Source of the DNA: Oscillospiraceae bacterium
Lineage (GTDB): Bacteria > Bacillota > Clostridia > Oscillospirales > Ruminococcaceae
Assembly: GCA_017415165.1 (NCBI GenBank)
Contig: JAFQIY010000035.1
Location: forward strand, 62,001 to 126,000
DNA length: 64,000 bases
Direction of reading: 5' to 3'
Shown here: in pieces, positions 1 through 64,000 of the stretch
Position numbering within the stretch: position 1 is the stretch's first letter
Layout: each line of letters opens with the position of its first letter
The notes under the pieces: generated by a model
Told to the model about the DNA's origin: nothing
Seen by the model: the letters and a program-made list of their open reading frames with translations, nothing else
Database searches by the model: none
Position numbers and translations under genes: made by a program

Positions 1-109
1 CGTACTTTTCGCCGATGTTGCCGAGACCAACAATAAGGAACTCAGGCTTTGTGCCGACGGGGGCTTCCTTTTCCTTGCTTATCTGATTGAAAATATCGAA
101 AATGCTCAT
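1..109 (-). CDS. pth: Peptidyl-tRNA hydrolase, N-terminal 36 codons only (partial at window edge)
   Basis: Only the start is inside the window. The visible protein begins MSIFDIFNQISKEKE and then carries the sequence FLIVGLGNIGEKY, the beta-1 signature of peptidyl-tRNA hydrolase (usually LIVGLGNPGxxY), which recycles peptidyl-tRNA by cleaving the ester bond in the cytoplasm. The Pro of the usual GNPG is Ile here. A leader of about 20 residues precedes the usual family start, so this is either a small N-terminal extension or the true start lies further in. A purine-rich stretch in the leftward strand at about 117-124 would serve as its ribosome binding site. Confidence 0.85.
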   Translation of the reverse strand, partial: MSIFDIFNQISKEKEAPVGTKPEFLIVGLGNIGEKY

Positions 110-289
110 TTTATTGTTCCTTTCAAGAGTTGTAGAATTCATTGTTTATTTAAAAGCTTTATAACCGCAATCATAATAATGATACCATTTTCCTGCCCCT
201 ATGTCAATTTTATTTTGTAAATATCAGGCTGTAGAATGTATTCTGCAAAAATATTGTCAATAAAACGTTAATTATTTTTACATATACTA

Positions 290-318
290 TTGGCAAATTC
301 GTTTAAATATGTTATACT
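290..318 (+). promoter_or_regulatory. SigA-type promoter of the cyclase-isomerase operon
   Basis: TTGGCA at 290-295, a 17-base spacer, and TATACT at 313-318 in an AT-rich intergenic stretch (110-365) between the divergent pth and cyclase genes. The predicted transcript begins about 40 bases before the ATG at 366 and carries the RBS AAGGGG at about 352-357. Confidence 0.6.
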
Positions 319-365
319 ATACATATATTTGCGGAATTTTATAAATTTTACAAGGGGTTGCTGAT

Positions 366-2168
366 ATGGGCAAAACACTCAGATATTCTGTTATCGCAAT
401 CGGCACGGCAATCGGCTTTCTGTGCGGATTTTTCAATATATTCGGCGTTGCTGACAAGTCCTTTGAGGACATTTTTTACCACAGACCCGACACTGTTGAC
501 AATAAAATAAAGATAATTAAAATTGATGATAAGACTATGAATGTGCTTGGTGAATACGCTGACTGGGACAGGTCTGTTTACGCTGACCTTATGGAAGTCC
601 TCTGCGTTTCGGAGGACGTGCGCCCTGCGGTAATCGGCTTTGATATCCTGTTTACAGCTGACAACGGCGATGAGGCTGACAAGCGCTTTGCTGAGCTTTG
701 TGCCGAAAACGGAAACGTTGTGACGGGCTTCAGCTATGTTTTCAAAAAGGAGCTTTACTCCGACGAAAAGGGCAGACTTGTTGAAAACGCTATGGCAATT
801 GATGAAAGGGTTATGCCGTACCCTGCCCTTGCTGAGGCAACCGAGCAAGGCTTCGTAAACACCCTTATGGACGAAAAAGACGGAATAATCCGAAGCACCT
901 TCGTTTACCTTGATGAAAACGGAACAAAAAATAAAAGCCTTGTTTCCGCAATTTACGAAAAATATATGGCTTTCCTTGGAAAAGAAGTAGTGTACCCTAC
1001 GGATGCAGGCGCTTTCAGCTTCCGCTACAGCAGCGGTGTTTCCGAGTACGAAAATATTTCCCTTATTGATGTTCTGGACGGAACAATTCCTCCTCAGGCA
1101 TTCGATAACTGCGTTGTGCTTGTGGGTGCTTATGCGGCGGGAATGATGGACGCTTACTATGTTCCTGTTGACAGGGGTCAGCAGATGTACGGCGTTGAAA
1201 TTCACGCAAACGCACTTCAGGCAATTATGGAGGGCAAGACTCTTACTGCTGTTCCTAACTGGGTAAACGGATTGATTACTGCGGCGGTTGCTGCGCTTCT
1301 TATCCTTATCTGTGAAAAGCTCAGCGTGGTAAAGGTTGTTCTTGTTTGCATTGTTACCATTGCGGCAAAGCTTTTTGCAGGATATCTGCTGTTCGGTGCA
1401 GGCTACAGCTGGGATAATCTTTCTGCCGTGCTAATGGCGGCAGTTATCGGCATATATTTTGTTGCACTTCATTATTACCGCGCAAGAGCCGCAAAGCTGA
1501 GCATTGAAAAGGCTTTCAGCAAGTACGTTGCCCCTCAGGTTGTAAAGGAAATCGCCAAGAACGGCACCTACGAGCTTAAACTCGGCGGCGAAAACAGAAA
1601 TATTGCCTGCCTTTTTGTTGACATCAGAGGCTTTACTCCTCTTTCGGAAAGCCTTGAACCTGAACAGGTCGTTGACATTCTCAACAGCTATCTTGAGCTT
1701 ACTACAAGCTGTATTTTCCGTCACGGCGGTACTCTTGACAAGTTTATCGGTGACGCTACAATGGCGGTGTTCAATGCTCCGTTTGACACTGACGATTATG
1801 TTTACAAGGCGGTGCTTGCGGCGTGGGACATTGTTCAGGGCGGCAACAGGATTGAAGAACAGTTCGTTGAACGCTACGGAAAGCACGTCGGCTTCGGTGT
1901 GGGCGTAAACTGCGGACCTGCGGTCGTGGGAAACATCGGCTGTGACTTCCGTATGGATTACACCGCAATCGGAGATACTGTAAATACTGCGGCACGTCTT
2001 GAAGCAAATGCGCCGAGAAGCACGGTTTACATAAGCGATGCTGTTTACGAACAGGTGAAGGATCGCATTACCGTGGAAGAAGTTGGCGAAATTCCTCTAA
2101 AGGGTAAATCAAAGGGTGTATTCGTATACTCAATCACAGGTATAAACAATTACGAAACGGAGGATTAA
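366..2168 (+). CDS. CHASE2-domain membrane adenylate cyclase (class III)
   Basis: 600 aa, predicted to make cAMP in response to an extracytoplasmic signal. Order: one N-terminal membrane segment (about 5-27), an extracellular CHASE2 sensor (about 30-290), a cluster of about three membrane helices (about 300-375), then a class III catalytic domain (about 415-590). The metal-binding aspartates are D419 (FVDIRGFT) and D463 (FIGDA). The adenine-selecting pair is K459 and D531, so ATP rather than GTP is the expected substrate. The transition-state residues N540 and R544 (NTAAR) are present, so the enzyme should be active as a homodimer. The ATG at 366 follows an RBS at about 352-357. The next gene starts one base after the stop, so the two are co-transcribed. 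What the sensor detects cannot be read from sequence. Confidence 0.92.
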   Translation: MGKTLRYSVIAIGTAIGFLCGFFNIFGVADKSFEDIFYHRPDTVDNKIKIIKIDDKTMNVLGEYADWDRSVYADLMEVLCVSEDVRPAVIGFDILFTADNGDEADKRFAELCAENGNVVTGFSYVFKKELYSDEKGRLVENAMAIDERVMPYPALAEATEQGFVNTLMDEKDGIIRSTFVYLDENGTKNKSLVSAIYEKYMAFLGKEVVYPTDAGAFSFRYSSGVSEYENISLIDVLDGTIPPQAFDNCVVLVGAYAAGMMDAYYVPVDRGQQMYGVEIHANALQAIMEGKTLTAVPNWVNGLITAAVAALLILICEKLSVVKVVLVCIVTIAAKLFAGYLLFGAGYSWDNLSAVLMAAVIGIYFVALHYYRARAAKLSIEKAFSKYVAPQVVKEIAKNGTYELKLGGENRNIACLFVDIRGFTPLSESLEPEQVVDILNSYLELTTSCIFRHGGTLDKFIGDATMAVFNAPFDTDDYVYKAVLAAWDIVQGGNRIEEQFVERYGKHVGFGVGVNCGPAVVGNIGCDFRMDYTAIGDTVNTAARLEANAPRSTVYISDAVYEQVKDRITVEEVGEIPLKGKSKGVFVYSITGINNYETED

Positions 2169-2169
2169 T

Positions 2170-2946
2170 ATGAAACAGCTGCTTATTATCCCCGACAGAA
2201 GCAACCTTGCTGACAGCATTGAAATTGCAGACAAATACAATCTTGGTTTTGAATACAATGACTTTTTTGTTCCGAGTGTGCTTGACAAGAAAAAGACCGT
2301 TGACAAAATTGCTGCTGAATACAAGACGGTGAAGCTTCCCGAATACTGCACGTCTCACGGCGCTTTCTTTGATGTTATTCCGTTCAGCCTTGACGAAAGA
2401 ATCAAGGAAATCTCCGACCTGCGAATTCAGCAGAGTATTGATGCTGCTGAGAAAATCGGTGCAAGGGCTGTTGTTTTCCACACCAATTACAACCCCTTCC
2501 TCAACTCTGAGGCTTATGTGAATTCGTTTGTTGAGACAAATGCCGCATACTGGGGTCACGTGCTGAAGCAGCATAGGAATATTTCGATTTACCTTGAAAA
2601 TATGTTTGAGACGACTCCTGATATTATGGTGAGAATTGCGGAAAGACTCTGCGAAAATGACAACTTCGGTATCTGTCTTGATTATGCGCACGCGTCATTA
2701 TCAGCTATGCAACCCAAGCACTGGGCAAAGCATCTCGGCAGGTATATCAAGCACGTTCACATCAATGACAACGATTGTATCAGCGACCTGCACCTTGCCT
2801 GGGGCGCAGGAAGAATTGACACTGCTGAATTTTACCGCTGTTACGAAAAATATATGCCGGATGCAACGGTGCTTATTGAAACAAATGCAAAGGAAAATAT
2901 TCTTGCGTCACTTGAAAAGCTCAGGGCTGACGGCTTTATCAGTTAA
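2170..2946 (+). CDS. Sugar phosphate isomerase/epimerase-like TIM-barrel protein
   Basis: 258 aa cytoplasmic protein of the xylose-isomerase-like/AP-endonuclease-2 superfamily. The typical pattern of metal ligands is visible: a His in VVFHTNYNP, a Glu in IYLENMF, an Asp-His pair in ICLDYAHAS, a His-X-His in HVHINDND, and a late Glu in LIETNA. These ligands normally hold one or two divalent metals used for sugar isomerisation, epimerisation or phosphodiester cleavage. The substrate cannot be told from sequence. The ATG lies one base after the cyclase stop and uses an RBS (GGAGGA) inside the end of the cyclase gene, so translation is probably coupled. Whether the product has any link with cAMP is unknown. 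Confidence 0.8.
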   Translation: MKQLLIIPDRSNLADSIEIADKYNLGFEYNDFFVPSVLDKKKTVDKIAAEYKTVKLPEYCTSHGAFFDVIPFSLDERIKEISDLRIQQSIDAAEKIGARAVVFHTNYNPFLNSEAYVNSFVETNAAYWGHVLKQHRNISIYLENMFETTPDIMVRIAERLCENDNFGICLDYAHASLSAMQPKHWAKHLGRYIKHVHINDNDCISDLHLAWGAGRIDTAEFYRCYEKYMPDATVLIETNAKENILASLEKLRADGFIS

Positions 2947-2963
2947 GATATGCAAACAAAAAT

Positions 2964-2994
2964 GGGAAGATGAACGCCATCTTCCCGTTTTTTT
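2964..2994. terminator. Bidirectional Rho-independent terminator
   Basis: A perfect 9-bp stem (2964-2972 with 2978-2986) and a 5-base loop, followed rightward by a run of T at 2988-2994 and preceded by a run of A that serves as the T-run leftward. It separates the converging isomerase and acyltransferase genes; the leftward gene's stop codon starts inside the T-run. Confidence 0.9.
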
Positions 2995-4252
2995 ATTTCT
3001 GAATTGCCGCAAGCTTGCATTTTTCGTAAAGGTACTCCGTTGCAAACTGGATTTTCGTAGCGTTGAAGCCGTGCTCCAACGGATAAATAAAGTAGGTATT
3101 GTCAAGGGTCGAAAGTGTAACGCACTGTCCCTTGCCCCTGTAGTCATACTCGGTATGTATCGAGGTCATATTCAGCGGTGCAAAGTGCATTTCCCTTTCC
3201 TCGGTATCGCCGTAATCACGGAAAATCATACGGAAGCCGTTTTCATCGTGAATAAGCCTGCCCTCGCCCAAGTCAATAAAGTTCACTGCATTTGGCAGGG
3301 ACTCGATTTTCACACGCATATCCAGCTTGTAACTGCCGCTGTCGATTTCCTTTATAACCTGCTCACGCTCCCATTCGTACCAATCGGGAATGTGAGAGAA
3401 AGCATCCTCTGTGCCATCACTTCGCACCATTCTGCCGTACTCGGTCATAGTACGCCTTGAACCGCACTTGCCGCAGAAAATATCCGCACCCTCGGTGTGC
3501 ATTTCAAACTCCGCACCACAGTCGGGACAGATATAAAGCGGCTTCTCGATACCCTCGGCACGCTTCGGAAAGGTTACAGCCATTTTCTTTTCGTACTGCC
3601 ACGCATATTCGTCGTAGGCAAGCTCTTTTGCAAGGGCATTGTTGATTTCGTCCACGGTGACATTTTTCAGCTGTTCACGGGTGTAAAGCTGTTTGATTTC
3701 CGCTTCGAGAGTAACCTCCCTGCGCATTGTCAGATTCCATATAGGTGACTGCAGATAGTTGCCCTTCATATTCAGCGTGACAATCGGCACGTCAAGATAC
3801 TTCGCAAGCTTACCCACTGACTCGGGCAGCTTTGAGCTTGTGCCGACATTTGCGTAACGTGCTTCGGGGTAGAGGACAAGTATGCCCTTGCGTTCCATAA
3901 CACGCTTGATGTTTTTTATAAGAGCAATGTCGTTGACGAATTTACGCGTACCAAGACAGCCAGCCTGACGGTACAGCCATTCGCCGTAATTTTCAAAGCC
4001 CTCCAGTTCCGAAACATAGTTTGCACGGTACGGAAAAACCGCCAGCGGCGAAACAATGAAATCCATAAAGGCGTGATGCGTACCGAGGACAAGAAACGGC
4101 GGCTTTAAGCCCTCCATATTCGTCCGTGTGATTTTCAGCTTATAGCGGCTTGTGACAGCCTTGCAAATCGCCCATATCGCAGGCATAAAGAACAGGTTCT
4201 GCTTCGGCGGAACTCTGTGCCTGTCGAATGGGGTTGTGTTGATTTTTTTCAA
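2993..4252 (-). CDS. PlsC-type lysophospholipid acyltransferase with C-terminal zinc ribbon
   Basis: 419 aa. The N-terminal half is a glycerolipid acyltransferase domain (about 45-235): the catalytic HX4D motif is H59-D64 (THHAFMDF), and motif III is YPEAR at 128-132. Such enzymes acylate lysophosphatidic acid or related lipids at the membrane. After it come four cysteines at 242, 245, 260 and 263 in CPDC and CGKC knuckles, a zinc-ribbon arrangement unusual for this family, then about 150 residues rich in beta-type sequence of unknown role. The start is taken as TTG at 4252, preceded by GGGGA; the next in-frame Met is residue 23. It follows the lipoprotein gene by 18 bp and is likely in the same transcript. 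Confidence 0.82.
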   Translation of the reverse strand: MKKINTTPFDRHRVPPKQNLFFMPAIWAICKAVTSRYKLKITRTNMEGLKPPFLVLGTHHAFMDFIVSPLAVFPYRANYVSELEGFENYGEWLYRQAGCLGTRKFVNDIALIKNIKRVMERKGILVLYPEARYANVGTSSKLPESVGKLAKYLDVPIVTLNMKGNYLQSPIWNLTMRREVTLEAEIKQLYTREQLKNVTVDEINNALAKELAYDEYAWQYEKKMAVTFPKRAEGIEKPLYICPDCGAEFEMHTEGADIFCGKCGSRRTMTEYGRMVRSDGTEDAFSHIPDWYEWEREQVIKEIDSGSYKLDMRVKIESLPNAVNFIDLGEGRLIHDENGFRMIFRDYGDTEEREMHFAPLNMTSIHTEYDYRGKGQCVTLSTLDNTYFIYPLEHGFNATKIQFATEYLYEKCKLAAIQK

Positions 4253-4270
4253 GTTAATCAGTCCCCAAAT

Positions 4271-6031
4271 TTATTCTATATCATTTATAAATGGTGTAAA
4301 CTCCACATCAATCGTATTGTATTTTTCGATAATCTCCAGTGCCTTTTCCTCGCTTATCGGAACAGCTTCTTCCTCGGTCTGCCCTGCTGTCATATGGAAA
4401 AACGGTTCGTCGGGTGACCTTTCCGCATCAAATATAATCGCTTCAATCAGCTCAAACCCGCCATCTGAATAGCTGTAGAACTTGTGATAAGAATACCAAG
4501 CAGCGCCATTTCCCTGATTTTCTATAACACCATCTCCGCAGTAAAGGAAATAATGTCGTTCCCCACCTTCCTCGGTGCAATGCACTTTCCCGTCACGGAC
4601 AGAATAAATTCCGTAGATTATACCGTTCCACGCACCTTCACCGCATTCGCCCAAAAGCAGTTCTTCCGTGCCGTCACCGTCTATATCAAGATAACAATAT
4701 CCAAGCGATGGCACACAATAAAAAATGTAAGGAATGGTCTCTATTTCATCAAGCTTTTCAAAAGACTCGTTTTTAAAGAATTCCGAATATGCCTCCCTTA
4801 CCGTTTCCACAAACCCATCAAGGATTGCTTTGTCGTCAGCAATTTCAGTCCACGCCAAATCCACAAGGATTGTCGCATCCTCCTTGTTATAGCTGACGGC
4901 AAATGTACTTTTATCAATCAGATATCCCTGATTATAGCACTCATACTCGTCAGGAATTTCAATTACCGCTTCAATTTCTGCCGTATCAGGATTTATTCTG
5001 TAAAGGGCTGCGGAATAAACACCGTTGTCATTTGAATAATACACCTTGTTCGCAACAATAAACTCTCCGCTTTCAGGCATACTGTAATCAACAATTTGAT
5101 TTACTGTAAGTTTCTGCGCAAAATCCATAAAAAATTCCGTTTCAAGGGTTTCAATGTCGGTTACATAAAGCTCCTTACCCCAACCGTCCCACGCACCCTT
5201 GACAGAGTAGATTTTTCCGTTATGACAGCCAATGGGAATTAAATCCCTTGACTCAGGAACGGTTGTTGCCGTACCCGTGCTGAAATCGTAAATGCCAAAC
5301 CCGGGTATGCTTTCGTAGCCGCCTATGCGGTACACGAAACGGTTTTCGTCAATATCAAATCCGTACCAGTTTCTCTTGGTGTAGAAGCCGTATTCGTCAC
5401 CCTCTTGTGTGTACCCTGGGATAATTACCTCTCCACTGTCCGTGTCAACGATATCAAGAAATCCCCATTCGGTAATATTATGTCCGCAGGCTTCAAAGGA
5501 TGCAGCGGCTGGATTGCCGTCATAAATTGCTTCGCAGGTGTAATCGTCCTTTACGATTAATACGTCAGCGGAGTAGGTCGGCGGAGTTACTGAATAATCG
5601 TACTCACTGCAGACTACCTTTGCAAGCACATCACCATTGCCCCTCACAATCCTGTCAATCGGGCGGCTGAAACCATCGGGAACAGAAACCGAATTTTCAA
5701 CCTCACCTGTATAGACATTGACAAAATAAAGCTGCTCCGACTGTACACAGATAATTCCGTTTCCAAGATTGAAAGTACGCCAGCAGTCACCGGTGTAAAC
5801 CATTCGGAACTGCTCTTTTTCCTGCTCCTGTTCGGTCAGGTTGGTTGTTTCTGCCTCTGTCACAGGCTCGGTAACGATAGTTGTAACGTTTTCCGTTTCA
5901 GCAGAGGTTTCTGCTGTTGTTTCGGTGGCACTTTCCGTAACTGAATTTATAGTTGTTTCGTCGGGCTGCTGTTTGCTGCATCCTGTCATTAACACTGATA
6001 TCAATGCAGCTATTGCAATAATTTTCTTCAT
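4271..6031 (-). CDS. Putative surface lipoprotein, beta-rich, function unknown
   Basis: 586 aa. The N-terminus is a lipoprotein signal with lipobox LMTGC (Cys19), followed by a linker of about 45 residues dominated by Thr, Glu and Val, as in the two other lipoproteins of this window. The body is rich in short beta-type segments with aromatic and acidic residues and could be propeller-like. The C-terminal part has a calcium-site-like acidic loop, YLDIDGDGTEELLL, as in FG-GAP/VCBS-type repeats. The ATG follows an RBS (AAGGGG). No enzyme motif was recognised. It has its own promoter just upstream and probably reads into the acyltransferase. Confidence 0.75.
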   Translation of the reverse strand: MKKIIAIAALISVLMTGCSKQQPDETTINSVTESATETTAETSAETENVTTIVTEPVTEAETTNLTEQEQEKEQFRMVYTGDCWRTFNLGNGIICVQSEQLYFVNVYTGEVENSVSVPDGFSRPIDRIVRGNGDVLAKVVCSEYDYSVTPPTYSADVLIVKDDYTCEAIYDGNPAAASFEACGHNITEWGFLDIVDTDSGEVIIPGYTQEGDEYGFYTKRNWYGFDIDENRFVYRIGGYESIPGFGIYDFSTGTATTVPESRDLIPIGCHNGKIYSVKGAWDGWGKELYVTDIETLETEFFMDFAQKLTVNQIVDYSMPESGEFIVANKVYYSNDNGVYSAALYRINPDTAEIEAVIEIPDEYECYNQGYLIDKSTFAVSYNKEDATILVDLAWTEIADDKAILDGFVETVREAYSEFFKNESFEKLDEIETIPYIFYCVPSLGYCYLDIDGDGTEELLLGECGEGAWNGIIYGIYSVRDGKVHCTEEGGERHYFLYCGDGVIENQGNGAAWYSYHKFYSYSDGGFELIEAIIFDAERSPDEPFFHMTAGQTEEEAVPISEEKALEIIEKYNTIDVEFTPFINDIE

Positions 6032-6062
6032 AGGAATATCCCCTTTTTAACTTGGTAATTCA

Positions 6063-6091
6063 ATTATAGAGGAACAAATTTCCAAAGTCAA
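6063..6091 (-). promoter_or_regulatory. SigA-type promoter of the lipoprotein-acyltransferase operon
   Basis: Read leftward: TTGACT (6086-6091), a 17-base spacer and TATAAT (6063-6068), about 32 bases before the lipoprotein ATG. This is close to the housekeeping consensus. Confidence 0.75.
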
Positions 6092-6138
6092 CAAGGTTAC
6101 AGAAACTGAAATCGGATTGTAATTGCAATGTAATAACT

Positions 6139-7566
6139 TTACACCGTAATCTCCTCACGGTCACGAAGCAGGTACTTCCTTATCGGCGGAATATAGCTCA
6201 GCACAAGGTAAAGCAGTCCCGTGCCCAGGAAAGAAAATCCCGTCGGGGTAAGTCTGAACAGCAGCATATTGTGCACCTCTCCAGTTACGGGGTTGTACAC
6301 CAGCAGGGACATTGCAACTCCTGCTGCAACGCACAGCATACCTACCCAATTTATACCGTGAGTATAATTATACGCATTATATCCTTTGAGTCCAAAAGCC
6401 GAACGGAGCGCAAGCTTCTGTTTTCTTACAAAGAAGAAGTCCACAAAAAGCAAAGCCGCAAGCGGTGCGTAAATGCAGGCACTTATTGTAAGGAACGAGC
6501 CGAAGTAGTCCACGATTTTTCCCCAGACGCAAAGCACGGCAACATAAGCGGCTAAAATCATAATCAGCACGCGGTAATCTGCCTTCTTGAATGAGGATTT
6601 AAGCATTACGCCGTATATGTACGAGCCTACTGCCTGCGTACCGATATTTGCGAATGCTACAAGCAGAAGCGAGCTTAGCGCAAGTGCGGGGACGGAAAGA
6701 GTTGCAAGCATCAATGTGGGGTCGTCAATCATTTCACCTGTGACGTACTGCATTGCTATTGCCATTACCGCACCAACCACAACAAAGAACGAGCCTGAAA
6801 TGCCCTGTCCGATTACGCCTGCCCAGAAGCCTGCATTTTCCTTTTTGGTAAGTCTTGGCACTTCGCCCATACCACCTACCAAAGTAATAACAAAGGCGAA
6901 ATTCGCCTCAATGGATATTATGTACGGGATAATACTATCCGTATACTGTGACGTATCAGGTTTGTAGTTCCATATCACGTCAAACGGAACTGACGTAAAT
7001 CCAACTATTACAACCAGCACACCAAGCGCCAGCAGAAGCGGAACGAGAATTCTTGTTGTGTGTGTTATAGCACCAATGCCCTTGTAGGCGATTGCCGTGC
7101 CGATTGCTACACACAGAAGCCTAAGCACCAGCGGCATAAAGTCGGGAAGCGTTACCCCGAAAAGTGCCGCAAGATTGCCCATTGACGAGGCGAACAAATC
7201 CGCACAGACGGCGTACCACGGGTAGTTTATAATGATGATAACAACCGTCATAATCGCCGTGCCCTTGTGCCCGAACACCGCTTTAAGCCAAATCCATATG
7301 TCGATACCATAGCGCACCGACAGAATAACGGGCAGCTGATAAATCGCCAGCATTAGAATTGCCCCTAAAAATGCACCGATAAGCAGCTGCTTGAAGCCTA
7401 CTAAAGTTGCAAGGTATGACCCCTGCGTATAACTCCACGTTGCTATACAGTACCCCGAAAGAACCAGCACCGCATCGAGAAAGCCATACAGTTTTTCCTT
7501 TTTCAGAACAGGTGCAATGCCGAACAGCGCCTCCTTTTCCACCTGCTTGTTTACGTCCTGTGCCAT
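6139..7566 (-). CDS. NCS1-family nucleobase:cation symporter (cytosine/purine permease type)
   Basis: 475 aa integral membrane protein with about 12 hydrophobic helices from residue 30 to the end and a short charged N-terminus. The first helices (FLDAVLVLSGYCIATWSYTQG) and the tightly packed Gly/Ala-rich helices match the NCS1 group, which includes CodB and hydroxymethylpyrimidine transporters; it imports a nucleobase or related heterocycle with Na+ or H+. The exact substrate cannot be assigned. It starts at ATG 7566 after RBS AAGGGGGCAGGG, 12 bp after a small membrane-protein gene, and lies in the three-gene operon driven from 8157. Confidence 0.8.
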   Translation of the reverse strand: MAQDVNKQVEKEALFGIAPVLKKEKLYGFLDAVLVLSGYCIATWSYTQGSYLATLVGFKQLLIGAFLGAILMLAIYQLPVILSVRYGIDIWIWLKAVFGHKGTAIMTVVIIIINYPWYAVCADLFASSMGNLAALFGVTLPDFMPLVLRLLCVAIGTAIAYKGIGAITHTTRILVPLLLALGVLVVIVGFTSVPFDVIWNYKPDTSQYTDSIIPYIISIEANFAFVITLVGGMGEVPRLTKKENAGFWAGVIGQGISGSFFVVVGAVMAIAMQYVTGEMIDDPTLMLATLSVPALALSSLLLVAFANIGTQAVGSYIYGVMLKSSFKKADYRVLIMILAAYVAVLCVWGKIVDYFGSFLTISACIYAPLAALLFVDFFFVRKQKLALRSAFGLKGYNAYNYTHGINWVGMLCVAAGVAMSLLVYNPVTGEVHNMLLFRLTPTGFSFLGTGLLYLVLSYIPPIRKYLLRDREEITV

Positions 7567-7578
7567 AACCCTGCCCCC

Positions 7579-7755
7579 TTAAATAAATGCGCCGATAATC
7601 AGCATTATCAGTGAAACGGCAACCACCGTGCCGAGCGCGATATAATCCCTTTTACCGAAACGTTCGGGAAATTCATACTCGTCGCTTTCCATCTCGCAGA
7701 TACGGCTTTCGATTTCCCTGTTCAGCTTTTCCTCATAATCGTTTTTTTCACTCAT
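7579..7755 (-). CDS. Small single-span membrane protein, possible permease partner
   Basis: 58 aa from the ATG at 7755, chosen because GAGGGG precedes it at normal spacing; an upstream in-frame extension of 12 residues lacks such a site. The first 35 residues are highly charged (MSEKNDYEEKLNREIESR) and the last 22 form one hydrophobic helix. It sits 12 bp before the NCS1 permease gene. Small membrane proteins encoded beside transporters are sometimes accessory subunits; that role is inference only. Confidence 0.65.
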   Translation of the reverse strand: MSEKNDYEEKLNREIESRICEMESDEYEFPERFGKRDYIALGTVVAVSLIMLIIGAFI

Positions 7756-7766
7756 AACATTACCCC

Positions 7767-8096
7767 TCAGAAAAGATTTTTCACAAGACACTTATAAAGC
7801 TTCTCGTCAATTTCAAGCAGACTCTTGTTGCCGTTCTTCCATTTCAGCGCAACAACGTACACGCCCTTTTTCTTTGCTGTCAAAGCAGCAAGCGTACCCC
7901 ACGGACCGAGAAGAATTCTGCCTGCAATTCCTCTCAGAATTCCGCTTGAGAGAGACACGTTCTTTTCATCTGAAACTACCTCGTACTCCTCAACAGTCCA
8001 CTTTGCAGCAGCGTCTGTTCCCACGAACACAAGACCGTTGCCCTCTTTAACTTTTTCGCCCTCAAGATAACCTGCAATAACCTTATTTTCTGCCAT
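7767..8096 (-). CDS. Conserved-looking 109-aa protein of unknown function
   Basis: 109 aa, soluble except for a Gly/Leu-rich amphipathic stretch (SGILRGIAGRILLGPWGTLAALTAKK, about 51-76). N- and C-terminal thirds look like beta strands (VFVGTDAAAKWTVEEYEVV; YVVALKWKNGNKSLLEI), giving a small PH- or SHOCT-associated type appearance. It is first in the operon with the small membrane protein and NCS1 permease. The ATG at 8096 follows AAAGG. The downstream small gene begins 11 bp after its stop. No catalytic motif was recognised. Confidence 0.65.
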   Translation of the reverse strand: MAENKVIAGYLEGEKVKEGNGLVFVGTDAAAKWTVEEYEVVSDEKNVSLSSGILRGIAGRILLGPWGTLAALTAKKKGVYVVALKWKNGNKSLLEIDEKLYKCLVKNLF

Positions 8097-8128
8097 TTTG
8101 ACACGACCTTTCTGTATTTTGTATTTAT

Positions 8129-8157
8129 ATTATACATCATATAATATGATGTGTCAA
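8129..8157 (-). promoter_or_regulatory. Consensus SigA promoter with a 19-bp palindromic operator filling the spacer
   Basis: Read leftward: TTGACA (8152-8157), 17-base spacer, TATAAT (8129-8134), both boxes at full consensus. The spacer plus one base on each side (8134-8152) is a perfect palindrome, ACATCATATAATATGATGT. A dimeric repressor bound here would block RNA polymerase directly. It drives the 109-aa protein, small membrane protein and NCS1 permease. No regulator gene is adjacent. Confidence 0.85.
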
Positions 8158-8247
8158 TACATATTTACAAAAAATTTGTTATCTGTTTTGCTGAATAAAA
8201 GCCTGTTCTGTTACATAGAATATAGTATCAAATTATGGGGGTATGTT

Positions 8248-8724
8248 ATGAAAAAACACAATATTTCCGATATGCTGATTTACATTATTTCAGCTGAAGT
8301 TATCGGTGCGGTTTCAGCGCTGCTGTCAGGCGGCTTTTCCGACTTTTTCGACAAATATCAGGAACCGCCGCTTCTTCCGCCTGCGTGGCTGTTCCCTGTT
8401 GTATGGACGATTTTATACGCAGTAATGGGTTACTCCGCCTATCTTATTCACAACTCAGATGCTGACCCTGTGCAGAAGAAAAACTCCCTGACAATTTACT
8501 GGGTACAGCTTGCACTGAATTTTTCCTGGAGTATTGTTTTCTTCCGCTTTGAAGCACTATGGGCGGCGTTTGCGGTAATTATGGCGCTGTGGGTGATGAT
8601 AATTGCAATGATTGCAAGTTTCCGAAAAATCAGTCCTGCTGCAGCATATATGAATATTCCCTACCTGATTTGGGTAACATTTGCGGCATATCTTAATCTT
8701 GCAACTGCGCTTATCAACAGATAA
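8248..8724 (+). CDS. tspO: TspO/MBR-family membrane protein
   Basis: 158 aa, the usual size of the family, with five membrane helices. Hallmarks are PPLLPPAWLFPVVWTILYAVMGYSAYLI in the loop and second helix (given as residues about 40-67), WVQLALNFSWSIVFF, and a C-terminal segment ending PYLIWVTFAAYLNLATALI. Family members bind porphyrins and cholesterol-like ligands. The ATG at 8248 is chosen because GGGGG at 8237-8241 precedes it and because the protein then has the family length; an upstream extension would add a non-conserved leader. It is a single gene between a divergent operon and a terminator. Confidence 0.92.
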   Translation: MKKHNISDMLIYIISAEVIGAVSALLSGGFSDFFDKYQEPPLLPPAWLFPVVWTILYAVMGYSAYLIHNSDADPVQKKNSLTIYWVQLALNFSWSIVFFRFEALWAAFAVIMALWVMIIAMIASFRKISPAAAYMNIPYLIWVTFAAYLNLATALINR

Positions 8725-8730
8725 AAAAGA

Positions 8731-8763
8731 AAACGGAAGCACCACACGGTACTTCCGTTTTTT
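8731..8763. terminator. Bidirectional terminator between tspO and the chemotaxis receptor
   Basis: A 9-bp stem (8731-8739 with 8752-8760), extended inward by three more pairs past one mismatch, loop ACAC, with a T-run to 8763 rightward and an A-run at 8723-8729 that works leftward. Confidence 0.85.
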
Positions 8764-8772
8764 GTTGATAAA

Positions 8773-10857
8773 TTAAGCCTTGAGCTTGCTGACCTGTGCT
8801 CTGAGAATCTGAGACTGACCGCTGAGCTGTTCGCAGGAAGCAGCTGTTTCTTCCGCTGTAGCGGAGTTCTGCTGTACAACCTCGGAAATCTTTTCGATAC
8901 CGATTGTAACCTGCTGGATAGCTTCTGCCTGAACGTTGGAAGCGTCGGAAATTTCGTCGATAAGGTTGCTTGTTTCCTTAGCCTTGTCGGTAATTTCGTT
9001 CATAGATTCAACCGCTGCACGAACAAGGTCGGCGCCGTCGTTAACAGCGAGGACTGTAGCAGAAATAAGGTCTGTAGTATTCTGTGCTGCCTCGGAGCTC
9101 ATCTCTGCGAGGTTTCTTACCTCGTCAGCAACAACTGCAAAGCCTCTGCCTGCGTCGCCTGCTCTTGCAGCTTCAACAGCGGCATTAAGCGCAAGAATAT
9201 TTGTCTGGAATGCGATATCCTCGATTGTCTGAATGATATTGCCAATCTGAGAGGACTTAGCTTCGATATCACGCATAGCGTCCATAACACGCTGCATATC
9301 CTCGTTCTGGAGAATAGCCTTTTCTTCCACACCTGCGGAAAGTTCCTTTGCGTGGAGAGCGTGCTGGGCATTGACCTGGGTCTTGTCGTAAATTTCTGTA
9401 ATAGTGCTGTTGAGTTCTTCGATAGCACCTGCCTGAGTTGTAGTACCCTCAGCAAGCATCTGAGAACCGTTTGCCATCTGTTCTGCACCTGTGAGAACCT
9501 GCTCGGAGGATTCGTCGATGCTTCTTACAACATCGGAAAGCTTGCTCTGAATTTGTTCAAAGGACTCCTCAATCTGTTCGAAGTCACCGTCGTATCTGAT
9601 GCTTGGCTTAGCGGTAAAGTCACCGTCAGCCATTGAGTTGAGCACGCTTGAAATATCCTGAATATAAGCGGAAAGGCTGTACTTTGTGTTCTGGAGCGAA
9701 CGTGCAAAGTCACCCACTTCGTCGTTGCGGAACTTATAATCCGAGTCAGGAACACTGAGCTTACCGCGGCTCATATTGTCTGCAAGCTCGCTTACAGCAA
9801 CGATTGGCTTAGCGATAACTCTCTTGAGGAAGATAGCAACAACAACGAATGCTGCAACAATGATAATCAGCGCAATAATAACCGCAATGAGAATTACCCT
9901 GTTGAACGCCTTTGTGCTTTCGCTTGTGGGGATACCTGCAAAATATGCACCGCAGGCATCACCGTGAATGTCGATGATAGGTTCATATGTAGAGTAGTAA
10001 TTTACCTTATTGATTTTGTCCTTGCCGCTGAAAATTTCTTCATTCTGGATAACAACCTCGGCAACGTCAGCATTAAGAGGTGCGTCTGTAACTCGTGTTT
10101 CGTCGGCATTCATAATAGTTGTACCGCCGATGAATTCGCTGCCGAAAAGGGCAACCTCACAGCCTGTCTGGTCCTTGATTGTATCAAGGTAAGCGGAAGC
10201 ACTGAGGTCATAGCCGAGGTAGCAGACACCGAGAAGCATATTTCCGCCGAAAACAACAGGTGCGGTAAACATAACGCTGATAGGAACATTTTCGTCAGCG
10301 TAGAAGCCGTACTGATTGAACTGTGTATGACGTGCAGCGTCGAATTCATCTACGACCTTAGGGTCGCAGGAAAGGGAAAGCGAAACGTCATATGTAGCGA
10401 GCTTGTAGTTATCACTCTTCCACACGATATTGCCCTCTGCGTCGGTGAACATACAGAAAGTATTTTCATCAAGACCTGCAGCATCATAGATTTCGGCAAA
10501 TGTACCAACATAGCCGTTCTTCAGCGCATTTCTCATCTGTGTGCCTGAATTCCAGAGCTTGAACACGTTTTCCAGCTCCTGCTGCTTGGTCGCAACGTCA
10601 GCTTTAAGGACGTTTACACCGATACTTGACATTGAAGTGTAGGTGTTATCGTTGTGACCCGAGCTGAGCGAAATGGAAATAATCAGCGTAACGGCGATAC
10701 TGAATGTGATGATGATACCTACAATCATACACATCAGCATTTCAATTTTTGTTATCTTGCCAATGCCTGCTTTAAGATTGGAAAAATCTATTCTGGGCAT
10801 TTTAGGCAGCTTGGATAAATTTATTTTGGGGAGATTAATTTTTGGTAACTTTTTCAT
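8773..10857 (-). CDS. Methyl-accepting chemotaxis protein with extracellular Cache-type sensor
   Basis: 694 aa from ATG 10857, preceded by GGAGGA at 10867-10872; an upstream in-frame Met lacks such spacing. Layout: a positively charged N-terminus with repeated Lys-Pro-Lys-Ile motifs (about 1-35), a membrane helix (about 42-65), a periplasmic-side sensor (about 70-310) of Cache type, a second helix (about 320-345), a HAMP linker, and a signalling domain with the hairpin tip around [30 protein letters not shown] (about 540-570; key residues E-A-A-R). It senses an external ligand and controls CheA. It is monocistronic, with its own promoter, and lies outside the flagellar operon. Confidence 0.93.
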
Positions 10858-10925
10858 AATCCCGCTTCCTCCATCATTCTTCACATTATCTTCTTCTCAT
10901 AAATAATCTACAGTATGTTTCTAAA

Positions 10926-10955
10926 ATTATACCATATTCCGCCGATGATAGTCAA
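10926..10955 (-). promoter_or_regulatory. SigA-type promoter of the chemotaxis receptor
   Basis: Read leftward: TTGACT (10950-10955), 18-base spacer, TATAAT (10926-10931). The leader to the ATG is about 60 bases. No sigma-28 type box (TAAA...GCCGATAA) was found here although the gene is a motility gene. Confidence 0.7.
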
Positions 10956-11064
10956 TAACCATTTTGCTTGTTTTATACTGCATTTTTTAGATGTTTTGTA
11001 CATTGTTCATACTTTGATAAAAGATTTTTTTGTACAAATATTAAATTCTTAACAAATATTTTAA

Positions 11065-11091
11065 GGGTACCGCCCTGAGAAGCCGATACCC
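11065..11091 (-). terminator. Likely terminator of the CarD-like gene
   Basis: An 8-bp stem (11065-11072 with 11084-11091, one G-T pair) 29 bases beyond the CarD-like stop, followed leftward by TTAAAATATTT. The U-run is imperfect. Confidence 0.5.
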
Positions 11092-11119
11092 CTTTAGTTA
11101 CTGTAACTGACACTGTTTG

Positions 11120-11620
11120 TCAATTGTCTCCTATTCTTTCACGGATATAGCTGCCGACCTCGCTTTCGGGAATACCCAGCACAAACGCAATCTCCCCGTG
11201 AATAATATGCTCGGCTGTGGAAAATGCACGTTCATCTGCGGCAATAAGCTTCTTTCCGTCACCCGAACGCTTTTTGCGTTCCTCATAGATTGATTTTATC
11301 ATTCCCACAAGGCTTGTGAAATCATCGCTTCTCAGCACCGATTCAAAATAGCTTTTACGCTCATTCTTATCGCTGTACCACACGCTTTCAGCCTGAGGTA
11401 TACTGTCGATTATTTCAAGAATATCTTCCTTTGTAAGAGTTCTGCGGATTTCCTTTTCGGCGCTTTCTACAGGCACATAATATGCGGAGTTTCTATACTC
11501 TCTCGGCACTATTTTATAATATTTATTCTTGTGCACTCCGTCAAAACAGCGCTCAACCACTTCTTCAATGCGGCATATTTCGCCTGAACCGTACACAACA
11601 AATTCACCGTTGTTAAACAT
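11120..11620 (-). CDS. CarD/CdnL-like transcription regulator
   Basis: 166 aa. The N-terminal 60 residues (MFNNGEFVVYGSGEICRI...YYKIVPRE..YYVPV) match the CarD-type RNA-polymerase-interacting Tudor-like fold, in which a Gly-rich 'vVYpxhGvG' strand is followed by a YY-x-I/L block. The remaining 100 residues are helical and charged, as in CdnL-type factors that bind the polymerase beta subunit and promoter DNA. The ATG at 11620 follows GGAGG. It is monocistronic and divergent from glycogen phosphorylase. Confidence 0.8.
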   Translation of the reverse strand: MFNNGEFVVYGSGEICRIEEVVERCFDGVHKNKYYKIVPREYRNSAYYVPVESAEKEIRRTLTKEDILEIIDSIPQAESVWYSDKNERKSYFESVLRSDDFTSLVGMIKSIYEERKKRSGDGKKLIAADERAFSTAEHIIHGEIAFVLGIPESEVGSYIRERIGDN

Positions 11621-11654
11621 TTCTGAACCTCCGATATACGAATTTCTTATATCA

Positions 11655-11683
11655 ATTTTATCACAACGGCAATTTTATTTCAA
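11655..11683 (-). promoter_or_regulatory. Promoter of the CarD-like gene
   Basis: Read leftward: TTGAAA (11678-11683), 17-base spacer, TAAAAT (11655-11660), about 35 bases before the ATG. Confidence 0.55.
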
Positions 11684-11721
11684 AGGCACTTTTGCACGAT
11701 TTTTACGCTGCTGTTATATGC

Positions 11722-11750
11722 AAAAAATCCGCAAACGCTGTTTTTGCGGA
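11722..11750 (-). terminator. Leftward terminator-like hairpin between divergent genes
   Basis: An 8-bp stem (11728-11735 with 11743-11750) followed leftward by six T (A-run 11722-11727 on the top strand). No leftward gene lies immediately upstream, so it may stop antisense transcripts coming from the glgP side. Confidence 0.5.
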
Positions 11751-11821
11751 AAACGGATTATAAATTAACCTAACATTTTGCCTTGATAATGTTTATTCTG
11801 CACAATTCTTGTGCAAAATAG

Positions 11822-11850
11822 TTGCAGTAAATTAAAAAATGTGCTAAAAT
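11822..11850 (+). promoter_or_regulatory. Promoter of glycogen phosphorylase
   Basis: TTGCAG (11822-11827), 17-base spacer, TAAAAT (11845-11850), 57 bases before the ATG. The leader contains the inverted repeat TTGCCTTATCAAGGCGG at 11863-11879, which may form a small hairpin. Confidence 0.55.
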
Positions 11851-11907
11851 AGATATGGTTTATTGCCTTATCAAGGCGGTTTAAAATCCAAGAAAGGTGA
11901 GTTTATA

Positions 11908-14262
11908 ATGAACAAAGAACAGTTTATCGCAAAAATAAACGAAAACCTCCGCATTGACGGACGTACCGACATCAAGAATGCAACCCCGAAGCAGCTTTAC
12001 AACGCACTTTCCCGTGCGGTAATGAGCGAAATTATCCCTGACTGGGACGCTTCCGAGGAGCGCCATAACTCCAAGCGCCGTGCTTATTACCTCTCTGCTG
12101 AATTCCTTATGGGACGTGCTGTTTTCAACAACCTTTACTGCGCAGGACTCCTTGATGAAGCTAAGGAAATCCTTGCTGAGCAGGGCGTTGACATCAACTG
12201 TCTCGAAGAAATTGAGGACGCTGCTCTCGGTAACGGCGGTCTCGGCAGACTTGCAGCCTGCTTCCTTGACTCCGCTGCTTCCCACGATATCCCTCTCAAC
12301 GGCTATGGTATCCGCTACAAGTACGGTCTTTTCAAGCAGTCCATCGGCAACGGCTTCCAGCAGGAAAGCGCTGACGCTTGGCTTGATTACGGTGACGCCT
12401 GGAGCGTGCGTGCTGAAAATGACGCTGTAAGAGTTGATTTTGCTGACCAGTCTGTAATGGCTGTACCTTACGATATTCCGATTATCGGCTACAACAAGAA
12501 GTCCATCAACACTCTCCGTCTGTGGCAGAGTGAGTCCCTCAAGGGCTTTGACTTCGGCAAATTCGACAATCAGGACTACCTCGGTGCAAGCGAAAGCACA
12601 ATCCTTGCTGACGCTATTTCCAACGTGCTCTACCCTAACGACAACACCGAAAAGGGTCTGCGCCTTCGTCTGAAGCAGCAGTATTTCTTCGTATCCGCTT
12701 CTATTCAGGACATTATCCGCCGCTACAAGAAGGCACACGGCGACGATTTCTCCAAGTTTGCTGATATGTACGCTATCCAGCTTAACGATACTCATCCGAC
12801 AATTGCTATCCCTGAGCTTATCAGAATTTTTATGTTCAAGGAAGGTATGTCCTTCACAGAGGCGTTTGCAATCGTACAGAAAACCTGCAACTACACAAAC
12901 CACACCGTTCTCGGCGAAGCGCTTGAAAAGTGGGGCGCTGACCTGTTCAAGAGCGTTGTTCCGACAATTTACGAAATCGTGCTTATGATTGACAAGCACC
13001 TTGAAAAGCACCTTCGCTCTATCGGTCAGACTGATGCACAGATTGAAGCTAAGCGCATTTTTGACGGTGACCGTATCCACATGGCAAGAATGGCAATTTT
13101 CGCTTCCACATACATCAACGGTGTTGCTCAGCTTCACACTGACATTCTCAAGAATGACGTGCTCAAGGATTGGTACGAAATCTACCCTGAGCGTTTCCAG
13201 AACAAGACTAACGGTATCACACCACGCCGCTGGATTGGTCTTTGCAACCCTGAACTGTCCTCACTTATCACTGAAAAAATCGGTGACGGCTGGCAGACTG
13301 AGCTTGACAAGCTTGCTGAGCTGAAAAAGTTTGTTGACGACGGTGCAACAATCCGCCGTTTTATGGACATCAAGCGTGAAAAGAAGGTTCAGCTTTGCGA
13401 ATACATCAAGAAGCACGAAGGCGTTGAGCTTAATCCTGACTGGGCATTCGACATTCAGGTCAAGCGTCTGCACGAATACAAGAGACAGCTTCTCAATGCG
13501 TTCTCTATCGTTGACCTCTACTTCCAGATTAAGGAGAACAAACTCCCTGACCTCCAGCCTACCTGCTTTATTTTCGGCGCAAAGGCTGCTCCTGCTTACC
13601 GCCGTGCAAAGGGTATCATCAAGTATATCAACGAGGTTGCAAAGCTTGTCAACAACGACCCTGACACAAAGGATAAGCTGAAAGTGCTTTTCGTACAGAA
13701 TTACAACGTTTCCTACGCTGAAAAGCTTATTCCTGCTGCTGATATTTCCGAGCAGATTTCCACAGCGGGTCTTGAAGCTTCGGGTACAGGCAATATGAAG
13801 TTTATGCTGAACGGTGCTGTAACTCTCGGCACATACGACGGCGCAAACGTTGAAATTGTTGAAGAAGCAGGCTGGGAAAACGAATATATCTTCGGTGCAA
13901 GAGTTGAGGAAATCGAAAAAATCAAGCCGACTTACCGTCCTAAGGAAAAGATTTACTACACCAACGACCGTGTAAAGAGAGTTATCAACACACTTGTTGA
14001 CGGCACCTTCAACGACGGCGACACAGGTATGTTCGGCGAACTTTACAACGCACTCATCAACGGCACAAGCTGGCACAAGCCTGACCACTACTTCCTGCTG
14101 ACTGACCTTGAAGGTTACGTTGACACCAAGCTTCGTGCACTTTACGATTACAAGAATCGTGAGATGTTCTCCAAGAAGTGCTGGATGAATATTGCTACAA
14201 GCGGCAAGTTCTCCTCTGACAGAACTGTTAAGCAGTACGCTGAGGAGCTCTGGAAAATCTGA
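11908..14262 (+). CDS. glgP: Glycogen/maltodextrin phosphorylase (GT35)
   Basis: 784 aa from ATG 11908 (RBS AAAGGTGAG); an upstream in-frame extension of 15 residues has no RBS. It cleaves alpha-1,4-glucan with phosphate to glucose-1-phosphate in the cytoplasm. Family blocks are continuous: early RRAYYLSAEFLMGR, the Gly-rich GNGGLGRLAACFLDS, the QLNDTHPTIAIPEL block, the IQVKRLHEYKRQ block, and the PLP-binding lysine K631 in GTGNMKFMLNG. Length is normal (about 750-830). Codon choice is strikingly C-rich at third positions for Leu, Ile and Phe compared with neighbours, consistent with high expression. It has its own promoter and a double terminator. Together with the pullulanase at the window end it would degrade stored glycogen or imported maltodextrins. 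Confidence 0.97.
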   Translation: MNKEQFIAKINENLRIDGRTDIKNATPKQLYNALSRAVMSEIIPDWDASEERHNSKRRAYYLSAEFLMGRAVFNNLYCAGLLDEAKEILAEQGVDINCLEEIEDAALGNGGLGRLAACFLDSAASHDIPLNGYGIRYKYGLFKQSIGNGFQQESADAWLDYGDAWSVRAENDAVRVDFADQSVMAVPYDIPIIGYNKKSINTLRLWQSESLKGFDFGKFDNQDYLGASESTILADAISNVLYPNDNTEKGLRLRLKQQYFFVSASIQDIIRRYKKAHGDDFSKFADMYAIQLNDTHPTIAIPELIRIFMFKEGMSFTEAFAIVQKTCNYTNHTVLGEALEKWGADLFKSVVPTIYEIVLMIDKHLEKHLRSIGQTDAQIEAKRIFDGDRIHMARMAIFASTYINGVAQLHTDILKNDVLKDWYEIYPERFQNKTNGITPRRWIGLCNPELSSLITEKIGDGWQTELDKLAELKKFVDDGATIRRFMDIKREKKVQLCEYIKKHEGVELNPDWAFDIQVKRLHEYKRQLLNAFSIVDLYFQIKENKLPDLQPTCFIFGAKAAPAYRRAKGIIKYINEVAKLVNNDPDTKDKLKVLFVQNYNVSYAEKLIPAADISEQISTAGLEASGTGNMKFMLNGAVTLGTYDGANVEIVEEAGWENEYIFGARVEEIEKIKPTYRPKEKIYYTNDRVKRVINTLVDGTFNDGDTGMFGELYNALINGTSWHKPDHYFLLTDLEGYVDTKLRALYDYKNREMFSKKCWMNIATSGKFSSDRTVKQYAEELWKI

Positions 14263-14269
14263 TTGCTTT

Positions 14270-14346
14270 GTAGGGGATGGGTGCCCCGTCCCCTACATAA
14301 AAACCGTACCCAATAGGACGCAATAATCCTATCGGGTACGGTTTTT
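14270..14346 (+). terminator. Double hairpin terminator of glgP
   Basis: The first hairpin pairs 14270-14277 with 14289-14296. The second is a long stem, 14299-14311 with 14334-14346 (13 bp perfect), with an inner stem 14313-14318/14327-14332, ending in TTTTT. The second hairpin resembles the one at 14900-14937 in its core. Confidence 0.85.
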
Positions 14347-14388
14347 CGCTATGTTACATTCAATTGCGCAGATGTAAAGTTTATGTGG

Positions 14389-14417
14389 TAGACTTTTTTC
14401 GGCATATCGGCTATAAT
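14389..14417 (+). promoter_or_regulatory. Promoter of the XRE regulator, with a candidate upstream dyad
   Basis: TAGACT (14389-14394), 17-base spacer, TATAAT (14412-14417). Immediately upstream, TTACAT at 14354-14359 and ATGTAA at 14372-14377 form inverted half-sites that could be an autoregulatory operator; that part is weak. Confidence 0.55.
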
Positions 14418-14448
14418 GTAAGTACAGTAAAACAACAGGAGGAACATT

Positions 14449-14886
14449 ATGATTTTTCGTGAAAAGCTGGTACAATTAAGAAAATCCCGCAATCTGACTC
14501 AGGAACAGCTTGCCGAAGCACTTGGGGTTTCAAGGCAGGCGGTATCACGCTGGGAGGCGGGCGACTCCACTCCCGATATGATTAACTTGCTTGGGCTTTG
14601 CGATTTGTTCGGCGTGTCGGCTGATTATCTTATTCACGATAATTATCAGAGCGATGATGATATGCCCATTGTGAAGGAAAAGAATGAACAGATATCTAAA
14701 GTAAAATTAAAAAAGAAGGTTTATCATCTATACGCCGCAATCGGATTTACCATAGCTATCATTTGTTCGTGTATATCCGTGTCTTTAAGCAATAACAATG
14801 TTCAATTTGTTATTTCAATATTTACCTGCTCAACATTATCGTTTTGTGCTACAGTACAGTACTATTTATACTTCAAAGAGAAATAA
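14449..14886 (+). CDS. Membrane-anchored XRE-family transcription regulator
   Basis: 145 aa. Residues 1-62 are a textbook HTH_3 domain: FREKLVQLRKSRNLTQEQLA, then the recognition helix region VSRQAVSRWEAGDSTPDM, then LCDLFGVSADYLI. A charged linker (65-88) leads to two membrane helices (about 92-112 and 117-137). Regulators of this form in Firmicutes often control their own or nearby genes. The ATG follows GGAGGA. It stands alone between two related terminators. Target genes cannot be inferred. Confidence 0.9.
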   Translation: MIFREKLVQLRKSRNLTQEQLAEALGVSRQAVSRWEAGDSTPDMINLLGLCDLFGVSADYLIHDNYQSDDDMPIVKEKNEQISKVKLKKKVYHLYAAIGFTIAIICSCISVSLSNNNVQFVISIFTCSTLSFCATVQYYLYFKEK

Positions 14887-14899
14887 CCATATAAAAACA

Positions 14900-14937
14900 C
14901 CACACCCGACAGGACACAGCAATCCTATCGGGTGTGG
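14900..14937. terminator. Bidirectional terminator ending the XRE gene and the flagellar operon
   Basis: A 10-bp perfect stem (14900-14909 with 14928-14937) with an inner AGGA/TCCT pair. T-rich tracts follow in both directions (CTTTT rightward, TGTTTTTAT leftward). Leftward it would end the flagellar operon about 67 bases after cheD. Confidence 0.8.
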
Positions 14938-15004
14938 CTTTTCTATTTCTACATATTTTACTATCTGTATTATCTGCAAGAAATTATACAATTCATCGCA
15001 TATA

Positions 15005-15484
15005 TCAAACAAATTTTGTTTCCCTTGTTGCGGCACGGACTTCCATCATACCTGTGTCAGCGTGGAAAAATACGGTACGTCCGAAATTCTCTCCTGTTTC
15101 CTCGGCAACAATTCTTATTCTGTATGCGGAGAGGATTTTCTTTACAGCTGCAACGTTTCTTTCGCCGATGTTGAACACGGCAGAATTAACGCTGAACATC
15201 TGCGCTCCTCCTGCAATTTTTGCAACCAATCTTGTGGTTGACGCACCCTGAAGGCTCATATCCTGAATAAGCTCCATAATTCCCGTATCGGCATAGCGGC
15301 GTTTGTTGTCAACACCCTGCACAGCCTCTTTACTGAGGGGGAGCATAATATGTGCCATTCCGGCGATTTTCTTTTCCGGGTCATAAAGGCATATTCCCAC
15401 ACAGGAACCAAGTGCATAGGTTACAAGCGTATCGGGTGCTTTTACAACGTTGAGGTCGGCAATTCCGACTGTTACATTTGCCAT
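15005..15484 (-). CDS. cheD: Chemoreceptor glutamine deamidase CheD
   Basis: 159 aa. CheD deamidates receptor glutamines and binds CheC to stimulate its phosphatase activity. The catalytic region is seen: the Cys in ALGSCVGICLYD, then the His in MAHIMLP, with the IAGGAQMF block following. The ATG at 15484 is preferred; a GTG three codons upstream is too close to the RBS. The start codon comes one base after the cheC stop, so the two are translationally coupled, fitting the CheC-CheD complex. It is the last gene of the operon. Confidence 0.93.
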   Translation of the reverse strand: MANVTVGIADLNVVKAPDTLVTYALGSCVGICLYDPEKKIAGMAHIMLPLSKEAVQGVDNKRRYADTGIMELIQDMSLQGASTTRLVAKIAGGAQMFSVNSAVFNIGERNVAAVKKILSAYRIRIVAEETGENFGRTVFFHADTGMMEVRAATRETKFV

Positions 15485-15485
15485 T

Positions 15486-16109
15486 TTATACACTCACTCC
15501 CAGTCTTGTGAACAACGTTTCGAGGGACTGCATTTCGGGAACGAGTATCATATTGCTCTTGATTTCACCATCGCCGATAACAAAGCCGTCGTCGATAAAG
15601 AGAACCTTATTTCCTACCTGTGCAAATTCAACAGCAGGAACGCTGAGAATTGCTCCGACCATATCAACTGTCATATTCGGAACGGAAATATCTATCATCA
15701 TACCTGTCAACTGTGAAATAGCGTTTACATAAGAAGCAGCCATAATGTTGCCGACCTCAGAGATAAAGGAAGTTTCCATCTCGTTCATATTTGTCAGGTC
15801 CTCAATTTCACTGCCGAAAAGTGTGCTTGTCATTTTGCTTGCGAAAGAATGCTGAAGCACATACAGCATCATACCTGTGATGTCGCCTCTGATGCCTACG
15901 AGCATACCGATTGCAACATTTTCAGGTCCGCCGAGGAAGTTTACCGCCTCGGAAAAGTCGAGCATTCTTACTGTCGGTACTGTTATATCTGTATCACACT
16001 GAATAAGCTCTGCCAACGCACTTGCGGCATTGCCTGAGCCGATATTTCCTATTTCCTTGAGCACGTCAAGATGCATATCCTGAAGCTGCTCCACATTTCG
16101 TATAGACAT
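15486..16109 (-). CDS. cheC: CheY-P phosphatase CheC
   Basis: 207 aa. Two copies of the E-x-x-N phosphatase motif are present: DVLKEIGNIGSGNA (about 15-28) and SFISEVGNIMAASY (about 113-126), the mark of an active CheC. It dephosphorylates CheY-P and forms a complex with CheD. The ATG at 16109 starts 15 bp after the stop of the cellulase gene and is preceded by GGGAGG. The same operon encodes CheY and FliY, whose N-terminal half is also CheC-like, so two CheC-type phosphatases act on one response regulator. Confidence 0.94.
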   Translation of the reverse strand: MSIRNVEQLQDMHLDVLKEIGNIGSGNAASALAELIQCDTDITVPTVRMLDFSEAVNFLGGPENVAIGMLVGIRGDITGMMLYVLQHSFASKMTSTLFGSEIEDLTNMNEMETSFISEVGNIMAASYVNAISQLTGMMIDISVPNMTVDMVGAILSVPAVEFAQVGNKVLFIDDGFVIGDGEIKSNMILVPEMQSLETLFTRLGVSV

Positions 16110-16124
16110 AATGTGCCTCCCAAT

Positions 16125-17558
16125 TTATTTTATAGTCACCTTCAATGCATTGGAGCTTTCGCCGTTTTTGTTCTTTCCGTTCTTTTGTTCAACAGCAACA
16201 ACCTTGAACTTATAAGAACCCTTGCTGAGTCCCGTTACTGTTTTTTTGTTGCTCTTGATAAATGCAATCTGCTTGTACTTACCGCTTTTTGCATCGTACT
16301 TATACACTCTGTAGCCGTAAGCACCGTCGATTTTATTCCACGTCAGAGTAAGCTTTCCGTTTTTCAGCTTTCCTTTCAGCGTAGCGGCAGGAAGCTTATC
16401 CGAAGAAGCCTTGGTGCTTTTCTCTGCATTTTTTACAAGTGCATTTACAATCTTGCTGCAAACCTTTTTGCCGCTGCTTCTGTCAATAATCTTATATTCG
16501 TTTTCAGCTCCGTTGTCCCACCAGAAGCATTTTATTCCGTACTTACTTGCTGTGGAAACATAATAACCTGCGTGCTCGGCACGCTCAGCCTCGTTGCTTT
16601 TGTCCTGTGAACCGAATTCACCTACAATAACAGGAGCGCCCCATTTATCGGAGTATCCTGACAGCTTTTTGAAGTAGGAATCAATAGCAGACTTATCCGA
16701 AGAACTGCCCCACTCGTCAGTCATTTTCGTCCACGTTGCATCCTTGGTAGTGAAGCCCTGTGGGTCGTAACAGTGCACCTGCACCATAAGGTGATTTTTT
16801 ACGCTATCCTTTGGCAGTACGAAATTTTTAAGCACAGCGTCCGTGCTTCCGTTTGCGGCATAAGTCTGAAGCACGAGAGTTCTCTCGTCATTTCTGCCGC
16901 CTGTTTTTCTGACTGTATCGACAAACAGCTGATTATACTTGTTGATAGCCTCAAAACCCTCAGAGTCGGAGCTGGTCCAGTTATTATTCTTGTCAAGCAC
17001 TTCGTTGAAGCTTTCAAACATAAGCTTTTCGCCGTAGTTCTTGAATCTTGATGCGATATTTTTCCACAAGCCCTTAAAGCGTGCGGAGTTTGCCTTATAA
17101 CCAGCGGAGGACGCTTCTATCCAGCCGTCCGAGCCGCCGTCGTGGTGTACATTGAGTATGCAGTACATATCCTCTGCGATTATCCAGTCAACAATTTCCT
17201 GTACTCTGTCGAGCCATTCCTTGTCGATATTTCCGTTCTGGTCGGTGTGGTCCGTCCAGGTTACAGGAAATCTTACTGCATTGAAGCCTGCTGCCTTAAC
17301 GGATGAAATCAGTTTCTTGGTTGTAACAGGATTTCCCCAGGCTTTTTCATAATCTGCGGGTTTGTTGGACGTATAAAGGGCAATCCACTCACCGTAGCTG
17401 TCCAGACTGTTGCCTAAGTTCCAGCCTGCACCGATATTCTGTATAGCCTCAGAAGCTTTTTCAAAGGGTACTTCCTTGGCGGAAGCCGGTACAGATAGCA
17501 TAGAAACTGCCATTGCAGCAGAAATAACTGCGGCAGTAATTTTAGAAAATATACTCAC
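16125..17558 (-). CDS. Secreted GH5 endoglucanase inside the flagellar operon
   Basis: 477 aa. A signal peptide ends at about ASA-K (27/28). The GH5 barrel covers about 40-375: GWNLGNSLDSY near the start, NVHHDGG, the acid/base E186 in SFNEVL and the nucleophile E314 in VGEFGS; all expected residues are present, so it should hydrolyse beta-1,4-glucan or a related polymer. A C-terminal fibronectin-III-like domain (about 390-477; GKLTLTWNKIDGAYGYRVYK) follows. No dockerin or sortase signal is seen. The start is GTG 17558, five bases after GGAGG. It lies 17 bp after flgG and 15 bp before cheC, so it must share their transcript. Confidence 0.93.
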   Translation of the reverse strand: MSIFSKITAAVISAAMAVSMLSVPASAKEVPFEKASEAIQNIGAGWNLGNSLDSYGEWIALYTSNKPADYEKAWGNPVTTKKLISSVKAAGFNAVRFPVTWTDHTDQNGNIDKEWLDRVQEIVDWIIAEDMYCILNVHHDGGSDGWIEASSAGYKANSARFKGLWKNIASRFKNYGEKLMFESFNEVLDKNNNWTSSDSEGFEAINKYNQLFVDTVRKTGGRNDERTLVLQTYAANGSTDAVLKNFVLPKDSVKNHLMVQVHCYDPQGFTTKDATWTKMTDEWGSSSDKSAIDSYFKKLSGYSDKWGAPVIVGEFGSQDKSNEAERAEHAGYYVSTASKYGIKCFWWDNGAENEYKIIDRSSGKKVCSKIVNALVKNAEKSTKASSDKLPAATLKGKLKNGKLTLTWNKIDGAYGYRVYKYDAKSGKYKQIAFIKSNKKTVTGLSKGSYKFKVVAVEQKNGKNKNGESSNALKVTIK

Positions 17559-17575
17559 GGAGACCTCCCGTAAAA

Positions 17576-18313
17576 TTACTGTCTGAGATTATTTACGATA
17601 TTTTCAAGCTGGTCGTGGGTCTTGACCATATTGATATTGAGCTGGAATGCACGCTGGAATTCGATGACCTTGGACATTTCATTCGCAACGTTTGTAGAGG
17701 ACGCTTCAAGGTAGAACTGCTTCTTGCCTGCGTCTGTATCTGCCGCGGCAGGCCCGCTGGAAGCGTTTGCACGGAAGTAGTTGTCCCCAATCTGGTCGAG
17801 CCCGTAAGGATTTTCAAAGGTATAGATACCGACCATATTAGCAAGCGCAGTTGCATCAATATCATTTTCCGTGCCCTCAACAAAAGGCACCTGAATTCTG
17901 TTGCCCTCATAGTCGAGCACATAAGCGCCGTACTCATTTACAAGCTCCCAAGGTGCAGTTTCGCTTTCTCTTGAAATGTAGAAAGCACCGTCCTTGGTGT
18001 AATTGACTTCGCCCTCAGGGGTAAGCACTGCAAAAAAGCCTTCATCGAGAGCTGCAAAATCCAGTTCTCTGTTAGTGCTTCTCAGTGTGGACTGTTCAAA
18101 CATCATATCTGTTTTAGGAACTCTTACGCCGTGACCGAACTGAGTTTCCTCGTTTTCGTTATTTCTTTCGGTATAAAGCAAATCGGCAAAGGAAGGTCTT
18201 GAAGCCTTGAAGCCGTTTGTGTTTACGTTAGCCATATTGTTGGCGGTGATATCAAGTGCCATCTGATAAGCCATTACGCCTGATGCGGCGGTGTGGTAAC
18301 CGATTTTACTCAT
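17576..18313 (-). CDS. flgG: Flagellar distal rod protein FlgG (FlhP-type)
   Basis: 245 aa. The N-terminal rod motif is SGVMAYQMALDITANNMANVNTNGFKASR (about residues 11-39, key residues ANNMANVNTNGFK), and the C-terminal coil ends in EFQRAFQLNINMVKTHDQLENIVNNL. These pair to form the coiled coil of rod and hook proteins. It is 18-20 bp after the related flgF gene. In Firmicutes such paired genes are named flgF/flgG or flhO/flhP; which is proximal and which distal rod is inference. Confidence 0.88.
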   Translation of the reverse strand: MSKIGYHTAASGVMAYQMALDITANNMANVNTNGFKASRPSFADLLYTERNNENEETQFGHGVRVPKTDMMFEQSTLRSTNRELDFAALDEGFFAVLTPEGEVNYTKDGAFYISRESETAPWELVNEYGAYVLDYEGNRIQVPFVEGTENDIDATALANMVGIYTFENPYGLDQIGDNYFRANASSGPAAADTDAGKKQFYLEASSTNVANEMSKVIEFQRAFQLNINMVKTHDQLENIVNNLRQ

Positions 18314-18332
18314 AGCAATTCAATTCCTTTCC

Positions 18333-19088
18333 TTAGTTTACTTTTGACAGGTCATTTGCAGCAATCTGGTTTACGCTGTTGAGAATTTTAAGCGCTGTAC
18401 TGCAAGCGGTGAAAACGTGCTGGGAGTCCATAGCCTTGATTGTTTCCTCTGCAACGTCAACGTTTGAACGCTCGTACCAGCCCTGCTTAATCTGATAATT
18501 TTCGTCAGCAGGAACAGCATTCAGTGCGGTATTATCGTAAGGACGCATAAGGTTATCGTCCACCTTTTCGATGTCCGTACCCGCTGCAATATATGTCAGA
18601 CCCAAATCAAAGGTTCTGCCGTCGTCTGTTGTGATTGTACCGAATCGGTCAACCTGAAAATCTGCTGTACCAAGCTGAATTCTCTGACCGTTGCCGTCGA
18701 GAACATAACCGCTTGAACCGAGGGTGAGGTAGCCCTCGCTGTTGATAGTGAACTGACCGTTTCTTGTCAGGAGAGTTTCGCCGCTGCGGCGCTCCTCAAT
18801 ATTGAAATAGACATTGCCCACGATAGCCATATCAAGGCGTGAGCCTGTATTTTCGAAAGTGCCCTGTTCAAGGTCGGTAAATGTGTGATTGATAGTGCGG
18901 TAGCGGATTGTACCTGTATCGCTGTGGTCGCCGTTTATAAGAAGAAGCTCCTCCGCAAAGGTTGTAGGGATAGCCTCATCGGACTTATAGCCTGCGGTTT
19001 TTGCGTTAGCCATATTATTTGTAATAACGTTGAGTATTCTCTGCTCGTTAATCATACCGTTTGCGGCAGTGTAGTAACCTCTGAGCAT
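18333..19088 (-). CDS. flgF: Flagellar rod protein FlgF (FlhO-type)
   Basis: 251 aa. It shows the rod N-terminus (YTAANGMINEQRILNVITNNMANAKTAGYKS), the central 'NGQFTINSEGYLTL' block typical of FlgF/FlgG, and a C-terminal helix (IKAMDSQHVFTACSTALKILNSVNQIA). The ATG at 19088 follows AAGGAG and starts 14 bp after the sigma factor gene. It builds the proximal rod together with FlgB, FlgC and FlgG. Confidence 0.88.
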   Translation of the reverse strand: MLRGYYTAANGMINEQRILNVITNNMANAKTAGYKSDEAIPTTFAEELLLINGDHSDTGTIRYRTINHTFTDLEQGTFENTGSRLDMAIVGNVYFNIEERRSGETLLTRNGQFTINSEGYLTLGSSGYVLDGNGQRIQLGTADFQVDRFGTITTDDGRTFDLGLTYIAAGTDIEKVDDNLMRPYDNTALNAVPADENYQIKQGWYERSNVDVAEETIKAMDSQHVFTACSTALKILNSVNQIAANDLSKVN

Positions 19089-19102
19089 AACCTTTCTCCT
19101 TT

Positions 19103-19867
19103 TTACATTTCAAAATTATCTTTCATATACTTTTTCATCTTTGAAACAGCCTGTGAATGTATCTGACACACACGGCTTTCGGAAACGTCCAGAACCTTTC
19201 CTATATCGGAAAATCTCAGCTTTTCGTAGTAATAAAGCGTAACAACAAGGCGCTCTCTTTCTTTAAGGGAGCGGATTGCGTCCGCAAGATATTTCATTTT
19301 TTCCTGCTTGTGGATACCTGCTTCAGCAGCCCACATACCGTCCTCGTCAGCCTTATCGGGGATATCAAATCCGCTGTCCATAACCATTTCCTCAAAAGAA
19401 AGAGTCTGTGCAGCAGCAGCCTGAGCTGTGCAGCTTTCCAGCTTTTCAACGGGCAGCTTCATATAGTCAGCGATTTCCTGAGCGGTAGGCTCACGGTCAA
19501 GCTCGCTGTAAAGAACGGTGTACGCCGAATCGTACTCCTTTGCAAAACGCCTTATATTACGGGGGACAAAGTCCTGCCGTCTGATGAAGTCGATGATTGC
19601 ACCTCTTACCTTAATGGACGCATAGGTTTCAAACTTTACACCTTTTTTAGGGTCGAAGCTGTCGATTGCGCTCATAAGTGCAATTGTTGCCTCGTTGATT
19701 ACGTCGTCAGTTTCGGCAAACTTGAGGTACATATTTCGTGTGGACATAGCGGCATACTTGACGATACTCATATACGCAAGAATAACGCCGTTTCGGAGAG
19801 CCTTGTCGCCTGTTTCCTTATATTTCAAAAGCAGAAGCGCTCTGGCTTCCTTATCTGTTTCAGCCAC
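19103..19867 (-). CDS. fliA: Flagellar sigma factor (SigD/FliA, sigma-28 group)
   Basis: 254 aa from the GTG at 19867, eight bases after GGAGG; a GTG three codons upstream overlaps the RBS. Region 2 is RNGVILAYMSIVKYAAM...DDVINEATIALMSAIDSFDPKKGVKFETYASIKVRGAIIDFIRRQDFVPR, spanning about 26-97 (key feature: DFIRRQD-x-VPR of the FliA group). Region 3 is the REPTAQEIADYM block; region 4 is KERERLVVTLYYYEKLRFSDIGKVLDVSESRVCQIHSQA. It would direct transcription of late genes such as flagellin and receptors, none of which is here except the receptor at 8773. No anti-sigma flgM is adjacent. Confidence 0.93.
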   Translation of the reverse strand: MAETDKEARALLLLKYKETGDKALRNGVILAYMSIVKYAAMSTRNMYLKFAETDDVINEATIALMSAIDSFDPKKGVKFETYASIKVRGAIIDFIRRQDFVPRNIRRFAKEYDSAYTVLYSELDREPTAQEIADYMKLPVEKLESCTAQAAAAQTLSFEEMVMDSGFDIPDKADEDGMWAAEAGIHKQEKMKYLADAIRSLKERERLVVTLYYYEKLRFSDIGKVLDVSESRVCQIHSQAVSKMKKYMKDNFEM

Positions 19868-19903
19868 AAAACTCACCTCCGTTGAAGTGCTGTCCTATCA
19901 GTT

Positions 19904-21979
19904 TCAGACAAGCGCCTCCTCAATAGTAACATTGCCCACCGCCTGAATCTGCACGGAATTATCAATTTCGCTGAATGAAAGCACCGTAACATTCGGTATG
20001 AACTGGTCAATCAGCTTCTTGAAATAGATACGCACGATAGGTGAAGTAAGGACAATCGGCATAGGGACAACGTCCTTGACCTTGTCAATCTGCTCATTGA
20101 GTGAAGCAATAAGCACCTGAATTGTCTGTGGGTCCATAGCAAGGTAAGAGCCCTGCTCGGATTTCTTTACCGAAGCAACAATCTTGTTTTCGGTTTCGGT
20201 ATCGAGAGTAAGAACTCGTATCTGTCCGCCGTCGGAAAAACGGCGTGTGATAGTTCTCTTGAGAGCCTGACGGACATACTCGGTTGTGATATCCACATCC
20301 TTCATATTATGCTGGTTATCAGCAATGGTTTCCAGAATGGTCTGAAGGTCACGGATTGGCACGCCCTCTTTAAGCAGCAGGCAGAGAACCTTTTGGAGAT
20401 AAGCGGGAGAAACAATATTCGGAACAATATCATCAACAATTGTCGGATTAGTTGCCTTCAGCTTATCAAGCATAGTTTTTACGTCCTGTCTTGAAAGCAG
20501 CTCGTGAGAATAATTCTTTATGATTTCCGACAAATGCGTGATAATGACAGATGTCGGGTCAATAAGCGTATAGCCTGCGATTTCCGCGCGAAGCTTGTTC
20601 TGCTCGGAAATCCATTTAGCGGGGATGTTGAACGCAGGCTCAACGGTATCAATACCGTCAACCTCCTTTGTAACACTTCCGCTGTCGAGAGCGAGGTAGT
20701 GGTCCATAAGGATTTCTGCGTGAGCAACGATTTCACCCTTGATTTTTATTACATACTGGTTGGGGTTGATATGCTGGTTATCGGTCATTCGTACCGACGG
20801 GAAAACCATACCCATATCCATAGCAAACTGTTTTCTGAAAATTACGACACGCTCAATAAGCGTACCGCCTGAGTTTTCGTCAGCAAGAGGAATAAGGCTG
20901 TAGCCGAATTCCATTTCGATAGGCTCAACATTGAGCAGCTTGTACACGTTGTCGATGTCCTTGTAGTACTCCATTTCGGAGAGAGCCTCTTTATTTGCCT
21001 CCATTTCCTGCACGGCGGCATCTGTTCTGATGGCAGCCTCTTTCTGAGTACGCATAAGCACAACGCCCAGAGCAATAAGGGCTGTACCGAGAACCAGAAG
21101 CTGAACCTTAGGGAAGCCCGGAATGAGCATCATAACAAGCATTACGCCGCCTGCAATAAGCATTACAAGAGGCTGGGCACTCATCTGATTCTTGATGTCG
21201 GAGTTGAGTGTATCCTCAGAAGCGGAACGTGTAACAATCATACCCATTGATGTAGAAATCAGAAGGGCAGGAACCTGTGAACACAGACCGTCACCAACCG
21301 TTGACAGCGAGTAAACGCTGAGGACTTCCATGAATTCCATTCCGTCAAAAACAAGACCCATAACTGCACCGCCGAGGAGGTTAACGATTGCGGCAACGAT
21401 AGAGAAGGTTGCGTCACCCTTAACGAACTTGGAAGCACCGTCCATAGCACCGAAGAAGTCGGACTCACGCTGGATTTTCTGACGGCGGATTTTTGCCTCA
21501 TCCTCGGTAATGATACCCGAATTCAGGTCGGCGTCAATAGCCATCTGCTTACCGGGCATAGCGTCGAGTGTAAATCTTGCTGTTACTTCAGCAACACGTT
21601 CAGCACCCTTTGTAACAACGAGCATCTGAACTACAGTAATAAGTATGAACACGATAAATCCGATAACAGCGTTGCCGCCCATTACGAATTGACCGAATGA
21701 AGCTACAATCTGACCCGCATTACCCTGATTCATCAGGATAAGACGTGTTGACGAGATGTTCAGACCGAGTCTGAAAATTGTTGTAATAAGGAGAAGTGAT
21801 GGAAAAATTGAGAACTCCAGCGGCTCCTTGATGTACATTGTAAAAAGGAGAATAACCAGTGACAGCGCAATATTCACGACAAAAAGCATATCCAGCAGCC
21901 ATGTGGGCAGCGGAATGATAATCAGGAATATTGCCAGGATAACGAATACCGTTACCGAGTTATTCAATATATTTTTCAC
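19904..21979 (-). CDS. flhA: Flagellar export gate protein FlhA
   Basis: 691 aa, normal length. The N-terminal half has about eight membrane helices, with the conserved FHIPEP-type cytoplasmic loop (about 110-190; GAERVAEVTARFTLDAMPGKQMAIDADLNSG, key R/K-x-D-x-x-PGKQM-x-ID-x-D). The C-terminal half is the cytosolic ring that docks chaperones and substrates. The start is GTG 21979. flhF and flhG, which usually follow flhA in Firmicutes, are absent: the sigma factor gene starts 36 bp after the stop. Confidence 0.96.
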   Translation of the reverse strand: MKNILNNSVTVFVILAIFLIIIPLPTWLLDMLFVVNIALSLVILLFTMYIKEPLEFSIFPSLLLITTIFRLGLNISSTRLILMNQGNAGQIVASFGQFVMGGNAVIGFIVFILITVVQMLVVTKGAERVAEVTARFTLDAMPGKQMAIDADLNSGIITEDEAKIRRQKIQRESDFFGAMDGASKFVKGDATFSIVAAIVNLLGGAVMGLVFDGMEFMEVLSVYSLSTVGDGLCSQVPALLISTSMGMIVTRSASEDTLNSDIKNQMSAQPLVMLIAGGVMLVMMLIPGFPKVQLLVLGTALIALGVVLMRTQKEAAIRTDAAVQEMEANKEALSEMEYYKDIDNVYKLLNVEPIEMEFGYSLIPLADENSGGTLIERVVIFRKQFAMDMGMVFPSVRMTDNQHINPNQYVIKIKGEIVAHAEILMDHYLALDSGSVTKEVDGIDTVEPAFNIPAKWISEQNKLRAEIAGYTLIDPTSVIITHLSEIIKNYSHELLSRQDVKTMLDKLKATNPTIVDDIVPNIVSPAYLQKVLCLLLKEGVPIRDLQTILETIADNQHNMKDVDITTEYVRQALKRTITRRFSDGGQIRVLTLDTETENKIVASVKKSEQGSYLAMDPQTIQVLIASLNEQIDKVKDVVPMPIVLTSPIVRIYFKKLIDQFIPNVTVLSFSEIDNSVQIQAVGNVTIEEALV

Positions 21980-22014
21980 GGTATAACGCAGCCTGCCTTT
22001 CTATCTGAACACCG

Positions 22015-23112
22015 TTACATTCCCTTCGGTTTCTTTCCGCTCATATCATATACGAACGCCAGAACCTCCGCAACGGCGTGGTAAAACTCATAAGGAATTT
22101 CTCTTCCTATATCAACGGACTTGTAAAGTCCTCTTGCCAGCGGAACATTTTCCACAACGTGGACCTTGTTTTCCTCCGCTATATCTATAATTCTGAAAGC
22201 AACCTTGTCTGCACCCTTTGCAACAACAACAGGTGCACGGTCCTTGTTTTCGTCGTATTTAATCGCAACCGCAAAGTGGGTAGGGTTTCTGATGACAACG
22301 TCCGCCTGAGGGACGTCCTGCATCATTCTTGCCATAGCCATCTGCTGCTGTTTCTGACGGCGCTTACCCTTAATCTGAGGGTCGCCCTCCATCATCTTAT
22401 ATTCTTCCTTGACCTCCTGCTTGGTCATCATCATATCTTTTTCCCATTTGTATTTCTGATACAGGAAATCAACTGCGGCAATTGCCACAAAAACCGCCGC
22501 AAGCTTCATACAGATTGCAAAAACGGTATCAGCAATGTAAATCAGTCCTGTTGTTGCATCGTATTGCAGAAGCCTTGCCATTTCGACAGTTCTTCCCTGA
22601 ATTTCGTCATAGACGATTGCACCGAGAATAATAAGCTTAGCAACCGACTTTGCCATTTCAAACATAGCGCTGAGAGAAAACATTCTCTTTATGCCGTTGA
22701 AAGGATTAAGCTTGTCAAGCTTGAACTGAAATGATTTCGTTGAGAAAATAAATCTTGTCTGTATACCTGTTGCGATAATCGGAATAATCATCGAAACCAA
22801 AAGAAGCGGACCTGCTGACAGAAGAACAGTTTTGGTAATTTCAAGTATAAGCTTTGAAGCCGTCTCCATACCGTCAATTCTTGCGCCGTTTTTCTCCATA
22901 CCGCCGCCTGAAAGGGCAATCCAGTAGGTCATATCATCGGTAACTGTTCTGTACATAAGCTGGGCAGTAAGCCTCAGCACAAAAAACAACAGAAGCACTG
23001 ACGCTGCCGAAACAACGTCCTTGCTTTGCATAACGTTGCCTTCTTTACGCTGTTCCTGTCGTTTATGGGCGGTCGCCTTTTCGGTTTTTTCACCGCCGCT
23101 TCCTTCAGCCAT
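22015..23112 (-). CDS. flhB: Flagellar export switch protein FlhB
   Basis: 365 aa. Four membrane helices (about 32-52, 95-118, 150-168, 195-217) lead into the cytosolic domain with the self-cleavage motif NPTH at 276-279 (IRNPTHFAVAIKY). Cleavage between Asn and Pro switches export from hook to filament substrates together with FliK. The ATG at 23112 follows AAAGGGAG. There are 35 bases to the flhA start. Confidence 0.96.
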   Translation of the reverse strand: MAEGSGGEKTEKATAHKRQEQRKEGNVMQSKDVVSAASVLLLFFVLRLTAQLMYRTVTDDMTYWIALSGGGMEKNGARIDGMETASKLILEITKTVLLSAGPLLLVSMIIPIIATGIQTRFIFSTKSFQFKLDKLNPFNGIKRMFSLSAMFEMAKSVAKLIILGAIVYDEIQGRTVEMARLLQYDATTGLIYIADTVFAICMKLAAVFVAIAAVDFLYQKYKWEKDMMMTKQEVKEEYKMMEGDPQIKGKRRQKQQQMAMARMMQDVPQADVVIRNPTHFAVAIKYDENKDRAPVVVAKGADKVAFRIIDIAEENKVHVVENVPLARGLYKSVDIGREIPYEFYHAVAEVLAFVYDMSGKKPKGM

Positions 23113-23139
23113 AGAAATCTCCCTTTAAATCGTGTATAT

Positions 23140-23922
23140 TTATGCGGGTATAATTGTTATAAACTGTGCTACAGCGTCCAGCCACGTATCAAGATAGCTG
23201 TCAATAAAATCGGAAAGAGGAACTGCAATCAGGAACAGCATCATAAAGCCCACCGCAACCTTCAGCTGGATATTTACAACCATAATCTGAATTTGTGGAA
23301 CGGATTTCATCAGCATACCCATACAGAATTCCAGTATGAACGCTGCTGCGATAATCGGCATTGCAAGCTTTACAACAATTGCCAGAAGCACTGAGAAATA
23401 CGACACAATGTTGTATCCCAAATCGGGGTTGAAGCCCTCGCCGCCGACAGGAAGTGTGTCAAAGCTTATAACAAAAAGCTGTATATATGACATATGCGAA
23501 TTTGTCGCAAAAAAGTAAAGATACATCATAAAACTGATGACAGAACCCATAATGGACATCTGGACATTGGTTTCGGGGTCGAACACCTTTGCCATACCAA
23601 GACCTGACTGCATATCCATAATTTCTCCCGCAACCTGAATGGTATTGAAGAACATATTGGTTATAAAGCCGAGGGTAAGTCCGATAAAGATTTCTCTCAA
23701 CAGCATCATAAGGTAAATTCCCGCCAGAGTGCCCGAGTCAACGGGTTCAGGCTGAGTAACCATTATCACAATCATTGTGATAAAAATGGAAATTGTAACC
23801 CGCACCATTACAGGCAGGTTACGTCTTGAAAGAATAGGTGTAAAAGCAAATATAGACAATATCCGCGCAAAGACCAGAATATTGGTTTCAAAGCTGCGGA
23901 AAAGCACGATAAAGTAATCCAA
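23140..23922 (-). CDS. fliR: Flagellar export gate protein FliR
   Basis: 260 aa with about six membrane helices, the usual size. The ILSRRNLPVMVRVTISIFI and GEIMDMQSGLGMAKVFDPE blocks are characteristic. The start is TTG 23922, eight bases after AAAGGAGCAGGA, since no ATG fits. It follows fliQ by 20 bp and precedes flhB by 27 bp. Confidence 0.94.
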   Translation of the reverse strand: MDYFIVLFRSFETNILVFARILSIFAFTPILSRRNLPVMVRVTISIFITMIVIMVTQPEPVDSGTLAGIYLMMLLREIFIGLTLGFITNMFFNTIQVAGEIMDMQSGLGMAKVFDPETNVQMSIMGSVISFMMYLYFFATNSHMSYIQLFVISFDTLPVGGEGFNPDLGYNIVSYFSVLLAIVVKLAMPIIAAAFILEFCMGMLMKSVPQIQIMVVNIQLKVAVGFMMLFLIAVPLSDFIDSYLDTWLDAVAQFITIIPA

Positions 23923-23942
23923 ATCCTGCTCCTTTCCGCCTG

Positions 23943-24227
23943 TTACATAGCACCTGTCTGACTGCTTATCTGAGTTATCAGATCGAATATGCGGTACACA
24001 AATTCGCTGCAGCTTGCCGTCATCATCGGTGCAAACAACAGCAGCAGAACAACAATTGTCAGCGCCTTAGGCACAAAGGTAAGGGTTTGCTCGTGCACCT
24101 GAGTTGCCGCCTGCAAAATCGCGATTACAAGACCTACCAGCATACTTATCAGCAGCATAGGACCTGCAATTTTGATTGAAAGCATCAGCGCCTCACGGAA
24201 TATTTCGAGAACAAGCTCCTCTGTCAT
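23943..24227 (-). CDS. fliQ: Flagellar export gate protein FliQ
   Basis: 94 aa with two membrane helices (about 15-40 and 52-75), and the family block GLVIAILQAATQVHEQTLTFVPK. Four copies pack with FliP and FliR in the export gate. The ATG at 24227 follows GGAGGTGG. Confidence 0.94.
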   Translation of the reverse strand: MTEELVLEIFREALMLSIKIAGPMLLISMLVGLVIAILQAATQVHEQTLTFVPKALTIVVLLLLFAPMMTASCSEFVYRIFDLITQISSQTGAM

Positions 24228-24241
24228 CTACGCCACCTCCG

Positions 24242-25177
24242 CTAAGTATTGAAGCCCGTAACAAGCGAGCCAACCAGTAGAGTCCAGCCGTCACAGAGAA
24301 TGAACAGCAGCAGCTTGAACGGGATAGAAACCGTTGTCGGCGGCAGCATCATCATACCCATTGACATAAGGATTGTTGAAACTATAATATCAATAACAAG
24401 GAAAGGAATATACAGCAGGAAGCCGATTTCAAATCCTATTTTGATTTCACTTAAAACAAACGCAGGAACAACCACAACAAAGCTTACTTCCTCCAGAAAT
24501 TGCTCCTCTGTTTCAGCCTGAATTTCAGTACCTGTCAGACCGAGGAAAAAGTCCATAGAGTCGTTGCTGGTGTTCTTCAGCATCCATTCCTTGAGAGGTA
24601 CGGAAGCTGCCTGAACCGCCTCAACGGAAGTATATTCTCCGTTCTTGTACGGCACATAAGCAACCTCGTTCATCTCATTAAGAACGGGAGTCATTATAAA
24701 CAAAGTAAGGAAAAGCGCAAGACCTATCATAACCTGATTAGGCGGAGTCTGCTGAACACCCATTGCATTTCGCAGCAGCGAGAATGAAATGATAATTCTC
24801 GTAAAGCAGGTAAGCATTACAAGAATTGACGGTGCAAGCGACAGAATTGTAATAAGGATAACCAGGTCAATTGTAGTAGAGCTTTCGTTGATATTCAGCT
24901 GGTCGAGAAGATTGCTTACTTCTTCGTCATCTGTAACAGGCTCTTCATAGGGCAGCGCCGTCGTTGTAACCGCTTCTTCGATACCCACAGCCTCAGGCTG
25001 AGTCTGTTCTGTCTGGGGGACGCTTGTTTCAAGATTTGGTATCGTTGTAACAATCCCCGTGGTTTCAGGCTCCGAAACGGCAAAAGCAGTCACGGAGGAA
25101 AGAGAAGCCGCCATTGCTGCCGCGCAGATTATTCCTGCAGAAGCCTTGACCAACCTCTTAAAAATCATTTTTTTCAT
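24242..25177 (-). CDS. fliP: Flagellar export gate protein FliP with a long acidic N-terminal extension
   Basis: 311 aa from the ATG at 25177 (RBS AGAGGACGG); usual FliP is about 245. The core (about 100-311) has the family blocks LTCFTRIIISFSLLRNAMG, QTPPNQVMIGLALFLT and EIKIGFEIGFLLYIPFLVIDI. Before it come a signal peptide (about 1-33, cleaving after AFA) and about 60 residues rich in Thr, Glu, Val and Pro, as in the lipoproteins of this window. The extension lies outside the membrane until the core begins. The start overlaps the fliO end by 20 bp, indicating coupled translation. Confidence 0.94.
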   Translation of the reverse strand: MKKMIFKRLVKASAGIICAAAMAASLSSVTAFAVSEPETTGIVTTIPNLETSVPQTEQTQPEAVGIEEAVTTTALPYEEPVTDDEEVSNLLDQLNINESSTTIDLVILITILSLAPSILVMLTCFTRIIISFSLLRNAMGVQQTPPNQVMIGLALFLTLFIMTPVLNEMNEVAYVPYKNGEYTSVEAVQAASVPLKEWMLKNTSNDSMDFFLGLTGTEIQAETEEQFLEEVSFVVVVPAFVLSEIKIGFEIGFLLYIPFLVIDIIVSTILMSMGMMMLPPTTVSIPFKLLLFILCDGWTLLVGSLVTGFNT

Positions 25178-25568
25178 TCCGTCCGTCCTCTTTATTTTCA
25201 ACGGTTTCAGCGCTTACCTTATTTTTTTCGGCAAACGCTTTTTTAAGACTTTTCATAAATCCGCTTTCCTCGTCCTCGGACTCGCTTTCATAAACAGCGA
25301 TATCCTCATCGTCGAGGTCACAGACCTTTGTAACAGCGTTGGGAGTTACCCCGAGAAGCATTTTCTTGCTTCCCACAGTAACAATCATAAGCTGTTTATC
25401 CTGCGCAATGCTTACGTACTCAACAATTTTTATCGAACGGTTGTTGTAACCGAAACCGCCCGACATACGATGCTTGTTGAGCCACTTATAGGCATAAAAG
25501 GTCAGAAACATCAGACCTACTACACCCAGCAAGGCGCAGATTACAGTAAAAACATCGCCAATCATCAA
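25158..25568 (-). CDS. fliO: Flagellar export assembly protein FliO
   Basis: 136 aa: one membrane helix near the N-terminus (about 8-29), then a small beta domain typical of FliO (SIKIVEYVSIAQDKQLMIVTVGSKKMLLGVT, about 45-75), then an acidic, charged tail. FliO helps assemble the FliP ring. Its position between cheY and fliP, and the overlap with fliP, support the call. Confidence 0.85.
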   Translation of the reverse strand: MMIGDVFTVICALLGVVGLMFLTFYAYKWLNKHRMSGGFGYNNRSIKIVEYVSIAQDKQLMIVTVGSKKMLLGVTPNAVTKVCDLDDEDIAVYESESEDEESGFMKSLKKAFAEKNKVSAETVENKEDGRNEKNDF

Positions 25569-25931
25569 TTAGCCGAGAACCTTCTGAACTGTCTGAAGAA
25601 TTCTGTCAGCCTTGAAAGGCTTAACGATAAAGTCAAGAGCACCAAGCTTGATAGCTTCAACTACCATAGATTCCTGACCCATAGCAGAGCACATAACAAT
25701 CTTAGCGGATGGGTCTGCTGCCTTGATATCACGGAGAGCTTCGATACCTGTCTTGTTAGGCATTGTGATGTCCATAATTACGAGGTCAGGCTTTTCTGTT
25801 GCATATGTATTACAAGCGATTTCGCCGTCAGCAGCCTCGAGGATATTTGTATAACCATTCTTTGTGAGAGCATCCTTAATCATCATTCTCATAAAAGCCG
25901 CATCGTCAACGAGCATAATCTTCTTATCCAT
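25569..25931 (-). CDS. cheY: Chemotaxis response regulator CheY
   Basis: 120 aa single receiver domain. Acidic pocket D9/D10, phosphoacceptor D54 (VIMDITMPN), switch Ser82 (CSAMG) and K104 (FIVKPF) are all present. Phospho-CheY binds FliM/FliY to bias rotation. It starts 126 bp after the fliY stop and ends directly at fliO (adjacent bases). The gap before it contains hairpins. Confidence 0.96.
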   Translation of the reverse strand: MDKKIMLVDDAAFMRMMIKDALTKNGYTNILEAADGEIACNTYATEKPDLVIMDITMPNKTGIEALRDIKAADPSAKIVMCSAMGQESMVVEAIKLGALDFIVKPFKADRILQTVQKVLG

Positions 25932-25939
25932 AATAAAAC

Positions 25940-26048
25940 TCCGTTTCTCCGCCGCAGGAATAATATTTTTTTGTTTTACTTCGGAAACGTCGGGCGGAGC
26001 CGTTTCCTGCTTGATATCCTTTCCGAAGCATTCACCGTGCTTCGGTCA
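25940..26048. repeat. Hairpin pair in the fliY-cheY gap
   Basis: The 126-bp gap holds a perfect 8-bp hairpin, CCGAAGCA with TGCTTCGG (about 26020-26045), ending about 10 bases after the fliY stop, and a second pairing of GGAAACG with CGTTTCC just beyond. No U-run follows leftward, so it is not a full terminator; it could stabilise the upstream mRNA end or partly attenuate. Confidence 0.6.
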
Positions 26049-26057
26049 TTTACTTGC

Positions 26058-27335
26058 TTATTCCTTGCCGCTTAGGGAATCAAGGAACTTGGACTTGATA
26101 ATTTCTGTAATTCTTACCGCGAAGTTATCATCAATTACAACAACGTCTCCCTTGGCAATAAGGTTGCCGTTAACGATGATATCAACGGGAGCACCTGCCT
26201 GACGTTCAAGCTCGATGATAGTACCCTGTGTAAATTCCAGAATATCCTTGACCTTCTTTACAGCCGAACCGATTTCAACCGTAACATTCAGCGGAACATT
26301 CATCAGCAGCTTGAGGTTATCGTTCTGCTCCTGAGAAAGTGAGCTGTTCTGATACGATGCAAAGTTCTGAAGCTGAACAGGCTGAACATTCACAGCAGGC
26401 TGTATCATCTGAGGCTGCATCATCGGCATACCCTGCGGCGGGTACATTCCCTGAGGATACATACCATACATTGCAGCCATATTCGGGTCTGCCATAGGCG
26501 GCTGACCGTAAGGCATCTGAGGCATACCCTGAGGGGGCATTCCCTGCGGCATCGGCTGAGGTGCAGCCTGAGGGGCAGGAGCCGGTTCTGATGAACCGCC
26601 GCCGAGGAGCTTCTCAATTTCCTCCTGAGAAAGCGTTCCTCCGCCTGAAGACGGTGCAGGCTCAGGTGCAGGCTCAGGTTCAACCTCATCAATGCTGTCC
26701 ATAATATTGTTGTAGCCTGCCATCATCTTGTCTGCCATATCCTTGGCAAGTTCAATAGTAAGTACGGAAATAAATTCCGAATTGATTACACCATCGATTG
26801 TGAGGTCAAACTTTACAGTGCAGACGTGTTCCTGACCTGTAATGTCATACATCTCATTCTTCATATTTGAAGCAGCATCGCCCTCCTGGACGATAGCCTC
26901 AGGTGTAGAGATATCAACAGTTGTTTCGATGATTTCCGAAAGTGCTGTAGCAGAAGCACCCATCATCTGGTTCATAACCTCGCAGACTGCCGAAATGTTC
27001 ATTTCGTCGAACTGGAAATCATCTGTAACCTCCAGCGGCAGACCCATCAGCTGATTAAGAATAAGCTGAACGTCATTCTGCTTGAGAACCAGCACATTCT
27101 GACCCGAAACACCTTGCGTATATTTGATTCGTACCATAATCGAAGGCTCAAGTTCAGGGAATGAAAGCTCTTCGGATCTGACAATGCTGACCTGTGGGGT
27201 GGTAATCCATACCTTAGCAGAAAGCATATTTGAAACTGCTGTAGCTGCCGAACCCATAGTGATGTTCATTATCTCACCGATGGCGTCCATCTCTATATCG
27301 CCGAAACCTTCGAGAACAAGCTTCTCATCGCTCAT
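26058..27335 (-). CDS. fliY: Flagellar switch/CheY-P phosphatase FliY (CheC-like plus FliN)
   Basis: 425 aa. Residues 1-205 are a CheC-like domain with both phosphatase sites kept (GEIMNITMGSA about 20-30; CEVMNQMMGASATA about 117-130). A linker from about 220 to 330 follows, made almost entirely of Pro, Met, Gln, Gly and Ala, including an LSQEEIEKLLGG peptide. The FliN/SpoA C-ring domain occupies 345-425 (VPLNVTVEIG...DIIVNGNLIAKGDVVVID). It is both a switch component and a CheY-P sink. The ATG follows AAGGAAGG. Confidence 0.95.
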   Translation of the reverse strand: MSDEKLVLEGFGDIEMDAIGEIMNITMGSAATAVSNMLSAKVWITTPQVSIVRSEELSFPELEPSIMVRIKYTQGVSGQNVLVLKQNDVQLILNQLMGLPLEVTDDFQFDEMNISAVCEVMNQMMGASATALSEIIETTVDISTPEAIVQEGDAASNMKNEMYDITGQEHVCTVKFDLTIDGVINSEFISVLTIELAKDMADKMMAGYNNIMDSIDEVEPEPAPEPAPSSGGGTLSQEEIEKLLGGGSSEPAPAPQAAPQPMPQGMPPQGMPQMPYGQPPMADPNMAAMYGMYPQGMYPPQGMPMMQPQMIQPAVNVQPVQLQNFASYQNSSLSQEQNDNLKLLMNVPLNVTVEIGSAVKKVKDILEFTQGTIIELERQAGAPVDIIVNGNLIAKGDVVVIDDNFAVRITEIIKSKFLDSLSGKE

Positions 27336-27385
27336 TAGAGTATCCTTCCTTTCCGTATGCGGAGTGTATCACCGTTTCCGCACGG

Positions 27386-28396
27386 TTATTTTCCCAAATC
27401 CTTATATATATTATCAATCTTGACAGCTTTTCTTTTGTTCTTTATACCCAGTTTACCATCAAACCAGAGATTGTTGCCGATTTTTACGGTTACATTGCTG
27501 TCAATTGGCATATTCAAAGGAATTATATCACCGACCTGCATTGTAAGAACATCATACAGGTCAAGCTTTGTTTCACACAAAACTGTGTCAATTCTGAGCT
27601 CGGAGTCCTTGATAGCCTCAAGCAGAGAAACACGCCTTTCCTTCTCTCTTTTCGGGTCAAGCTTCTTGGTTGTTCTTGACCATCTGTCACCGAATTTTGT
27701 CATAATCGACTCAAGGTTCATAGCAGGGATACAGAACGTCATTGTGTTCTTTACATCCTTGATTTCCATTTCCAGAACAACGAGAATTACAACCTCGTCA
27801 GGGGAAATGGACTGCATAACTCTTGCATTTGTTTCAATTGTAGTAATTGAAGGATTAATGTCTATATATGTACCCCATGGGTCCTTCAGCAGACCTGCCA
27901 TCTTGTTCAGAACGGTGGAGAAAAGACCGATTTCAATTTCGGAGAAATCTCTGTTCTGTTCAATATAGTTTCCGCTTCCGCCCATAAGACGGTCCATCAT
28001 TGAAAAAGCAATCGGGTTTGATACCTGCATAATGCAGTTCGTTTCAAGTACATCGTCATCGGTTATACCCATATTAACCATTGACATCATAACATAGTCA
28101 GGCAGCGCATTGTTGAACTCGTAGTAAAGCTGTTCCTCTATCTGGAGCACCTCAACCTTGCAGTAAACTCTCATAAGTCCTGTCAGGTAAGAGGAAAGCA
28201 CTCGGGAGTAGTTTTCGAAAATGCCGTCGATAACTTTAAGCTGTTCCTTAGTGAACTTCTTCGGCATCTTAAAGTCATAGGTCTTTACCTTTTGTTCCTT
28301 TGACTGTTCCTCTATTTCCTCAAAGGCCTTTGAGCCTTCGGCAGAAAAACTGTTCAGCAGTGCGTCAATCTGGCTTTGCGACAATACGTCAGCCAT
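27386..28396 (-). CDS. fliM: Flagellar motor switch protein FliM
   Basis: 336 aa. The N-terminal CheY-P-binding peptide is LSQSQIDALLN (about 4-14). The middle CheC-like domain lacks phosphatase residues, and the C-terminal SpoA domain is LDLYDVLTMQVGDIIPLNMPIDSNVTVKIG. The start is ATG 28396, with AAAGGA somewhat far upstream. It follows motB by about 41 bp and precedes fliY by 50 bp. fliL, often found here, is absent. Confidence 0.96.
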   Translation of the reverse strand: MADVLSQSQIDALLNSFSAEGSKAFEEIEEQSKEQKVKTYDFKMPKKFTKEQLKVIDGIFENYSRVLSSYLTGLMRVYCKVEVLQIEEQLYYEFNNALPDYVMMSMVNMGITDDDVLETNCIMQVSNPIAFSMMDRLMGGSGNYIEQNRDFSEIEIGLFSTVLNKMAGLLKDPWGTYIDINPSITTIETNARVMQSISPDEVVILVVLEMEIKDVKNTMTFCIPAMNLESIMTKFGDRWSRTTKKLDPKREKERRVSLLEAIKDSELRIDTVLCETKLDLYDVLTMQVGDIIPLNMPIDSNVTVKIGNNLWFDGKLGIKNKRKAVKIDNIYKDLGK

Positions 28397-28437
28397 TTTT
28401 TAGCAACCATCCTTTCCGGAATACTTTTCCGGTTTTT

Positions 28438-29364
28438 TTATTCCGACCTCATGCCGGAGAGCACGTCTTCCTTGGAAACGTAAACCTTGTCAGGGTCTGT
28501 TCTTCCTGCGTCAACCTCAGGAACAGCCTCCTCAGCGGTATTCGTTTCGGGAACCGTACCGTCAGCATCGGAATACTGAACAAAATTTGCACCGTATTCC
28601 ATCTGGAACAGCTCCTGGATAACCTCGGGGTCTGTAAAGTCAACGTCGTTTCTGATAAATACTATTTCAACTCGTCTGTTCTGACGTCTGCCTTCCTCTG
28701 TCTCATTTGTATCAACAGGACGGTATTTACCGTAGCCTGCCGATGAGAACTTATTAGGCTCACACGCATCAAGACTGAGCATATAGTTGATAACGGAGTT
28801 TGCACGTCCTGCCGACAAGCTCCACTCATTCGCATCGGAATTCGCAGCACCTGCGGTATGACCGCTTACCTTGATTGCGTGAATTCTTTCGTTCACGCTT
28901 CTGATACCATCGGAAATGATATCAAGAATATATTTACCTTCGTCAAGTAGAACATCGCTGTCGCCTGCGAAGAAAACATTGTCTCTGAATCGCATATAAA
29001 CGCCCGTGTTGGACATTTCAACGCTTACACTTTCCTGAAGATTGTTTGTAACAACAACCTCCTTGAGATAGAGATAGAAATCTTCGAAATCGACGATTTC
29101 TTCATATTCCTCAACTTCGGGCACCGTGTTGTCATAAATAGCGGTGGGGTCGTTTTCAGGATTAGGTTCGCGTGTAACCTGCACGGATTCATCTACCATC
29201 TCAACCTTTGAAAGTGCTGTAGCAATATACTGCCATTTACTTGAATCCATTGATGACATTGAATAAAGCAGAACGAAGAATGTAAGAACCAGTGTAATCA
29301 TATCACCATACGTGTCCATCCAGCTGCCGCCTTCTTCTTCCTGAGCCGGTCTTCTTTTGGCCAA
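28438..29364 (-). CDS. motB: Stator protein MotB
   Basis: 308 aa from TTG 29364, seven bases after AAAGGGGGA; a TTG seven codons upstream would put that RBS inside the gene. The single membrane helix starts WMDTYGDMITLVLTFFVLL and carries the proton- or ion-binding Asp21. A long linker (about 60-150) precedes the OmpA-like peptidoglycan-binding domain (about 160-270; VSGHTAGAANSDANEWSLSAGRA, GKYRPVD, NRRVEI). The 60 C-terminal residues are an acidic tail beyond the usual domain. Confidence 0.95.
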   Translation of the reverse strand: MAKRRPAQEEEGGSWMDTYGDMITLVLTFFVLLYSMSSMDSSKWQYIATALSKVEMVDESVQVTREPNPENDPTAIYDNTVPEVEEYEEIVDFEDFYLYLKEVVVTNNLQESVSVEMSNTGVYMRFRDNVFFAGDSDVLLDEGKYILDIISDGIRSVNERIHAIKVSGHTAGAANSDANEWSLSAGRANSVINYMLSLDACEPNKFSSAGYGKYRPVDTNETEEGRRQNRRVEIVFIRNDVDFTDPEVIQELFQMEYGANFVQYSDADGTVPETNTAEEAVPEVDAGRTDPDKVYVSKEDVLSGMRSE

Positions 29365-29438
29365 AGCCTGTTCCCCCTTTCGCAAAAACCATACAAATTG
29401 GAATTATACTTCACCTGAGTATAATTTTTGATTATATT

Positions 29439-29467
29439 ATTATACCATACTTTTGAACAAATTTAAA
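29439..29467 (-). promoter_or_regulatory. Possible internal promoter between motA and motB
   Basis: In the 197-bp gap before motB, read leftward: TTTAAA (29462-29467), 17-base spacer, TATAAT (29439-29444) with an extended TGG before it. A perfect 14-bp palindrome (ACGGAATTTTCCGT, 29500-29513) lies between motA and this box, and a 7-bp hairpin (29404-29410 with 29418-29424) lies in the putative leader. It would allow motB and later genes to be transcribed separately from motA. Confidence 0.4.
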
Positions 29468-29561
29468 GCGTATTTTCGAAAAAAATTCACTTTTTAGCCA
29501 CGGAATTTTCCGTCATATTTTAGGCACTTTGCACATTTTCGCCCAAATTATTCCGTAAGGT

Positions 29562-30356
29562 TTATTCACCCTCACTTGACTGCTGCTTCTTAGGCGTATG
29601 TGAACTTGGAAGCATCATACGAAGCTTTTCCTCAACGTAACGTGGGTTAGCACCTGAAATGATAGCAAGTGTACCCTCCTCGATAATCTGGAGACAGAGG
29701 ACTTCCTGATTGTGGTTATATTTACAAAGGTTACCGATTGGCGTAAAAATAAGGTGGGCAAGGATACAACCATAGAAAGTTGTTACAAGCGCCGTAGACA
29801 TACCTTGACCAAGAGTTGCAGCAGAGTTAGGGTCACTCGGATCAAGACCTGCAAGCATATTGATAAGACCTACAAGTGTACCAATCATACCAAGAGCAGG
29901 AGCAACCGCAGAAGCCTTTGCCCAAAGAGCATAATTATTTTCGTGACGCTCACAAATGAAGTTAATGGAGTCATCAAGCATACTCTGAACCTTATCAGAG
30001 TCGTTAGCGTCAACAATAAGCATAAGAGCAGCCTTCATAAACGGGTCAGGACAAGCGTTTGCAGACTCTTCAAGAGCAAGGATACCCTTCATACGGGCTG
30101 TTTTACAGTAGTCTACCATATCATTTATGTACTTGTCAGGGTCATATTTCTTAGGTAAAAATGCAATTTTAAGCATTTTCGGAACCTTTGTGAGTACAGA
30201 CAGCGGGAAGTTGAAAACAACCGCACCTATTGTACCGCCAAGTACGATAGCAACAGACGGAGGATCCCAGAAACCCATAATGTCACCGCCTGTCATAATG
30301 CCCCATACAATAAGTCCTATCGCAAGGACCAGTCCGATAATACCCGAAATATTCAT
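29562..30356 (-). CDS. motA: Stator protein MotA
   Basis: 264 aa with four membrane helices (about 1-24, 32-52, 150-172, 180-205). The cytoplasmic loop between helices 2 and 3 carries the charged residues that contact FliG. Family blocks ASAVAPALGMIGTLVGLINML and GMSTALVTTFYGCILAHLIFTPIG are clear. The ATG at 30356 follows GGAGGACG. The gap to motB is unusually large for a stator pair. Confidence 0.95.
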   Translation of the reverse strand: MNISGIIGLVLAIGLIVWGIMTGGDIMGFWDPPSVAIVLGGTIGAVVFNFPLSVLTKVPKMLKIAFLPKKYDPDKYINDMVDYCKTARMKGILALEESANACPDPFMKAALMLIVDANDSDKVQSMLDDSINFICERHENNYALWAKASAVAPALGMIGTLVGLINMLAGLDPSDPNSAATLGQGMSTALVTTFYGCILAHLIFTPIGNLCKYNHNQEVLCLQIIEEGTLAIISGANPRYVEEKLRMMLPSSHTPKKQQSSEGE

Positions 30357-30437
30357 AATAAAACGTCCTCCAAAAATTTATTTTAGGCAATGCCTAAATC
30401 TATTTAAAGCAATGCTTGAATTTATGCTGTAATTTTC

Positions 30438-30629
30438 TTATTTATTGTTAGGGAAGCTTTCGCGTCTGAACTCGGCAGACTTATCAATGATTTCCTGAAT
30501 AGTTTCCTGTACAAGATATCTGTGACCGTTCTGCATAGTCACAACAGTGTCGGGAGTTTCCTCGGCAATTTCGATATAGTTTTCGTTTACGAGAAGAATA
30601 GTTCCGTTAATTCGTGTAAGCTGTATCAT
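30438..30629 (-). CDS. flbD: FlbD/SwrD-family flagellar protein
   Basis: 63 aa starting MIQLTRINGTILLVNENYIEIAEETPDTVV, the standard FlbD/SwrD opening; Bacillus SwrD raises motor torque. The ATG at 30629 is set by AAGGAG seven bases upstream. It sits between flgE and motA as in many Firmicutes. The 300 bp before it is packed with hairpins. Confidence 0.92.
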   Translation of the reverse strand: MIQLTRINGTILLVNENYIEIAEETPDTVVTMQNGHRYLVQETIQEIIDKSAEFRRESFPNNK

Positions 30630-30690
30630 AAGCAAACTCCTTTGTGTAATATTTGTTATAATTTATACAATTTGTAACATATCAACGGCT

Positions 30691-30933
30691 CTGCGGAACG
30701 GACTTGCCGCTCCGCAAACCGATGAAATTCTGAGGGTAATTCTTCCGCCCGCCAAAGCGGAGAATTTACAGGGATTATGCGATTTTATCGCTTTGATGTC
30801 ATTCTGCACCTGCTTTCCACAGCGCCAACTGTTGCATAAAAGCAGATGTTTAAAATCATAGGGCTGTGTTTTGTTTTTATGAGGATAATCATAAAAATAA
30901 AACACTGAGCTGAAAAGCATTTATGCTTTTCAG
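30691..30933. repeat. Six-hairpin cluster filling the flgE-flbD gap
   Basis: No gene is supported in this 300-bp gap. It contains, in order: a 10-bp stem with one mismatch (30691-30700/30706-30715 approx.), a stem around 30738-30764, GCGAT/ATCGC (30779-30791), a 10-bp stem with one mismatch (about 30806-30847) with an inner ACAG/CTGT, a 17-bp stem with one wobble (30866-30882/30889-30905), and a perfect palindrome (30910-30920/30923-30933) ending three bases from the flgE stop. It is likely a structured RNA segment or a palindromic mobile repeat. Confidence 0.7.
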
Positions 30934-30935
30934 GT

Positions 30936-31970
30936 TTATCTCTTGAGGTTTACAAGCTCCTCAAGCATAGAGTCGGAAGTTGTGATAATTCTTGCGTTAG
31001 CCTGATAACCTCTCTGAGTAACAATCATATCGGAGAATTCCTGAGCGAGGTTAACGTTGGACATTTCAAGCTTGTTGGACTGTGTGTAACCAGCACCGGG
31101 GTCGCCGGGCTTCTTGATTTTAGCTACGCCTGAAGCTGCGGACTCAGCAAAGGAAGTGTTGCCGTCCTCGATAAGACCTTCCTGGTTATCAAATGTAGCA
31201 AGCTCAATTCTTGCGATAGCTTTCATTTCGCTGTTGTATGTAACAGTGATTACGCCGTCCTTACCAATCTGGAAGGAAGAAAGGTCAGCGTAGGAAAGGC
31301 GCTTGCCGTTCTGCTGAGGCCAAGCCTTGTTGATAAGAGTTTCGATGTTGATGATATTCTTGGACTTGAGGTCAGCACTTGTCAATGTGGTTGTAGCCGC
31401 TGTACCGCCGCCGCTTGAAGTGATATCAAGCTTTGCAAGTTCAGCAGCACTTACGTCGCCGACAAATGTTGTATCCGCAAGCTTGGTCAAATCATTGCAG
31501 GTACCAAGTACAAATGTATTTGCGCCAGCAACGAGGTTACCGTTGCTGTCGATAGAAAGGTTACCCATTCTTGTGTATGTTGTAGACTTTGGTCTTACTT
31601 CAAGAGAAGTAAGGTCACCATTAGTATCAGCTGTCATTTCTGAACCATCAAATGTGGAAGTGATGAAGAAGCCGTCGCCGCTGATAGCAAGGTCAAGAAC
31701 ACGGTTTGTTGACTGGAAGGAGGACATTGACATATCCTTGTCGATAGAACCGAGCTGAACGCCGTAACCTACTGTAGATGGGTTGTTACCTGCGAAAGAA
31801 GCAGTACCTGCTGTTTCACCGATAGCTGTTTGATAGTAGATATCACGGAAAGTAACTCTTGAAGCCTTGAAGCCGTATGTATTAACGTTAGCGATATTGT
31901 TACCGATAACGTCCATTCTTGTCTGGTGGGTTGTAAGACCCGAAACGCCTGAGTAAAGTGATCTAACCAT
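30936..31970 (-). CDS. flgE: Flagellar hook protein FlgE
   Basis: 344 aa. The N-terminal motif is SLYSGVSGLTTHQTRMDVIGNNIANVNTYGFKASR (key GNNIANVNTYGFK), and the C-terminal helix is NLAQEFSDMIVTQRGYQANARIITTSDSMLEELVNL. The centre (about 90-270) is the exposed D1/D2 region, rich in Thr, Ser and Asp. It is a short hook protein. The ATG at 31970 follows AAAGGAG. It is preceded by a 208-bp gap with hairpins and followed by another. Confidence 0.95.
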   Translation of the reverse strand: MVRSLYSGVSGLTTHQTRMDVIGNNIANVNTYGFKASRVTFRDIYYQTAIGETAGTASFAGNNPSTVGYGVQLGSIDKDMSMSSFQSTNRVLDLAISGDGFFITSTFDGSEMTADTNGDLTSLEVRPKSTTYTRMGNLSIDSNGNLVAGANTFVLGTCNDLTKLADTTFVGDVSAAELAKLDITSSGGGTAATTTLTSADLKSKNIINIETLINKAWPQQNGKRLSYADLSSFQIGKDGVITVTYNSEMKAIARIELATFDNQEGLIEDGNTSFAESAASGVAKIKKPGDPGAGYTQSNKLEMSNVNLAQEFSDMIVTQRGYQANARIITTSDSMLEELVNLKR

Positions 31971-31999
31971 TGTTTAGCACTCCTTTTAAATATTAAGTG

Positions 32000-32175
32000 A
32001 ACTTAAAATTAAGTTTGCGCTGACCGAAAACGTCCTTCAATCGTTCGGGACGAAACGGTTTCCTTTCGGTCCGACCGTATAATAAGTCAACGCTAAGTTC
32101 AAAAATCGAAACTTTTGAATTTGAAAAGTTTTCGAAGAAAACTTGTAGCTCAAAAAAACGCAGTTTTTTTGAGTT
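32000..32175. repeat. Hairpin cluster between the hook-region protein and flgE
   Basis: No gene is seen in 31971-32178. Stems: AACTTAA/TTAAGTT (32000-32015), a nested CCG-CGTCC with GGACG-CGG stem (about 32023-32058), CGAAACTTTT paired with its near complement (about 32107-32134), AAGTTTTC/GAAAACTT (about 32127-32143), and CTCAAAAAAA/TTTTTTTGAG (about 32150-32174), the last ending a few bases from the preceding gene's stop. Some of these are mutually exclusive, which would allow alternative folds. Confidence 0.65.
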
Positions 32176-32178
32176 TTT

Positions 32179-32598
32179 TTACATTATAACTGTGGAGTCA
32201 ATATTTGTAAAAATGTTACCCTGCATATCGTCTGCAGAAAGTGTGGTAATAACCTTGTTGTTCTTTACGCTTACGAGAAATGCCGTCGTATCAATCATAA
32301 CAAGTGCTTCTGCCGAACCTCTTTCGCCTGCAAGCTCAACCGCTTTGTTCAGTCTGTCCAGCTTATTATCCTCGGAAAGGTCAATGTTTCGTTCATTAAT
32401 TCTTTCCATAGCGTGCTTGGAAAACTGCACACCGCTGCTCTGATTGAGCGCTTCGAGCTGACTTTTCAGCTCCTTGGCAAAATCGCTGTTCTGTGGGGTA
32501 ACCGTCTGACCGCCTGTCGGCTGCATCTGCGGAAGTCCCTGCGCCTTGCCTGTTGTTACCGATACATTTCTCAGCTGAAGATATTCACTGATTAACAT
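32179..32598 (-). CDS. Flagellar operon protein of the hook region (TIGR02530-like)
   Basis: 139 aa; no known enzyme. The conserved core is VQFSKHAMERINERNIDLSEDNKLDRLNKAVELAGERGSAEALVMIDTTAFLVSVKNNKVIT (spanning about residues 58-120; key SKHAxxRIxxRxI), which matches the small protein found between flgD and flgE in many Clostridia and Bacilli. Its role is presumed to be in hook assembly. The start could be the ATG at 32598 (nine bases after AAGGA) or the ATG two codons earlier. Confidence 0.82.
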   Translation of the reverse strand: MLISEYLQLRNVSVTTGKAQGLPQMQPTGGQTVTPQNSDFAKELKSQLEALNQSSGVQFSKHAMERINERNIDLSEDNKLDRLNKAVELAGERGSAEALVMIDTTAFLVSVKNNKVITTLSADDMQGNIFTNIDSTVIM

Positions 32599-32623
32599 CG
32601 GCATCAATCCTTTTCGTTATTCA

Positions 32624-34120
32624 TTAATCTGCAACAGTAATTCCCTGTGACCTGAAATAGTTCTTGAAGCTTGCAGCAGACGCTGAATTCTCAAATTCCT
32701 CTGTAGGGTTGGAATAGTGTCTGATAGCTGATTCCATCGGAGTAAGCTTGCCTGCGAGAGCACCCGGTTTACAGGTTCTTGAACAGATTTCATCAAGTGT
32801 AAGATTACCTGAGGTCATCATCCACGCAGATTTGCCGCTCTTGAGAAGAATTTCAACTCTCTGTGTGCCGTCTGCAAAGGTTACAACCTCGCCAAGCTGA
32901 CCAACGCCGCTGTAGCCGATTTCGGTAATAGCCTTGCCGCCGCTTGTGTGACCGATAACTTCACCTGTCTTAATTCTGGAAGTAATTGCAGTGTTGTGGA
33001 TATAACGGATATCATACATTCTTGTTCCGAGCTTATCTGCGAGAGCCGCTTCTTCAGGGAAAGCCTCAACGGAAATTCTGTGAGGTACGCATCCGCCTTC
33101 GGAAACACCGGGTTCTGTAGTAACGCCCTTGAGCTTGCCGTCCGCTGTTCTTTCAGCTGTTTCAGGGTTAAGGTCTGCCGCTGTAGCTGTTACTCTGCCG
33201 CTGCCATAGGTATTGTCAACATTATTAAGAGAAACTGTTCCTGTAAGGAATGAACCGTCTGCAAAAATTCCTGCTGCATAGTCGGGAACTTTAAGCTCAG
33301 CTGTTTCAATAATATAATCGTCTGTAATTGCCTGTGTTTCAGCTATTTCGTTTACTTCGCTTACACCGTTGACTTCATCAATAGCGTCAAGCTCCTTAAT
33401 AAAGCTGTCGATAAGTGACTGTGACTTTGCCTCATAGCTTGCAGCCTCAGCTGTATATACTGTAAGGTCTTCTTCTTCAAGCTCAGCAGCTGTGTTATCG
33501 CCGTTAACCTCATCGTTAACAAGTGTAACATTTTCTTCGGCTGCTTCAATAATTTCAACAGCTGATGCAGGAACTGCTTCCTTGCCATTAAGAACAACAT
33601 AGCTTTCACCGCTGAGGAAAATAACATCTGTAACCTTAGCTGTTTCGCCTGTAAGAGTAATCTTAATGTCCTTGCCTACCATTGAATAAAGCTCTTTGTA
33701 AACATCGTCTGCAACAATATCGGAAACTGTTTTGCAGTCGTAAGCCTTTCCGTCAATCATAAGCTTAGGTTCACCGTTTGTAACCGTAACGGACTCAACC
33801 TTGCCTGTGTAATAATCGTAGCCATCGGTTACTGTAACAACCTTGCCAACAAGAGACGTAGAATAGCTGATATTGTTCTGCTGGGTCATATTCTTGATAC
33901 CCTCAAGCATAGAATACTGCGCCATCTGATTGAGAACCTCAGAGTCACTCATAGGATTGTTGAAGTCCTGATTCTGCATCTGTGAAACAAGCAGTTTGAG
34001 GTAGCTGTCAAAGTTCATATAGCTGTTTGACTCATCATCGTCGCCTGTAGCAGTATTAACGTAGGTATTGGAATACTTGCTGTAGACACCGATATTGGAT
34101 AAGCTTAAGCTGTCGTCCAT
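32624..34120 (-). CDS. flgD: Hook-cap protein FlgD, greatly extended
   Basis: 498 aa, two to three times the usual 140-230. Residues about 30-85 hold the FlgD motif YLKLLVSQMQNQDFNNPMSD and the QYSMLEGIKNM helix. Then comes SLVGKVVTVTDG...GKVESVTVTNGEPKLMIDGKAYD (about 90-135) and a second, similar beta module beginning MVGKDIKITLTGE (about 150-190). An acidic region rich in Glu, Ala and Val (about 200-290) follows. The last 200 residues, with a single Cys-rich patch (EICSRTCKPG) and many beta segments, match nothing I recognise. The ATG at 34120 follows AAGGAGG and overlaps fliK by 16 bp. Confidence 0.9.
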   Translation of the reverse strand: MDDSLSLSNIGVYSKYSNTYVNTATGDDDESNSYMNFDSYLKLLVSQMQNQDFNNPMSDSEVLNQMAQYSMLEGIKNMTQQNNISYSTSLVGKVVTVTDGYDYYTGKVESVTVTNGEPKLMIDGKAYDCKTVSDIVADDVYKELYSMVGKDIKITLTGETAKVTDVIFLSGESYVVLNGKEAVPASAVEIIEAAEENVTLVNDEVNGDNTAAELEEEDLTVYTAEAASYEAKSQSLIDSFIKELDAIDEVNGVSEVNEIAETQAITDDYIIETAELKVPDYAAGIFADGSFLTGTVSLNNVDNTYGSGRVTATAADLNPETAERTADGKLKGVTTEPGVSEGGCVPHRISVEAFPEEAALADKLGTRMYDIRYIHNTAITSRIKTGEVIGHTSGGKAITEIGYSGVGQLGEVVTFADGTQRVEILLKSGKSAWMMTSGNLTLDEICSRTCKPGALAGKLTPMESAIRHYSNPTEEFENSASAASFKNYFRSQGITVAD

Positions 34121-35592
34121 AATTTCGCCTCCTTGAGTTTAGTTGTGCCTGTAACGGCTTCTGTTTCTTCAATTCCGTCGACTGCGTCAATTCCGCGGTA
34201 GTTTGAATTGTTCTGCTGATTATTGCTTCTGTTCTGCATAAAGCCGAAGCCCTGATTTGTGAAGTCAAGACCCATCTGCTCAGCCGCATTGCCTGCCGCA
34301 ACAATCTGAACTTCCTTTACGTTGTAGTTCTGATTCTGTAAGCTGTTTCCGAGAAGTGCCGCGCGGTCTGCCATAGCCTTGCCTACTTCCTCGTACTGAG
34401 CGGAAAGAAGCACTGTAACCGCACCGTTTTCCTTGATAATCTTAACCGCAACCTCGCCGAGATTTTCGGGTTTGAGAATCATTGTCAGTTCTTCTGTACC
34501 GTTATCGCCCTCAAAGCTCATAAGCTTTTCGGTAATAACCTCGGTAACCTGAACCTGAATGGACTCTGCTGTTGTTTCGGTGATAACGGGTGCTTCGGAA
34601 ACTGTGTTATCTGCGGTAATAACGGGCTGCTGAATGTCTGCCGCAATTTTTTCGATAATTGCTTCATCGGAAATCGCCGCATCGGGAATTGCTTCAACGG
34701 AAGCTTTCTCAGCAGAAGCTTTCTCAGCAGAAGCTGCTTCATCAGTAACCTCTCCGCTTATAGCTGCAACCTGTTCCGACGCATTGTTGATTTTAACCGC
34801 TGTGAAGCTTGTTCTGAGCATTTCAGGAATTTCATTGTTCATCTTCACGCTGAATTCCTTGATGTCAGCATAAAGCTGCTCCATTTTCGGTACATCCTCA
34901 GGATTAACCTCAGAAACAACCTGCTTCGGAGCTGTCAGAAGTTCAACTGCGCCCTTTATTGCCTCAAACTTTTCATCCTCATTGTAAGCATCGAACTGCT
35001 CCACAGGAATATTGAGCATAGAAGCCATAATTTCAGCCGCTGTTGTTTCGTCTGCGTCCTTGCCGAGAATTTCCACGATAACGTCCTCAAGTCCTGCAAT
35101 GATTTCGTCAGCGTCCTTACCATCGGTAAGTTCTGCTTCAATCATCAGACCTGTCTGGCTGAGAAGTTCACAGCTGAGAAGCACATCTTCCTCGTCCTCT
35201 GCAATACCTGAGCCGCCGTCTGAGAAAAGTGCGAACAGGTCAGTTGCTCTTTCCTTGTCATCATCGGAACCTCTGAATGCCTTGAGAACAGTTTCGAGAA
35301 GCTTCATAAGAGCCTTCTTCACACCCTCATCGAGGTTTTCGATTGCACCGAGAATTTCGGAGAACTCCTGATTTGCCTCATCTTCAGGCATTTCAGTATC
35401 AACTACGCCGTTGTTCGCTGTGTCAGCGTTTGCCGCCTGATTAACCGCACCCTCAGTAACAAGCTCCTTCTGCGCTGCAAGAACATCGGAAAAGCTGCTG
35501 CCGTCCTCAGGGATTTCCGTCAGACTGCTGCTTCCGCTGCTTACAGAAGCCGCCATAACTGCCGCCTGTAAATCAAACATAACCGTATTCAA
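34105..35592 (-). CDS. fliK: Flagellar hook-length control protein FliK
   Basis: 495 aa. A long low-complexity N-terminal ruler part, acidic and rich in Ala, Glu and Ser, contains a small tandem repeat (AEKASAEKASVEA, about 285-297). The C-terminal FliK domain is at about 375-450: GTEELTMILKPENLGEVAVKIIKENGAVTVLLSAQYEEV, with the LKPENLGEV signature that binds FlhB. The start is TTG 35592, eight bases after GGAGG. The end overlaps flgD. Confidence 0.93.
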   Translation of the reverse strand: MNTVMFDLQAAVMAASVSSGSSSLTEIPEDGSSFSDVLAAQKELVTEGAVNQAANADTANNGVVDTEMPEDEANQEFSEILGAIENLDEGVKKALMKLLETVLKAFRGSDDDKERATDLFALFSDGGSGIAEDEEDVLLSCELLSQTGLMIEAELTDGKDADEIIAGLEDVIVEILGKDADETTAAEIMASMLNIPVEQFDAYNEDEKFEAIKGAVELLTAPKQVVSEVNPEDVPKMEQLYADIKEFSVKMNNEIPEMLRTSFTAVKINNASEQVAAISGEVTDEAASAEKASAEKASVEAIPDAAISDEAIIEKIAADIQQPVITADNTVSEAPVITETTAESIQVQVTEVITEKLMSFEGDNGTEELTMILKPENLGEVAVKIIKENGAVTVLLSAQYEEVGKAMADRAALLGNSLQNQNYNVKEVQIVAAGNAAEQMGLDFTNQGFGFMQNRSNNQQNNSNYRGIDAVDGIEETEAVTGTTKLKEAKLWTTA

Positions 35593-35678
35593 TTGTTTTA
35601 CCTCCCTTCATTAATAATAGTATATATTTAAAGTGCTCAGCGTTTTGCCTTGCCCTTTAAACCAAATTAAAGGATTAA

Positions 35679-35699
35679 AAGTTTTACGAAATAAAACTT
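35679..35699. repeat. Stop-proximal hairpin after fliJ
   Basis: AAGTTTTA paired with TAAAACTT around the loop CGAAA, 14 bases beyond the fliJ stop, in the 120-bp fliJ-fliK gap. No further gene is seen in that gap. Confidence 0.65.
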
Positions 35700-35712
35700 G
35701 GAGATGATGGCG

Positions 35713-36159
35713 CTAGCCTTCATTTTTATAGGTGCTGTTCGTAACGTACTCCGAAATAAACAGCTCCTCAGCCTTTGCAGCCTTGAAGTTATATTCCTCA
35801 AGCTGTTTTTCCTCCAGCTTATCAAGGGACGAAACCTCTTTTGTTGCCTCAATTACAACGCCAAGCTGCTTCTGCACCTTGACCTCCATTTTTTCAATGG
35901 AAGCTTCAAGCTCCTTGATTTGCTGAGAAAGTGAGTGGTGATACCCCTTGAATGTGGTGACCTGCATAATTGTCATACCCTGTGAGGATTTTACGCAGAA
36001 TTCCTCATTTGAGCGTCTCAGCTTTTCTTCGAGAGAATTTTTCTCATCTATGTACTGCTGCTGCTGACGTCTTAAATGAGCGAGGTCATTCTTTTCTCTG
36101 TCAAGCACCTGCTGCTTGTAGCCCTTGAGCTTGTTCAAGGAAAATTCAAACCGTTTCAA
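35713..36159 (-). CDS. fliJ: Flagellar export chaperone FliJ
   Basis: 148 aa, almost entirely charged coiled coil (KRFEFSLNKLKGYKQQVLDREKNDLAHLRRQQQQY at the start), the usual FliJ size. FliJ sits in the FliI ring like the gamma subunit of F-type ATPases and helps deliver substrates to FlhA. The start is TTG 36159 after GGAGG. It lies next to fliI, as is standard. Confidence 0.9.
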   Translation of the reverse strand: MKRFEFSLNKLKGYKQQVLDREKNDLAHLRRQQQQYIDEKNSLEEKLRRSNEEFCVKSSQGMTIMQVTTFKGYHHSLSQQIKELEASIEKMEVKVQKQLGVVIEATKEVSSLDKLEEKQLEEYNFKAAKAEELFISEYVTNSTYKNEG

Positions 36160-36194
36160 GGTTTAACCTCCATAACAAATACATTTGACTTGCA

Positions 36195-36267
36195 AACCAC
36201 GACGTTTTGTGGTTTTACCTGTAAAATCACAAAACTCGTAAATGACGAAAACTTGTTTTCATCATTT
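36195..36267. repeat. Long hairpins across the fliI stop codon and fliI-fliJ gap
   Basis: A 13-bp stem with one mismatch and a two-base loop (36240-36252/36255-36267) spans the fliI stop codon. Next is a 15-bp stem with one wobble and loop CT (36204-36218/36221-36235), which competes with AAACCAC/GTGGTTT (about 36195-36215). No strong U-run follows, so read-through is expected. Confidence 0.7.
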
Positions 36268-37581
36268 TACCGCTGCTTTCATCATCTCAACAGTTTCCTC
36301 GAAGCTGAAAGCCTCGTCGGTAGCCTGCTGTAAGAAAGCGTTGATTTTGTCGATTTTTCTCAGCGCCTCATCAAGTGCGGGGTTAGTACCCTTTTTGTAA
36401 GCACCGATTGAAACAAGGTCGTAATTGGAATAATAAACCGACAGCAGATTACGCATTTTTGAAGCTGCATCACGCTGCGGCTTTTCTGCAATTTCCGACA
36501 TAAGACGGGAAACCGACTCCAGCACCTCGATTGCGGGGTAATGGTTTCTCGCCGCAACCTTTCTGGAAAGAATAATGTGTCCGTCGATGATACCACGAAC
36601 CGTATCTGAGATAGGCTCATTCGTATCGTCACCCTCAACAAGCACCGTATAGATGCCCGTGATTGAGCCGCGCTCGAAGTTTCCTGCTCTTTCAAGCAGC
36701 TTCGGCATAGCCGTGTAGATGGACGGCGTATAACCTCTTGCGATAGGCGCCTCTCCCACCGCAAGACCGATTTCTCGCTGTGCCATTGCGTATCGTGTCA
36801 GTGAGTCCATCATCAGCAGGACATTCTTGCCCTGGTCCTTGAAGTACTCCGCAATAGCCGTTGCTGTCATAGGGCATTTGTTACGCATCATAGCAGGCTG
36901 GTCAGATGTAGCAACAACCAGCACCGAACGTGCCATACCCTTTTCGCCAAGGTCACGCTCAATGAACTCAAGAACCTCTCGTCCACGCTCGCCAACCAGA
37001 GCGATAACATTTATATCTGCCTGAACCTCTCTCGCAATCATACCCAGCAGCGTTGACTTACCAACACCTGAGCCTGCGAAGATACCCATACGCTGACCTC
37101 TGCCTATTGTCAGCAGACCGTCGATTGCCTTTACTCCGAAAGGAATAATATCGTCAATTCTCGGTCTTGTCAGCGGGTTAACGGGTTCACCTGCAATGGA
37201 ATATCTTGCTGTAGTATTTATCGGAGGACCGCCGTCAATCGGCTCGCCTATAGCGTTGATGATACGTCCCACAAGCTCGTCACCCACGCCGACCTGAAGC
37301 TGTCTGCCCGTATTGTCAACAATTGACCCGGGACCGATACCCTCAATGTCGGTGTACGGCATAAGCATAACCTTGCCGTTATTGAAGCCTACAACCTCGC
37401 CGTAGATAAAGGAATCGTCCGCCTTGCCGTTTTCATTCTTACGGTAAATTCTGCAGACGTCGCCGATATTTGCGACAGGTCCCGACGCTTCAATGGTCAT
37501 ACCGATAATCTTTTCAATTTTACCCTTGTACCTGAACAAGTCCGCCTGCTTGACGGCATCCCGTACCGCTGTAAAATTCAT
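36262..37581 (-). CDS. fliI: Flagellar export ATPase FliI
   Basis: 439 aa, F1-beta-like. Walker A is GSGVGKST at 170-177, Walker B is VLLMMDS (about 262-268), and the ER-x-REV-x-E-F block (VGERGREVLEFIERDL) is present. The C-terminal domain interacts with substrates. It energises export with FliH and FliJ. The ATG at 37581 follows GGAGCG. It ends at a TGA that lies inside a hairpin. Confidence 0.97.
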   Translation of the reverse strand: MNFTAVRDAVKQADLFRYKGKIEKIIGMTIEASGPVANIGDVCRIYRKNENGKADDSFIYGEVVGFNNGKVMLMPYTDIEGIGPGSIVDNTGRQLQVGVGDELVGRIINAIGEPIDGGPPINTTARYSIAGEPVNPLTRPRIDDIIPFGVKAIDGLLTIGRGQRMGIFAGSGVGKSTLLGMIAREVQADINVIALVGERGREVLEFIERDLGEKGMARSVLVVATSDQPAMMRNKCPMTATAIAEYFKDQGKNVLLMMDSLTRYAMAQREIGLAVGEAPIARGYTPSIYTAMPKLLERAGNFERGSITGIYTVLVEGDDTNEPISDTVRGIIDGHIILSRKVAARNHYPAIEVLESVSRLMSEIAEKPQRDAASKMRNLLSVYYSNYDLVSIGAYKKGTNPALDEALRKIDKINAFLQQATDEAFSFEETVEMMKAAVK

Positions 37582-37611
37582 ATCAACGCTCCGATAGTAG
37601 TTTCTCGGGAC

Positions 37612-38487
37612 TTAAAAATCGTCCTCGGTTTTGCCTCTTGTGTTATCGAGGATTTCCTTCAGGAATTCCAGCTGTGTCGGAACACCTGCGTCCACGATTT
37701 CCGAATCATTGTCCAGAATAATCGTGCCCTCCTCCGCCTCGTCATCGAACTCAATTTCAATTTCGGGAATGAACGGGATAATATCCTTGATAAGCTTCTC
37801 GTCCGTCCTGAATTTTTCTGTAATCTCGTCCTCTGCGAGAGTAATCTTTATATAGTCTGAATTACGGAAATTCTTAGCCGCATCTGCAATAATGCCCTCG
37901 ATAATCTCAGGGTCAGACACCAGCTCAGTTCTTGTAATTTTCTTAACCATCTCAAAAACCGTCGTCCGCAGTTCTTCCTCGTTTGAAATATAGTATGCTT
38001 CTTTTCTTGAATTTATCTCGGAAAGCAGCTTACCCGCAGCGTCAATATAACGCTTGTATTTCTCCAGCGACTCATCCTTGCCCTGTGCAAAGCCCTCATT
38101 GTAGCCTTCCTGTTTGGCCTGCTCCTTGAGGACAACACATTCATTCTGAGCCTTTTCCATAACCGCCATAGTTGCCGACTTTGTATCAGCAGTAATTGCG
38201 GCTGCCTCTTTTTTAGCAAGTTCTATAATCTCAGCACGTTCTTTTTCAAACTGCACACTTTTTTCCGCAAGAGCAACCCTTAACCGCTTTTCGACCTCTG
38301 TCTTTATGCGGTATTCCTCAGCCGCCTTCTGTTCGGCAAGCTTCTGTTCCTCACGTCTGCGCACTTCCTCAGCTGAAATGATTTCGCCTGTTTCCTCGTC
38401 CTCGGCAGGAATATAAACCGTGTTGTCGATTGTAACAGGCTTATCCATTTCGTAAGCCGTGCTGAAGCCTTTAACGATTTTAAGCAA
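37612..38487 (-). CDS. fliH: Flagellar assembly protein FliH
   Basis: 291 aa: a charged coiled coil (about 45-150, Glu/Lys/Ala-rich) followed by a C-terminal domain related to V-ATPase subunit E (about 160-285; LRTTVFEMVKKITRTELVSDPEIIEGIIADAAKN). FliH dimers hold FliI at the C-ring. The start is TTG 38487, overlapping the fliG end by 8 bp. Confidence 0.9.
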   Translation of the reverse strand: MLKIVKGFSTAYEMDKPVTIDNTVYIPAEDEETGEIISAEEVRRREEQKLAEQKAAEEYRIKTEVEKRLRVALAEKSVQFEKERAEIIELAKKEAAAITADTKSATMAVMEKAQNECVVLKEQAKQEGYNEGFAQGKDESLEKYKRYIDAAGKLLSEINSRKEAYYISNEEELRTTVFEMVKKITRTELVSDPEIIEGIIADAAKNFRNSDYIKITLAEDEITEKFRTDEKLIKDIIPFIPEIEIEFDDEAEEGTIILDNDSEIVDAGVPTQLEFLKEILDNTRGKTEDDF

Positions 38488-39490
38488 TTATCTCGTCCTC
38501 TCCGCCCTTGCCGATAACCAGCTCGCCTTCTTCTTCAAGATGACGAATGATACCAACAATTCTCTGCTGAGCCTCGTCAACGTCACGCATACGAACGTTG
38601 TGGAGGTACTCGATTTCCTGCTGAATGGATTCCTGCATTCTCTGCGGCATATTTGCGTAAAGGGTAGCAGCAACTTCTGCGTTGGAGCCCTTGATAGCAA
38701 TAGCCAGATCCTTTGTTTCCACGTCTCTGATGAAACGCTGGATAGACATAGAATCGAGAGAGAGGATATCCTCGAATACGAACATCTTCTTCTTGATTTC
38801 TTCCACGAGAGCAGGGTCTCTTGCGGAGAGTTCGTCGAAGATGTATTTTTCTGTACCGCGGTCAACCTTGTTGAGTACGTCAGCAACATAGTTGATACCG
38901 CCAACCTCTGTAAGGTCCATAGAAACAACCGCCGCAAACTTTCTTTCGAGGGTGGATTCGATTGCCTTGACAGTTTCAGGCGAAGCAGATTCCATCTTTG
39001 CAATTCTTTCAACAACCTCAACACGCTTTTCTCTCGGAAGTTCCTGAAGAACAGCGGAAGCCTGCTCGGAGTTTACATATGAAAGCACCAGAGCAATCGT
39101 CTGCGGATGCTCGTTCTGAATGATAGCAAGCAGGTTCTTGTAGTCGGACTTTCTGACAAACTCGAAGGCCTTTGTCTGCATAGACTTGGAGACCTTCTCC
39201 ATAAGCTTCTGAGCCATTTCTGCGCCGTAAGCCTTTTCAAGAACGGATCTTGCGTAGTCGATACCGCCTTCTGTAATAACCTTCTGAGTCAGACACAGCT
39301 CATAGAATTCATTAAGAACTGAGTCCACCTGATGTATGTCCATATACGGGAGGCTGGAAACCTCGAATGTAAGCTTTTCAACCTCTTCGTCAGTAAGACG
39401 TTTATAAACGTGAGCAGCGTTTTCAGCACCGATGGAGGTAATAACTACCGCCGCCTTCTGCGCCGCACTAAGCTCCTGAATATCCGGCAT
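38480..39490 (-). CDS. fliG: Flagellar motor switch protein FliG
   Basis: 336 aa. N-terminal: LSAAQKAAVVITSIGAENAAHVYKRL; middle: EHPQTIALVLSYV; the C-terminal torque domain has the charged helix (about 275-300; DVETKDLAIAIKGSNAEV) that meets MotA. Length is normal. The ATG lies a few bases after the fliF stop, and its RBS (GAGGAGG) is formed by the codons for the last acidic residues of FliF. Confidence 0.97.
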   Translation of the reverse strand: MPDIQELSAAQKAAVVITSIGAENAAHVYKRLTDEEVEKLTFEVSSLPYMDIHQVDSVLNEFYELCLTQKVITEGGIDYARSVLEKAYGAEMAQKLMEKVSKSMQTKAFEFVRKSDYKNLLAIIQNEHPQTIALVLSYVNSEQASAVLQELPREKRVEVVERIAKMESASPETVKAIESTLERKFAAVVSMDLTEVGGINYVADVLNKVDRGTEKYIFDELSARDPALVEEIKKKMFVFEDILSLDSMSIQRFIRDVETKDLAIAIKGSNAEVAATLYANMPQRMQESIQQEIEYLHNVRMRDVDEAQQRIVGIIRHLEEEGELVIGKGGEDEIIA

Positions 39491-39493
39491 CAG

Positions 39494-41122
39494 TTAATCC
39501 TCCTCTTCCTTCATCCAGCTTCTAAGCAGCTGAGCAACAATTTCCGGACTGAACTTCGCAAATTCGCTGATTTCTCTTCTGATAGCAACTTCCTTTGTCT
39601 CGATTTGCTCGTCCGTAAGGCTCGGTACTTCGGCCAGCTCGCCTGCATCGCTGAATGTGAATGTATCCACAGGCTCTTCTCCTTCCGGAGCAATGAGTCC
39701 GCTCTTTTCGATAATCTGCTTCTCGAATTCCTTTCTCTTCTTCTTTGCGTTGCTCGAAAGGATTGCCATAACGATAAGGATAACGAGAATGAGAATGAGT
39801 ACGATTGCACCCACAAGGATAAGCTGGTCAAATGTAAGACCGAACAGGTATTTCGGAGCTGCTGCTGTAGGAAGGTCTTCAATATCATCATATTTTCTGA
39901 GATTTGTAACGCTTACAACCTCATCAATAAGTGCAGGGTTGATTGTGCCCGCATTGCCGACAATTCTTACCAAATCCTGCTTTTCAGCTTCGGAGAGGTA
40001 GTCCGTATAAACGATAACCGAAATTGAAAGATCTTCAATTTCGTAGCCTTTCTTTTCGACCTGCTCCTTATATGTATCAACAAGATAAGTGTTGGAATAA
40101 GCTTCCTCAGACCAGCTTCCGCCGCCGTTGGTATTTCCTGTAGGGTAGGTATCGTCAGCGTTGCCTTCAACGCCCACAACACCGCCGTCAACAGTTGTTC
40201 CACCGCTTGCAGCTTCAACGTCGCCGTGCTGGAGAACACCTGCATTTGTGTTGCCCTCAGGGGAGTAGTCAGTAGTTTCGCTTACCTTTGTATCAAAGTC
40301 AAGAACCATATTTACCGCAACGGAAACGCCGTCGTCACCGTAAACAGGGATAAGCAGCTCAAGGATTTTGTTCTTGATTGAATTTTCAAGAGTAGTCTTG
40401 AACGCCAGCTTCTTTGTTTCCTCAACAACAAGGTCATAGTCGCTGTCGCCGCCGATAACCTGCGGGATAAGATTCTGGTCAACGATTGAAATCTTTTCAT
40501 CGGTAAGACCTGTCCAGGACATCTTGACCAGGTTTGTGATACCAATAACCTGCTTGCTTGAAAGCTTGTCAATGCCGTCAAGATGAACCACAACAGATGC
40601 AGAAGGATACTCCTTGTTTGAAGTAATAACCGTATTTTTCTGCTCAGGTGATGTAAGAGTTACATAAGCCACGCTGATGTTTTCCATCGAGCCGATGAGT
40701 GCGCTGAGCTTATTTTCCATATCAATTCGGTCATAAGTCTTACGCTCATCACCTGTTGTGAACATACCTGTTTTTTCTGTTGTAAGGGTATAGTTCATAT
40801 TACTCTTAGGATAATTCTGCTGAGCAAGAGCAATTGCAATCTTATCCTCCGTGCCCTTCAGTACAGTAATCGAGCCGCCCGAAAGCTCTGCCTCATAACC
40901 CATTTCCTCAATGAGCGTAACCATTTCGGCAGCCTCCGAAGTTTCCAGCCCCTCATAGAGAACTATATAATCCTTTTTATTTAAAACAACCGTCACAATG
41001 ACCGCCAGCAGAACAATTGCCGCAAGAATTGCTATGTAAATAATTCTGCGAGTCTTGCTCTGACCGTCCCAGAAGGTTGTGAAAGTCTTTTTGACTTTTG
41101 TTACCTGTTCTTTAACCGCCAT
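39494..41122 (-). CDS. fliF: Flagellar MS-ring protein FliF
   Basis: 542 aa. Membrane helix 1 at about 27-47 and helix 2 at about 432-455 enclose the extracellular ring-building motifs (LYEGLETSEAAEMVTLIEEMGYEAEL; the YVTLTSPEQK block). The C-terminal peptide (EISEFAKFSPEIVAQLLRSWMKEEED) binds FliG. It has a Gly/Thr/Asn-rich central loop. The ATG at 41122 follows AAGGAAGGA. Confidence 0.97.
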   Translation of the reverse strand: MAVKEQVTKVKKTFTTFWDGQSKTRRIIYIAILAAIVLLAVIVTVVLNKKDYIVLYEGLETSEAAEMVTLIEEMGYEAELSGGSITVLKGTEDKIAIALAQQNYPKSNMNYTLTTEKTGMFTTGDERKTYDRIDMENKLSALIGSMENISVAYVTLTSPEQKNTVITSNKEYPSASVVVHLDGIDKLSSKQVIGITNLVKMSWTGLTDEKISIVDQNLIPQVIGGDSDYDLVVEETKKLAFKTTLENSIKNKILELLIPVYGDDGVSVAVNMVLDFDTKVSETTDYSPEGNTNAGVLQHGDVEAASGGTTVDGGVVGVEGNADDTYPTGNTNGGGSWSEEAYSNTYLVDTYKEQVEKKGYEIEDLSISVIVYTDYLSEAEKQDLVRIVGNAGTINPALIDEVVSVTNLRKYDDIEDLPTAAAPKYLFGLTFDQLILVGAIVLILILVILIVMAILSSNAKKKRKEFEKQIIEKSGLIAPEGEEPVDTFTFSDAGELAEVPSLTDEQIETKEVAIRREISEFAKFSPEIVAQLLRSWMKEEED

Positions 41123-41170
41123 TTTCCGAAAATTCCTTCCTTAGCGATACAGCGTGTACCGCAGACTTAA

Positions 41171-41482
41171 TTACATTGTAATCTGGAGCACCTTGTCATA
41201 AGCATTTACCGCCGCATCCTTTATAGCAACAAAGGTTTCAACAGCAACAGCCGCTTTTGTCATATTGTTGTAGATTGTGTGCAGGTCGTCAACGTCACCC
41301 ATTGCAAGGCGGACGGAATCCTCCTGAACAACCCTCTGGGTTTCCTGAACGTCAGTAAAAATTTCCTTGAACACGTCAGAGAACTGAGGATTATCAACGC
41401 TGTCAGCAACAGCAGCAGTGTTCTTGCTGTCAAATATGGACTCAACAGGCTGAATAGCATTGCTGATTGGTACAATAAACAT
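41171..41482 (-). CDS. fliE: Flagellar hook-basal body protein FliE
   Basis: 103 aa with the typical FliE C-terminal half (QRVVQEDSVRLAMGDVDDLHTIYNNMTKAAVAVETFVAIKDAAVNAYDKVLQI, key region about 52-101). It links the MS ring to the rod. The ATG at 41482 follows GGAG, 30 bp after flgC. Confidence 0.94.
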   Translation of the reverse strand: MFIVPISNAIQPVESIFDSKNTAAVADSVDNPQFSDVFKEIFTDVQETQRVVQEDSVRLAMGDVDDLHTIYNNMTKAAVAVETFVAIKDAAVNAYDKVLQITM

Positions 41483-41512
41483 AATTTATCTCCATTCTTT
41501 AAATCGGTTTAA

Positions 41513-42019
41513 TTATCTTCCTTTAAGGGTCATTGCCGTAGAAAGCATTGACTTTACAGCCGCAAAAGCAGCAGCATTTGCTTCATATGAACGCTGTGCA
41601 GCAAGGAGGTCAATCTGCTCCTTGGTGTTGTCAACGTTGCTCTTGTAGATGTAGCCGTCCTCATCAGCAAGAGGGTTATCAGGGTCATACACAGGAACAA
41701 ACGGAGCGTCGTCCTCAATTACTTCCGCAACGGTAACACCCGCCGACTTGTATCTGTCCTGATGGTCGAGGTAGTAAACACCTCTGCTGTAATTTTTCAC
41801 ATCCTCGTCATCGTTGTATGCAAGGCGTGCATATTTGTCAAGGATATCGCCGAACTTTTTCTTTTCGGAAAAAATCACAAGCTGACGGCAGTATGGGTCG
41901 CCGCCGGGGGAAGTATTGTAGGTTTCCTGATTGGCGATATTCTGTGAGATAATATCCATTCTGAGTCTCTGCGCCGAAAGCGCGGAAGCACTTATATCAA
42001 GTGAGTTTACAAAAGACAT
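41513..42019 (-). CDS. flgC: Flagellar proximal rod protein FlgC
   Basis: 168 aa. N-terminal SLDISASALSAQRLRMDIISQNIANQETYNTSPGGDPYCRQ and C-terminal EQIDLLAAQRSYEANAAAFAAVKSMLSTAMTL are standard. The ATG at 42019 follows AAAGGACGG, 74 bp after flgB. Confidence 0.95.
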   Translation of the reverse strand: MSFVNSLDISASALSAQRLRMDIISQNIANQETYNTSPGGDPYCRQLVIFSEKKKFGDILDKYARLAYNDDEDVKNYSRGVYYLDHQDRYKSAGVTVAEVIEDDAPFVPVYDPDNPLADEDGYIYKSNVDNTKEQIDLLAAQRSYEANAAAFAAVKSMLSTAMTLKGR

Positions 42020-42069
42020 TCCGACCGTCCTTTCTTAAATATCGGATTTATATTCAGGCAAAACCCGTA

Positions 42070-42098
42070 AATAAAGCAAATCGAAGATTTGCTTTATT
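42070..42098. repeat. Perfect 13-bp hairpin over the flgB stop codon
   Basis: AATAAAGCAAATC (42070-42082) pairs fully with 42086-42098 around the loop GAA. The flgB TAA stop (42094-42096) is inside the stem. Leftward it is followed by TTTACGGGTTTTG, a weak U-run, so it could act as a leaky attenuator between flgB and flgC. Confidence 0.75.
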
Positions 42099-42501
42099 TT
42101 GATATTGCCGTTCTTATCATAGCGTAGTTGTTGTTGAGGTAGTCAGTCAGTGCGCTGTACTGATACTGAGCGTCAGCAAGAGCAGTCTGTTCCTTTTCCA
42201 TATCAACATTGTTTCCGTCAAGAATCTGATTTGTATTGGTTTCGTATGTAGTAACAACCTCAAGCTCGATAGGGTCTGTACATTTTCTGTCGTCACGGCG
42301 GTGGAAGTTGTCGTCCTCAATGCCCTCGTGGTATTTGCATTTGCACTTTTCCTTGAGGAGGAGACTGAACTCCACGGTTTTAGCTTTATAATCGGGTGTA
42401 TCGCTGTTTGCAATATTATTTGTAATAACTCTCTGCTTGTACCAGGTTGCGTCAAGCGCCTGTTCAGCGAGGTTGTGAGTTACGCTGTCGAAAAGACCCA
42501 T
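42094..42501 (-). CDS. flgB: Flagellar proximal rod protein FlgB
   Basis: 135 aa from ATG 42501 (RBS AAGGAGTGG); an upstream extension of seven residues lacks an RBS. The rod motif is WYKQRVITNNIANSDTPDYKAK (about 18-39; key NNIANSDTPxYK). It is the first gene of the flagellar operon. Confidence 0.95.
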   Translation of the reverse strand: MGLFDSVTHNLAEQALDATWYKQRVITNNIANSDTPDYKAKTVEFSLLLKEKCKCKYHEGIEDDNFHRRDDRKCTDPIELEVVTTYETNTNQILDGNNVDMEKEQTALADAQYQYSALTDYLNNNYAMIRTAISK

Positions 42502-42546
42502 AATACCACTCCTTTCCGGCACAAAAAGCCGCTGTCAGGGTCAAAA

Positions 42547-42560
42547 GGGCGCACTCGCCC
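42547..42560 (-). promoter_or_regulatory. Leader hairpin in the flagellar operon 5' UTR
   Basis: GGGCG paired with CGCCC around a four-base loop, followed leftward by TTTT, between the promoter and the flgB RBS. It could be a weak attenuator; evidence is structure only. Confidence 0.4.
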
Positions 42561-42576
42561 ATAATTACTCTATATT

Positions 42577-42605
42577 ATTATATAACATTTTAACCAAAAT
42601 TACAA
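42577..42605 (-). promoter_or_regulatory. SigA-type promoter of the flagellar operon
   Basis: Read leftward: TTGTAA (42600-42605), 17-base spacer, TATAAT (42577-42582), giving a leader of about 70 bases before flgB. No sigma-28 type sequence was found, as expected for the early (class I/II) operon that encodes the sigma factor. Confidence 0.65.
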
Positions 42606-42671
42606 GCAAATAGAAGAATTTATTCCCGTTTTATCCGTAAAAATTTTAACGATTTTTCTATGAATTTTTCC

Positions 42672-42789
42672 TAAAGTGCACAAAAAGCCATCCGCTAACA
42701 CAAAAATTCCTGGATTTTGGAATTGTTTTTAGTCATTTTTAACAATTATTCTTTATATTATACACTCAGGAATACTCCTGTGCACTTTA
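42672..42789. repeat. 118-bp AT-rich element with 11-bp perfect inverted ends
   Basis: TAAAGTGCACA at 42672-42682 is repeated exactly inverted at 42779-42789. Inside are AATTCC/GGAATT and CAGGA/TCCTG hairpins and another TATAAT-like box. No ORF is seen. The rest of 42502-42874 holds only the promoter, leader and a terminator. Confidence 0.6.
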
Positions 42790-42822
42790 TACAAAATGTT
42801 TTCAGACTACCTGAACCTCCGT

Positions 42823-42862
42823 AAAAAAAACAAACCGCTTCCATAATCGATACAGAAGCGGT
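42823..42862 (-). terminator. Terminator of the DUF975-like gene
   Basis: An 8-bp stem (42834-42841 with 42855-42862) followed leftward by TT-G and eight T (A-run 42823-42830). It separates the arginine-cluster end from the flagellar operon. Confidence 0.88.
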
Positions 42863-42874
42863 AAAAATATTTAC

Positions 42875-43639
42875 TCAGATATGTTTTTCCTGCGCATACT
42901 CAAATTCGGATGCATCAATAAGACCTTTTGCGATTGCGTCCGCCTTGACCTCGAGATAGGCAAAGGAAAGCGCCGAATAGAAGTACGGAAAAACATAGAC
43001 AATTCCAAGGATATGCCCTGTAAAAACCGAAAGAATTCCCCAACCGATGAAACTCAGGTGCAGATAGAAAAGGTCGCCCTTATGACCGTTCATCATTATT
43101 TCACTCAGTTCAATTGCACGTCTTGCAGGGATATTCGGATTTTCCGTCTTGATGAAGCTTACCTGACTGTAGCTGTAGGACTTGATAATTCCAGGCACAA
43201 TAAACAGCAGCGTCCAGAGAAAGGTAAAAATCTGCGTAAGAAGCATCGTGCCGATATTGCTCAGAATATGCTCTTTTTTGTACGGCGCAAACATTTCGCC
43301 CAGCGAAGTTTTTTGGAAGATTGATTTTCTGTACCAGCCGAAAAGTCCTAATGTAAGCGGATAAAGTCCGATTGCGGCTGCCATTTCAATAATATAGACA
43401 AACACCATACCGATAACATATCCTGCAGATATCGCAGTTTTTTCTGTGCCTGTTGACAACTCACTCGCTGCACCCATTACACCTGTAAATATTGTCGGTA
43501 CAGCCGTCACCATAGAAAGCGCCATACCTACACCAAATCCCACACCGAGAACAATCAATACGGAAAGAATGGAATTACCCATATTATTTTTGTAAAAAAG
43601 CCGTGCATTGGCTTTTATTCTGTCGTGGTCGTAACCCAT
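42875..43639 (-). CDS. DUF975-family integral membrane protein
   Basis: 254 aa from ATG 43639 (RBS AAGGAGG). About five to six membrane helices. The family blocks are an N-terminal IKANARLFYKNN, the Gly-rich first helix, and the TFLWTLLFIVPGIIKSYSYSQVSFI segment followed by ARRAIELSEIMMNGHKGDLFYL. The function of DUF975 proteins is not established. It lies after the argF terminator, so it may be expressed separately or by read-through. Confidence 0.82.
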   Translation of the reverse strand: MGYDHDRIKANARLFYKNNMGNSILSVLIVLGVGFGVGMALSMVTAVPTIFTGVMGAASELSTGTEKTAISAGYVIGMVFVYIIEMAAAIGLYPLTLGLFGWYRKSIFQKTSLGEMFAPYKKEHILSNIGTMLLTQIFTFLWTLLFIVPGIIKSYSYSQVSFIKTENPNIPARRAIELSEIMMNGHKGDLFYLHLSFIGWGILSVFTGHILGIVYVFPYFYSALSFAYLEVKADAIAKGLIDASEFEYAQEKHI

Positions 43640-43665
43640 AATAATCCTCCTTGTCATAATACTGA

Positions 43666-43690
43666 AAAGGGCGGAATGAGTCCGCCCTTT
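43666..43690 (-). terminator. Terminator after argF
   Basis: A 10-bp perfect stem (43666-43675 with 43681-43690), loop of five, followed leftward by TTTTCAG. It is 19 bases after the argF stop. The U-run is short, so some read-through into the next gene is possible. Confidence 0.7.
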
Positions 43691-43708
43691 AATCTTATGT
43701 TTCAGCTT

Positions 43709-44611
43709 TTAAGCCATAAGCTTTACCATAACAGCCTTCTGTGCGTGGAGACGGTTTTCAGCTTCTTCGAAAATTTCATCAGCGTGAGCCTCGAATACCT
43801 TTTCAGTGATTTCTTCCTCACGGTGAGCAGGCAGACAGTGAAGCACCATAGCGTCCTTCTTTGCAACGCCCATAATCTCGTCGTTAATCTGATAACCCTT
43901 GAATGCAAGCTTACGCTTTTCAGCTTCGCCCTCCTGACCCATAGAAGCCCACACGTCAGTAATTACAACGTCTGCATTTTCAGCAGCCTTCATTGGTGAA
44001 TCCGTAAGCTCGAAGCAGTCGAAATCCTTGGTAAATTCCATAACCTGAGGGTCAGGGTGATATCCTTCGGGACAAGCCACGGAAACAGCCATACCAACCT
44101 TGAGACAGCCAACGATAAGAGAGTTTGCCATATTGTTGCCGTCGCCGATGAAGCACATCTTCAGACCATTGAACTGACCCTTGAATTCACGGATTGTCAT
44201 AAGGTCAGCAAGAATCTGACAAGGGTGACAGAAATCGGTAAGACCATTGATTATAGGAATTGAGCCGTACTTTGCAAGGTCCTCAACTTCCTTCTGCTCA
44301 AAGGTACGAATCATAATACCGTCAAGGTAACGGGAAAGAACTCTTGCTGTATCCTGTACAGGCTCACCTCTGCCAATCTGCAAATCGTTTGAAGAAAGGA
44401 ACATAGGGTTGCCGCCCAGCTGGTACATACCTGTTTCAAAGGAAACTCGTGTACGGGTTGAAGCCTTCTGGAAAATCATACCGAGGGATTTTCCCTTGAG
44501 GTGCGGATGGGGAATGTTGTGCTTGAGCTCATACTTGAGCTGGTCAGCAAGGTTAAGAATATCAATAATTTCCTCACGGGAAAGGTCAAGCATTTTAAGT
44601 AAGTGTTTCAT
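43709..44611 (-). CDS. argF: Ornithine carbamoyltransferase
   Basis: 300 aa from ATG 44611 (RBS ACAGGAG); a long upstream in-frame extension is a chance opening. It makes citrulline from ornithine and carbamoyl phosphate. Carbamoyl-phosphate site STRTR at 51-55, HPCQ at 129-132, the DVWASMGQ ornithine loop (219-226) and HCLPAHR at 258-264 are all intact. The HPCQ and SMG loops mark OTC rather than the acetylornithine or putrescine enzymes. It follows the hydrolase gene by 22 bp. Confidence 0.97.
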   Translation of the reverse strand: MKHLLKMLDLSREEIIDILNLADQLKYELKHNIPHPHLKGKSLGMIFQKASTRTRVSFETGMYQLGGNPMFLSSNDLQIGRGEPVQDTARVLSRYLDGIMIRTFEQKEVEDLAKYGSIPIINGLTDFCHPCQILADLMTIREFKGQFNGLKMCFIGDGNNMANSLIVGCLKVGMAVSVACPEGYHPDPQVMEFTKDFDCFELTDSPMKAAENADVVITDVWASMGQEGEAEKRKLAFKGYQINDEIMGVAKKDAMVLHCLPAHREEEITEKVFEAHADEIFEEAENRLHAQKAVMVKLMA

Positions 44612-44633
44612 TATTCTATCTCCTGTTCTGTAA

Positions 44634-45380
44634 TTATTTGCCGCCGTTCTTTTCCATAAATTCTTCAACAGCCTTGTTAAGACGTGAAGCGCTCTTGAAC
44701 GGAATGTTATGTCCTGCACCGTCCCACATATCGTAAGCACAGCGAGGGTTCTGCATAGAAAGCGTACGCACGGTCTTTCTGACCTCAAGAGTTTCCTTGA
44801 TGCCGCAAAGAGCAAGCATAGGAACTTCAATTGTACGGTAATCAGGGAAGTCCTCAAGCTTTATGCCGTTGTCAATGGAATTGAGGATTGTTGTCATAGT
44901 GACATTCTGTGCAAACTCTGCATTTTCCTCTCTTTCGCCCTTGTCAAGACCCATAGCAAGAGCGTTGAAGCCCACAAGAAGCTTGTTTTTGGAAATCTTT
45001 TCGTTGTCGGAAGCCTGCTTCATAGCCTTTTCAACTTCAGCAGGGTCTTTAAGCAGCCACGGGCTTATCATTATGCCGCCGTTGAAAAGCTGTGGAGCTT
45101 TACACAGCATAACATAAGCAAGCTGCGCACCGAGGGAAAAACCCATAATTGTAACCTTCTTGCCGAGGGACGGAATAAACTCCACAAGCTGTTTCAGTGC
45201 TTCAACAGTTGTAAAGGTCTTAACTTCATTGCGTCCGTAGCCCGGGAGGTGAGGAACGATTACACAGTAATTTCTGGCAAGGTAGTCGCACTGCTTTGAA
45301 AAGCAATGAACGTGGCTTGCACCGTGAAGACATACGATAATCGGTTTCTGTTCGTCGCCGTATTTTTCATAATACATCAT
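44634..45380 (-). CDS. Alpha/beta-hydrolase between argD and argF
   Basis: 248 aa soluble alpha/beta-hydrolase. The oxyanion region is VCLHGASHVH, the nucleophile is the Ser in GFSLGA (about 100), and the final His is in WDGAGHNIPF (about 223); an acid in ALCGIKE fits the third member. The substrate is unknown. The start codon overlaps the argD stop by 4 bp (ATGA), so it is translated with the arginine genes. A role in arginine metabolism is not established. Confidence 0.85.
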   Translation of the reverse strand: MMYYEKYGDEQKPIIVCLHGASHVHCFSKQCDYLARNYCVIVPHLPGYGRNEVKTFTTVEALKQLVEFIPSLGKKVTIMGFSLGAQLAYVMLCKAPQLFNGGIMISPWLLKDPAEVEKAMKQASDNEKISKNKLLVGFNALAMGLDKGEREENAEFAQNVTMTTILNSIDNGIKLEDFPDYRTIEVPMLALCGIKETLEVRKTVRTLSMQNPRCAYDMWDGAGHNIPFKSASRLNKAVEEFMEKNGGK

Positions 45381-46546
45381 TCCAGTATCCTCCTCAGTAT
45401 TTCAAATCCTTCGTCAATTTCATCATATGTAATATTAAGCGGCGGCAGGAAACGAAGCTTTGTCTTTGCTGTCAGAATAAGCAGACCGTTTTCGCAGCAC
45501 GCACGGCAGATATCAGCCGCATTCTTTGTTTTAAGACGTGCACCAATCATAAGACCGAGTCCGTCAACGCCCTCGATTTCGGGGATTTCCATAAGCTTCT
45601 TCTTGAAATAGTCAGCCTTTGCATTTATTTCAGCAAGGAACTTTTCGTCTGCGACCTTGTTCACAACCGCAAGTCCGCCTGCGCAAGCCAGCGGATTACC
45701 GCCGAAAGTTGAACCGTGAGTACCCGGAACAAGAACACCGCTGCACTTTTCGTCAGCGAGGCAGATTCCCACAGGCACGCCGCCTGCAACGCCCTTCGCC
45801 ATTGTTGTGATATTAGGCTTTACGCCGTACTGAACGGAAGTAAGGAATGAACCTGTACGTCCCGCACCTGTCTGAACCTCGTCAGCAATTGTGAGAATAT
45901 CCTTTTCAGCGCAAAGTTTGAAAATTTCGTCGATGAACTCCTTATCGAGAGGAACAACTCCGCCCTCACCCTGAACAAATTCAAACATTACAGCACAAAC
46001 GCTGTCGTCAAGCTTTGCACGGAGGTCGTCGATGTTGTTAGCCTCAACGTTGATGAAGCCTTCAACAAACGGGAAGAAGTAGTTGTGGAAAACGTCCTGT
46101 CCTGTTGCGGAAAGGGTAGCCATCGTTCTTCCGTGGAAGCTGTTCACCAAAGTAATGATGTTGTAACGCTTTGCGTCCTTGCCGTATTTGTCAAAGGAAT
46201 ATTTTCTTGCAAGCTTGATTGCACACTCGTTAGCCTCAGCGCCCGAGTTTCCGAAGAACATCTTATCATAGCCTGTAGCCTTTGAAAGAGCGTCGGCAAA
46301 ATCAGCCTGCACCTTTGTATAGTAGTAGTTGGAGGTGTGCTGAATAGCTCTTGCCTGAGCACAAACCGCCTCAGCCCATTCCTCATCGCAGTAACCGAGA
46401 GAATTTGTTCCGATACCGCTTCCGAAATCTATGTATTTCTTACCGTTTTCGTCAGTGGCAGTACGTCCCTCACCCTTTTCCAGTACCAAAGGGTAACGTC
46501 CGTAAGTACCCATAACGTGTTCATTGAATTTTTCTATTGTACTCAT
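45377..46546 (-). CDS. argD: Acetylornithine aminotransferase
   Basis: 389 aa from ATG 46546 (RBS AGAGGTG). Class III PLP aminotransferase with the substrate-fold block FGNSGAEANECAIK, DEVQTGAGRTG, and the PLP lysine K251 (TTMAKGVAGG). It converts N-acetylglutamate semialdehyde to N-acetylornithine. Position within the arg cluster supports ArgD over other class III enzymes. Confidence 0.95.
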   Translation of the reverse strand: MSTIEKFNEHVMGTYGRYPLVLEKGEGRTATDENGKKYIDFGSGIGTNSLGYCDEEWAEAVCAQARAIQHTSNYYYTKVQADFADALSKATGYDKMFFGNSGAEANECAIKLARKYSFDKYGKDAKRYNIITLVNSFHGRTMATLSATGQDVFHNYFFPFVEGFINVEANNIDDLRAKLDDSVCAVMFEFVQGEGGVVPLDKEFIDEIFKLCAEKDILTIADEVQTGAGRTGSFLTSVQYGVKPNITTMAKGVAGGVPVGICLADEKCSGVLVPGTHGSTFGGNPLACAGGLAVVNKVADEKFLAEINAKADYFKKKLMEIPEIEGVDGLGLMIGARLKTKNAADICRACCENGLLILTAKTKLRFLPPLNITYDEIDEGFEILRRILE

Positions 46547-46571
46547 TGCAAGCACCTCTCTTTTGTTTAAA

Positions 46572-47000
46572 TCAAGTCATTATGAATATCATCGCCGCCG
46601 TACCTGCCGCAAACAATATACCCATAATCATTATGCACAGAGCATTTCCGTAGAAATCACTGTCGCCTATTATAATAAATTCTTCGGGGTTTGAAGGATT
46701 GTATTTCACCTGCACCTCAGTACCGACATCAAAACCTTGTCTGCCCTCGAGCACCTCTCCCTTGTATGCCGCCTTTACGGTCATTCCGTTTGCAGTTTCA
46801 AACTCAACAACGGGAGCAATTTTCTGTCCTGCACCGCCGAGGCTCATAAGAAAATCGTTTCTGTTTTCTCTGCCTGTAATTCTGCCCTGAGCAAAATCTC
46901 CGATTTTATTTATTCTATGGTAATAAATCAGCTTCCGGGCATTTATAACAGCTACTGCTGCAAAAATAGCAATTACCGCAATAAATATCAAATCTATCAT
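46572..47000 (-). CDS. DUF3592-like membrane protein
   Basis: 142 aa from ATG 47000, nine bases after GGGG. N-terminal helix (about 3-22) and C-terminal helix (about 120-140) flank an extracytoplasmic or soluble beta domain with the pattern APVVEFETANGMTVKAAYKGE...VGTEVQVKYNPSNPEEFII typical of DUF3592. No known activity. It is the first gene of the argD-hydrolase-argF operon. Confidence 0.75.
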   Translation of the reverse strand: MIDLIFIAVIAIFAAVAVINARKLIYYHRINKIGDFAQGRITGRENRNDFLMSLGGAGQKIAPVVEFETANGMTVKAAYKGEVLEGRQGFDVGTEVQVKYNPSNPEEFIIIGDSDFYGNALCIMIMGILFAAGTAAMIFIMT

Positions 47001-47035
47001 TATGCTCAACCCCTGTATGCCTGATGTATCCTTTT

Positions 47036-47075
47036 AATATAGCAAAATAATATGAATATTTCAAGTATTTTCATA
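47036..47075 (-). promoter_or_regulatory. Promoter overlapped by an ARG-box-like palindrome, before the argD operon
   Basis: Read leftward: TTGAAA (47059-47064), 17-base spacer, TATATT (47036-47041). The sequence 47051-47075 has TATGAA and TTCATA ends around an AT-rich centre, close to the ArgR-type box, and it covers the -35 element. A second half-site, TTTTATGCAAA, lies at about 47089-47099. Repression by an ArgR protein with arginine is the likely mode; argR is not in the window. Confidence 0.6.
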
Positions 47076-47112
47076 TATCATTTTACATTTTATGCAAATT
47101 ATTGTTTGGTAT

Positions 47113-47140
47113 AACCAATCGAGCGACAGCGAGATTGGTT
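47113..47140. repeat. Stop-proximal hairpin after the membrane lipase
   Basis: AACCAATC (47113-47120) pairs with GATTGGTT (47133-47140), directly adjoining the stop codon at 47141. Rightward it is followed by TTTT, leftward there is no T-run. Confidence 0.6.
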
Positions 47141-48592
47141 TTAATAACCCATTTCTTTAAGCTCGGACACGATTTCCACGTAAGCCTCTCTCGGGTCATA
47201 GCCCTTGTAGTCCTCACGCTTCAGGTCGATTGTGTCACCGTGGGAAATTCCACGTATACGCTTGCTTTCGTACACGCCCCTGAAGTTGCCCCACTTGGCA
47301 GACTCCTCAGTAACAAGCCCGTCATTTCTGCCGTATTTGCTCAGCAGAAGCCACGTAAATCCGAGAATATCAAAGCTGAAAGCGTTCTTCATCACCGATG
47401 TGTAGCTCTGATAATAGACCTTTTCCGAGTCCTTGATTTCCTCGTTGAACTGTTCGGCATACTCCGTATTAAGCTGGTGACAAGCCGTGTAAAAATCAGG
47501 ATTTCCGTCCCCTAGCTTCTTGAATCTTCCGTCGGCAAAATCAGCAACCTTACGATAAAAGCTGTCGGGAAGCTTATTCGCTAAATCGGTAACCTGCGAG
47601 CCGTGGTGAGGAGTACCAACAGTAGTAAGTGTCGCAACGTAATCCTCAATGCCAAGCTTAGCGATTGCATAACGTGAGTCAAGACCGCCCTTTGAATGAG
47701 CAATGATGTTCACCTTTTCACAGCCTGTTTCCTCAACAATTTCCAGCACCTTTTTCCTGATATGTTCAGCGTTTGTGACAACCGTTGCGCAGGCCTCCTG
47801 ATGCCCGTAGTAAATCGTAGCGCCGTTTCTTATAAGCTCTGCAGGGATACGTCCCCAGTAGTTGAAATATTTCCAGTCACGGAAACCAAGACCGTGCACA
47901 AGAAGTATGGGGTATTTTGTCTTACACACCTGCGACTCAATACGCTGACTTTCGCAGATTTTTCTCGTTGTTTCGTAGTCATATTCCGCCTTTGCCGTGC
48001 GGTACATACTGATAAGCACGAAAATTCCCGCAATCGGCACAAGAAGCAGAAAAAAGTACACTACCCTCTTTACAATTCCCAGTCGTCTGCAAAGCAGAAC
48101 AATTCTGAGAATACCATTCCAGCCGTAGCCGAGAATAATTACCGAAGAAATAACCGTATCCGTAACCCAAAGCGGCTTCGGCATATCCCAGAAATTATTC
48201 TTGATTGCAAATATGTAGTAAACCGTGTTGCACAAAAGCGAAATCGCCGTAAATTTCAGCAGGATTTTCCCGCCGTACATTGCACGTACTCTTGTGTTTA
48301 CAGTTGTCTTGTCAAATTTTACTCTGTACGGCTTCACCGCAAGCCTTGCCATAAAATACAATGCAAACAGACAAACAGGAATAATTGCCGTCAGTCTGAC
48401 TCCTACTCCTAACCAGTCGGTTGTGCCGTTTTTTTGAACATCGTACTCAACGCAAAGCCCGACAATCATCGCCCCATGAGGAAGAATTGTCATGCCGATA
48501 AATCGTCCCACCGCATTTTCAAGGGGAAGCTTGTCGAAAACATCAAGCACAATTGCCGCACCTACTGCAAGCCACAAAAGAACAAACAACAA
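47141..48592 (-). CDS. Membrane-anchored lipase-like alpha/beta-hydrolase
   Basis: 483 aa. Four or five membrane helices occupy the first 195 residues. The catalytic domain has the oxyanion block YPILLVHGLGFRDW and the nucleophile Ser in IIAHSKGGLDSRYA, followed by TVGTPHHGS, the layout of triacylglycerol lipases such as LipA. The predicted active site faces outward or lies at the membrane. The start is TTG 48592, six bases after GGGGGTG and 31 bp after argB, so it is probably read with argB. Confidence 0.8.
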   Translation of the reverse strand: MLFVLLWLAVGAAIVLDVFDKLPLENAVGRFIGMTILPHGAMIVGLCVEYDVQKNGTTDWLGVGVRLTAIIPVCLFALYFMARLAVKPYRVKFDKTTVNTRVRAMYGGKILLKFTAISLLCNTVYYIFAIKNNFWDMPKPLWVTDTVISSVIILGYGWNGILRIVLLCRRLGIVKRVVYFFLLLVPIAGIFVLISMYRTAKAEYDYETTRKICESQRIESQVCKTKYPILLVHGLGFRDWKYFNYWGRIPAELIRNGATIYYGHQEACATVVTNAEHIRKKVLEIVEETGCEKVNIIAHSKGGLDSRYAIAKLGIEDYVATLTTVGTPHHGSQVTDLANKLPDSFYRKVADFADGRFKKLGDGNPDFYTACHQLNTEYAEQFNEEIKDSEKVYYQSYTSVMKNAFSFDILGFTWLLLSKYGRNDGLVTEESAKWGNFRGVYESKRIRGISHGDTIDLKREDYKGYDPREAYVEIVSELKEMGY

Positions 48593-48623
48593 GACAACAC
48601 CCCCACAAATGAATTACCAAAAA

Positions 48624-49508
48624 TCAGATAAACTGTGTACCGATACCCTCATTGGTAAGAAGCTCGATAAGGATAGAGTGAGGAACACGTCCGTCAATGA
48701 TACAGGTCTTGTGTACGCCGCGTCTGACAGCTTCAACACAGCAGTCAATCTTAGGTATCATACCGCCGCTGATAATGCCCTGCTTCTTCATAAACGGAAC
48801 TTCACTTACCTGAACAGTAGGGATAAGTGTGCTGTCGTCGTCCTTGTCCTCGAGAAGTCCCACGATATCTGTCATAAGCACAAGATTTTCAGCGCCGAGT
48901 TCAGCCGCAATTCTTGCAGCAGCTGTGTCAGCGTTGATGTTGTAGGTCTGTGCTTCCTCGTCGCAGGCAACAGTTGCAATAACAGGGACATAACCCTTGT
49001 CAAGAGCGTCAAGGATAGGAGTTGTGTTCACGTCAACAATTTCACCCACGAAGCCGAGGTCAACCTCGCCTTCCATTTTGTGTGCAGTAATCATACCGCC
49101 GTCAATGCCGCAAAGACCGAGAGCCTTGCCGCCGTGCTCGATAAGGTGAGAAACAAGCTCCTTGTTTACCTTGCCCGAAAGCACCATCTTTACAATGTCA
49201 ACAGTAGCCTCGTCTGTGTAGCGAAGTCCGTTGATGAACTTGCTTTCAATGCCCACTCTTTTCAGCATATCATTGATTTCAGGGCCGCCGCCGTGCACAA
49301 GAACAACCTTTACGCCAACAAGTGAAAGAAGCACAATGTCGCTCATAACAGCGTCTTTCAGAGCCTCATTTGTCATAGCGTTGCCGCCGTACTTTACAAC
49401 AACAATCTTGCCGCTGTAGCGCTGAATATATGGCAGTGCGTCAATAAGAATTTTTGAACGCACCTCGTTTTCGATTTTAATATCGCTTGTAAGATTTGTG
49501 ATATCCAT
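48624..49508 (-). CDS. argB: Acetylglutamate kinase
   Basis: 294 aa. The ATP-site Gly loop VVKYGGNAM (about 37-45), the substrate loop LVHGGGPEIN (about 71-80), and RFSxG-like NADTAAARIAAEL (about 200) are all present. It phosphorylates N-acetylglutamate, usually the arginine-sensitive step. The ATG at 49508 follows AAAGGAG. The length and an N-terminal helix of about 25 residues fit arginine-inhibited forms, but this is inference. Confidence 0.96.
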   Translation of the reverse strand: MDITNLTSDIKIENEVRSKILIDALPYIQRYSGKIVVVKYGGNAMTNEALKDAVMSDIVLLSLVGVKVVLVHGGGPEINDMLKRVGIESKFINGLRYTDEATVDIVKMVLSGKVNKELVSHLIEHGGKALGLCGIDGGMITAHKMEGEVDLGFVGEIVDVNTTPILDALDKGYVPVIATVACDEEAQTYNINADTAAARIAAELGAENLVLMTDIVGLLEDKDDDSTLIPTVQVSEVPFMKKQGIISGGMIPKIDCCVEAVRRGVHKTCIIDGRVPHSILIELLTNEGIGTQFI

Positions 49509-49582
49509 TTTCTTTTCTCCTTTTCAAGACGGATATAAACTGCTCCGTCCTTTGCTATCTCTTTTTATTTAATCGTAAAATC

Positions 49583-49615
49583 AATTACGAATTACGCATT
49601 ACGAATTGCGAATTT
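49583..49615. repeat. Heptamer repeat copy 1 (four units plus AATTT)
   Basis: Units AATTACG, AATTACG, CATTACG, AATTGCG, then AATTT. The repeat overlaps the first bases of the PH-like gene's stop codon (49614-49616) and lies 75 bp before argB. Confidence 0.9.
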
Positions 49616-50168
49616 ATAAATACATATGCACCTTTGAACTTTCGCTTTCAATTATGTAACGCACATTTTCCGCTTCCTCAGGGGTAAGTCCGCCGATTGT
49701 GCCGTTTCCTGAAATTACATTATTCTCTCCCTGATATTCAATGGAATAGACCACATCAGCCTTACTTCCCTTTTCTTTCACCTGCACGGAAGTGATGTTT
49801 GTCAGATACTCCATTTCAAAACCCCGTCCCGCATCTGTAAGAATACGCATATTCGTTACCGCAAAAAACGCCTTTGTTCTGCCTGCCGAAAACGCCTTGA
49901 CATAAATGACAATGCCGACAACTATAAACAGCACGCCAAAATAGCTCATCATACCTCCGCCTGCTCTGAACATACCTACCGTCCAGAACAACGCAAAAGC
50001 CGTCCATAATGTTGCAAAGAAAATCATATACAGCTTTGCAGCAAGATTTGCCTTGACGCCTGCGACAGCAACACCTTTTCCGCACCACACGATATGCTCG
50101 CCGATTTCAAGGTGACGATTGAATTTTACCGTAATCTGACGGTCGAAAGTGCTGTTTTGCTCAGTCAT
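49614..50168 (-). CDS. PH-like membrane protein, function unknown
   Basis: 184 aa. Two adjacent membrane helices (about 45-66 and 75-95) are followed by a bacterial PH-type domain (about 98-184; FFAVTNMRILTDAGRGFEMEYLTNITSVQVKEKG), similar to YdbS/bPH_2-like membrane proteins. The ATG at 50168 follows GGGAGAG. It lies between argJ and argB and has a heptamer repeat on each side. Confidence 0.7.
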   Translation of the reverse strand: MTEQNSTFDRQITVKFNRHLEIGEHIVWCGKGVAVAGVKANLAAKLYMIFFATLWTAFALFWTVGMFRAGGGMMSYFGVLFIVVGIVIYVKAFSAGRTKAFFAVTNMRILTDAGRGFEMEYLTNITSVQVKEKGSKADVVYSIEYQGENNVISGNGTIGGLTPEEAENVRYIIESESSKVHMYL

Positions 50169-50200
50169 TTCTACTCTCTCCCTTGCGTAAAATAATTACT

Positions 50201-50227
50201 AATTACGCATTGCGAATTACGAATTAT
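50201..50227. repeat. Heptamer repeat copy 2 (three units)
   Basis: Units AATTACG, CATTGCG, AATTACG, then AATTA, running up to the argJ stop codon (50227-50229). Confidence 0.85.
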
Positions 50228-51450
50228 CAAGACCTGTAATCCCCGTTAATCTTAACATAATCATAAGTCAGGTCACAGCCCCACGCTGTAGCCTTTGCGT
50301 CACCCGAATTAAGTTCGATGTAAATTTCAATTTCGTCCTCGGTAAGAACAACCTTTGCCTCGTCCTCGGAGAATTCTACGCCTGCACCGTTGCGGCAAAC
50401 TGCAATGCGTCCTGCCTTTGAAGCAAGGTCAACGTCAACCTTTGTAATGTCGAAATCAGCCTCAGCGTAGCCGATTGCACAGAGAACACGTCCCCAGTTT
50501 GCATCAGCGCCGAACATTGCACACTTGAACAGCGGAGAACGGATTACACTCTTTGCAACGATGATTGCCGTGTCAAGGTCAGGTGCAGAGGAACAAACGC
50601 AGGTAAGAAGCTTTGTTGCACCCTCGCCGTCCTTTGCAAGCATTCTTGTAAGGTTAGCCATAACCTGATAAAGAGCGTCCTTGAATGTAGCAAAATCAGC
50701 ATTTTCCTCAGTAATTTCCGCATTTTCAGCAAGTCCCGAGGACATCAGCATACAGGTGTCGTTTGTGGACTGGTCGCCGTCAACGGAAAGGCAGTTATAT
50801 GTAATCTTCACGATTTCGGAAAGTGCCTTCTGCAAAAGTTCAGCAGAAATTGCACAGTCTGTTGTGATGAAGTTGAGTGTTGTAGCCATATTAGGGTGAA
50901 TCATACCGCTGCCCTTAGCCATACCGCCCATCTTGCAGAGCTTGCCGCCGATTTCAAATTCAACAGCGTATTCCTTCTTCACGGTGTCGGTTGTCATAAT
51001 AGCAGTTGCAGCCTCAAGATTGCCCTCGTAGGAAAGCTTCTTCACAAGTTCAGGAACAGCCTCACGGATTGGCTCGATAGGCAAAATCTGACCGATTACA
51101 CCTGTTGAAGCAACGATAACCTGTTCAGGTGCAATGCCAAGAGCGTCAGCGGTAAGCTTACACATTTCCAGTGCCTTTTCCTCACCGTCAGCGTTGCAGG
51201 TGTTAGCATTCTTTGAGTTTGCAATAACAGCCATAGCCTTGCCGCCGCTTTTTGCAAGGTTGTTCTTTGTAACAACAACAGGCGCACCCTTAACCTTGTT
51301 GGAGGTGTACACACCAGCCGCGTTGCACATAACGTCCGAAACAATCAGACAGATGTCATTCTTCTTTGTAGGGTTCTCCTTGATGCCGCAGTAAAGACCG
51401 CTTGCCTTGAAGCCCTTTGCGGCACACACGCCGCCGTCGATAATTTTCAT
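50227..51450 (-). CDS. argJ: Bifunctional ornithine acetyltransferase/N-acetylglutamate synthase
   Basis: 407 aa from ATG 51450 (RBS AAAGGAG). Recycles the acetyl group from N-acetylornithine to glutamate. The self-cleavage site is A189-T190 in HPNMATTLNF, with Thr190 the nucleophile; KGSGMI precedes it and the C-terminus is YVKINGDYRS, as expected. With ArgJ present, a separate argA or argE is not needed, and none is in the cluster. Confidence 0.97.
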   Translation of the reverse strand: MKIIDGGVCAAKGFKASGLYCGIKENPTKKNDICLIVSDVMCNAAGVYTSNKVKGAPVVVTKNNLAKSGGKAMAVIANSKNANTCNADGEEKALEMCKLTADALGIAPEQVIVASTGVIGQILPIEPIREAVPELVKKLSYEGNLEAATAIMTTDTVKKEYAVEFEIGGKLCKMGGMAKGSGMIHPNMATTLNFITTDCAISAELLQKALSEIVKITYNCLSVDGDQSTNDTCMLMSSGLAENAEITEENADFATFKDALYQVMANLTRMLAKDGEGATKLLTCVCSSAPDLDTAIIVAKSVIRSPLFKCAMFGADANWGRVLCAIGYAEADFDITKVDVDLASKAGRIAVCRNGAGVEFSEDEAKVVLTEDEIEIYIELNSGDAKATAWGCDLTYDYVKINGDYRS

Positions 51451-51473
51451 ATTGCAAAAATCTCCTTTTCTTT

Positions 51474-51507
51474 GAATTCGCAATTCGCAATGCGTAATGC
51501 GTAATTA
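51474..51507. repeat. Heptamer repeat copy 3 (inverted orientation)
   Basis: Units GAATTCG, CAATTCG, CAATGCG, TAATGCG, then TAATTA, the complement form of copies 1 and 2. Its last bases are the stop codon of paralogue A (51505-51507). Confidence 0.9.
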
Positions 51508-51918
51508 TTCTTCATACCACATTGCGGAAATATCTTCGCTTTCAAAATATTTATAGTAATAGGGATTGACTGAGTAGCCTTCAAAAAATGCACAACCGCC
51601 GCCAATGTATTCCCTGTCAGCATTATAAACACCAACACTGTTGCACCCGTCAAGAGCAATCGCATAACGTTTTCCGTCAATGTCAAAGCCAACTTCATAA
51701 TCACGAGGACACTTGCCGCTTATTGCTGTATCATACTTCATACGCAGAATATAGACAACCTGTTCAGCATCCTCATCAGAAAGCCTGATACTCTCATCAC
51801 CGCAAACGGCATAAACCTCAGCGTTTGGTCTTATGAAAAAACCTACTCTTATTCCGACAGCAAGCGAAACGGCAAAAATCAAAATCCAGAAAAAAGTGAT
51901 TATGGCGAATTTTTTCAT
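51505..51918 (-). CDS. Unknown secreted/membrane-anchored protein, tandem paralogue A
   Basis: 137 aa from ATG 51918 (RBS AAGGGAG). One N-terminal hydrophobic segment (about 4-25), then a soluble domain with VYAVCGDESIRLSDEDAEQVVYILR, VGFDIDGKRYAIALDGCNSVGVYN and the closing KYFESEDISAMWYEE. Two Cys per domain (CGDE and DGC) could form a disulfide. It closely resembles paralogue B next to it; no family was recognised. Codon use looks normal. Confidence 0.75.
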   Translation of the reverse strand: MKKFAIITFFWILIFAVSLAVGIRVGFFIRPNAEVYAVCGDESIRLSDEDAEQVVYILRMKYDTAISGKCPRDYEVGFDIDGKRYAIALDGCNSVGVYNADREYIGGGCAFFEGYSVNPYYYKYFESEDISAMWYEE

Positions 51919-51936
51919 TTTGACTTCTCCCTTTGA

Positions 51937-51970
51937 TAATTCGCAATTCGCAATGCGTAATGCGTAATTA
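51937..51970. repeat. Heptamer repeat copy 4 (inverted orientation)
   Basis: Units TAATTCG, CAATTCG, CAATGCG, TAATGCG, then TAATTA. It ends on the stop codon of paralogue B (51968-51970) and precedes the RBS of paralogue A by about 10 bases. Confidence 0.9.
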
Positions 51971-52396
51971 TTCTTCATACCACATTGCAGAAATATCCTC
52001 GTTATCAAAATATTTAAAGTAATAAGGATCGATTGAACCCTCATCTAAATAAAGGTAACCGTCACCAATGTGTTCCCCGCCGGCATTGTAAACCTGAACG
52101 GTGCTGCAGCCGTCAAGAGCAATTGCATAACGTTTTCCTTCAATATCAAAGCCTATTCTGTCATCATATGGGCACTTGAAGCCGCCACGAGCGTCGTATT
52201 TGTGACAAAGCAGATAAACAACCTTTTCCGCATCCTCATCCGAAAGCTTAACACGCTCATCGCCGCAAACTGCATAGACCTCTGCTTTTTCTCCTATAAC
52301 AAAGCTTTCAATGAAAAAACCTGCTCTGTTGAAATCAGCAAAAAATGCGGCGGCAATGATTAAAAACCAAAGTAAAGTAATTACTGGTGTTTTCAT
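51968..52396 (-). CDS. Unknown secreted/membrane-anchored protein, tandem paralogue B
   Basis: 142 aa from ATG 52396. Same layout as paralogue A: hydrophobic segment (about 4-25), CGDERVKLSDEDAEKVVYLL, IGFDIEGKRYAIALDGCSTVQVYN, and an identical C-terminal DISAMWYEE. The copies are most alike in the core and C-terminus. The RBS-start region (AAGGGAGAAGTCAAAATGAAA) and the heptamer repeat downstream are also shared, so gene plus repeat was duplicated as a unit of about 465 bp. Confidence 0.75.
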   Translation of the reverse strand: MKTPVITLLWFLIIAAAFFADFNRAGFFIESFVIGEKAEVYAVCGDERVKLSDEDAEKVVYLLCHKYDARGGFKCPYDDRIGFDIEGKRYAIALDGCSTVQVYNAGGEHIGDGYLYLDEGSIDPYYFKYFDNEDISAMWYEE

Positions 52397-52414
52397 TTTG
52401 ACTTCTCCCTTTGA

Positions 52415-52448
52415 TAATTCGCAATTCGCAATGCGTAATGCGTAATTA
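52415..52448. repeat. Heptamer repeat copy 5 (inverted orientation)
   Basis: Identical in unit order to copy 4. It ends on the stop codon of the four-helix-bundle gene (52446-52448). Confidence 0.9.
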
Positions 52449-52814
52449 TTTATTTGACAATTCAATTGCTTTTTGAGATTTTGTTATTGACATCAGTATT
52501 TTTAATAATTCCTTGCAATCAGAATATATGCTGTCAAAATGAACATTTTCAATATACCCACTCTCTCCGAGTAGTTCAAGCCAATATTCGGTTTCACTCG
52601 CTTCCTTCAATGCAATATTCATTTTTGCATAAAAATCAGCTTTGCTTTGACCTCTTATCGCCTCTTTTACATTTGCACCGATACTCGTGCCGCTTCGTAA
52701 TACCTGCTTTGAAAGAACATATTCTTTCTTTTCTGAAATAAGATACTTATACAGCTTTATAATTCTTAACGCAAAAGCCTTACTCTTGTCAACAATTACA
52801 TTTTGCTCTTTCAT
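52446..52814 (-). CDS. Four-helix-bundle protein (23S rRNA intervening-sequence type)
   Basis: 122 aa, all helical. Family features: AFALRIIKLYKYL at the start, LSKQVLRSGTSIGANVKEAIRGQSKADFYAKMNIALKEASETEYWLELL in the centre (about 38-87; key SxxSIGANxxEA and EAxExxYWL), and a C-terminal helix. Such proteins occur within 23S rRNA insertions or alone at scattered loci, and one group is linked to retroelements; the molecular role is unsettled. Here it stands between argC and paralogue B with a heptamer repeat on each side. The start ATG 52814 has only a weak RBS. Confidence 0.88.
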   Translation of the reverse strand: MKEQNVIVDKSKAFALRIIKLYKYLISEKKEYVLSKQVLRSGTSIGANVKEAIRGQSKADFYAKMNIALKEASETEYWLELLGESGYIENVHFDSIYSDCKELLKILMSITKSQKAIELSNK

Positions 52815-52833
52815 AATGTTTTCTCACCCATTT

Positions 52834-52866
52834 AATTGCGAATTGCGCATTGCGCATTACGAATTA
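52834..52866. repeat. Heptamer repeat copy 6
   Basis: Units AATTGCG, AATTGCG, CATTGCG, CATTACG, then AATTA, covering the argC stop codon (52864-52866). Confidence 0.9.
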
Positions 52867-53811
52867 AACCAGCCCTGTTGTTTCGTCAATCCCCATCATA
52901 ATATTCATACACTGTACAGCCGCACCGCTTGCACCCTTACCGAGGTTGTCAAGACGTGAGCAAAGCAGGACGTGGTCGTCGTTGCCGAAAACGAAAATCT
53001 GCATAAGGTTTGTATTCTTCAAAGTATTAGCCGCAAGGAAACCGTCCTCTAAAACGCCCTCGCCCATAAACGGCATTACCTTTACGAAATTCTGTCCCTC
53101 GTAGTGCTGTGCCATAACCTCCCATACGTGCTGTGCGGAGGTTTTCTTTGCCATTGCACGGAGGTGAAGCGGAATGGAAACAACCATACCGTTGTAATAG
53201 TTGTCAACAATAGGATTGAAAATCGGCGGATAGGAAAGTCCCGAAATCGCCATCATTTCCTTGATGTGCTTATGTGTTTTGCCCATAGAATACTGTCTTG
53301 GTGAGTTGTACTCGTCAGGCTTGTTGTCGCCCTCATAAACAGCGATAGCCTTCTTGCCTGCGCCGCTGTAGCCTGAAACTGCGTGGCAGATAATCGGGTG
53401 ATAAGGTGCAATAAGCCCCTCCTGCACGATTGGATAAAGTGCCGCATTGAAGCCGCTTGCATAGCAACCAGGTACAGCCACTCTGTTGGAGTTTGCAATC
53501 TTGTTTCTGTGAGCCTTTGAAAGCTCAGGCAGACCGTATGCCCACGCAGGATTTGTTCTGTGAGCTGTGGAAGCGTCGATAATTCTTGTATTCTTGTTTT
53601 CTACCAGTGAAACGGACTCAATAGCCGCCGCATCAGGCAGACAGAGGAAAGTGAAATCCGACTCATTTATAAGACGCTTTCTTTCCAGTGCACTCTTTCT
53701 TAAATCCTCGTCAATTTTAAGAATTTCAACATCTGTTCTGTCCTTGAATCGCTCAATAATTTTAAGTCCCGTAGTGCCTTCCTGACCGTCTATAAAAATC
53801 TTGTATGCCAT
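52864..53811 (-). CDS. argC: N-acetyl-gamma-glutamyl-phosphate reductase (type 2 form)
   Basis: 315 aa, the shorter type. NAD(P)-binding start IFIDGQEGTTGLKI, the catalytic Cys116 in VPGCYASGFNAALYP, and the His in ICHAVSGYSGAGKK. It reduces acetylglutamyl phosphate to the semialdehyde. The ATG at 53811 follows AAAGGAAAG. ARG-box-like sequences fill the upstream region. Confidence 0.95.
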   Translation of the reverse strand: MAYKIFIDGQEGTTGLKIIERFKDRTDVEILKIDEDLRKSALERKRLINESDFTFLCLPDAAAIESVSLVENKNTRIIDASTAHRTNPAWAYGLPELSKAHRNKIANSNRVAVPGCYASGFNAALYPIVQEGLIAPYHPIICHAVSGYSGAGKKAIAVYEGDNKPDEYNSPRQYSMGKTHKHIKEMMAISGLSYPPIFNPIVDNYYNGMVVSIPLHLRAMAKKTSAQHVWEVMAQHYEGQNFVKVMPFMGEGVLEDGFLAANTLKNTNLMQIFVFGNDDHVLLCSRLDNLGKGASGAAVQCMNIMMGIDETTGLV

Positions 53812-53880
53812 TTCAATTCTTTCCTTTCGTTATTGTCGTCTATATAAAATGTAGTTTTATTATATAGTCCGCTTGTTAAA

Positions 53881-53959
53881 TTTTATTGTATATTCTGTAT
53901 ATTGTTTATTAATTTATGCAATTATTCACCGATATTCTGCATATTCTGAATTTTATGCA
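53881..53959 (-). promoter_or_regulatory. ARG-box-like operator cluster before argC
   Basis: A 22-bp palindrome with TGCATA and TATGCA ends lies at 53938-53959, overlapping the argH stop; the same ends with the same spacing are found before argG at 59495-59516. Further half-sites (TTATGCAATTATT at about 53914-53926; TGTATATTCTGTATAT at about 53887-53902) follow toward argC. A TATAAT at about 53858-53863 is a candidate -10 without a clear -35. Confidence 0.5.
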
Positions 53960-55329
53960 ATTGTACGGCGAATATATTCAATCTGAGTCTTTACAGACTC
54001 AGGTGCAGGACCGCCTGGTACTTTTCTCATATTCACGCAGGTTTCAAGGCTGATTGCCTCGTAAACGTCCTCCTCGAAGGTGTCGCAGAGTGCCTTGTAT
54101 TCAGCGAGAGGAAGCTCCTCAAGAGTTGTACCCTTTTCGATACAGGTTGCAACAAGTGTACCTGTAATCTTGTATGCGTCACGGAAAGGAAGTCCCTTCT
54201 TAACAAGGTAGTCAGCGCAGTCTGTAGCGTTGATGAAGCCCTTTGCCGCAGCCGCACGCATATTTTCACGGTTTACACGCATTGTCGCAAGCATAGGAAT
54301 GAATGTTGTGATACAAAGCTTTACTGTGTCAATTGCGTCGAAAATTGCCTCCTTGTCCTCCTGCATATCCTTATTATACGCAAGAGAGAGCCCTTTCATC
54401 ATAACAAGAAGTGTATTTAAATCTCCGTACACACGTCCTGTCTTGCCGCGGATAAGTTCAGTAATATCAGGATTTTTCTTCTGCGGCATAATTGACGAGC
54501 CTGTTGAATAAGCGTCATCAAGCTCAATGAACTTGAATTCCCACGAGCACCACATAACGATTTCCTCGGAGAAGCGGGAAAGGTGCATCATAAGGATAGA
54601 AAGTGCCGAGCAAAGCTCAATGCAGAAATCTCTGTCGGAAACGCCGTCAAGGCTGTTCTGTGTGATATCGTCAAAGCCGAGAAGTGCGGAAACCTGACGT
54701 CTGTCAATCGGATAGGTTGTAGAAGCAAGTGCACCGCTTCCGAGCGGCATATAATTCATTCTCTTGTATGTGTCGGAAATTCTGCCCAAATCACGGACAA
54801 GCATATTTGCGTACGCCATAAGGTGGTGTGCAAAAGTGATTGGCTGTGCTCTCTGCAAGTGTGTGTAGCCGGGCATTACAGTGTTGAGATTATCCTCAGC
54901 AAGTGTGCAGATTGTTTCGATAAGCTCTCTTACCATCGGCACGATTTCCATAATCTCGTCCTTGAGGTACATTCTGATATCAAGCGCAACCTGGTCGTTG
55001 CGGCTTCTTGCAGTGTGAAGTCTCTTGCCTGTGCCGCCGAGTCTTTCGGTGAGGACCTGCTCAACAAACATATGGATATCCTCAGCGTTAGGGTCAAACA
55101 TAAGCTTGCCGCTGTCAATATCGTTGAGAATACCTGTAAGACCCTCAACAATCTTCTCACTTTCGCTCTTGTCAATGATACCTGTATCGCCAAGCATTGT
55201 AGCGTGTGCAATCGAGCCGCGGATATCCTGCTTATACATTCTTGCGTCAAAGGAAATTGAAGAGTTGAAGTCATTTACACGCTTGTCAAGCTCCTTGGAA
55301 AAGCGTCCAGCCCACATTTTATCTGCCAT
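53953..55329 (-). CDS. argH: Argininosuccinate lyase
   Basis: 458 aa. The superfamily signature is GSSIMPQKKNPD at 277-288, with the catalytic Ser in it; HTARSRNDQ (105-113) and TPGYTHLQRAQPI-like PGYTHLQRAQPI are present. It releases arginine and fumarate. The ATG at 55329 follows AAAGGAG. It lies downstream of the two lipoproteins rather than next to argG. Confidence 0.97.
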   Translation of the reverse strand: MADKMWAGRFSKELDKRVNDFNSSISFDARMYKQDIRGSIAHATMLGDTGIIDKSESEKIVEGLTGILNDIDSGKLMFDPNAEDIHMFVEQVLTERLGGTGKRLHTARSRNDQVALDIRMYLKDEIMEIVPMVRELIETICTLAEDNLNTVMPGYTHLQRAQPITFAHHLMAYANMLVRDLGRISDTYKRMNYMPLGSGALASTTYPIDRRQVSALLGFDDITQNSLDGVSDRDFCIELCSALSILMMHLSRFSEEIVMWCSWEFKFIELDDAYSTGSSIMPQKKNPDITELIRGKTGRVYGDLNTLLVMMKGLSLAYNKDMQEDKEAIFDAIDTVKLCITTFIPMLATMRVNRENMRAAAAKGFINATDCADYLVKKGLPFRDAYKITGTLVATCIEKGTTLEELPLAEYKALCDTFEEDVYEAISLETCVNMRKVPGGPAPESVKTQIEYIRRTIA

Positions 55330-55341
55330 AATAATTCTCCT

Positions 55342-56535
55342 TTATTCGTTTTCTTCAAAATCTATATTTTCCAAATCAAATTCTTCGCCGTCAAAGGTTA
55401 CGTCAGCCGTAATTTTCGGCATACACTCATACATCATCCACGACGTACTCGGTGAAGCACTCAATTTAACCCTGTTGCCGTCAAACTCAAAGCCAATCAT
55501 ATTACCGAAGCTGATTTCATCAATACCGTCAGGGTAAGCCTTAGCCGTGCTTGTGGAATAAATCTCATCCGTGCCGTAAGCCGCAAAATCAAGCCAGTCG
55601 TTTTCACTGTCTATGTAGTAATTTACATACTCATCAATCAGCGACTCAGCGTCAAGCCTGTGTGCCGTGAAGTGTCCGTCGCCGCCTTTTTCGTACACAA
55701 CCAACTCGGAAATACTGAAACCCGTACCCGAACCGATGTAGTAGTCCACCACAAGTTCGTCATCACCGTCATTGTCGATATCCATCCACTCTGCATTCGG
55801 GAGCATACTTCTCGGAGTCAGCCAGTTCTGCTCAAACTCGTCGATTACATTGCCCTGCTCAATAATAATCAGCGGCTCGGTTTCGTCGGGGTAAACCCCG
55901 TAAATTCTTGTGTTGTCAGCCTCGGCAATCAGAACAGCGTGCTTTGTGAATTCCATCTCCGTATCCGACTCATCGAACCTGTAATTCGGGTCAAGCACAT
56001 ATCCGCTGGGCGAGGTGCTCCCGTTCAGCTGAATTTCCGTTTCAGTTTCGTCAGCATTCTGAACTGGCTTTTGGGTCTTCTGTTTAGGCACGCCGATTTT
56101 CTTCATCACGTCCTCGGAAACCCTTGTGTAATCGTATGTATGTTCATCGGTAATCCAGTAAAGCGTTTCGCCGTCGCTGCTCAGCTCAAGCTTTGCAAAC
56201 GCATCCTCACCGTTATTGTCAATTTTAATCATCAGTTCCTCAAAGGAATATTCCGTCGGTTCATAGGTTTTTATCTGCCACTCGGCAAAATCACATTCGT
56301 GCCAAAGATAATTATAATTATCTGTAAATTCAAGCACCGAAACCGCCGCATTTTCCTCAGCAACCGTCTTTTCAAACAGCTCAATATCGTCCGTCCAGTA
56401 GCCCACCAGCGAAGCCTGCAATGCGTTCTCCGCCTCGGTGTAGTCCACCTGCTCCTCCTTTGAGCAAGCCGTGAGCATAAGTGCTGCCATTATCACAGAC
56501 AGCACCAGTGCCGCTGTTTTTTTATCATTAATCAA
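55342..56535 (-). CDS. Putative lipoprotein upstream of argH
   Basis: 397 aa if it starts at TTG 56535 just after ACAGGA; this gives a clean lipoprotein signal (INDKKTAALVLSVIMAALMLTAC, lipobox LTAC). The RBS would overlap the end of the preceding gene. After a Glu/Thr-rich stretch (about 150-175), the domain contains an EF-hand-like acidic loop, MDIDNDGDDELVVDYY (about 255-270), as in the lipoprotein at 4271-6031. The function is unknown. It lies 12 bp before argH. Confidence 0.7.
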   Translation of the reverse strand: MINDKKTAALVLSVIMAALMLTACSKEEQVDYTEAENALQASLVGYWTDDIELFEKTVAEENAAVSVLEFTDNYNYLWHECDFAEWQIKTYEPTEYSFEELMIKIDNNGEDAFAKLELSSDGETLYWITDEHTYDYTRVSEDVMKKIGVPKQKTQKPVQNADETETEIQLNGSTSPSGYVLDPNYRFDESDTEMEFTKHAVLIAEADNTRIYGVYPDETEPLIIIEQGNVIDEFEQNWLTPRSMLPNAEWMDIDNDGDDELVVDYYIGSGTGFSISELVVYEKGGDGHFTAHRLDAESLIDEYVNYYIDSENDWLDFAAYGTDEIYSTSTAKAYPDGIDEISFGNMIGFEFDGNRVKLSASPSTSWMMYECMPKITADVTFDGEEFDLENIDFEENE

Positions 56536-56542
56536 TTCCTGT

Positions 56543-58021
56543 TCACTCTCTTTCAGGCACAATTTTTCCGCCCTGTGCAGCAAACTCGTCTGCCTGTTCC
56601 TTCGGGATAATCTGTCCGTAATCGCTTATATAAGTAATTGCCGAACCATAAAGCGGAGAGATATCGCTGATTTCACAGCAATCCACACCAAGCCGTGTTA
56701 TATTACCCAATGAAGCAAGCTTTGCAAAATCAATGTTGCTGTAATCATAAAGGGATAAGTAGCTTGCCATCGGAAAAAGGGAGATAAACTCATAGTCGCC
56801 GTCAGTAAGCTCCTTCTTTGTGAGAGCATCAGTGGGAATTGAATCCATAATGCTCAGATATTCCTCACCCCTATAGCTGATAATATCAATCGATGTATAT
56901 TCCGAAGAAGCAATCCCCTCAAAAAGAGCCTTGCCCTCGTCATTCAGATGCGGAAGAAGCTCATCAATCGGAACCTCCATAAGTCTTATACCGTCAGCAT
57001 AGCTGCCATATTCATACGGTGCAATATAAAAACCGACACTGCCGTCTTTCAGGTTAAACCTTTTATCAGCCACGCAGTAGCCGATTATATAATCGCCATT
57101 TTCATCAATTCCGCATTCAATCGTATCCATATAGCTGTTATCCGCATTCTTCATTGTTTCAACAAACGATGCGTACTCACTCAGCTCTGTGTCATTGTAC
57201 AGTACCCGTGTTATAAACATCGAATCATAGATTCTCGCCATATATTTCTCGGCAACGGCATCCTTGTCAGCAATCATTTCCGAAAGCCTGATAAGCTCAC
57301 CTGTCCTGAGGTCAAACATCATAGGAACAGGCAGTGTGTAGCCGTGCGCCGCACCTGCACTATATGAAAAATCATACACCGTAAGCGAAAGGATATTGCC
57401 GCTCACCGAATCAATCTCAAAGCTGATTTCACGCATATTCTTTGTTACAGTATGCTCGTAGAATTCCGCGGTTTCCTCATCATATTCACCATCGGAATTG
57501 TAGCACATTCTTTCTGCCTCAGCCTTTTCATATTCATACGCCTCATCAGCGTAATCCTTCAGATACCGGTTGATTTTTTCGCATACGACTTCATCTCCGC
57601 CGGTAAATACGGGATACTCCGCATTATATGCCGTAATATCCAGACCGCTTTCATCAGTGAACACTTCTTCTGTATATTCCTCTATCCACTTAATGTCTGA
57701 ATTCAGAGAAACCCTGCCGACTGTACACAGCGGATAACTGTCATAACGCTCGCTTATCGGGAAAACCGTCGGTCGTTCACTTCCGTCATGCGGTTCTTCT
57801 TCAATCGGCTCCTCCTCGGTAACTGTCACCGTTGTTTTTTCTTCAAACGCTGTTGTATCTGCCGTTGTAATCTCTGTCTCATAAGCCGTTGTTGTAACCT
57901 CTGTCTCAGAAACCGTTGTAACCTGCTCAGTTTCGCTAACCGCTTCATTGCCGCCATTGCCGCAGGCAGTAAGCATTATCGCCGTCAATATAGCCAAAAA
58001 CAAGGCTGTTTTCCTGCCCAA
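56543..58021 (-). CDS. Lipoprotein with DUF3298/RsiV-like domain and a leucine-rich C-terminus
   Basis: 492 aa from TTG 58021 (nine bases after AAAGG; a GTG three codons earlier abuts the RBS). Lipobox LTAC, then about 60 residues of Thr/Glu/Val linker. The middle (about 95-330) fits the DUF4163/DUF3298 pair seen in RsiV and PdaC: KWIEEYTEEVF..YPVFTGG and YDFSYSAGAAHGYTLPVPMMFDLRTGELIRLSEM. The C-terminal 60 residues read like two leucine-rich-repeat turns (LGNITRLGVDCCEISDISPLYG). Role unknown; RsiV-type domains bind lysozyme in Bacillus. Confidence 0.72.
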   Translation of the reverse strand: MGRKTALFLAILTAIMLTACGNGGNEAVSETEQVTTVSETEVTTTAYETEITTADTTAFEEKTTVTVTEEEPIEEEPHDGSERPTVFPISERYDSYPLCTVGRVSLNSDIKWIEEYTEEVFTDESGLDITAYNAEYPVFTGGDEVVCEKINRYLKDYADEAYEYEKAEAERMCYNSDGEYDEETAEFYEHTVTKNMREISFEIDSVSGNILSLTVYDFSYSAGAAHGYTLPVPMMFDLRTGELIRLSEMIADKDAVAEKYMARIYDSMFITRVLYNDTELSEYASFVETMKNADNSYMDTIECGIDENGDYIIGYCVADKRFNLKDGSVGFYIAPYEYGSYADGIRLMEVPIDELLPHLNDEGKALFEGIASSEYTSIDIISYRGEEYLSIMDSIPTDALTKKELTDGDYEFISLFPMASYLSLYDYSNIDFAKLASLGNITRLGVDCCEISDISPLYGSAITYISDYGQIIPKEQADEFAAQGGKIVPERE

Positions 58022-58061
58022 AACCGTCACCCTTTCCTTACCCGAAAAACGAACAAAGGGG

Positions 58062-58110
58062 CGGGGCATAATTGCACTGAAAAAACCGTGCAACCATACC
58101 TTTCGCCCCG
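58062..58110. repeat. Nested hairpin downstream of argG
   Basis: The outer stem is CGGGGC/GCCCCG (58062-58067 with 58105-58110) and the inner stem TTGCAC/GTGCAA (58072-58077 with 58088-58093), 18 bases after the argG stop. There is no T-run outside, but a T-run is in the inner loop on the leftward strand. It may slow or end argG transcripts before the lipoprotein genes. Confidence 0.5.
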
Positions 58111-58127
58111 AATATTATTCAAGAAAC

Positions 58128-59357
58128 TTACTTGTTGTTTCTCTTAGCGTCAAGCTTAGCCTTAACCTTGATTGGAAGACCAAAGAGGTTGATGAAGCCT
58201 GCGGAATCCTTCTGGTCGTAAACTTCGTCCTCGTCAAATGTAGCAACTTCCTCATCATAGAGTGTGTATGGAGAAGTTACGCCTGCGTTGATGATGTTGC
58301 CCTTGTAAAGCTTGAGCTTAACATCACCAGTAACTGTTTCCTGAGTCTTGTCAACGAAAGCGGAAAGAGCTTCACGGACAGGTGTGTACCACTGACCGTT
58401 GTAAACAATATCAGCAAAGTCGATAGCGAGCTTCTGCTTCATTCTCTGTGTAGCCTTGTCGAGAGTGATTGTTTCGAGAACATCGTGAGCGTGGTAAAGA
58501 ATTGTTCCGCCGGGTGTTTCGTAAACGCCTCTTGACTTCATACCAACGAGACGGTTTTCAACGATGTCAGCAAGACCGATACCGTTTGCACCGCCAAGCT
58601 CGTTGAGCTTCTTGATAACGGAAACGCCGTCCATTTCAACGCCGTCAACAGCTGTTGGAATACCCTTTTCAAAGTGGATTGTTACATATGTAGGCTTGTC
58701 AGGAGCCTGAAGTGGGGAAACGCCCAGTTCAAGGAAGCCTTCCTTCTCGTACATTGGTTCATTTGCAGGGTCTTCAAGGTCAAGACCTTCGTGGGAAAGG
58801 TGCCAAAGGTTCTTATCCTTTGAGTAGTTTGTTTCTCTGTTAATCTTGAGAGGAATGTTGTGAGCCTCTGCGTAGTCGATTTCTTCATCTCTGGACTTGA
58901 GGTCCCAGATTCTCCAAGGAGCGATGATTTCCATATCAGGAGCAAAAGCCTTGATTGTAAGTTCAAATCTTACCTGGTCGTTACCCTTACCTGTGCAGCC
59001 GTGGCAGATAGCGTCAGCGCCTTCAGCGAGAGCGATTTCAACAATTCTCTTAGCAATGATAGGACGTGCAAAGGAAGTACCGAGGAGATACTTGCCCTCG
59101 TAAACAGCCTGAGCCTTGAGTGTTGGGAATACGAATTCTTCAACGAATTCCTTGTTGAGGTCTTCGATGTAGAGCTTGGAAGCACCTGTCTTGATAGCCT
59201 TTTCTTCGAGACCGTCAAGCTCTGTGCCCTGTCCAACGTCACCTGAAACAGCGATTACTTCACAGTTGTTGTAGTTTTCCTTGAGCCACGGAATGATGAT
59301 AGAAGTATCAAGTCCGCCAGAGTAAGCAAGGACAACCTTTTTGATTTCTTTAGCCAT
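58128..59357 (-). CDS. argG: Argininosuccinate synthase
   Basis: 409 aa from ATG 59357 (RBS GGAGGAA). The ATP pyrophosphatase loop AYSGGLDTS is at 11-19; the [15 protein letters not shown] block and the [21 protein letters not shown] block follow. It joins citrulline and aspartate. First gene of the arginine cluster in the direction of transcription; a strong promoter with ARG-box-like sites precedes it. Confidence 0.97.
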
Positions 59358-59416
59358 AGTTAATTCCTCCATTATTTATACAGCTTTGAACTGTTTATTT
59401 TACAATTACAATCCTA

Positions 59417-59444
59417 ATTATACACCATTAATATGCTTTGTCAA
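59417..59444 (-). promoter_or_regulatory. SigA-type promoter of argG
   Basis: Read leftward: TTGACA (59439-59444), 16-base spacer, TATAAT (59417-59422), giving a leader of about 50 bases. Confidence 0.75.
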
Positions 59445-59449
59445 GTGGT

Positions 59450-59540
59450 TTTTGCATATTTTTATAATTTTATTTGCCAATATTCATTATTCGGTGCATA
59501 ATTTTAATTTTATGCAACTTTTATCTGCATATTTTGCATA
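59450..59540 (-). promoter_or_regulatory. ARG-box-like sites upstream of the argG promoter
   Basis: A 22-bp palindrome at 59495-59516 has TGCATA and TATGCA ends and an all-A/T centre. TGCATATTTTGCATA lies at 59526-59540 and a third TTTTTGCATA at about 59450-59459. They lie upstream of -35 instead of over it, so the mode of control may differ from the argD promoter. Confidence 0.5.
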
Positions 59541-59551
59541 TATACACATTG

Positions 59552-60367
59552 TTATTCATTTTCAGCAGCAACATCAATCACCACAACCTCAGGCTGATTG
59601 AACACACGGGGCAGAATATTCTTGCACAGTCCACGGCTTACAACCATTTCAGTTGTGCCGTCAGCAAGGGTGTAGTGTCCCCCTGCGTGCTTCGGAAACA
59701 CACCCTGATTAGGCGCATACAAACCATTCAGCAGAAACGGAATACGCACCTGACCGCCGTGAGCGTGACCGCACACAACAAGGTCAAAATTGTTGCCGCT
59801 GTACAAATCAACGTGGTCGGGACGGTGGGACATAAGCACCGTATATTTCTCCCCTGCCGCCTTTGCACAATCAGCAAACTGCGCACCATACATCTCATTA
59901 TCAACGCCGCAGATACGGATTTCGCCGAAGTCAACGTATTCGCCCTCTAAAATTTCCACACCGCACTCGTCAACAATTTTCTTGATATTGTCAACCTCAC
60001 CCGACCATTCCTCGTGGTTGCCCGTGGTGTAATAACAAGGATACTTTTCTGCAAGCTGAGAAAGCAGCTCAATGCTGTTTTCGTGAGGACGGACGTCCTC
60101 GAAAATATCCCCCGCAAGCAGGATAACGTCAGGCTGCTGCCTGTCAACAACGTCAAGCAAGACCTGCTGATTTGCACCGTAGCTGCTGCTGTGGAAATCG
60201 GTCAGCAGAACAATTCTCGTGTCCTCGGTAACCTTGTCCGTGACGAATTCGTAACGGGGCACGGTTATCCCCACATCGCAGGCAATCACCGCCAGTATCA
60301 GCAGCCAGCCGAGAATTATGTAGGTGACACGCTTCTCCCAGATTGATTTTTTTGCTTCTTTTGTCAT
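59552..60367 (-). CDS. Membrane-anchored calcineurin-like metallophosphoesterase
   Basis: 271 aa. One N-terminal membrane helix (about 13-32), then a phosphoesterase domain with all metal ligands: the D-x-H in LLTDFHS, GDIFED, GNHEEW, the His in SHRPDH, and GHAHGG. It resembles the YkuE/YaeI group that acts at the cell surface on phosphorylated lipids or nucleotides. The start is ATG 60367 after AAGGTG. The substrate is unknown. Confidence 0.88.
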   Translation of the reverse strand: MTKEAKKSIWEKRVTYIILGWLLILAVIACDVGITVPRYEFVTDKVTEDTRIVLLTDFHSSSYGANQQVLLDVVDRQQPDVILLAGDIFEDVRPHENSIELLSQLAEKYPCYYTTGNHEEWSGEVDNIKKIVDECGVEILEGEYVDFGEIRICGVDNEMYGAQFADCAKAAGEKYTVLMSHRPDHVDLYSGNNFDLVVCGHAHGGQVRIPFLLNGLYAPNQGVFPKHAGGHYTLADGTTEMVVSRGLCKNILPRVFNQPEVVVIDVAAENE

Positions 60368-60400
60368 AGTTTTGTTTTCACCTTCAAAGTCACAGATTTA

Positions 60401-61108
60401 TTAATACATAAAATGTGCAATAATCATCGCTGCGATATTTGCTAAAAAAGTACAGATAATCAACTTGATGACGATTGAATAACTGGAATTGGTTTCAATT
60501 TTTAATGTAGCAAGATAAAATCGGTGTTTTGCAATACGTCTTGCGTTATAATGAAAATCCTGCATAACAGCAAACGCACGGTATTCACTGCCGAACATAA
60601 ACCTTTCAGCAAACCTGTAAAACTTCAGCCGTTCTGCATAATACGCCCTTCTGATAACTCTGTTCTCCTCGAAATAATAATATTTGTCCTTGAGATAATC
60701 AAAAAATATATCAGACGTCATTTTCAGTTTAAGCCTGTCAAACCAATTGATTTTGATATTCTGACTTTTAGTTAAAAAATCCTTGTATCGTTCTGACGGT
60801 TCAACATTGCCGTTTATAATTTCGTTTTTGAATTTAAGCATAAACACAGCGAGAAAATAATGTTCAAAATAATATTTCTGTTCCTCATAATTTGAGAAAT
60901 CAGTGTTATCATATATTTCTTTCAAATATTCTGAAATCTGACTTTTTTCAATTTTGTCAGAAATATTTTTGCATATTTTCTCCGTGTCAATTTCCAACAT
61001 TCCTTCAAAAAATTCAAAAACAGGAGCCCAATTTTTATCTGTCATCAAATTATAATTCCAAGATAGTTCATCTAATATTTTTATGTCTTTTGTTTTGGGT
61101 TTCAACAT
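60401..61108 (-). CDS. AT-rich orphan with C-terminal membrane helix
   Basis: 235 aa from ATG 61108 (RBS GAGGTG). Rich in Lys, Ile, Tyr and Phe, predicted mostly helical, with YFEHYFLAVFMLKF in the centre and a single hydrophobic helix at the C-terminus (about 208-232; IVIKLIICTFLANIAAMIIA). Base composition is far more AT-rich than its neighbours, suggesting recent acquisition. No family was recognised. Confidence 0.65.
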   Translation of the reverse strand: MLKPKTKDIKILDELSWNYNLMTDKNWAPVFEFFEGMLEIDTEKICKNISDKIEKSQISEYLKEIYDNTDFSNYEEQKYYFEHYFLAVFMLKFKNEIINGNVEPSERYKDFLTKSQNIKINWFDRLKLKMTSDIFFDYLKDKYYYFEENRVIRRAYYAERLKFYRFAERFMFGSEYRAFAVMQDFHYNARRIAKHRFYLATLKIETNSSYSIVIKLIICTFLANIAAMIIAHFMY

Positions 61109-61161
61109 TGCAAGCTATCACCTCAATTGTTGCAAACTTTATCTTTACCGCTATACATAGG

Positions 61162-61387
61162 CAGTGACTTCGTCACTGTTAGGAAATTTCTCTCTTGCAG
61201 AAATTTCCTCTTTTGAGGCGCCGCCTCAAAATTCACCTTTTAGATGCGCTTAAAGCACGCTCTGCGAAAACCAAACGTAAGCGTTTGGTTGCGAAGAAAG
61301 GATTTCGCTCTCCTGCTCAAAACAAACAAGTTTGTTTGCGACCAAAGGGCTTTGCCCTTTGGAAACCCACCACCTTTGAAAAGGTGG
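61162..61387. repeat. Array of about eight consecutive hairpins (palindrome array)
   Basis: In order: CAGTGAC/GTCACTG (61162-61178), AGGAAATTTCT/AGAAATTTCCT (61181-61209), TTTTGAGGC/GCCTCAAAA (61211-61231), AACCAAACG/CGTTTGGTT (61269-61290), GCGAA/TTCGC (61291-61308), AAACAAAC/GTTTGTTT (61320-61337), CCAAAGGGC/GCCCTTTGG (61342-61362), CCACCTTT/AAAGGTGG (61370-61387). Most stems are perfect with loops of two to seven bases. A 73-codon rightward opening crosses it but looks like chance. The rest of 61109-61459 has only a heptamer repeat. Confidence 0.85.
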
Positions 61388-61429
61388 ACGAAACTTTTCA
61401 TCTGCCAACTTTATGAGTTTACTCAAACT

Positions 61430-61462
61430 AATTACGAATTACGCATTGCGCATTACGAATTA
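61430..61462. repeat. Heptamer repeat copy 7
   Basis: Units AATTACG, AATTACG, CATTGCG, CATTACG, then AATTA, ending on the punA stop codon (61460-61462). Confidence 0.9.
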
Positions 61463-62296
61463 AACTTCTTTCCCAAGTCTGATAACTGACTCTGTAACCA
61501 GCTTCTTGAAAAGCGGTGCAACTCTGTCAGCTGTTTCCTGCACCTCAGCGTGTGTAAGCGGATTTTCGGTAATTCCGCAAGCCATATTGGAAATGCAGGA
61601 AATTCCCACAACCCTCATACCTGCGTGGTTTGCGGCAATTGCTTCACAAGCTGTTGACATACCTACAGCGTCAGCACCGAGAGTTCTTACCATTCTGATT
61701 TCGGCAGGTGACTCATAGTTAGGACCTGTCAGCTGAATGTAAACGCCCTCCTGCAATGGGATATCCAAATCCTTTGCAGCGTCCCTCACAATCGCTCTCA
61801 GGTCACGGTTGTAGATGTTGCTCATATCAGGGAAACGCACGCCCAATTCGTCAGCATTCGCACCAATCAGCGGTGAAGGAGCCATACAAATCTGGTCGGA
61901 AATAAGCATAAAATCTCCTGCGTGGTAATCGAAATTCACGCCGCCTGCCGCATTTGTCAGGAACAGGATTTTCGCACCCATCATCTTCATAAGACGAACA
62001 GGGAGAACGACATCCTCCATCGGATAGCCCTCATAGTAGTGGACTCTGCCCTGCATAATAACAACCTTGACGTCGCCCACATAGCCGAACACAAAGCGAC
62101 CCTTGTGACCTGCAACGGTAGACTTAGGGAAGCCCTCAATCTCGCCGTAATCGAGAGTTGCTTCAATCTTTATTCCGTCGGCATAGTCACCCAGACCTGA
62201 ACCGAGAATAAGCGCCACATCAGGCACAAAATCAATCTTCTCCCTGAAACACTTATAGCATTTTTCCAAACGTTCATAAATTCTGCTCATTTTCAT
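61460..62296 (-). CDS. punA: Purine nucleoside phosphorylase (trimeric PNP type)
   Basis: 278 aa from ATG 62296 (GAGGGG just upstream; the ATG two codons later is also possible). Phosphate-site LILGSGLGDYAD, VAGHKGRFVFG, RVHYYEGYPME, LTNAAGGVN, the base-site GPNYESPAEIRM and VGMSTACEAIAANHAG are all in place. It splits purine nucleosides to base and ribose-1-phosphate. The gene is followed by the palindrome array and preceded by a heptamer repeat after pullulanase. Confidence 0.95.
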   Translation of the reverse strand: MKMSRIYERLEKCYKCFREKIDFVPDVALILGSGLGDYADGIKIEATLDYGEIEGFPKSTVAGHKGRFVFGYVGDVKVVIMQGRVHYYEGYPMEDVVLPVRLMKMMGAKILFLTNAAGGVNFDYHAGDFMLISDQICMAPSPLIGANADELGVRFPDMSNIYNRDLRAIVRDAAKDLDIPLQEGVYIQLTGPNYESPAEIRMVRTLGADAVGMSTACEAIAANHAGMRVVGISCISNMACGITENPLTHAEVQETADRVAPLFKKLVTESVIRLGKEV

Positions 62297-62327
62297 TGCT
62301 CCCCTCAAATTTAATGTACAATTATAT

Positions 62328-62360
62328 AATTACGAATTACGCATTGCGAATTGCGAATTA
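62328..62360. repeat. Heptamer repeat copy 8
   Basis: Units AATTACG, AATTACG, CATTGCG, AATTGCG, then AATTA, ending on the pullulanase stop codon (62358-62360). Confidence 0.9.
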
Positions 62361-64000
62361 GTCTGTAGCCAGTCCCTCATAAACCGCAGGTTCAGGCTGT
62401 GGATATTTTCTTGCAAGAACAATCGTATCCAGTCCCTCAACCACATAGTCGTCCTCAACATAGCGGATAGGTTCAGTTCCTGCCTTGCCGTCACCGACAT
62501 ACACACCGTACTTGCCGAAAGCGTGAAGCGTAACAGGATAATCATTCGGATTGAAGAAAACAACAATCTCCTCAAACTCGTTGTCCCCACGGAGAATAAA
62601 GCCTGTCACACGCTGAGGAAGCTTGTCGAGGAACTGCATATTCTTGCCCACTTCCATACCGTCGTACATTCTGAAAGCCTTGTGCGCCTTTCTGAATGCA
62701 ATCAAACCCTTGTAATAGTCAACAACGTCCTTGTATTCGGACTTTCTGTCCCATTTCAGGCTGTTGATAGCGTCAGGGGAATTGTAGCTGTTATGGTCAA
62801 AGGACGTGCCGCCGGGGAAAGGCTTTGAACGGAGAAATTCCTGTCCCGCCTGAATGAACGGTATACCCTGTGCAAGGAACACCATAGCCGCCGCCATTTT
62901 GTCCATTTTAATTCTTGTTTCAATGCTCTGAGTACCGTTTGTGTAGTAAAGCTTGTCCCAGAGAGTGAGGTTGTCGTGTGCTTCAACGTAATTTACAGCC
63001 TGTACGGGGTGGTCTGCCCACGCAAACTTTGTAAGGTTAGGAATCTGCGGATGAGGAATTCTTCCGCACATTACTTCCTTGACATATTCCTCGTTGCCGC
63101 TTGCACCGTTTACATAGCCCCTGTCACGGTTTTCAAAGTTGTTGCCCTTAACTGTGTCACGGAAATCATCGCTGAAAAATCCGTAGTCAGGAGTATGTCT
63201 CGCATTAAGCTTCATAGCACGCTTTTCCCAGCTTACAGGGGAGTCGCCGCCTGTCCAGCCCTCGCCGTAAAGAATTACGTTAGGGTTGATTTCCTTGAGA
63301 CGTGCGGAAATCTCGTTCAGCGTCTCGATATCGTAAAGTCCCATAAGGTCAAAGCGGAAGCCGTCAATTTTGTATTCCTTTGCCCAGTAGCAGATGCTGT
63401 CCACGATGAACTTTCTCGCCATTTTTCTTTCGGTGGCAAACTCGTTTCCGCAGCCGCTTCCGTTGCTGAAATACTCGCCGTTTTCGCCCCAGAGTCTGTA
63501 GTAATACTTCGGATAAGTCTTGTTGAAGCAGGAGTCGGCAGTAGCAAATGTGTGGTTGTAAACAACGTCCATTATCACGCCGATGCCCTGTCTGTGAAGT
63601 GCGTAAACAAGCCTTTTCAGCTCAGCAACTCTTGTTCTTCCGTCAAACGGATTTGTAGAGTAAGAGCCTTCAGGGGAATTGAAATTTCTCGGGTCATATC
63701 CCCAGTTGAACTGCGGCTTGTGGAGATTTGTTTCGTCAATTCTTTCATAGTCGAAAATCGGCATAAGCTGAACGTGTGTCACGCCCATTTCCTTGATGTG
63801 GTCAATACCGATTTTGTCACCTGCCGCATTTATAACACCGTTTTCGATAAACGCAAGGAAACGTCCCTTGTAGCAGAAATTACCGCTCTTGTCAATGGAA
63901 AAATCACGAACGTGAAGCTCATAAACACAAGCGTCAGTAGGGTGTTCAAGCTTTACATAGCCCTGATTGTCCCAACCCGCAGGATTACAGCTTTCAAGGT
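62358..64000 (-). CDS. pulA: Type I pullulanase (GH13), 3' part; continues beyond the window
   Basis: The reading frame is open to the window edge; about 546 codons are visible and the N-terminus is outside. It begins in the window with the pullulanase block YVKLEHPTDACVYELHVRDFSI, then GVTHVQLMPIFDY and DVVYNHT. The nucleophile Asp is in DGFRFDL (near 63350), the acid/base Glu in YGEGWTGG (near 63260) and the third acid in VEAHDN (near 62980). It debranches alpha-1,6 links of glycogen or starch. No secretion signal can be judged. It pairs functionally with glgP. Confidence 0.94.
   Translation of the reverse strand, partial: LESCNPAGWDNQGYVKLEHPTDACVYELHVRDFSIDKSGNFCYKGRFLAFIENGVINAAGDKIGIDHIKEMGVTHVQLMPIFDYERIDETNLHKPQFNWGYDPRNFNSPEGSYSTNPFDGRTRVAELKRLVYALHRQGIGVIMDVVYNHTFATADSCFNKTYPKYYYRLWGENGEYFSNGSGCGNEFATERKMARKFIVDSICYWAKEYKIDGFRFDLMGLYDIETLNEISARLKEINPNVILYGEGWTGGDSPVSWEKRAMKLNARHTPDYGFFSDDFRDTVKGNNFENRDRGYVNGASGNEEYVKEVMCGRIPHPQIPNLTKFAWADHPVQAVNYVEAHDNLTLWDKLYYTNGTQSIETRIKMDKMAAAMVFLAQGIPFIQAGQEFLRSKPFPGGTSFDHNSYNSPDAINSLKWDRKSEYKDVVDYYKGLIAFRKAHKAFRMYDGMEVGKNMQFLDKLPQRVTGFILRGDNEFEEIVVFFNPNDYPVTLHAFGKYGVYVGDGKAGTEPIRYVEDDYVVEGLDTIVLARKYPQPEPAVYEGLATD

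Follow-up and report, generated by a model that had tools for sequence, protein, structure and literature searches.

Eight short tandem repeats in a window of 64,000 nt from an Oscillospiraceae genome (G000) look like the arms of a small element, probably a mobile one, which in its fuller form has inverted arms round an S23/IVP gene (PF05635). The elements have a common architecture, are placed at stop codons with a marked polarity, and PF05635 genes occur together with inverted period-7 arrays. It is likely that the repeats are S23/IVS-type elements and ORF-less derivatives of them at gene ends; their mobility and mechanism we infer.

Heptamer elements of the window and the genome

The first-pass annotation had reported eight heptamer elements of three or four units, and all eight were recovered as 32-mers, each composed of four heptamers MATTNCG and a terminal AATT (Table 1). 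Four units were nearly always present, 43 of the 46 matches in the genome being 32 nt long, so three is rare; the element given as starting at 50201 starts at 50194, and 50201 is its second unit. When the window was scanned for periodicity over 32 nt, the eight period-7 segments were exactly the eight elements, all intergenic, while periods 5 and 8-11 gave none and period 6 gave one segment, which was coding.

All genes adjoining the eight elements were transcribed leftward. Seven elements overlapped the stop codon by 1-2 nt (measured against ORF ends, 2 nt at the stops 51505, 51968, 52446, 52864, 61460 and 62358, and 1 nt at 49614), and the remaining one lay 1 nt past it. Every junction from argC (52864) to argB (48624) carried an element (6/6), as the first reading had it. 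Five elements faced one way and three the other, the latter being in short junctions, where 19-24 nt separate their own 3' end from the start codon that follows.

Table 1. Heptamer arms and associated genes in the window
Feature	Position	Strand	Remark
Heptamer arm	49583-49614	+	3' end at stop of gene 49614-50168
Heptamer arm	50194-50225	+	1 nt past argJ stop 50227 (TGA T|AATT)
Heptamer arm	51475-51506	-	Between gene 51505-51918 and argJ start
Heptamer arm	51938-51969	-	Between two paralogous small genes
Heptamer arm	52416-52447	-	Left inverted arm of ORF-bearing element; inverted partner of 52834-52865
Heptamer arm	52834-52865	+	Right inverted arm of ORF-bearing element; 3' end gives argC stop (T|AA)
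Heptamer arm	61430-61461	+	At stop of phosphorylase-superfamily gene 61460-62296
Heptamer arm	62328-62359	+	At stop of gene ending 62358 (partial alpha-amylase domain match)
Small gene	51505-51918	-	No Pfam match; tandem paralog of 51968-52396; arms both sides
Small gene	51968-52396	-	No Pfam match; tandem paralog of 51505-51918; arms both sides
S23 / 23S_rRNA_IVP four-helix-bundle protein gene, 122 aa	52446-52814	-	PF05635, E 4.1e-29
Arm-ORF-arm element, 450 nt	52416-52865		Between argC stop and start of gene 51968-52396

In the genome, 43 exact matches to AATTRCG(MATTRCG)3AATT were found, 12 of which were frames of one long array (C36:16135-16348), and its backwards version gave zero matches. 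With at most two mismatches 45 merged elements were obtained, the long array counted once; a second set from a slightly looser pattern, with the long array removed, likewise numbered 45. No element was wholly within a called gene.

Mere replication slippage in intergenic DNA rich in A and T, not involving any element, would agree with the one long array of AATT-type units seen in each of G000 and G268. As the main cause we regard it as refuted, and as a whole explanation it is hardly credible: most copies have four units, intergenic arrays of period 7 numbered 265 and hits at periods 5, 6, 8, 9 and 10 combined 17, paired arms are inverted, and the arrays cluster at PF05635 genes.

A second repeat family in the genome is plainly a clonal miniature element; no transposase was seen by eye among the predicted genes next to its partial copies in four stretches.

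Placement and polarity at gene boundaries

The placement at stop codons, suspected earlier to be non-random, was confirmed. In the genome outside the eight elements, 24 of 34 were at a stop codon against 6.9 expected, and in ten genomes 93 of 160 against 21.4, where the expected counts assume uniform placement, the observed class covers -16 to +6 and the null only -2 to +6, and the stretches were mostly selected for containing AATTNCG elements. Genes were called with a simple codon-usage finder; called genes were within range on both sides of 167 of the 183 non-array elements, 160 of these with a gene 3' end, and the others were dropped. The 13 stop-class cases at -9 and -16 have the stop inside the element. 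Since the finder missed the PF05635 gene of the window, element 52416 was left out of the stop-adjacent count.

The 3' end of the element was toward the stop in 89 of 95 cases and the 5' end in 6, so the orientation, which had seemed indifferent and is mixed among the eight, is directed in general. The stop codon had also been taken as a fixed position. It is the main one, and beside it a start-codon class exists, with the 3' end 4-30 nt upstream of the start in 12 of 45 elements of the genome and the 5' end in 4 of 45; this class is a minority and not the equal share that had been held to speak against a stop-codon rule. In total, 41 of the 45 touched a stop-side or start-side gene boundary.

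The suggestion that the tail serves as a replacement stop was borne out. The commonest junction, seen in 43 of the 95 cases at a stop, took T from the stop codon and AA from the element, and at one junction the genes of G004 and G010 had differing last codons, with the stop within the element. The arm begins with AATT, so T|AA restores the stop. Insertion of an arm between the stop T and the Shine-Dalgarno sequence of the next gene would do least harm, and this may be why most elements are at gene ends.

Frame closing alone was insufficient as an explanation, since the polarity persisted for elements at -1 to +6 of the stop (37 vs 2). In G000, 1.87 frames were closed on the gene-facing strand and 0.18 on the other. 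The idea that period 7 serves to stop all three frames was rejected, because heptamers shuffled at constant composition still close 1.64 frames and the polarity continues past the stop. Duplication of a TA target, as in a MITE, looked attractive because TA|A restores TAA. The flanks favour T and A, but each base occurs independently of the other (84 joint cases, 82.9 expected), and no duplicated target site was seen at the element ends.

The first-pass annotation had also considered an action on mRNA 3' ends. A hairpin-type signal of this kind in the single element was not supported: folds of single arms were weak (z -0.7 to -2.8), and no covariation was seen in G000 at the would-be pairing positions of the arm.

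Doublets, sequence turnover and the PF05635 gene

Close pairs of elements (<400 nt) were arranged (-)(+) in 32 of 38 cases, and many elements were single. Six selected ORF-less doublets folded well as DNA (z -2.0 to -5.8), and the two arms of one doublet differed from each other more than random pairs. A pairing of the arms slipped by one heptamer was hinted at by two folds, but was unsupported across 24 doublets. The first-pass annotation missed these palindromic doublets, one of which encloses the PF05635 gene of the window.

In the relatives, empty sites were found at orthologous junctions, as had been anticipated. The site of arm 49583-49614 was occupied in G005 by ATTCCG/ATTCCT units. At arm 50194-50225, whose first unit is AATTACT, the four-unit element was absent in G005, G003, G004, G002 and G008, and G010 had a short remnant-like stretch. 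Arm 51475-51506 had orthologous elements in G005, G003 and G010, arm 51938-51969 had none in the compared stretches of G005, G003, G004 and G010, and the arms at 61430-61461 and 62328-62359 were both absent in G010.

The 7-mer alphabets turn over and the positions stay. Among the elements, 29 of 36 sequences were distinct (31.3 expected under free combination at the variable positions), and they do not look like clonal copies. Between G000 and G005/G003 (15 pairs), divergence was 56% at the 9 degenerate positions, 8.6% in the flanks and 3.8% at the 23 core positions, the core figure being biased by the detection pattern. Orthologous elements differ as though replaced; this and the free combination of bases are not predicted by simple transposition. 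A given gene end may carry one heptamer family in one species and another family in a second, and copy number varies widely within the genus.

Such constancy of position under divergence of the degenerate bases, together with freely combining variable positions and the strict polarity, would suit maintained regulatory sites, in which arms bind a DNA- or RNA-binding protein (perhaps S23/IVP) at gene boundaries, e.g. for mRNA processing or ribosome release, position and core being selected and degenerate bases drifting. We regard this as rather unlikely in view of the empty sites in close relatives, the copy-number differences, the biased core figure, the exchange of families at one gene end, and the clonal character of the second family.

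A mobile S23/IVS-type element is suggested by the PF05635 gene itself, which in the window lies exactly between two inverted arms. G005, G003 and G010 had the arrangement arm-PF05635-arm at the corresponding site, and in G268, of another genus, a weak PF05635 match below the cut-off was between two elements beside argC/argJ. Among the PF05635 genes of the relatives, the copy on C84 of G005 carries an in-frame stop, and the copy of G003 gave a partial match. Within the genus, 9 of 21 genomes had PF05635, namely each of the 8 in which the element was hit twice or more and 1 of the 13 others (Fisher p 4.4e-5); many of these genomes are incomplete, and the loose pattern used also gave backwards matches (in G015, for instance, 13 and 12), which may come from CATTACG units fitting in either direction. 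The single genome among the 13 was G008, which bears other heptamer arrays. Among 297 genomes of the family, a PF05635 match was found in 5 of 6 with the exact pattern and 43 of 291 without it (p 4.8e-4).

For 41 PF05635 loci (all 14 matches of the genus and 27 further ones among those listed for the family), period-7 arrays within 350 nt were on both sides in 20, on one side in 11 and on no side in 10, a count in which the right-hand array of L382 was overlooked and the gene of L390 wrongly placed. Arrays of periods 5, 6, 8 and 9 flanked the gene in none of the 41. The ten loci devoid of any array are an observation against the element view. Neighbouring genes in the same loci (n = 22) had arrays on both sides in 2 cases, on one side in 16 and on none in 4; they are a poor control, not being array-free, and the argument therefore depends on the distance profile. 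Around the 27 genes outside the genus, array density was 5.06 per kb in the nearest 100 nt, fell to 0.75 between 100 and 200 nt, and was 0-0.15 farther out.

Both arms were present in 13 of these 27 loci, and the inverted match beat the direct one in 12 of the 13 (exception L404). Each PF05635 gene in the two-armed loci had its own 7-mer. Of the 5-mers of a left arm, a fraction of 0.55 recurred in the reversed right arm beside the same gene, compared with 0.11 in the reversed right arms beside other genes. The S23/IVP protein may act on arms of its own alphabet.

The S23/IVP genes might instead be passengers, which insert into pre-existing heptamer arrays or survive between them. The two further small genes of the window are also arm-bounded, and among the 80 named loci picked up with the heptamer pattern, 78 had no PF05635-like gene nearby and 2 had one, in stretches of at most 8 kb and with a Clostridia-built profile; this count also speaks against the element view. 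Such passengers are clearly improbable given the two-armed genes of other genera with matching alphabets, the rarity of arrays farther off, and the co-occurrence of PF05635 and elements at genome level.

Under the element reading, the repeats would be inverted arms, each of 4 x 7 + 4 = 32 nt, which form the stem of a small palindromic element. Its full form would be arm, S23/IVP gene and inverted arm, a build much like that of the published S23-bearing 23S rRNA IVS, and its derivatives would be ORF-less doublets, many of them short-spaced, and single arms. PF05635 has been reported, in the part of the source available, to be similar to Avd, the accessory protein of diversity-generating retroelements, giving a hint that the movement may go through RNA.

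Relation to known systems

IVSs of 23S rRNA are excised from the transcript by RNase III. The Coxiella IVS (428 nt) is closed by a terminal stem of 28 bp and contains an S23 ORF, with tandem heptamers near its 5' end ahead of the ORF, and IVSs are also named for Leptospira and Brucella (PMC4990558, as far as available). The ORF-bearing element of the window resembles it in size (450 nt), in the S23 ORF inside, in the tandem heptamers and in the inverted, complementary terminal arms, for which good folds were obtained with ORF-less doublets; the far arm of Coxiella is not described in the available text. The IVS lies within 23S rRNA (helix 45 in Coxiella), whereas the window elements are intergenic at protein-gene ends, the ORF-bearing one between argC and a small gene and outside 23S rRNA. 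Further differences are that a single genome holds dozens of arms lacking an ORF and that the 7-mer varies from gene to gene. Besides this IVS, no association of PF05635 with heptamers was found in the open-access literature as far as available, and one may be in print elsewhere.

TAACTGA heptamers of Beggiatoaceae, cyanobacteria and Bacteroidetes are likewise intergenic tandems, in small numbers, near starts, sometimes over gene ends or between stops, with horizontal spread suspected and no mechanism (PMC4679880); a PF05635 link, a fixed four-unit arm, stop anchoring and a polarity rule are not in the available text. In a survey of 7,006 prokaryote genomes, tandem heptamers, of the same period and intergenic location, were the most abundant intergenic repeat, with no clear clue to function and, in the portion available, no mechanism or associated protein given (PMC6344855).

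Elements of the REP/REPIN type, which are mobilised by a Y1 (RAYT) transposase, are also dispersed intergenic palindromic doublets and singlets, with repeats beside a presumed mobiliser gene (PMC3116915, in part). The inverted doublets with fixed relative orientation and unlike arms, the singlets, the stop-proximal placement known for REPs (PMC12306157, in part) and the presence of elements and a PF01797 match in G015 and G017 would agree with such an origin. It is very unlikely here, since the element-bearing G000, G003, G004, G005, G010 and G019 show no match to PF01797, which was found in 4 of the 21 genomes of the genus, and period-7 arrays were absent from the five PF01797 loci checked (two from one place in G015). 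The protein here is moreover a PF05635 four-helix bundle, and the arms consist of direct repeats with period 7.

More than 25 years after the discovery of IVSs, S23/IVP proteins have no known function in the available account (PMC4990558). Intergenic heptamers and these proteins are now tied together in a way testable from both sides, the PF05635 protein predicting an adjoining repeat and the repeat predicting the protein, and a testable origin is offered for the unexplained intergenic heptamers of many bacteria. A wider reading is a real possibility, put forward tentatively: the widespread intergenic tandem heptamers may be arms of an S23/Avd-like mobile class with protein-specific 7-mer alphabets, in which arm-bounded RNA or DNA is moved into gene ends and the stop rebuilt, older arms are overwritten and the sites kept, and the 23S rRNA IVS is one special landing place. 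If mobile, the elements would reshape gene ends, so that genes in natural operons receive other stop codons and other C-terminal residues.

The STRR/SDR repeats of cyanobacteria are likewise short tandem heptamers and tiny dispersed repeats, in genomes of the Nostoc type. In two named cyanobacterial loci, a PF05635-like gene was found between inverted AATTACG arrays.

Placement and polarity at gene ends

Each of the eight elements in the window was 32 nt long and composed of four [A/C]ATT[A/G]CG heptamers with a terminal AATT, the first unit of the element at 50194 being AATTACT. Seven of them overlapped the stop codon of the leftward gene, and the remaining one lay 1 nt beyond the stop. A 32-nt periodicity scan of the window returned period-7 segments at these eight elements only; of the other periods, only period 6 gave a segment, a single one.

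Heptamer elements and the genes they enclose in the window
Feature	Position	Strand	Remark
Element	49583-49614	+
Element	50194-50225	+
Element	51475-51506	-
Paralog 1	51505-51918		no Pfam match
Element	51938-51969	-
Paralog 2	51968-52396		no Pfam match
Element	52416-52447	-	arm, doublet orientation
PF05635 (23S_rRNA_IVP) gene	52446-52814		E 4.1e-29; enclosed by two arms
Element	52834-52865	+	arm, doublet orientation
Element	61430-61461	+
Element	62328-62359	+

The set for the source genome (G000) came from a 32-mer search with at most 3 mismatches and then from stretches around the listed matches; at up to 2 mismatches it held 45 merged elements, a long array counting as one, and none lay wholly within a called gene. 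Stop-adjacent elements made up 31 of the 42 used, all of which bordered a gene 3' end on at least one side, against 9.5 expected from uniform placement within the same intergenic interval, and 14 of 20 (1.1 expected) in intervals of at least 100 nt. Without the eight window elements, which prompted the finding, the count was 24 of 34 (6.9 expected). Ten genomes pooled gave 93/160 against 21.4, and 57/108 against 4.4 in wide intervals, counts never equalled in 20,000 simulations, and 4 of 11 were stop-adjacent in a genome of another genus, G268 (0.5 expected, p 0.0008). G000 (C36:16135-16348; L043 4136-4352) and G268 (C90; L223 2522-2773) also contained one long array each, mostly of AATT-type units, with different neighbouring genes.

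The stop codon was faced by the 3' end of the element in 28/32 cases in G000 and 61/63 in nine other genomes; with stops deep inside the element left out, the polarity was 76 (3' end) versus 6 (5' end). Before start codons the 3' end also pointed toward the gene more often (12 vs 4 in G000; 23 vs 2 in a further count). The commonest junction was a T directly followed by AATT, the stop codon being formed by this T and the AA of the element. At one gene end the reading frames of relatives G004 and G010 entered the element and stopped inside it with an altered C-terminus, and G000 and G005 had no element there. One advantage of a 7-nt unit might be that it closes every reading frame.

By eye, a terminator-like hairpin (e.g. 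GAACGCTTGCGTTCGTTTT) stood immediately 5' of about 12 elements of G000 (for example C36:36775 and C63:49339), and such hairpins were found in G004 and G010 too, with stem changes on both sides. Judged on simple ORF calls only, the few stop-adjacent AATTNCG arrays of Bacteroidota (L051-L130, among the matches listed) had the 5' end toward the gene in 8/9 cases, opposite to Clostridia loci (3' end, 6/6).

Empty sites and turnover of the heptamer

At several junctions the protein of an element-free relative had an unchanged last residue, namely argJ in G005, G003, G004, G002 and G008 and, in G010, the products of gene 61460-62296 and of the one that ends at 62358. A search of the flanks found no target duplication at the element ends.

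At sites common to two genomes the element diverged far beyond its surroundings, mainly at nine degenerate positions. In 15 pairs comparing G000 with G005/G003 the difference was 56% at these nine, 3.8% at the other 23 and 8.6% in the flanks. Three of eight pairs between G004 and G010 were identical, and the other five differed at 3 to 6 degenerate positions and nowhere else; elements were nearly or fully identical between G005 and G003 (3 pairs) and between G015 and G019 (2 pairs). The heptamer was ATT[A/G]CG in G000, mostly ATTCCG in G005 and G003, and almost exclusively ATTACG in the stretches sampled from G015 and G019, while AGTTGAC units stood at the argC stop in G008 and AAAGTGG-type units of similar four-unit form at other sites in G005. 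Thus position and build persist and the 7-mer changes. To account for the free combination of variable bases and for the replacement of elements at fixed sites, one would need insertion time and again at the same gene ends, or else arm-to-arm copying.

The two tandem paralogs of the window (241-nt DNA repeat, 80% identity, spacing 463) were framed by three direct-repeat arms, and at their site G005 had a single arm and neither gene, as if gene-plus-arm units had been inserted or duplicated.

Association with PF05635 genes

Of the 21 genomes of the genus, nine carried PF05635: 8/8 with at least two element matches versus 1/13 others (p 4.4e-5). G000 had four copies: the window copy with AATTNCG arrays, one between AGTKTGG arrays, one adjoining an AATAATG-type doublet and one at a contig end. 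Across the family, PF05635 matched in 48 of 297 genomes, in 44 of them above the curated cut-off; the 48 included five of the six with the exact AATTRCG pattern (p 4.8e-4, 297 genomes). The copy between argC and argJ was interrupted by an in-frame stop in G005 (C84:32296-32610) and only partially matched in G003 (C200:4071-4268), the two genomes with few ATTCCG-type elements.

Period-7 arrays flanked 20 of 41 PF05635 loci on both sides, 11 on one side and 10 on neither, and periods 5, 6, 8 and 9 gave zero arrays at the same loci. Among 22 other genes of these loci, two were flanked by arrays on both sides and 16 on a single side; these probably border the same elements, so distance is the better control. 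At 27 loci outside the genus, array density was 5.06 per kb over the first 100 nt from the PF05635 gene, fell to 0.75 between 100 and 200 nt, and was 0-0.15 farther out. Both arms were present at 13 of the 27, 12 of which matched better inverted than direct, and arm alphabets differed from gene to gene. Among the matches listed for the DNA pattern alone, 2 of 80 named loci had a PF05635-like gene between inverted AATTACG arrays (Dolichospermum sp. ST_sed8 and Sphaerospermopsis kisseleviana NIES-73).

AATTNCG pairs less than 400 nt apart were oriented (-)(+), 3' ends outward, in 32/38 cases. In 24 close doublets the arms were less alike than random arms of the same genome (none of 1,000 random sets reached this difference).

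Nature of the elements and other heptamer families

The intervening sequence (IVS) of Coxiella 23S rRNA is described as having a 28-bp terminal stem and an S23 ORF; ahead of the ORF stand three heptamers in tandem, or two depending on the strain, and one more that is degenerate (PMC4990558). The window element resembles it in build, but lies between protein genes instead of in 23S rRNA. PF05635 is reported to resemble Avd, an accessory protein of diversity-generating retroelements (PMC10053308). The heptamer elements are therefore read as S23/IVS-type elements, of which doublets and single arms would be derivatives. A REP/RAYT system was considered as an alternative and fails because no RAYT transposase was found in G000. 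It is inferred as likely that the S23/IVS-type elements move, aided by the S23/IVP protein and perhaps by way of RNA.

In sampled stretches, mostly picked for AATTNCG elements, period 7 was the only common period, with 265 intergenic and zero coding arrays against 17 matches for periods 5, 6, 8, 9 and 10 combined; 78 of the 265 were not of AATTNCG type. The AGTGTGG family (G000, L345-L373) was a clonal miniature palindromic element, about 115 nt long, that had the ends TAAATTATAATTTAT and a pair of inverted arms. Judged from query-match ends, 12 of its 29 aligned copies lay within -9 to +1 of a gene 3' end. Some copies appear mosaic between left and right arm.
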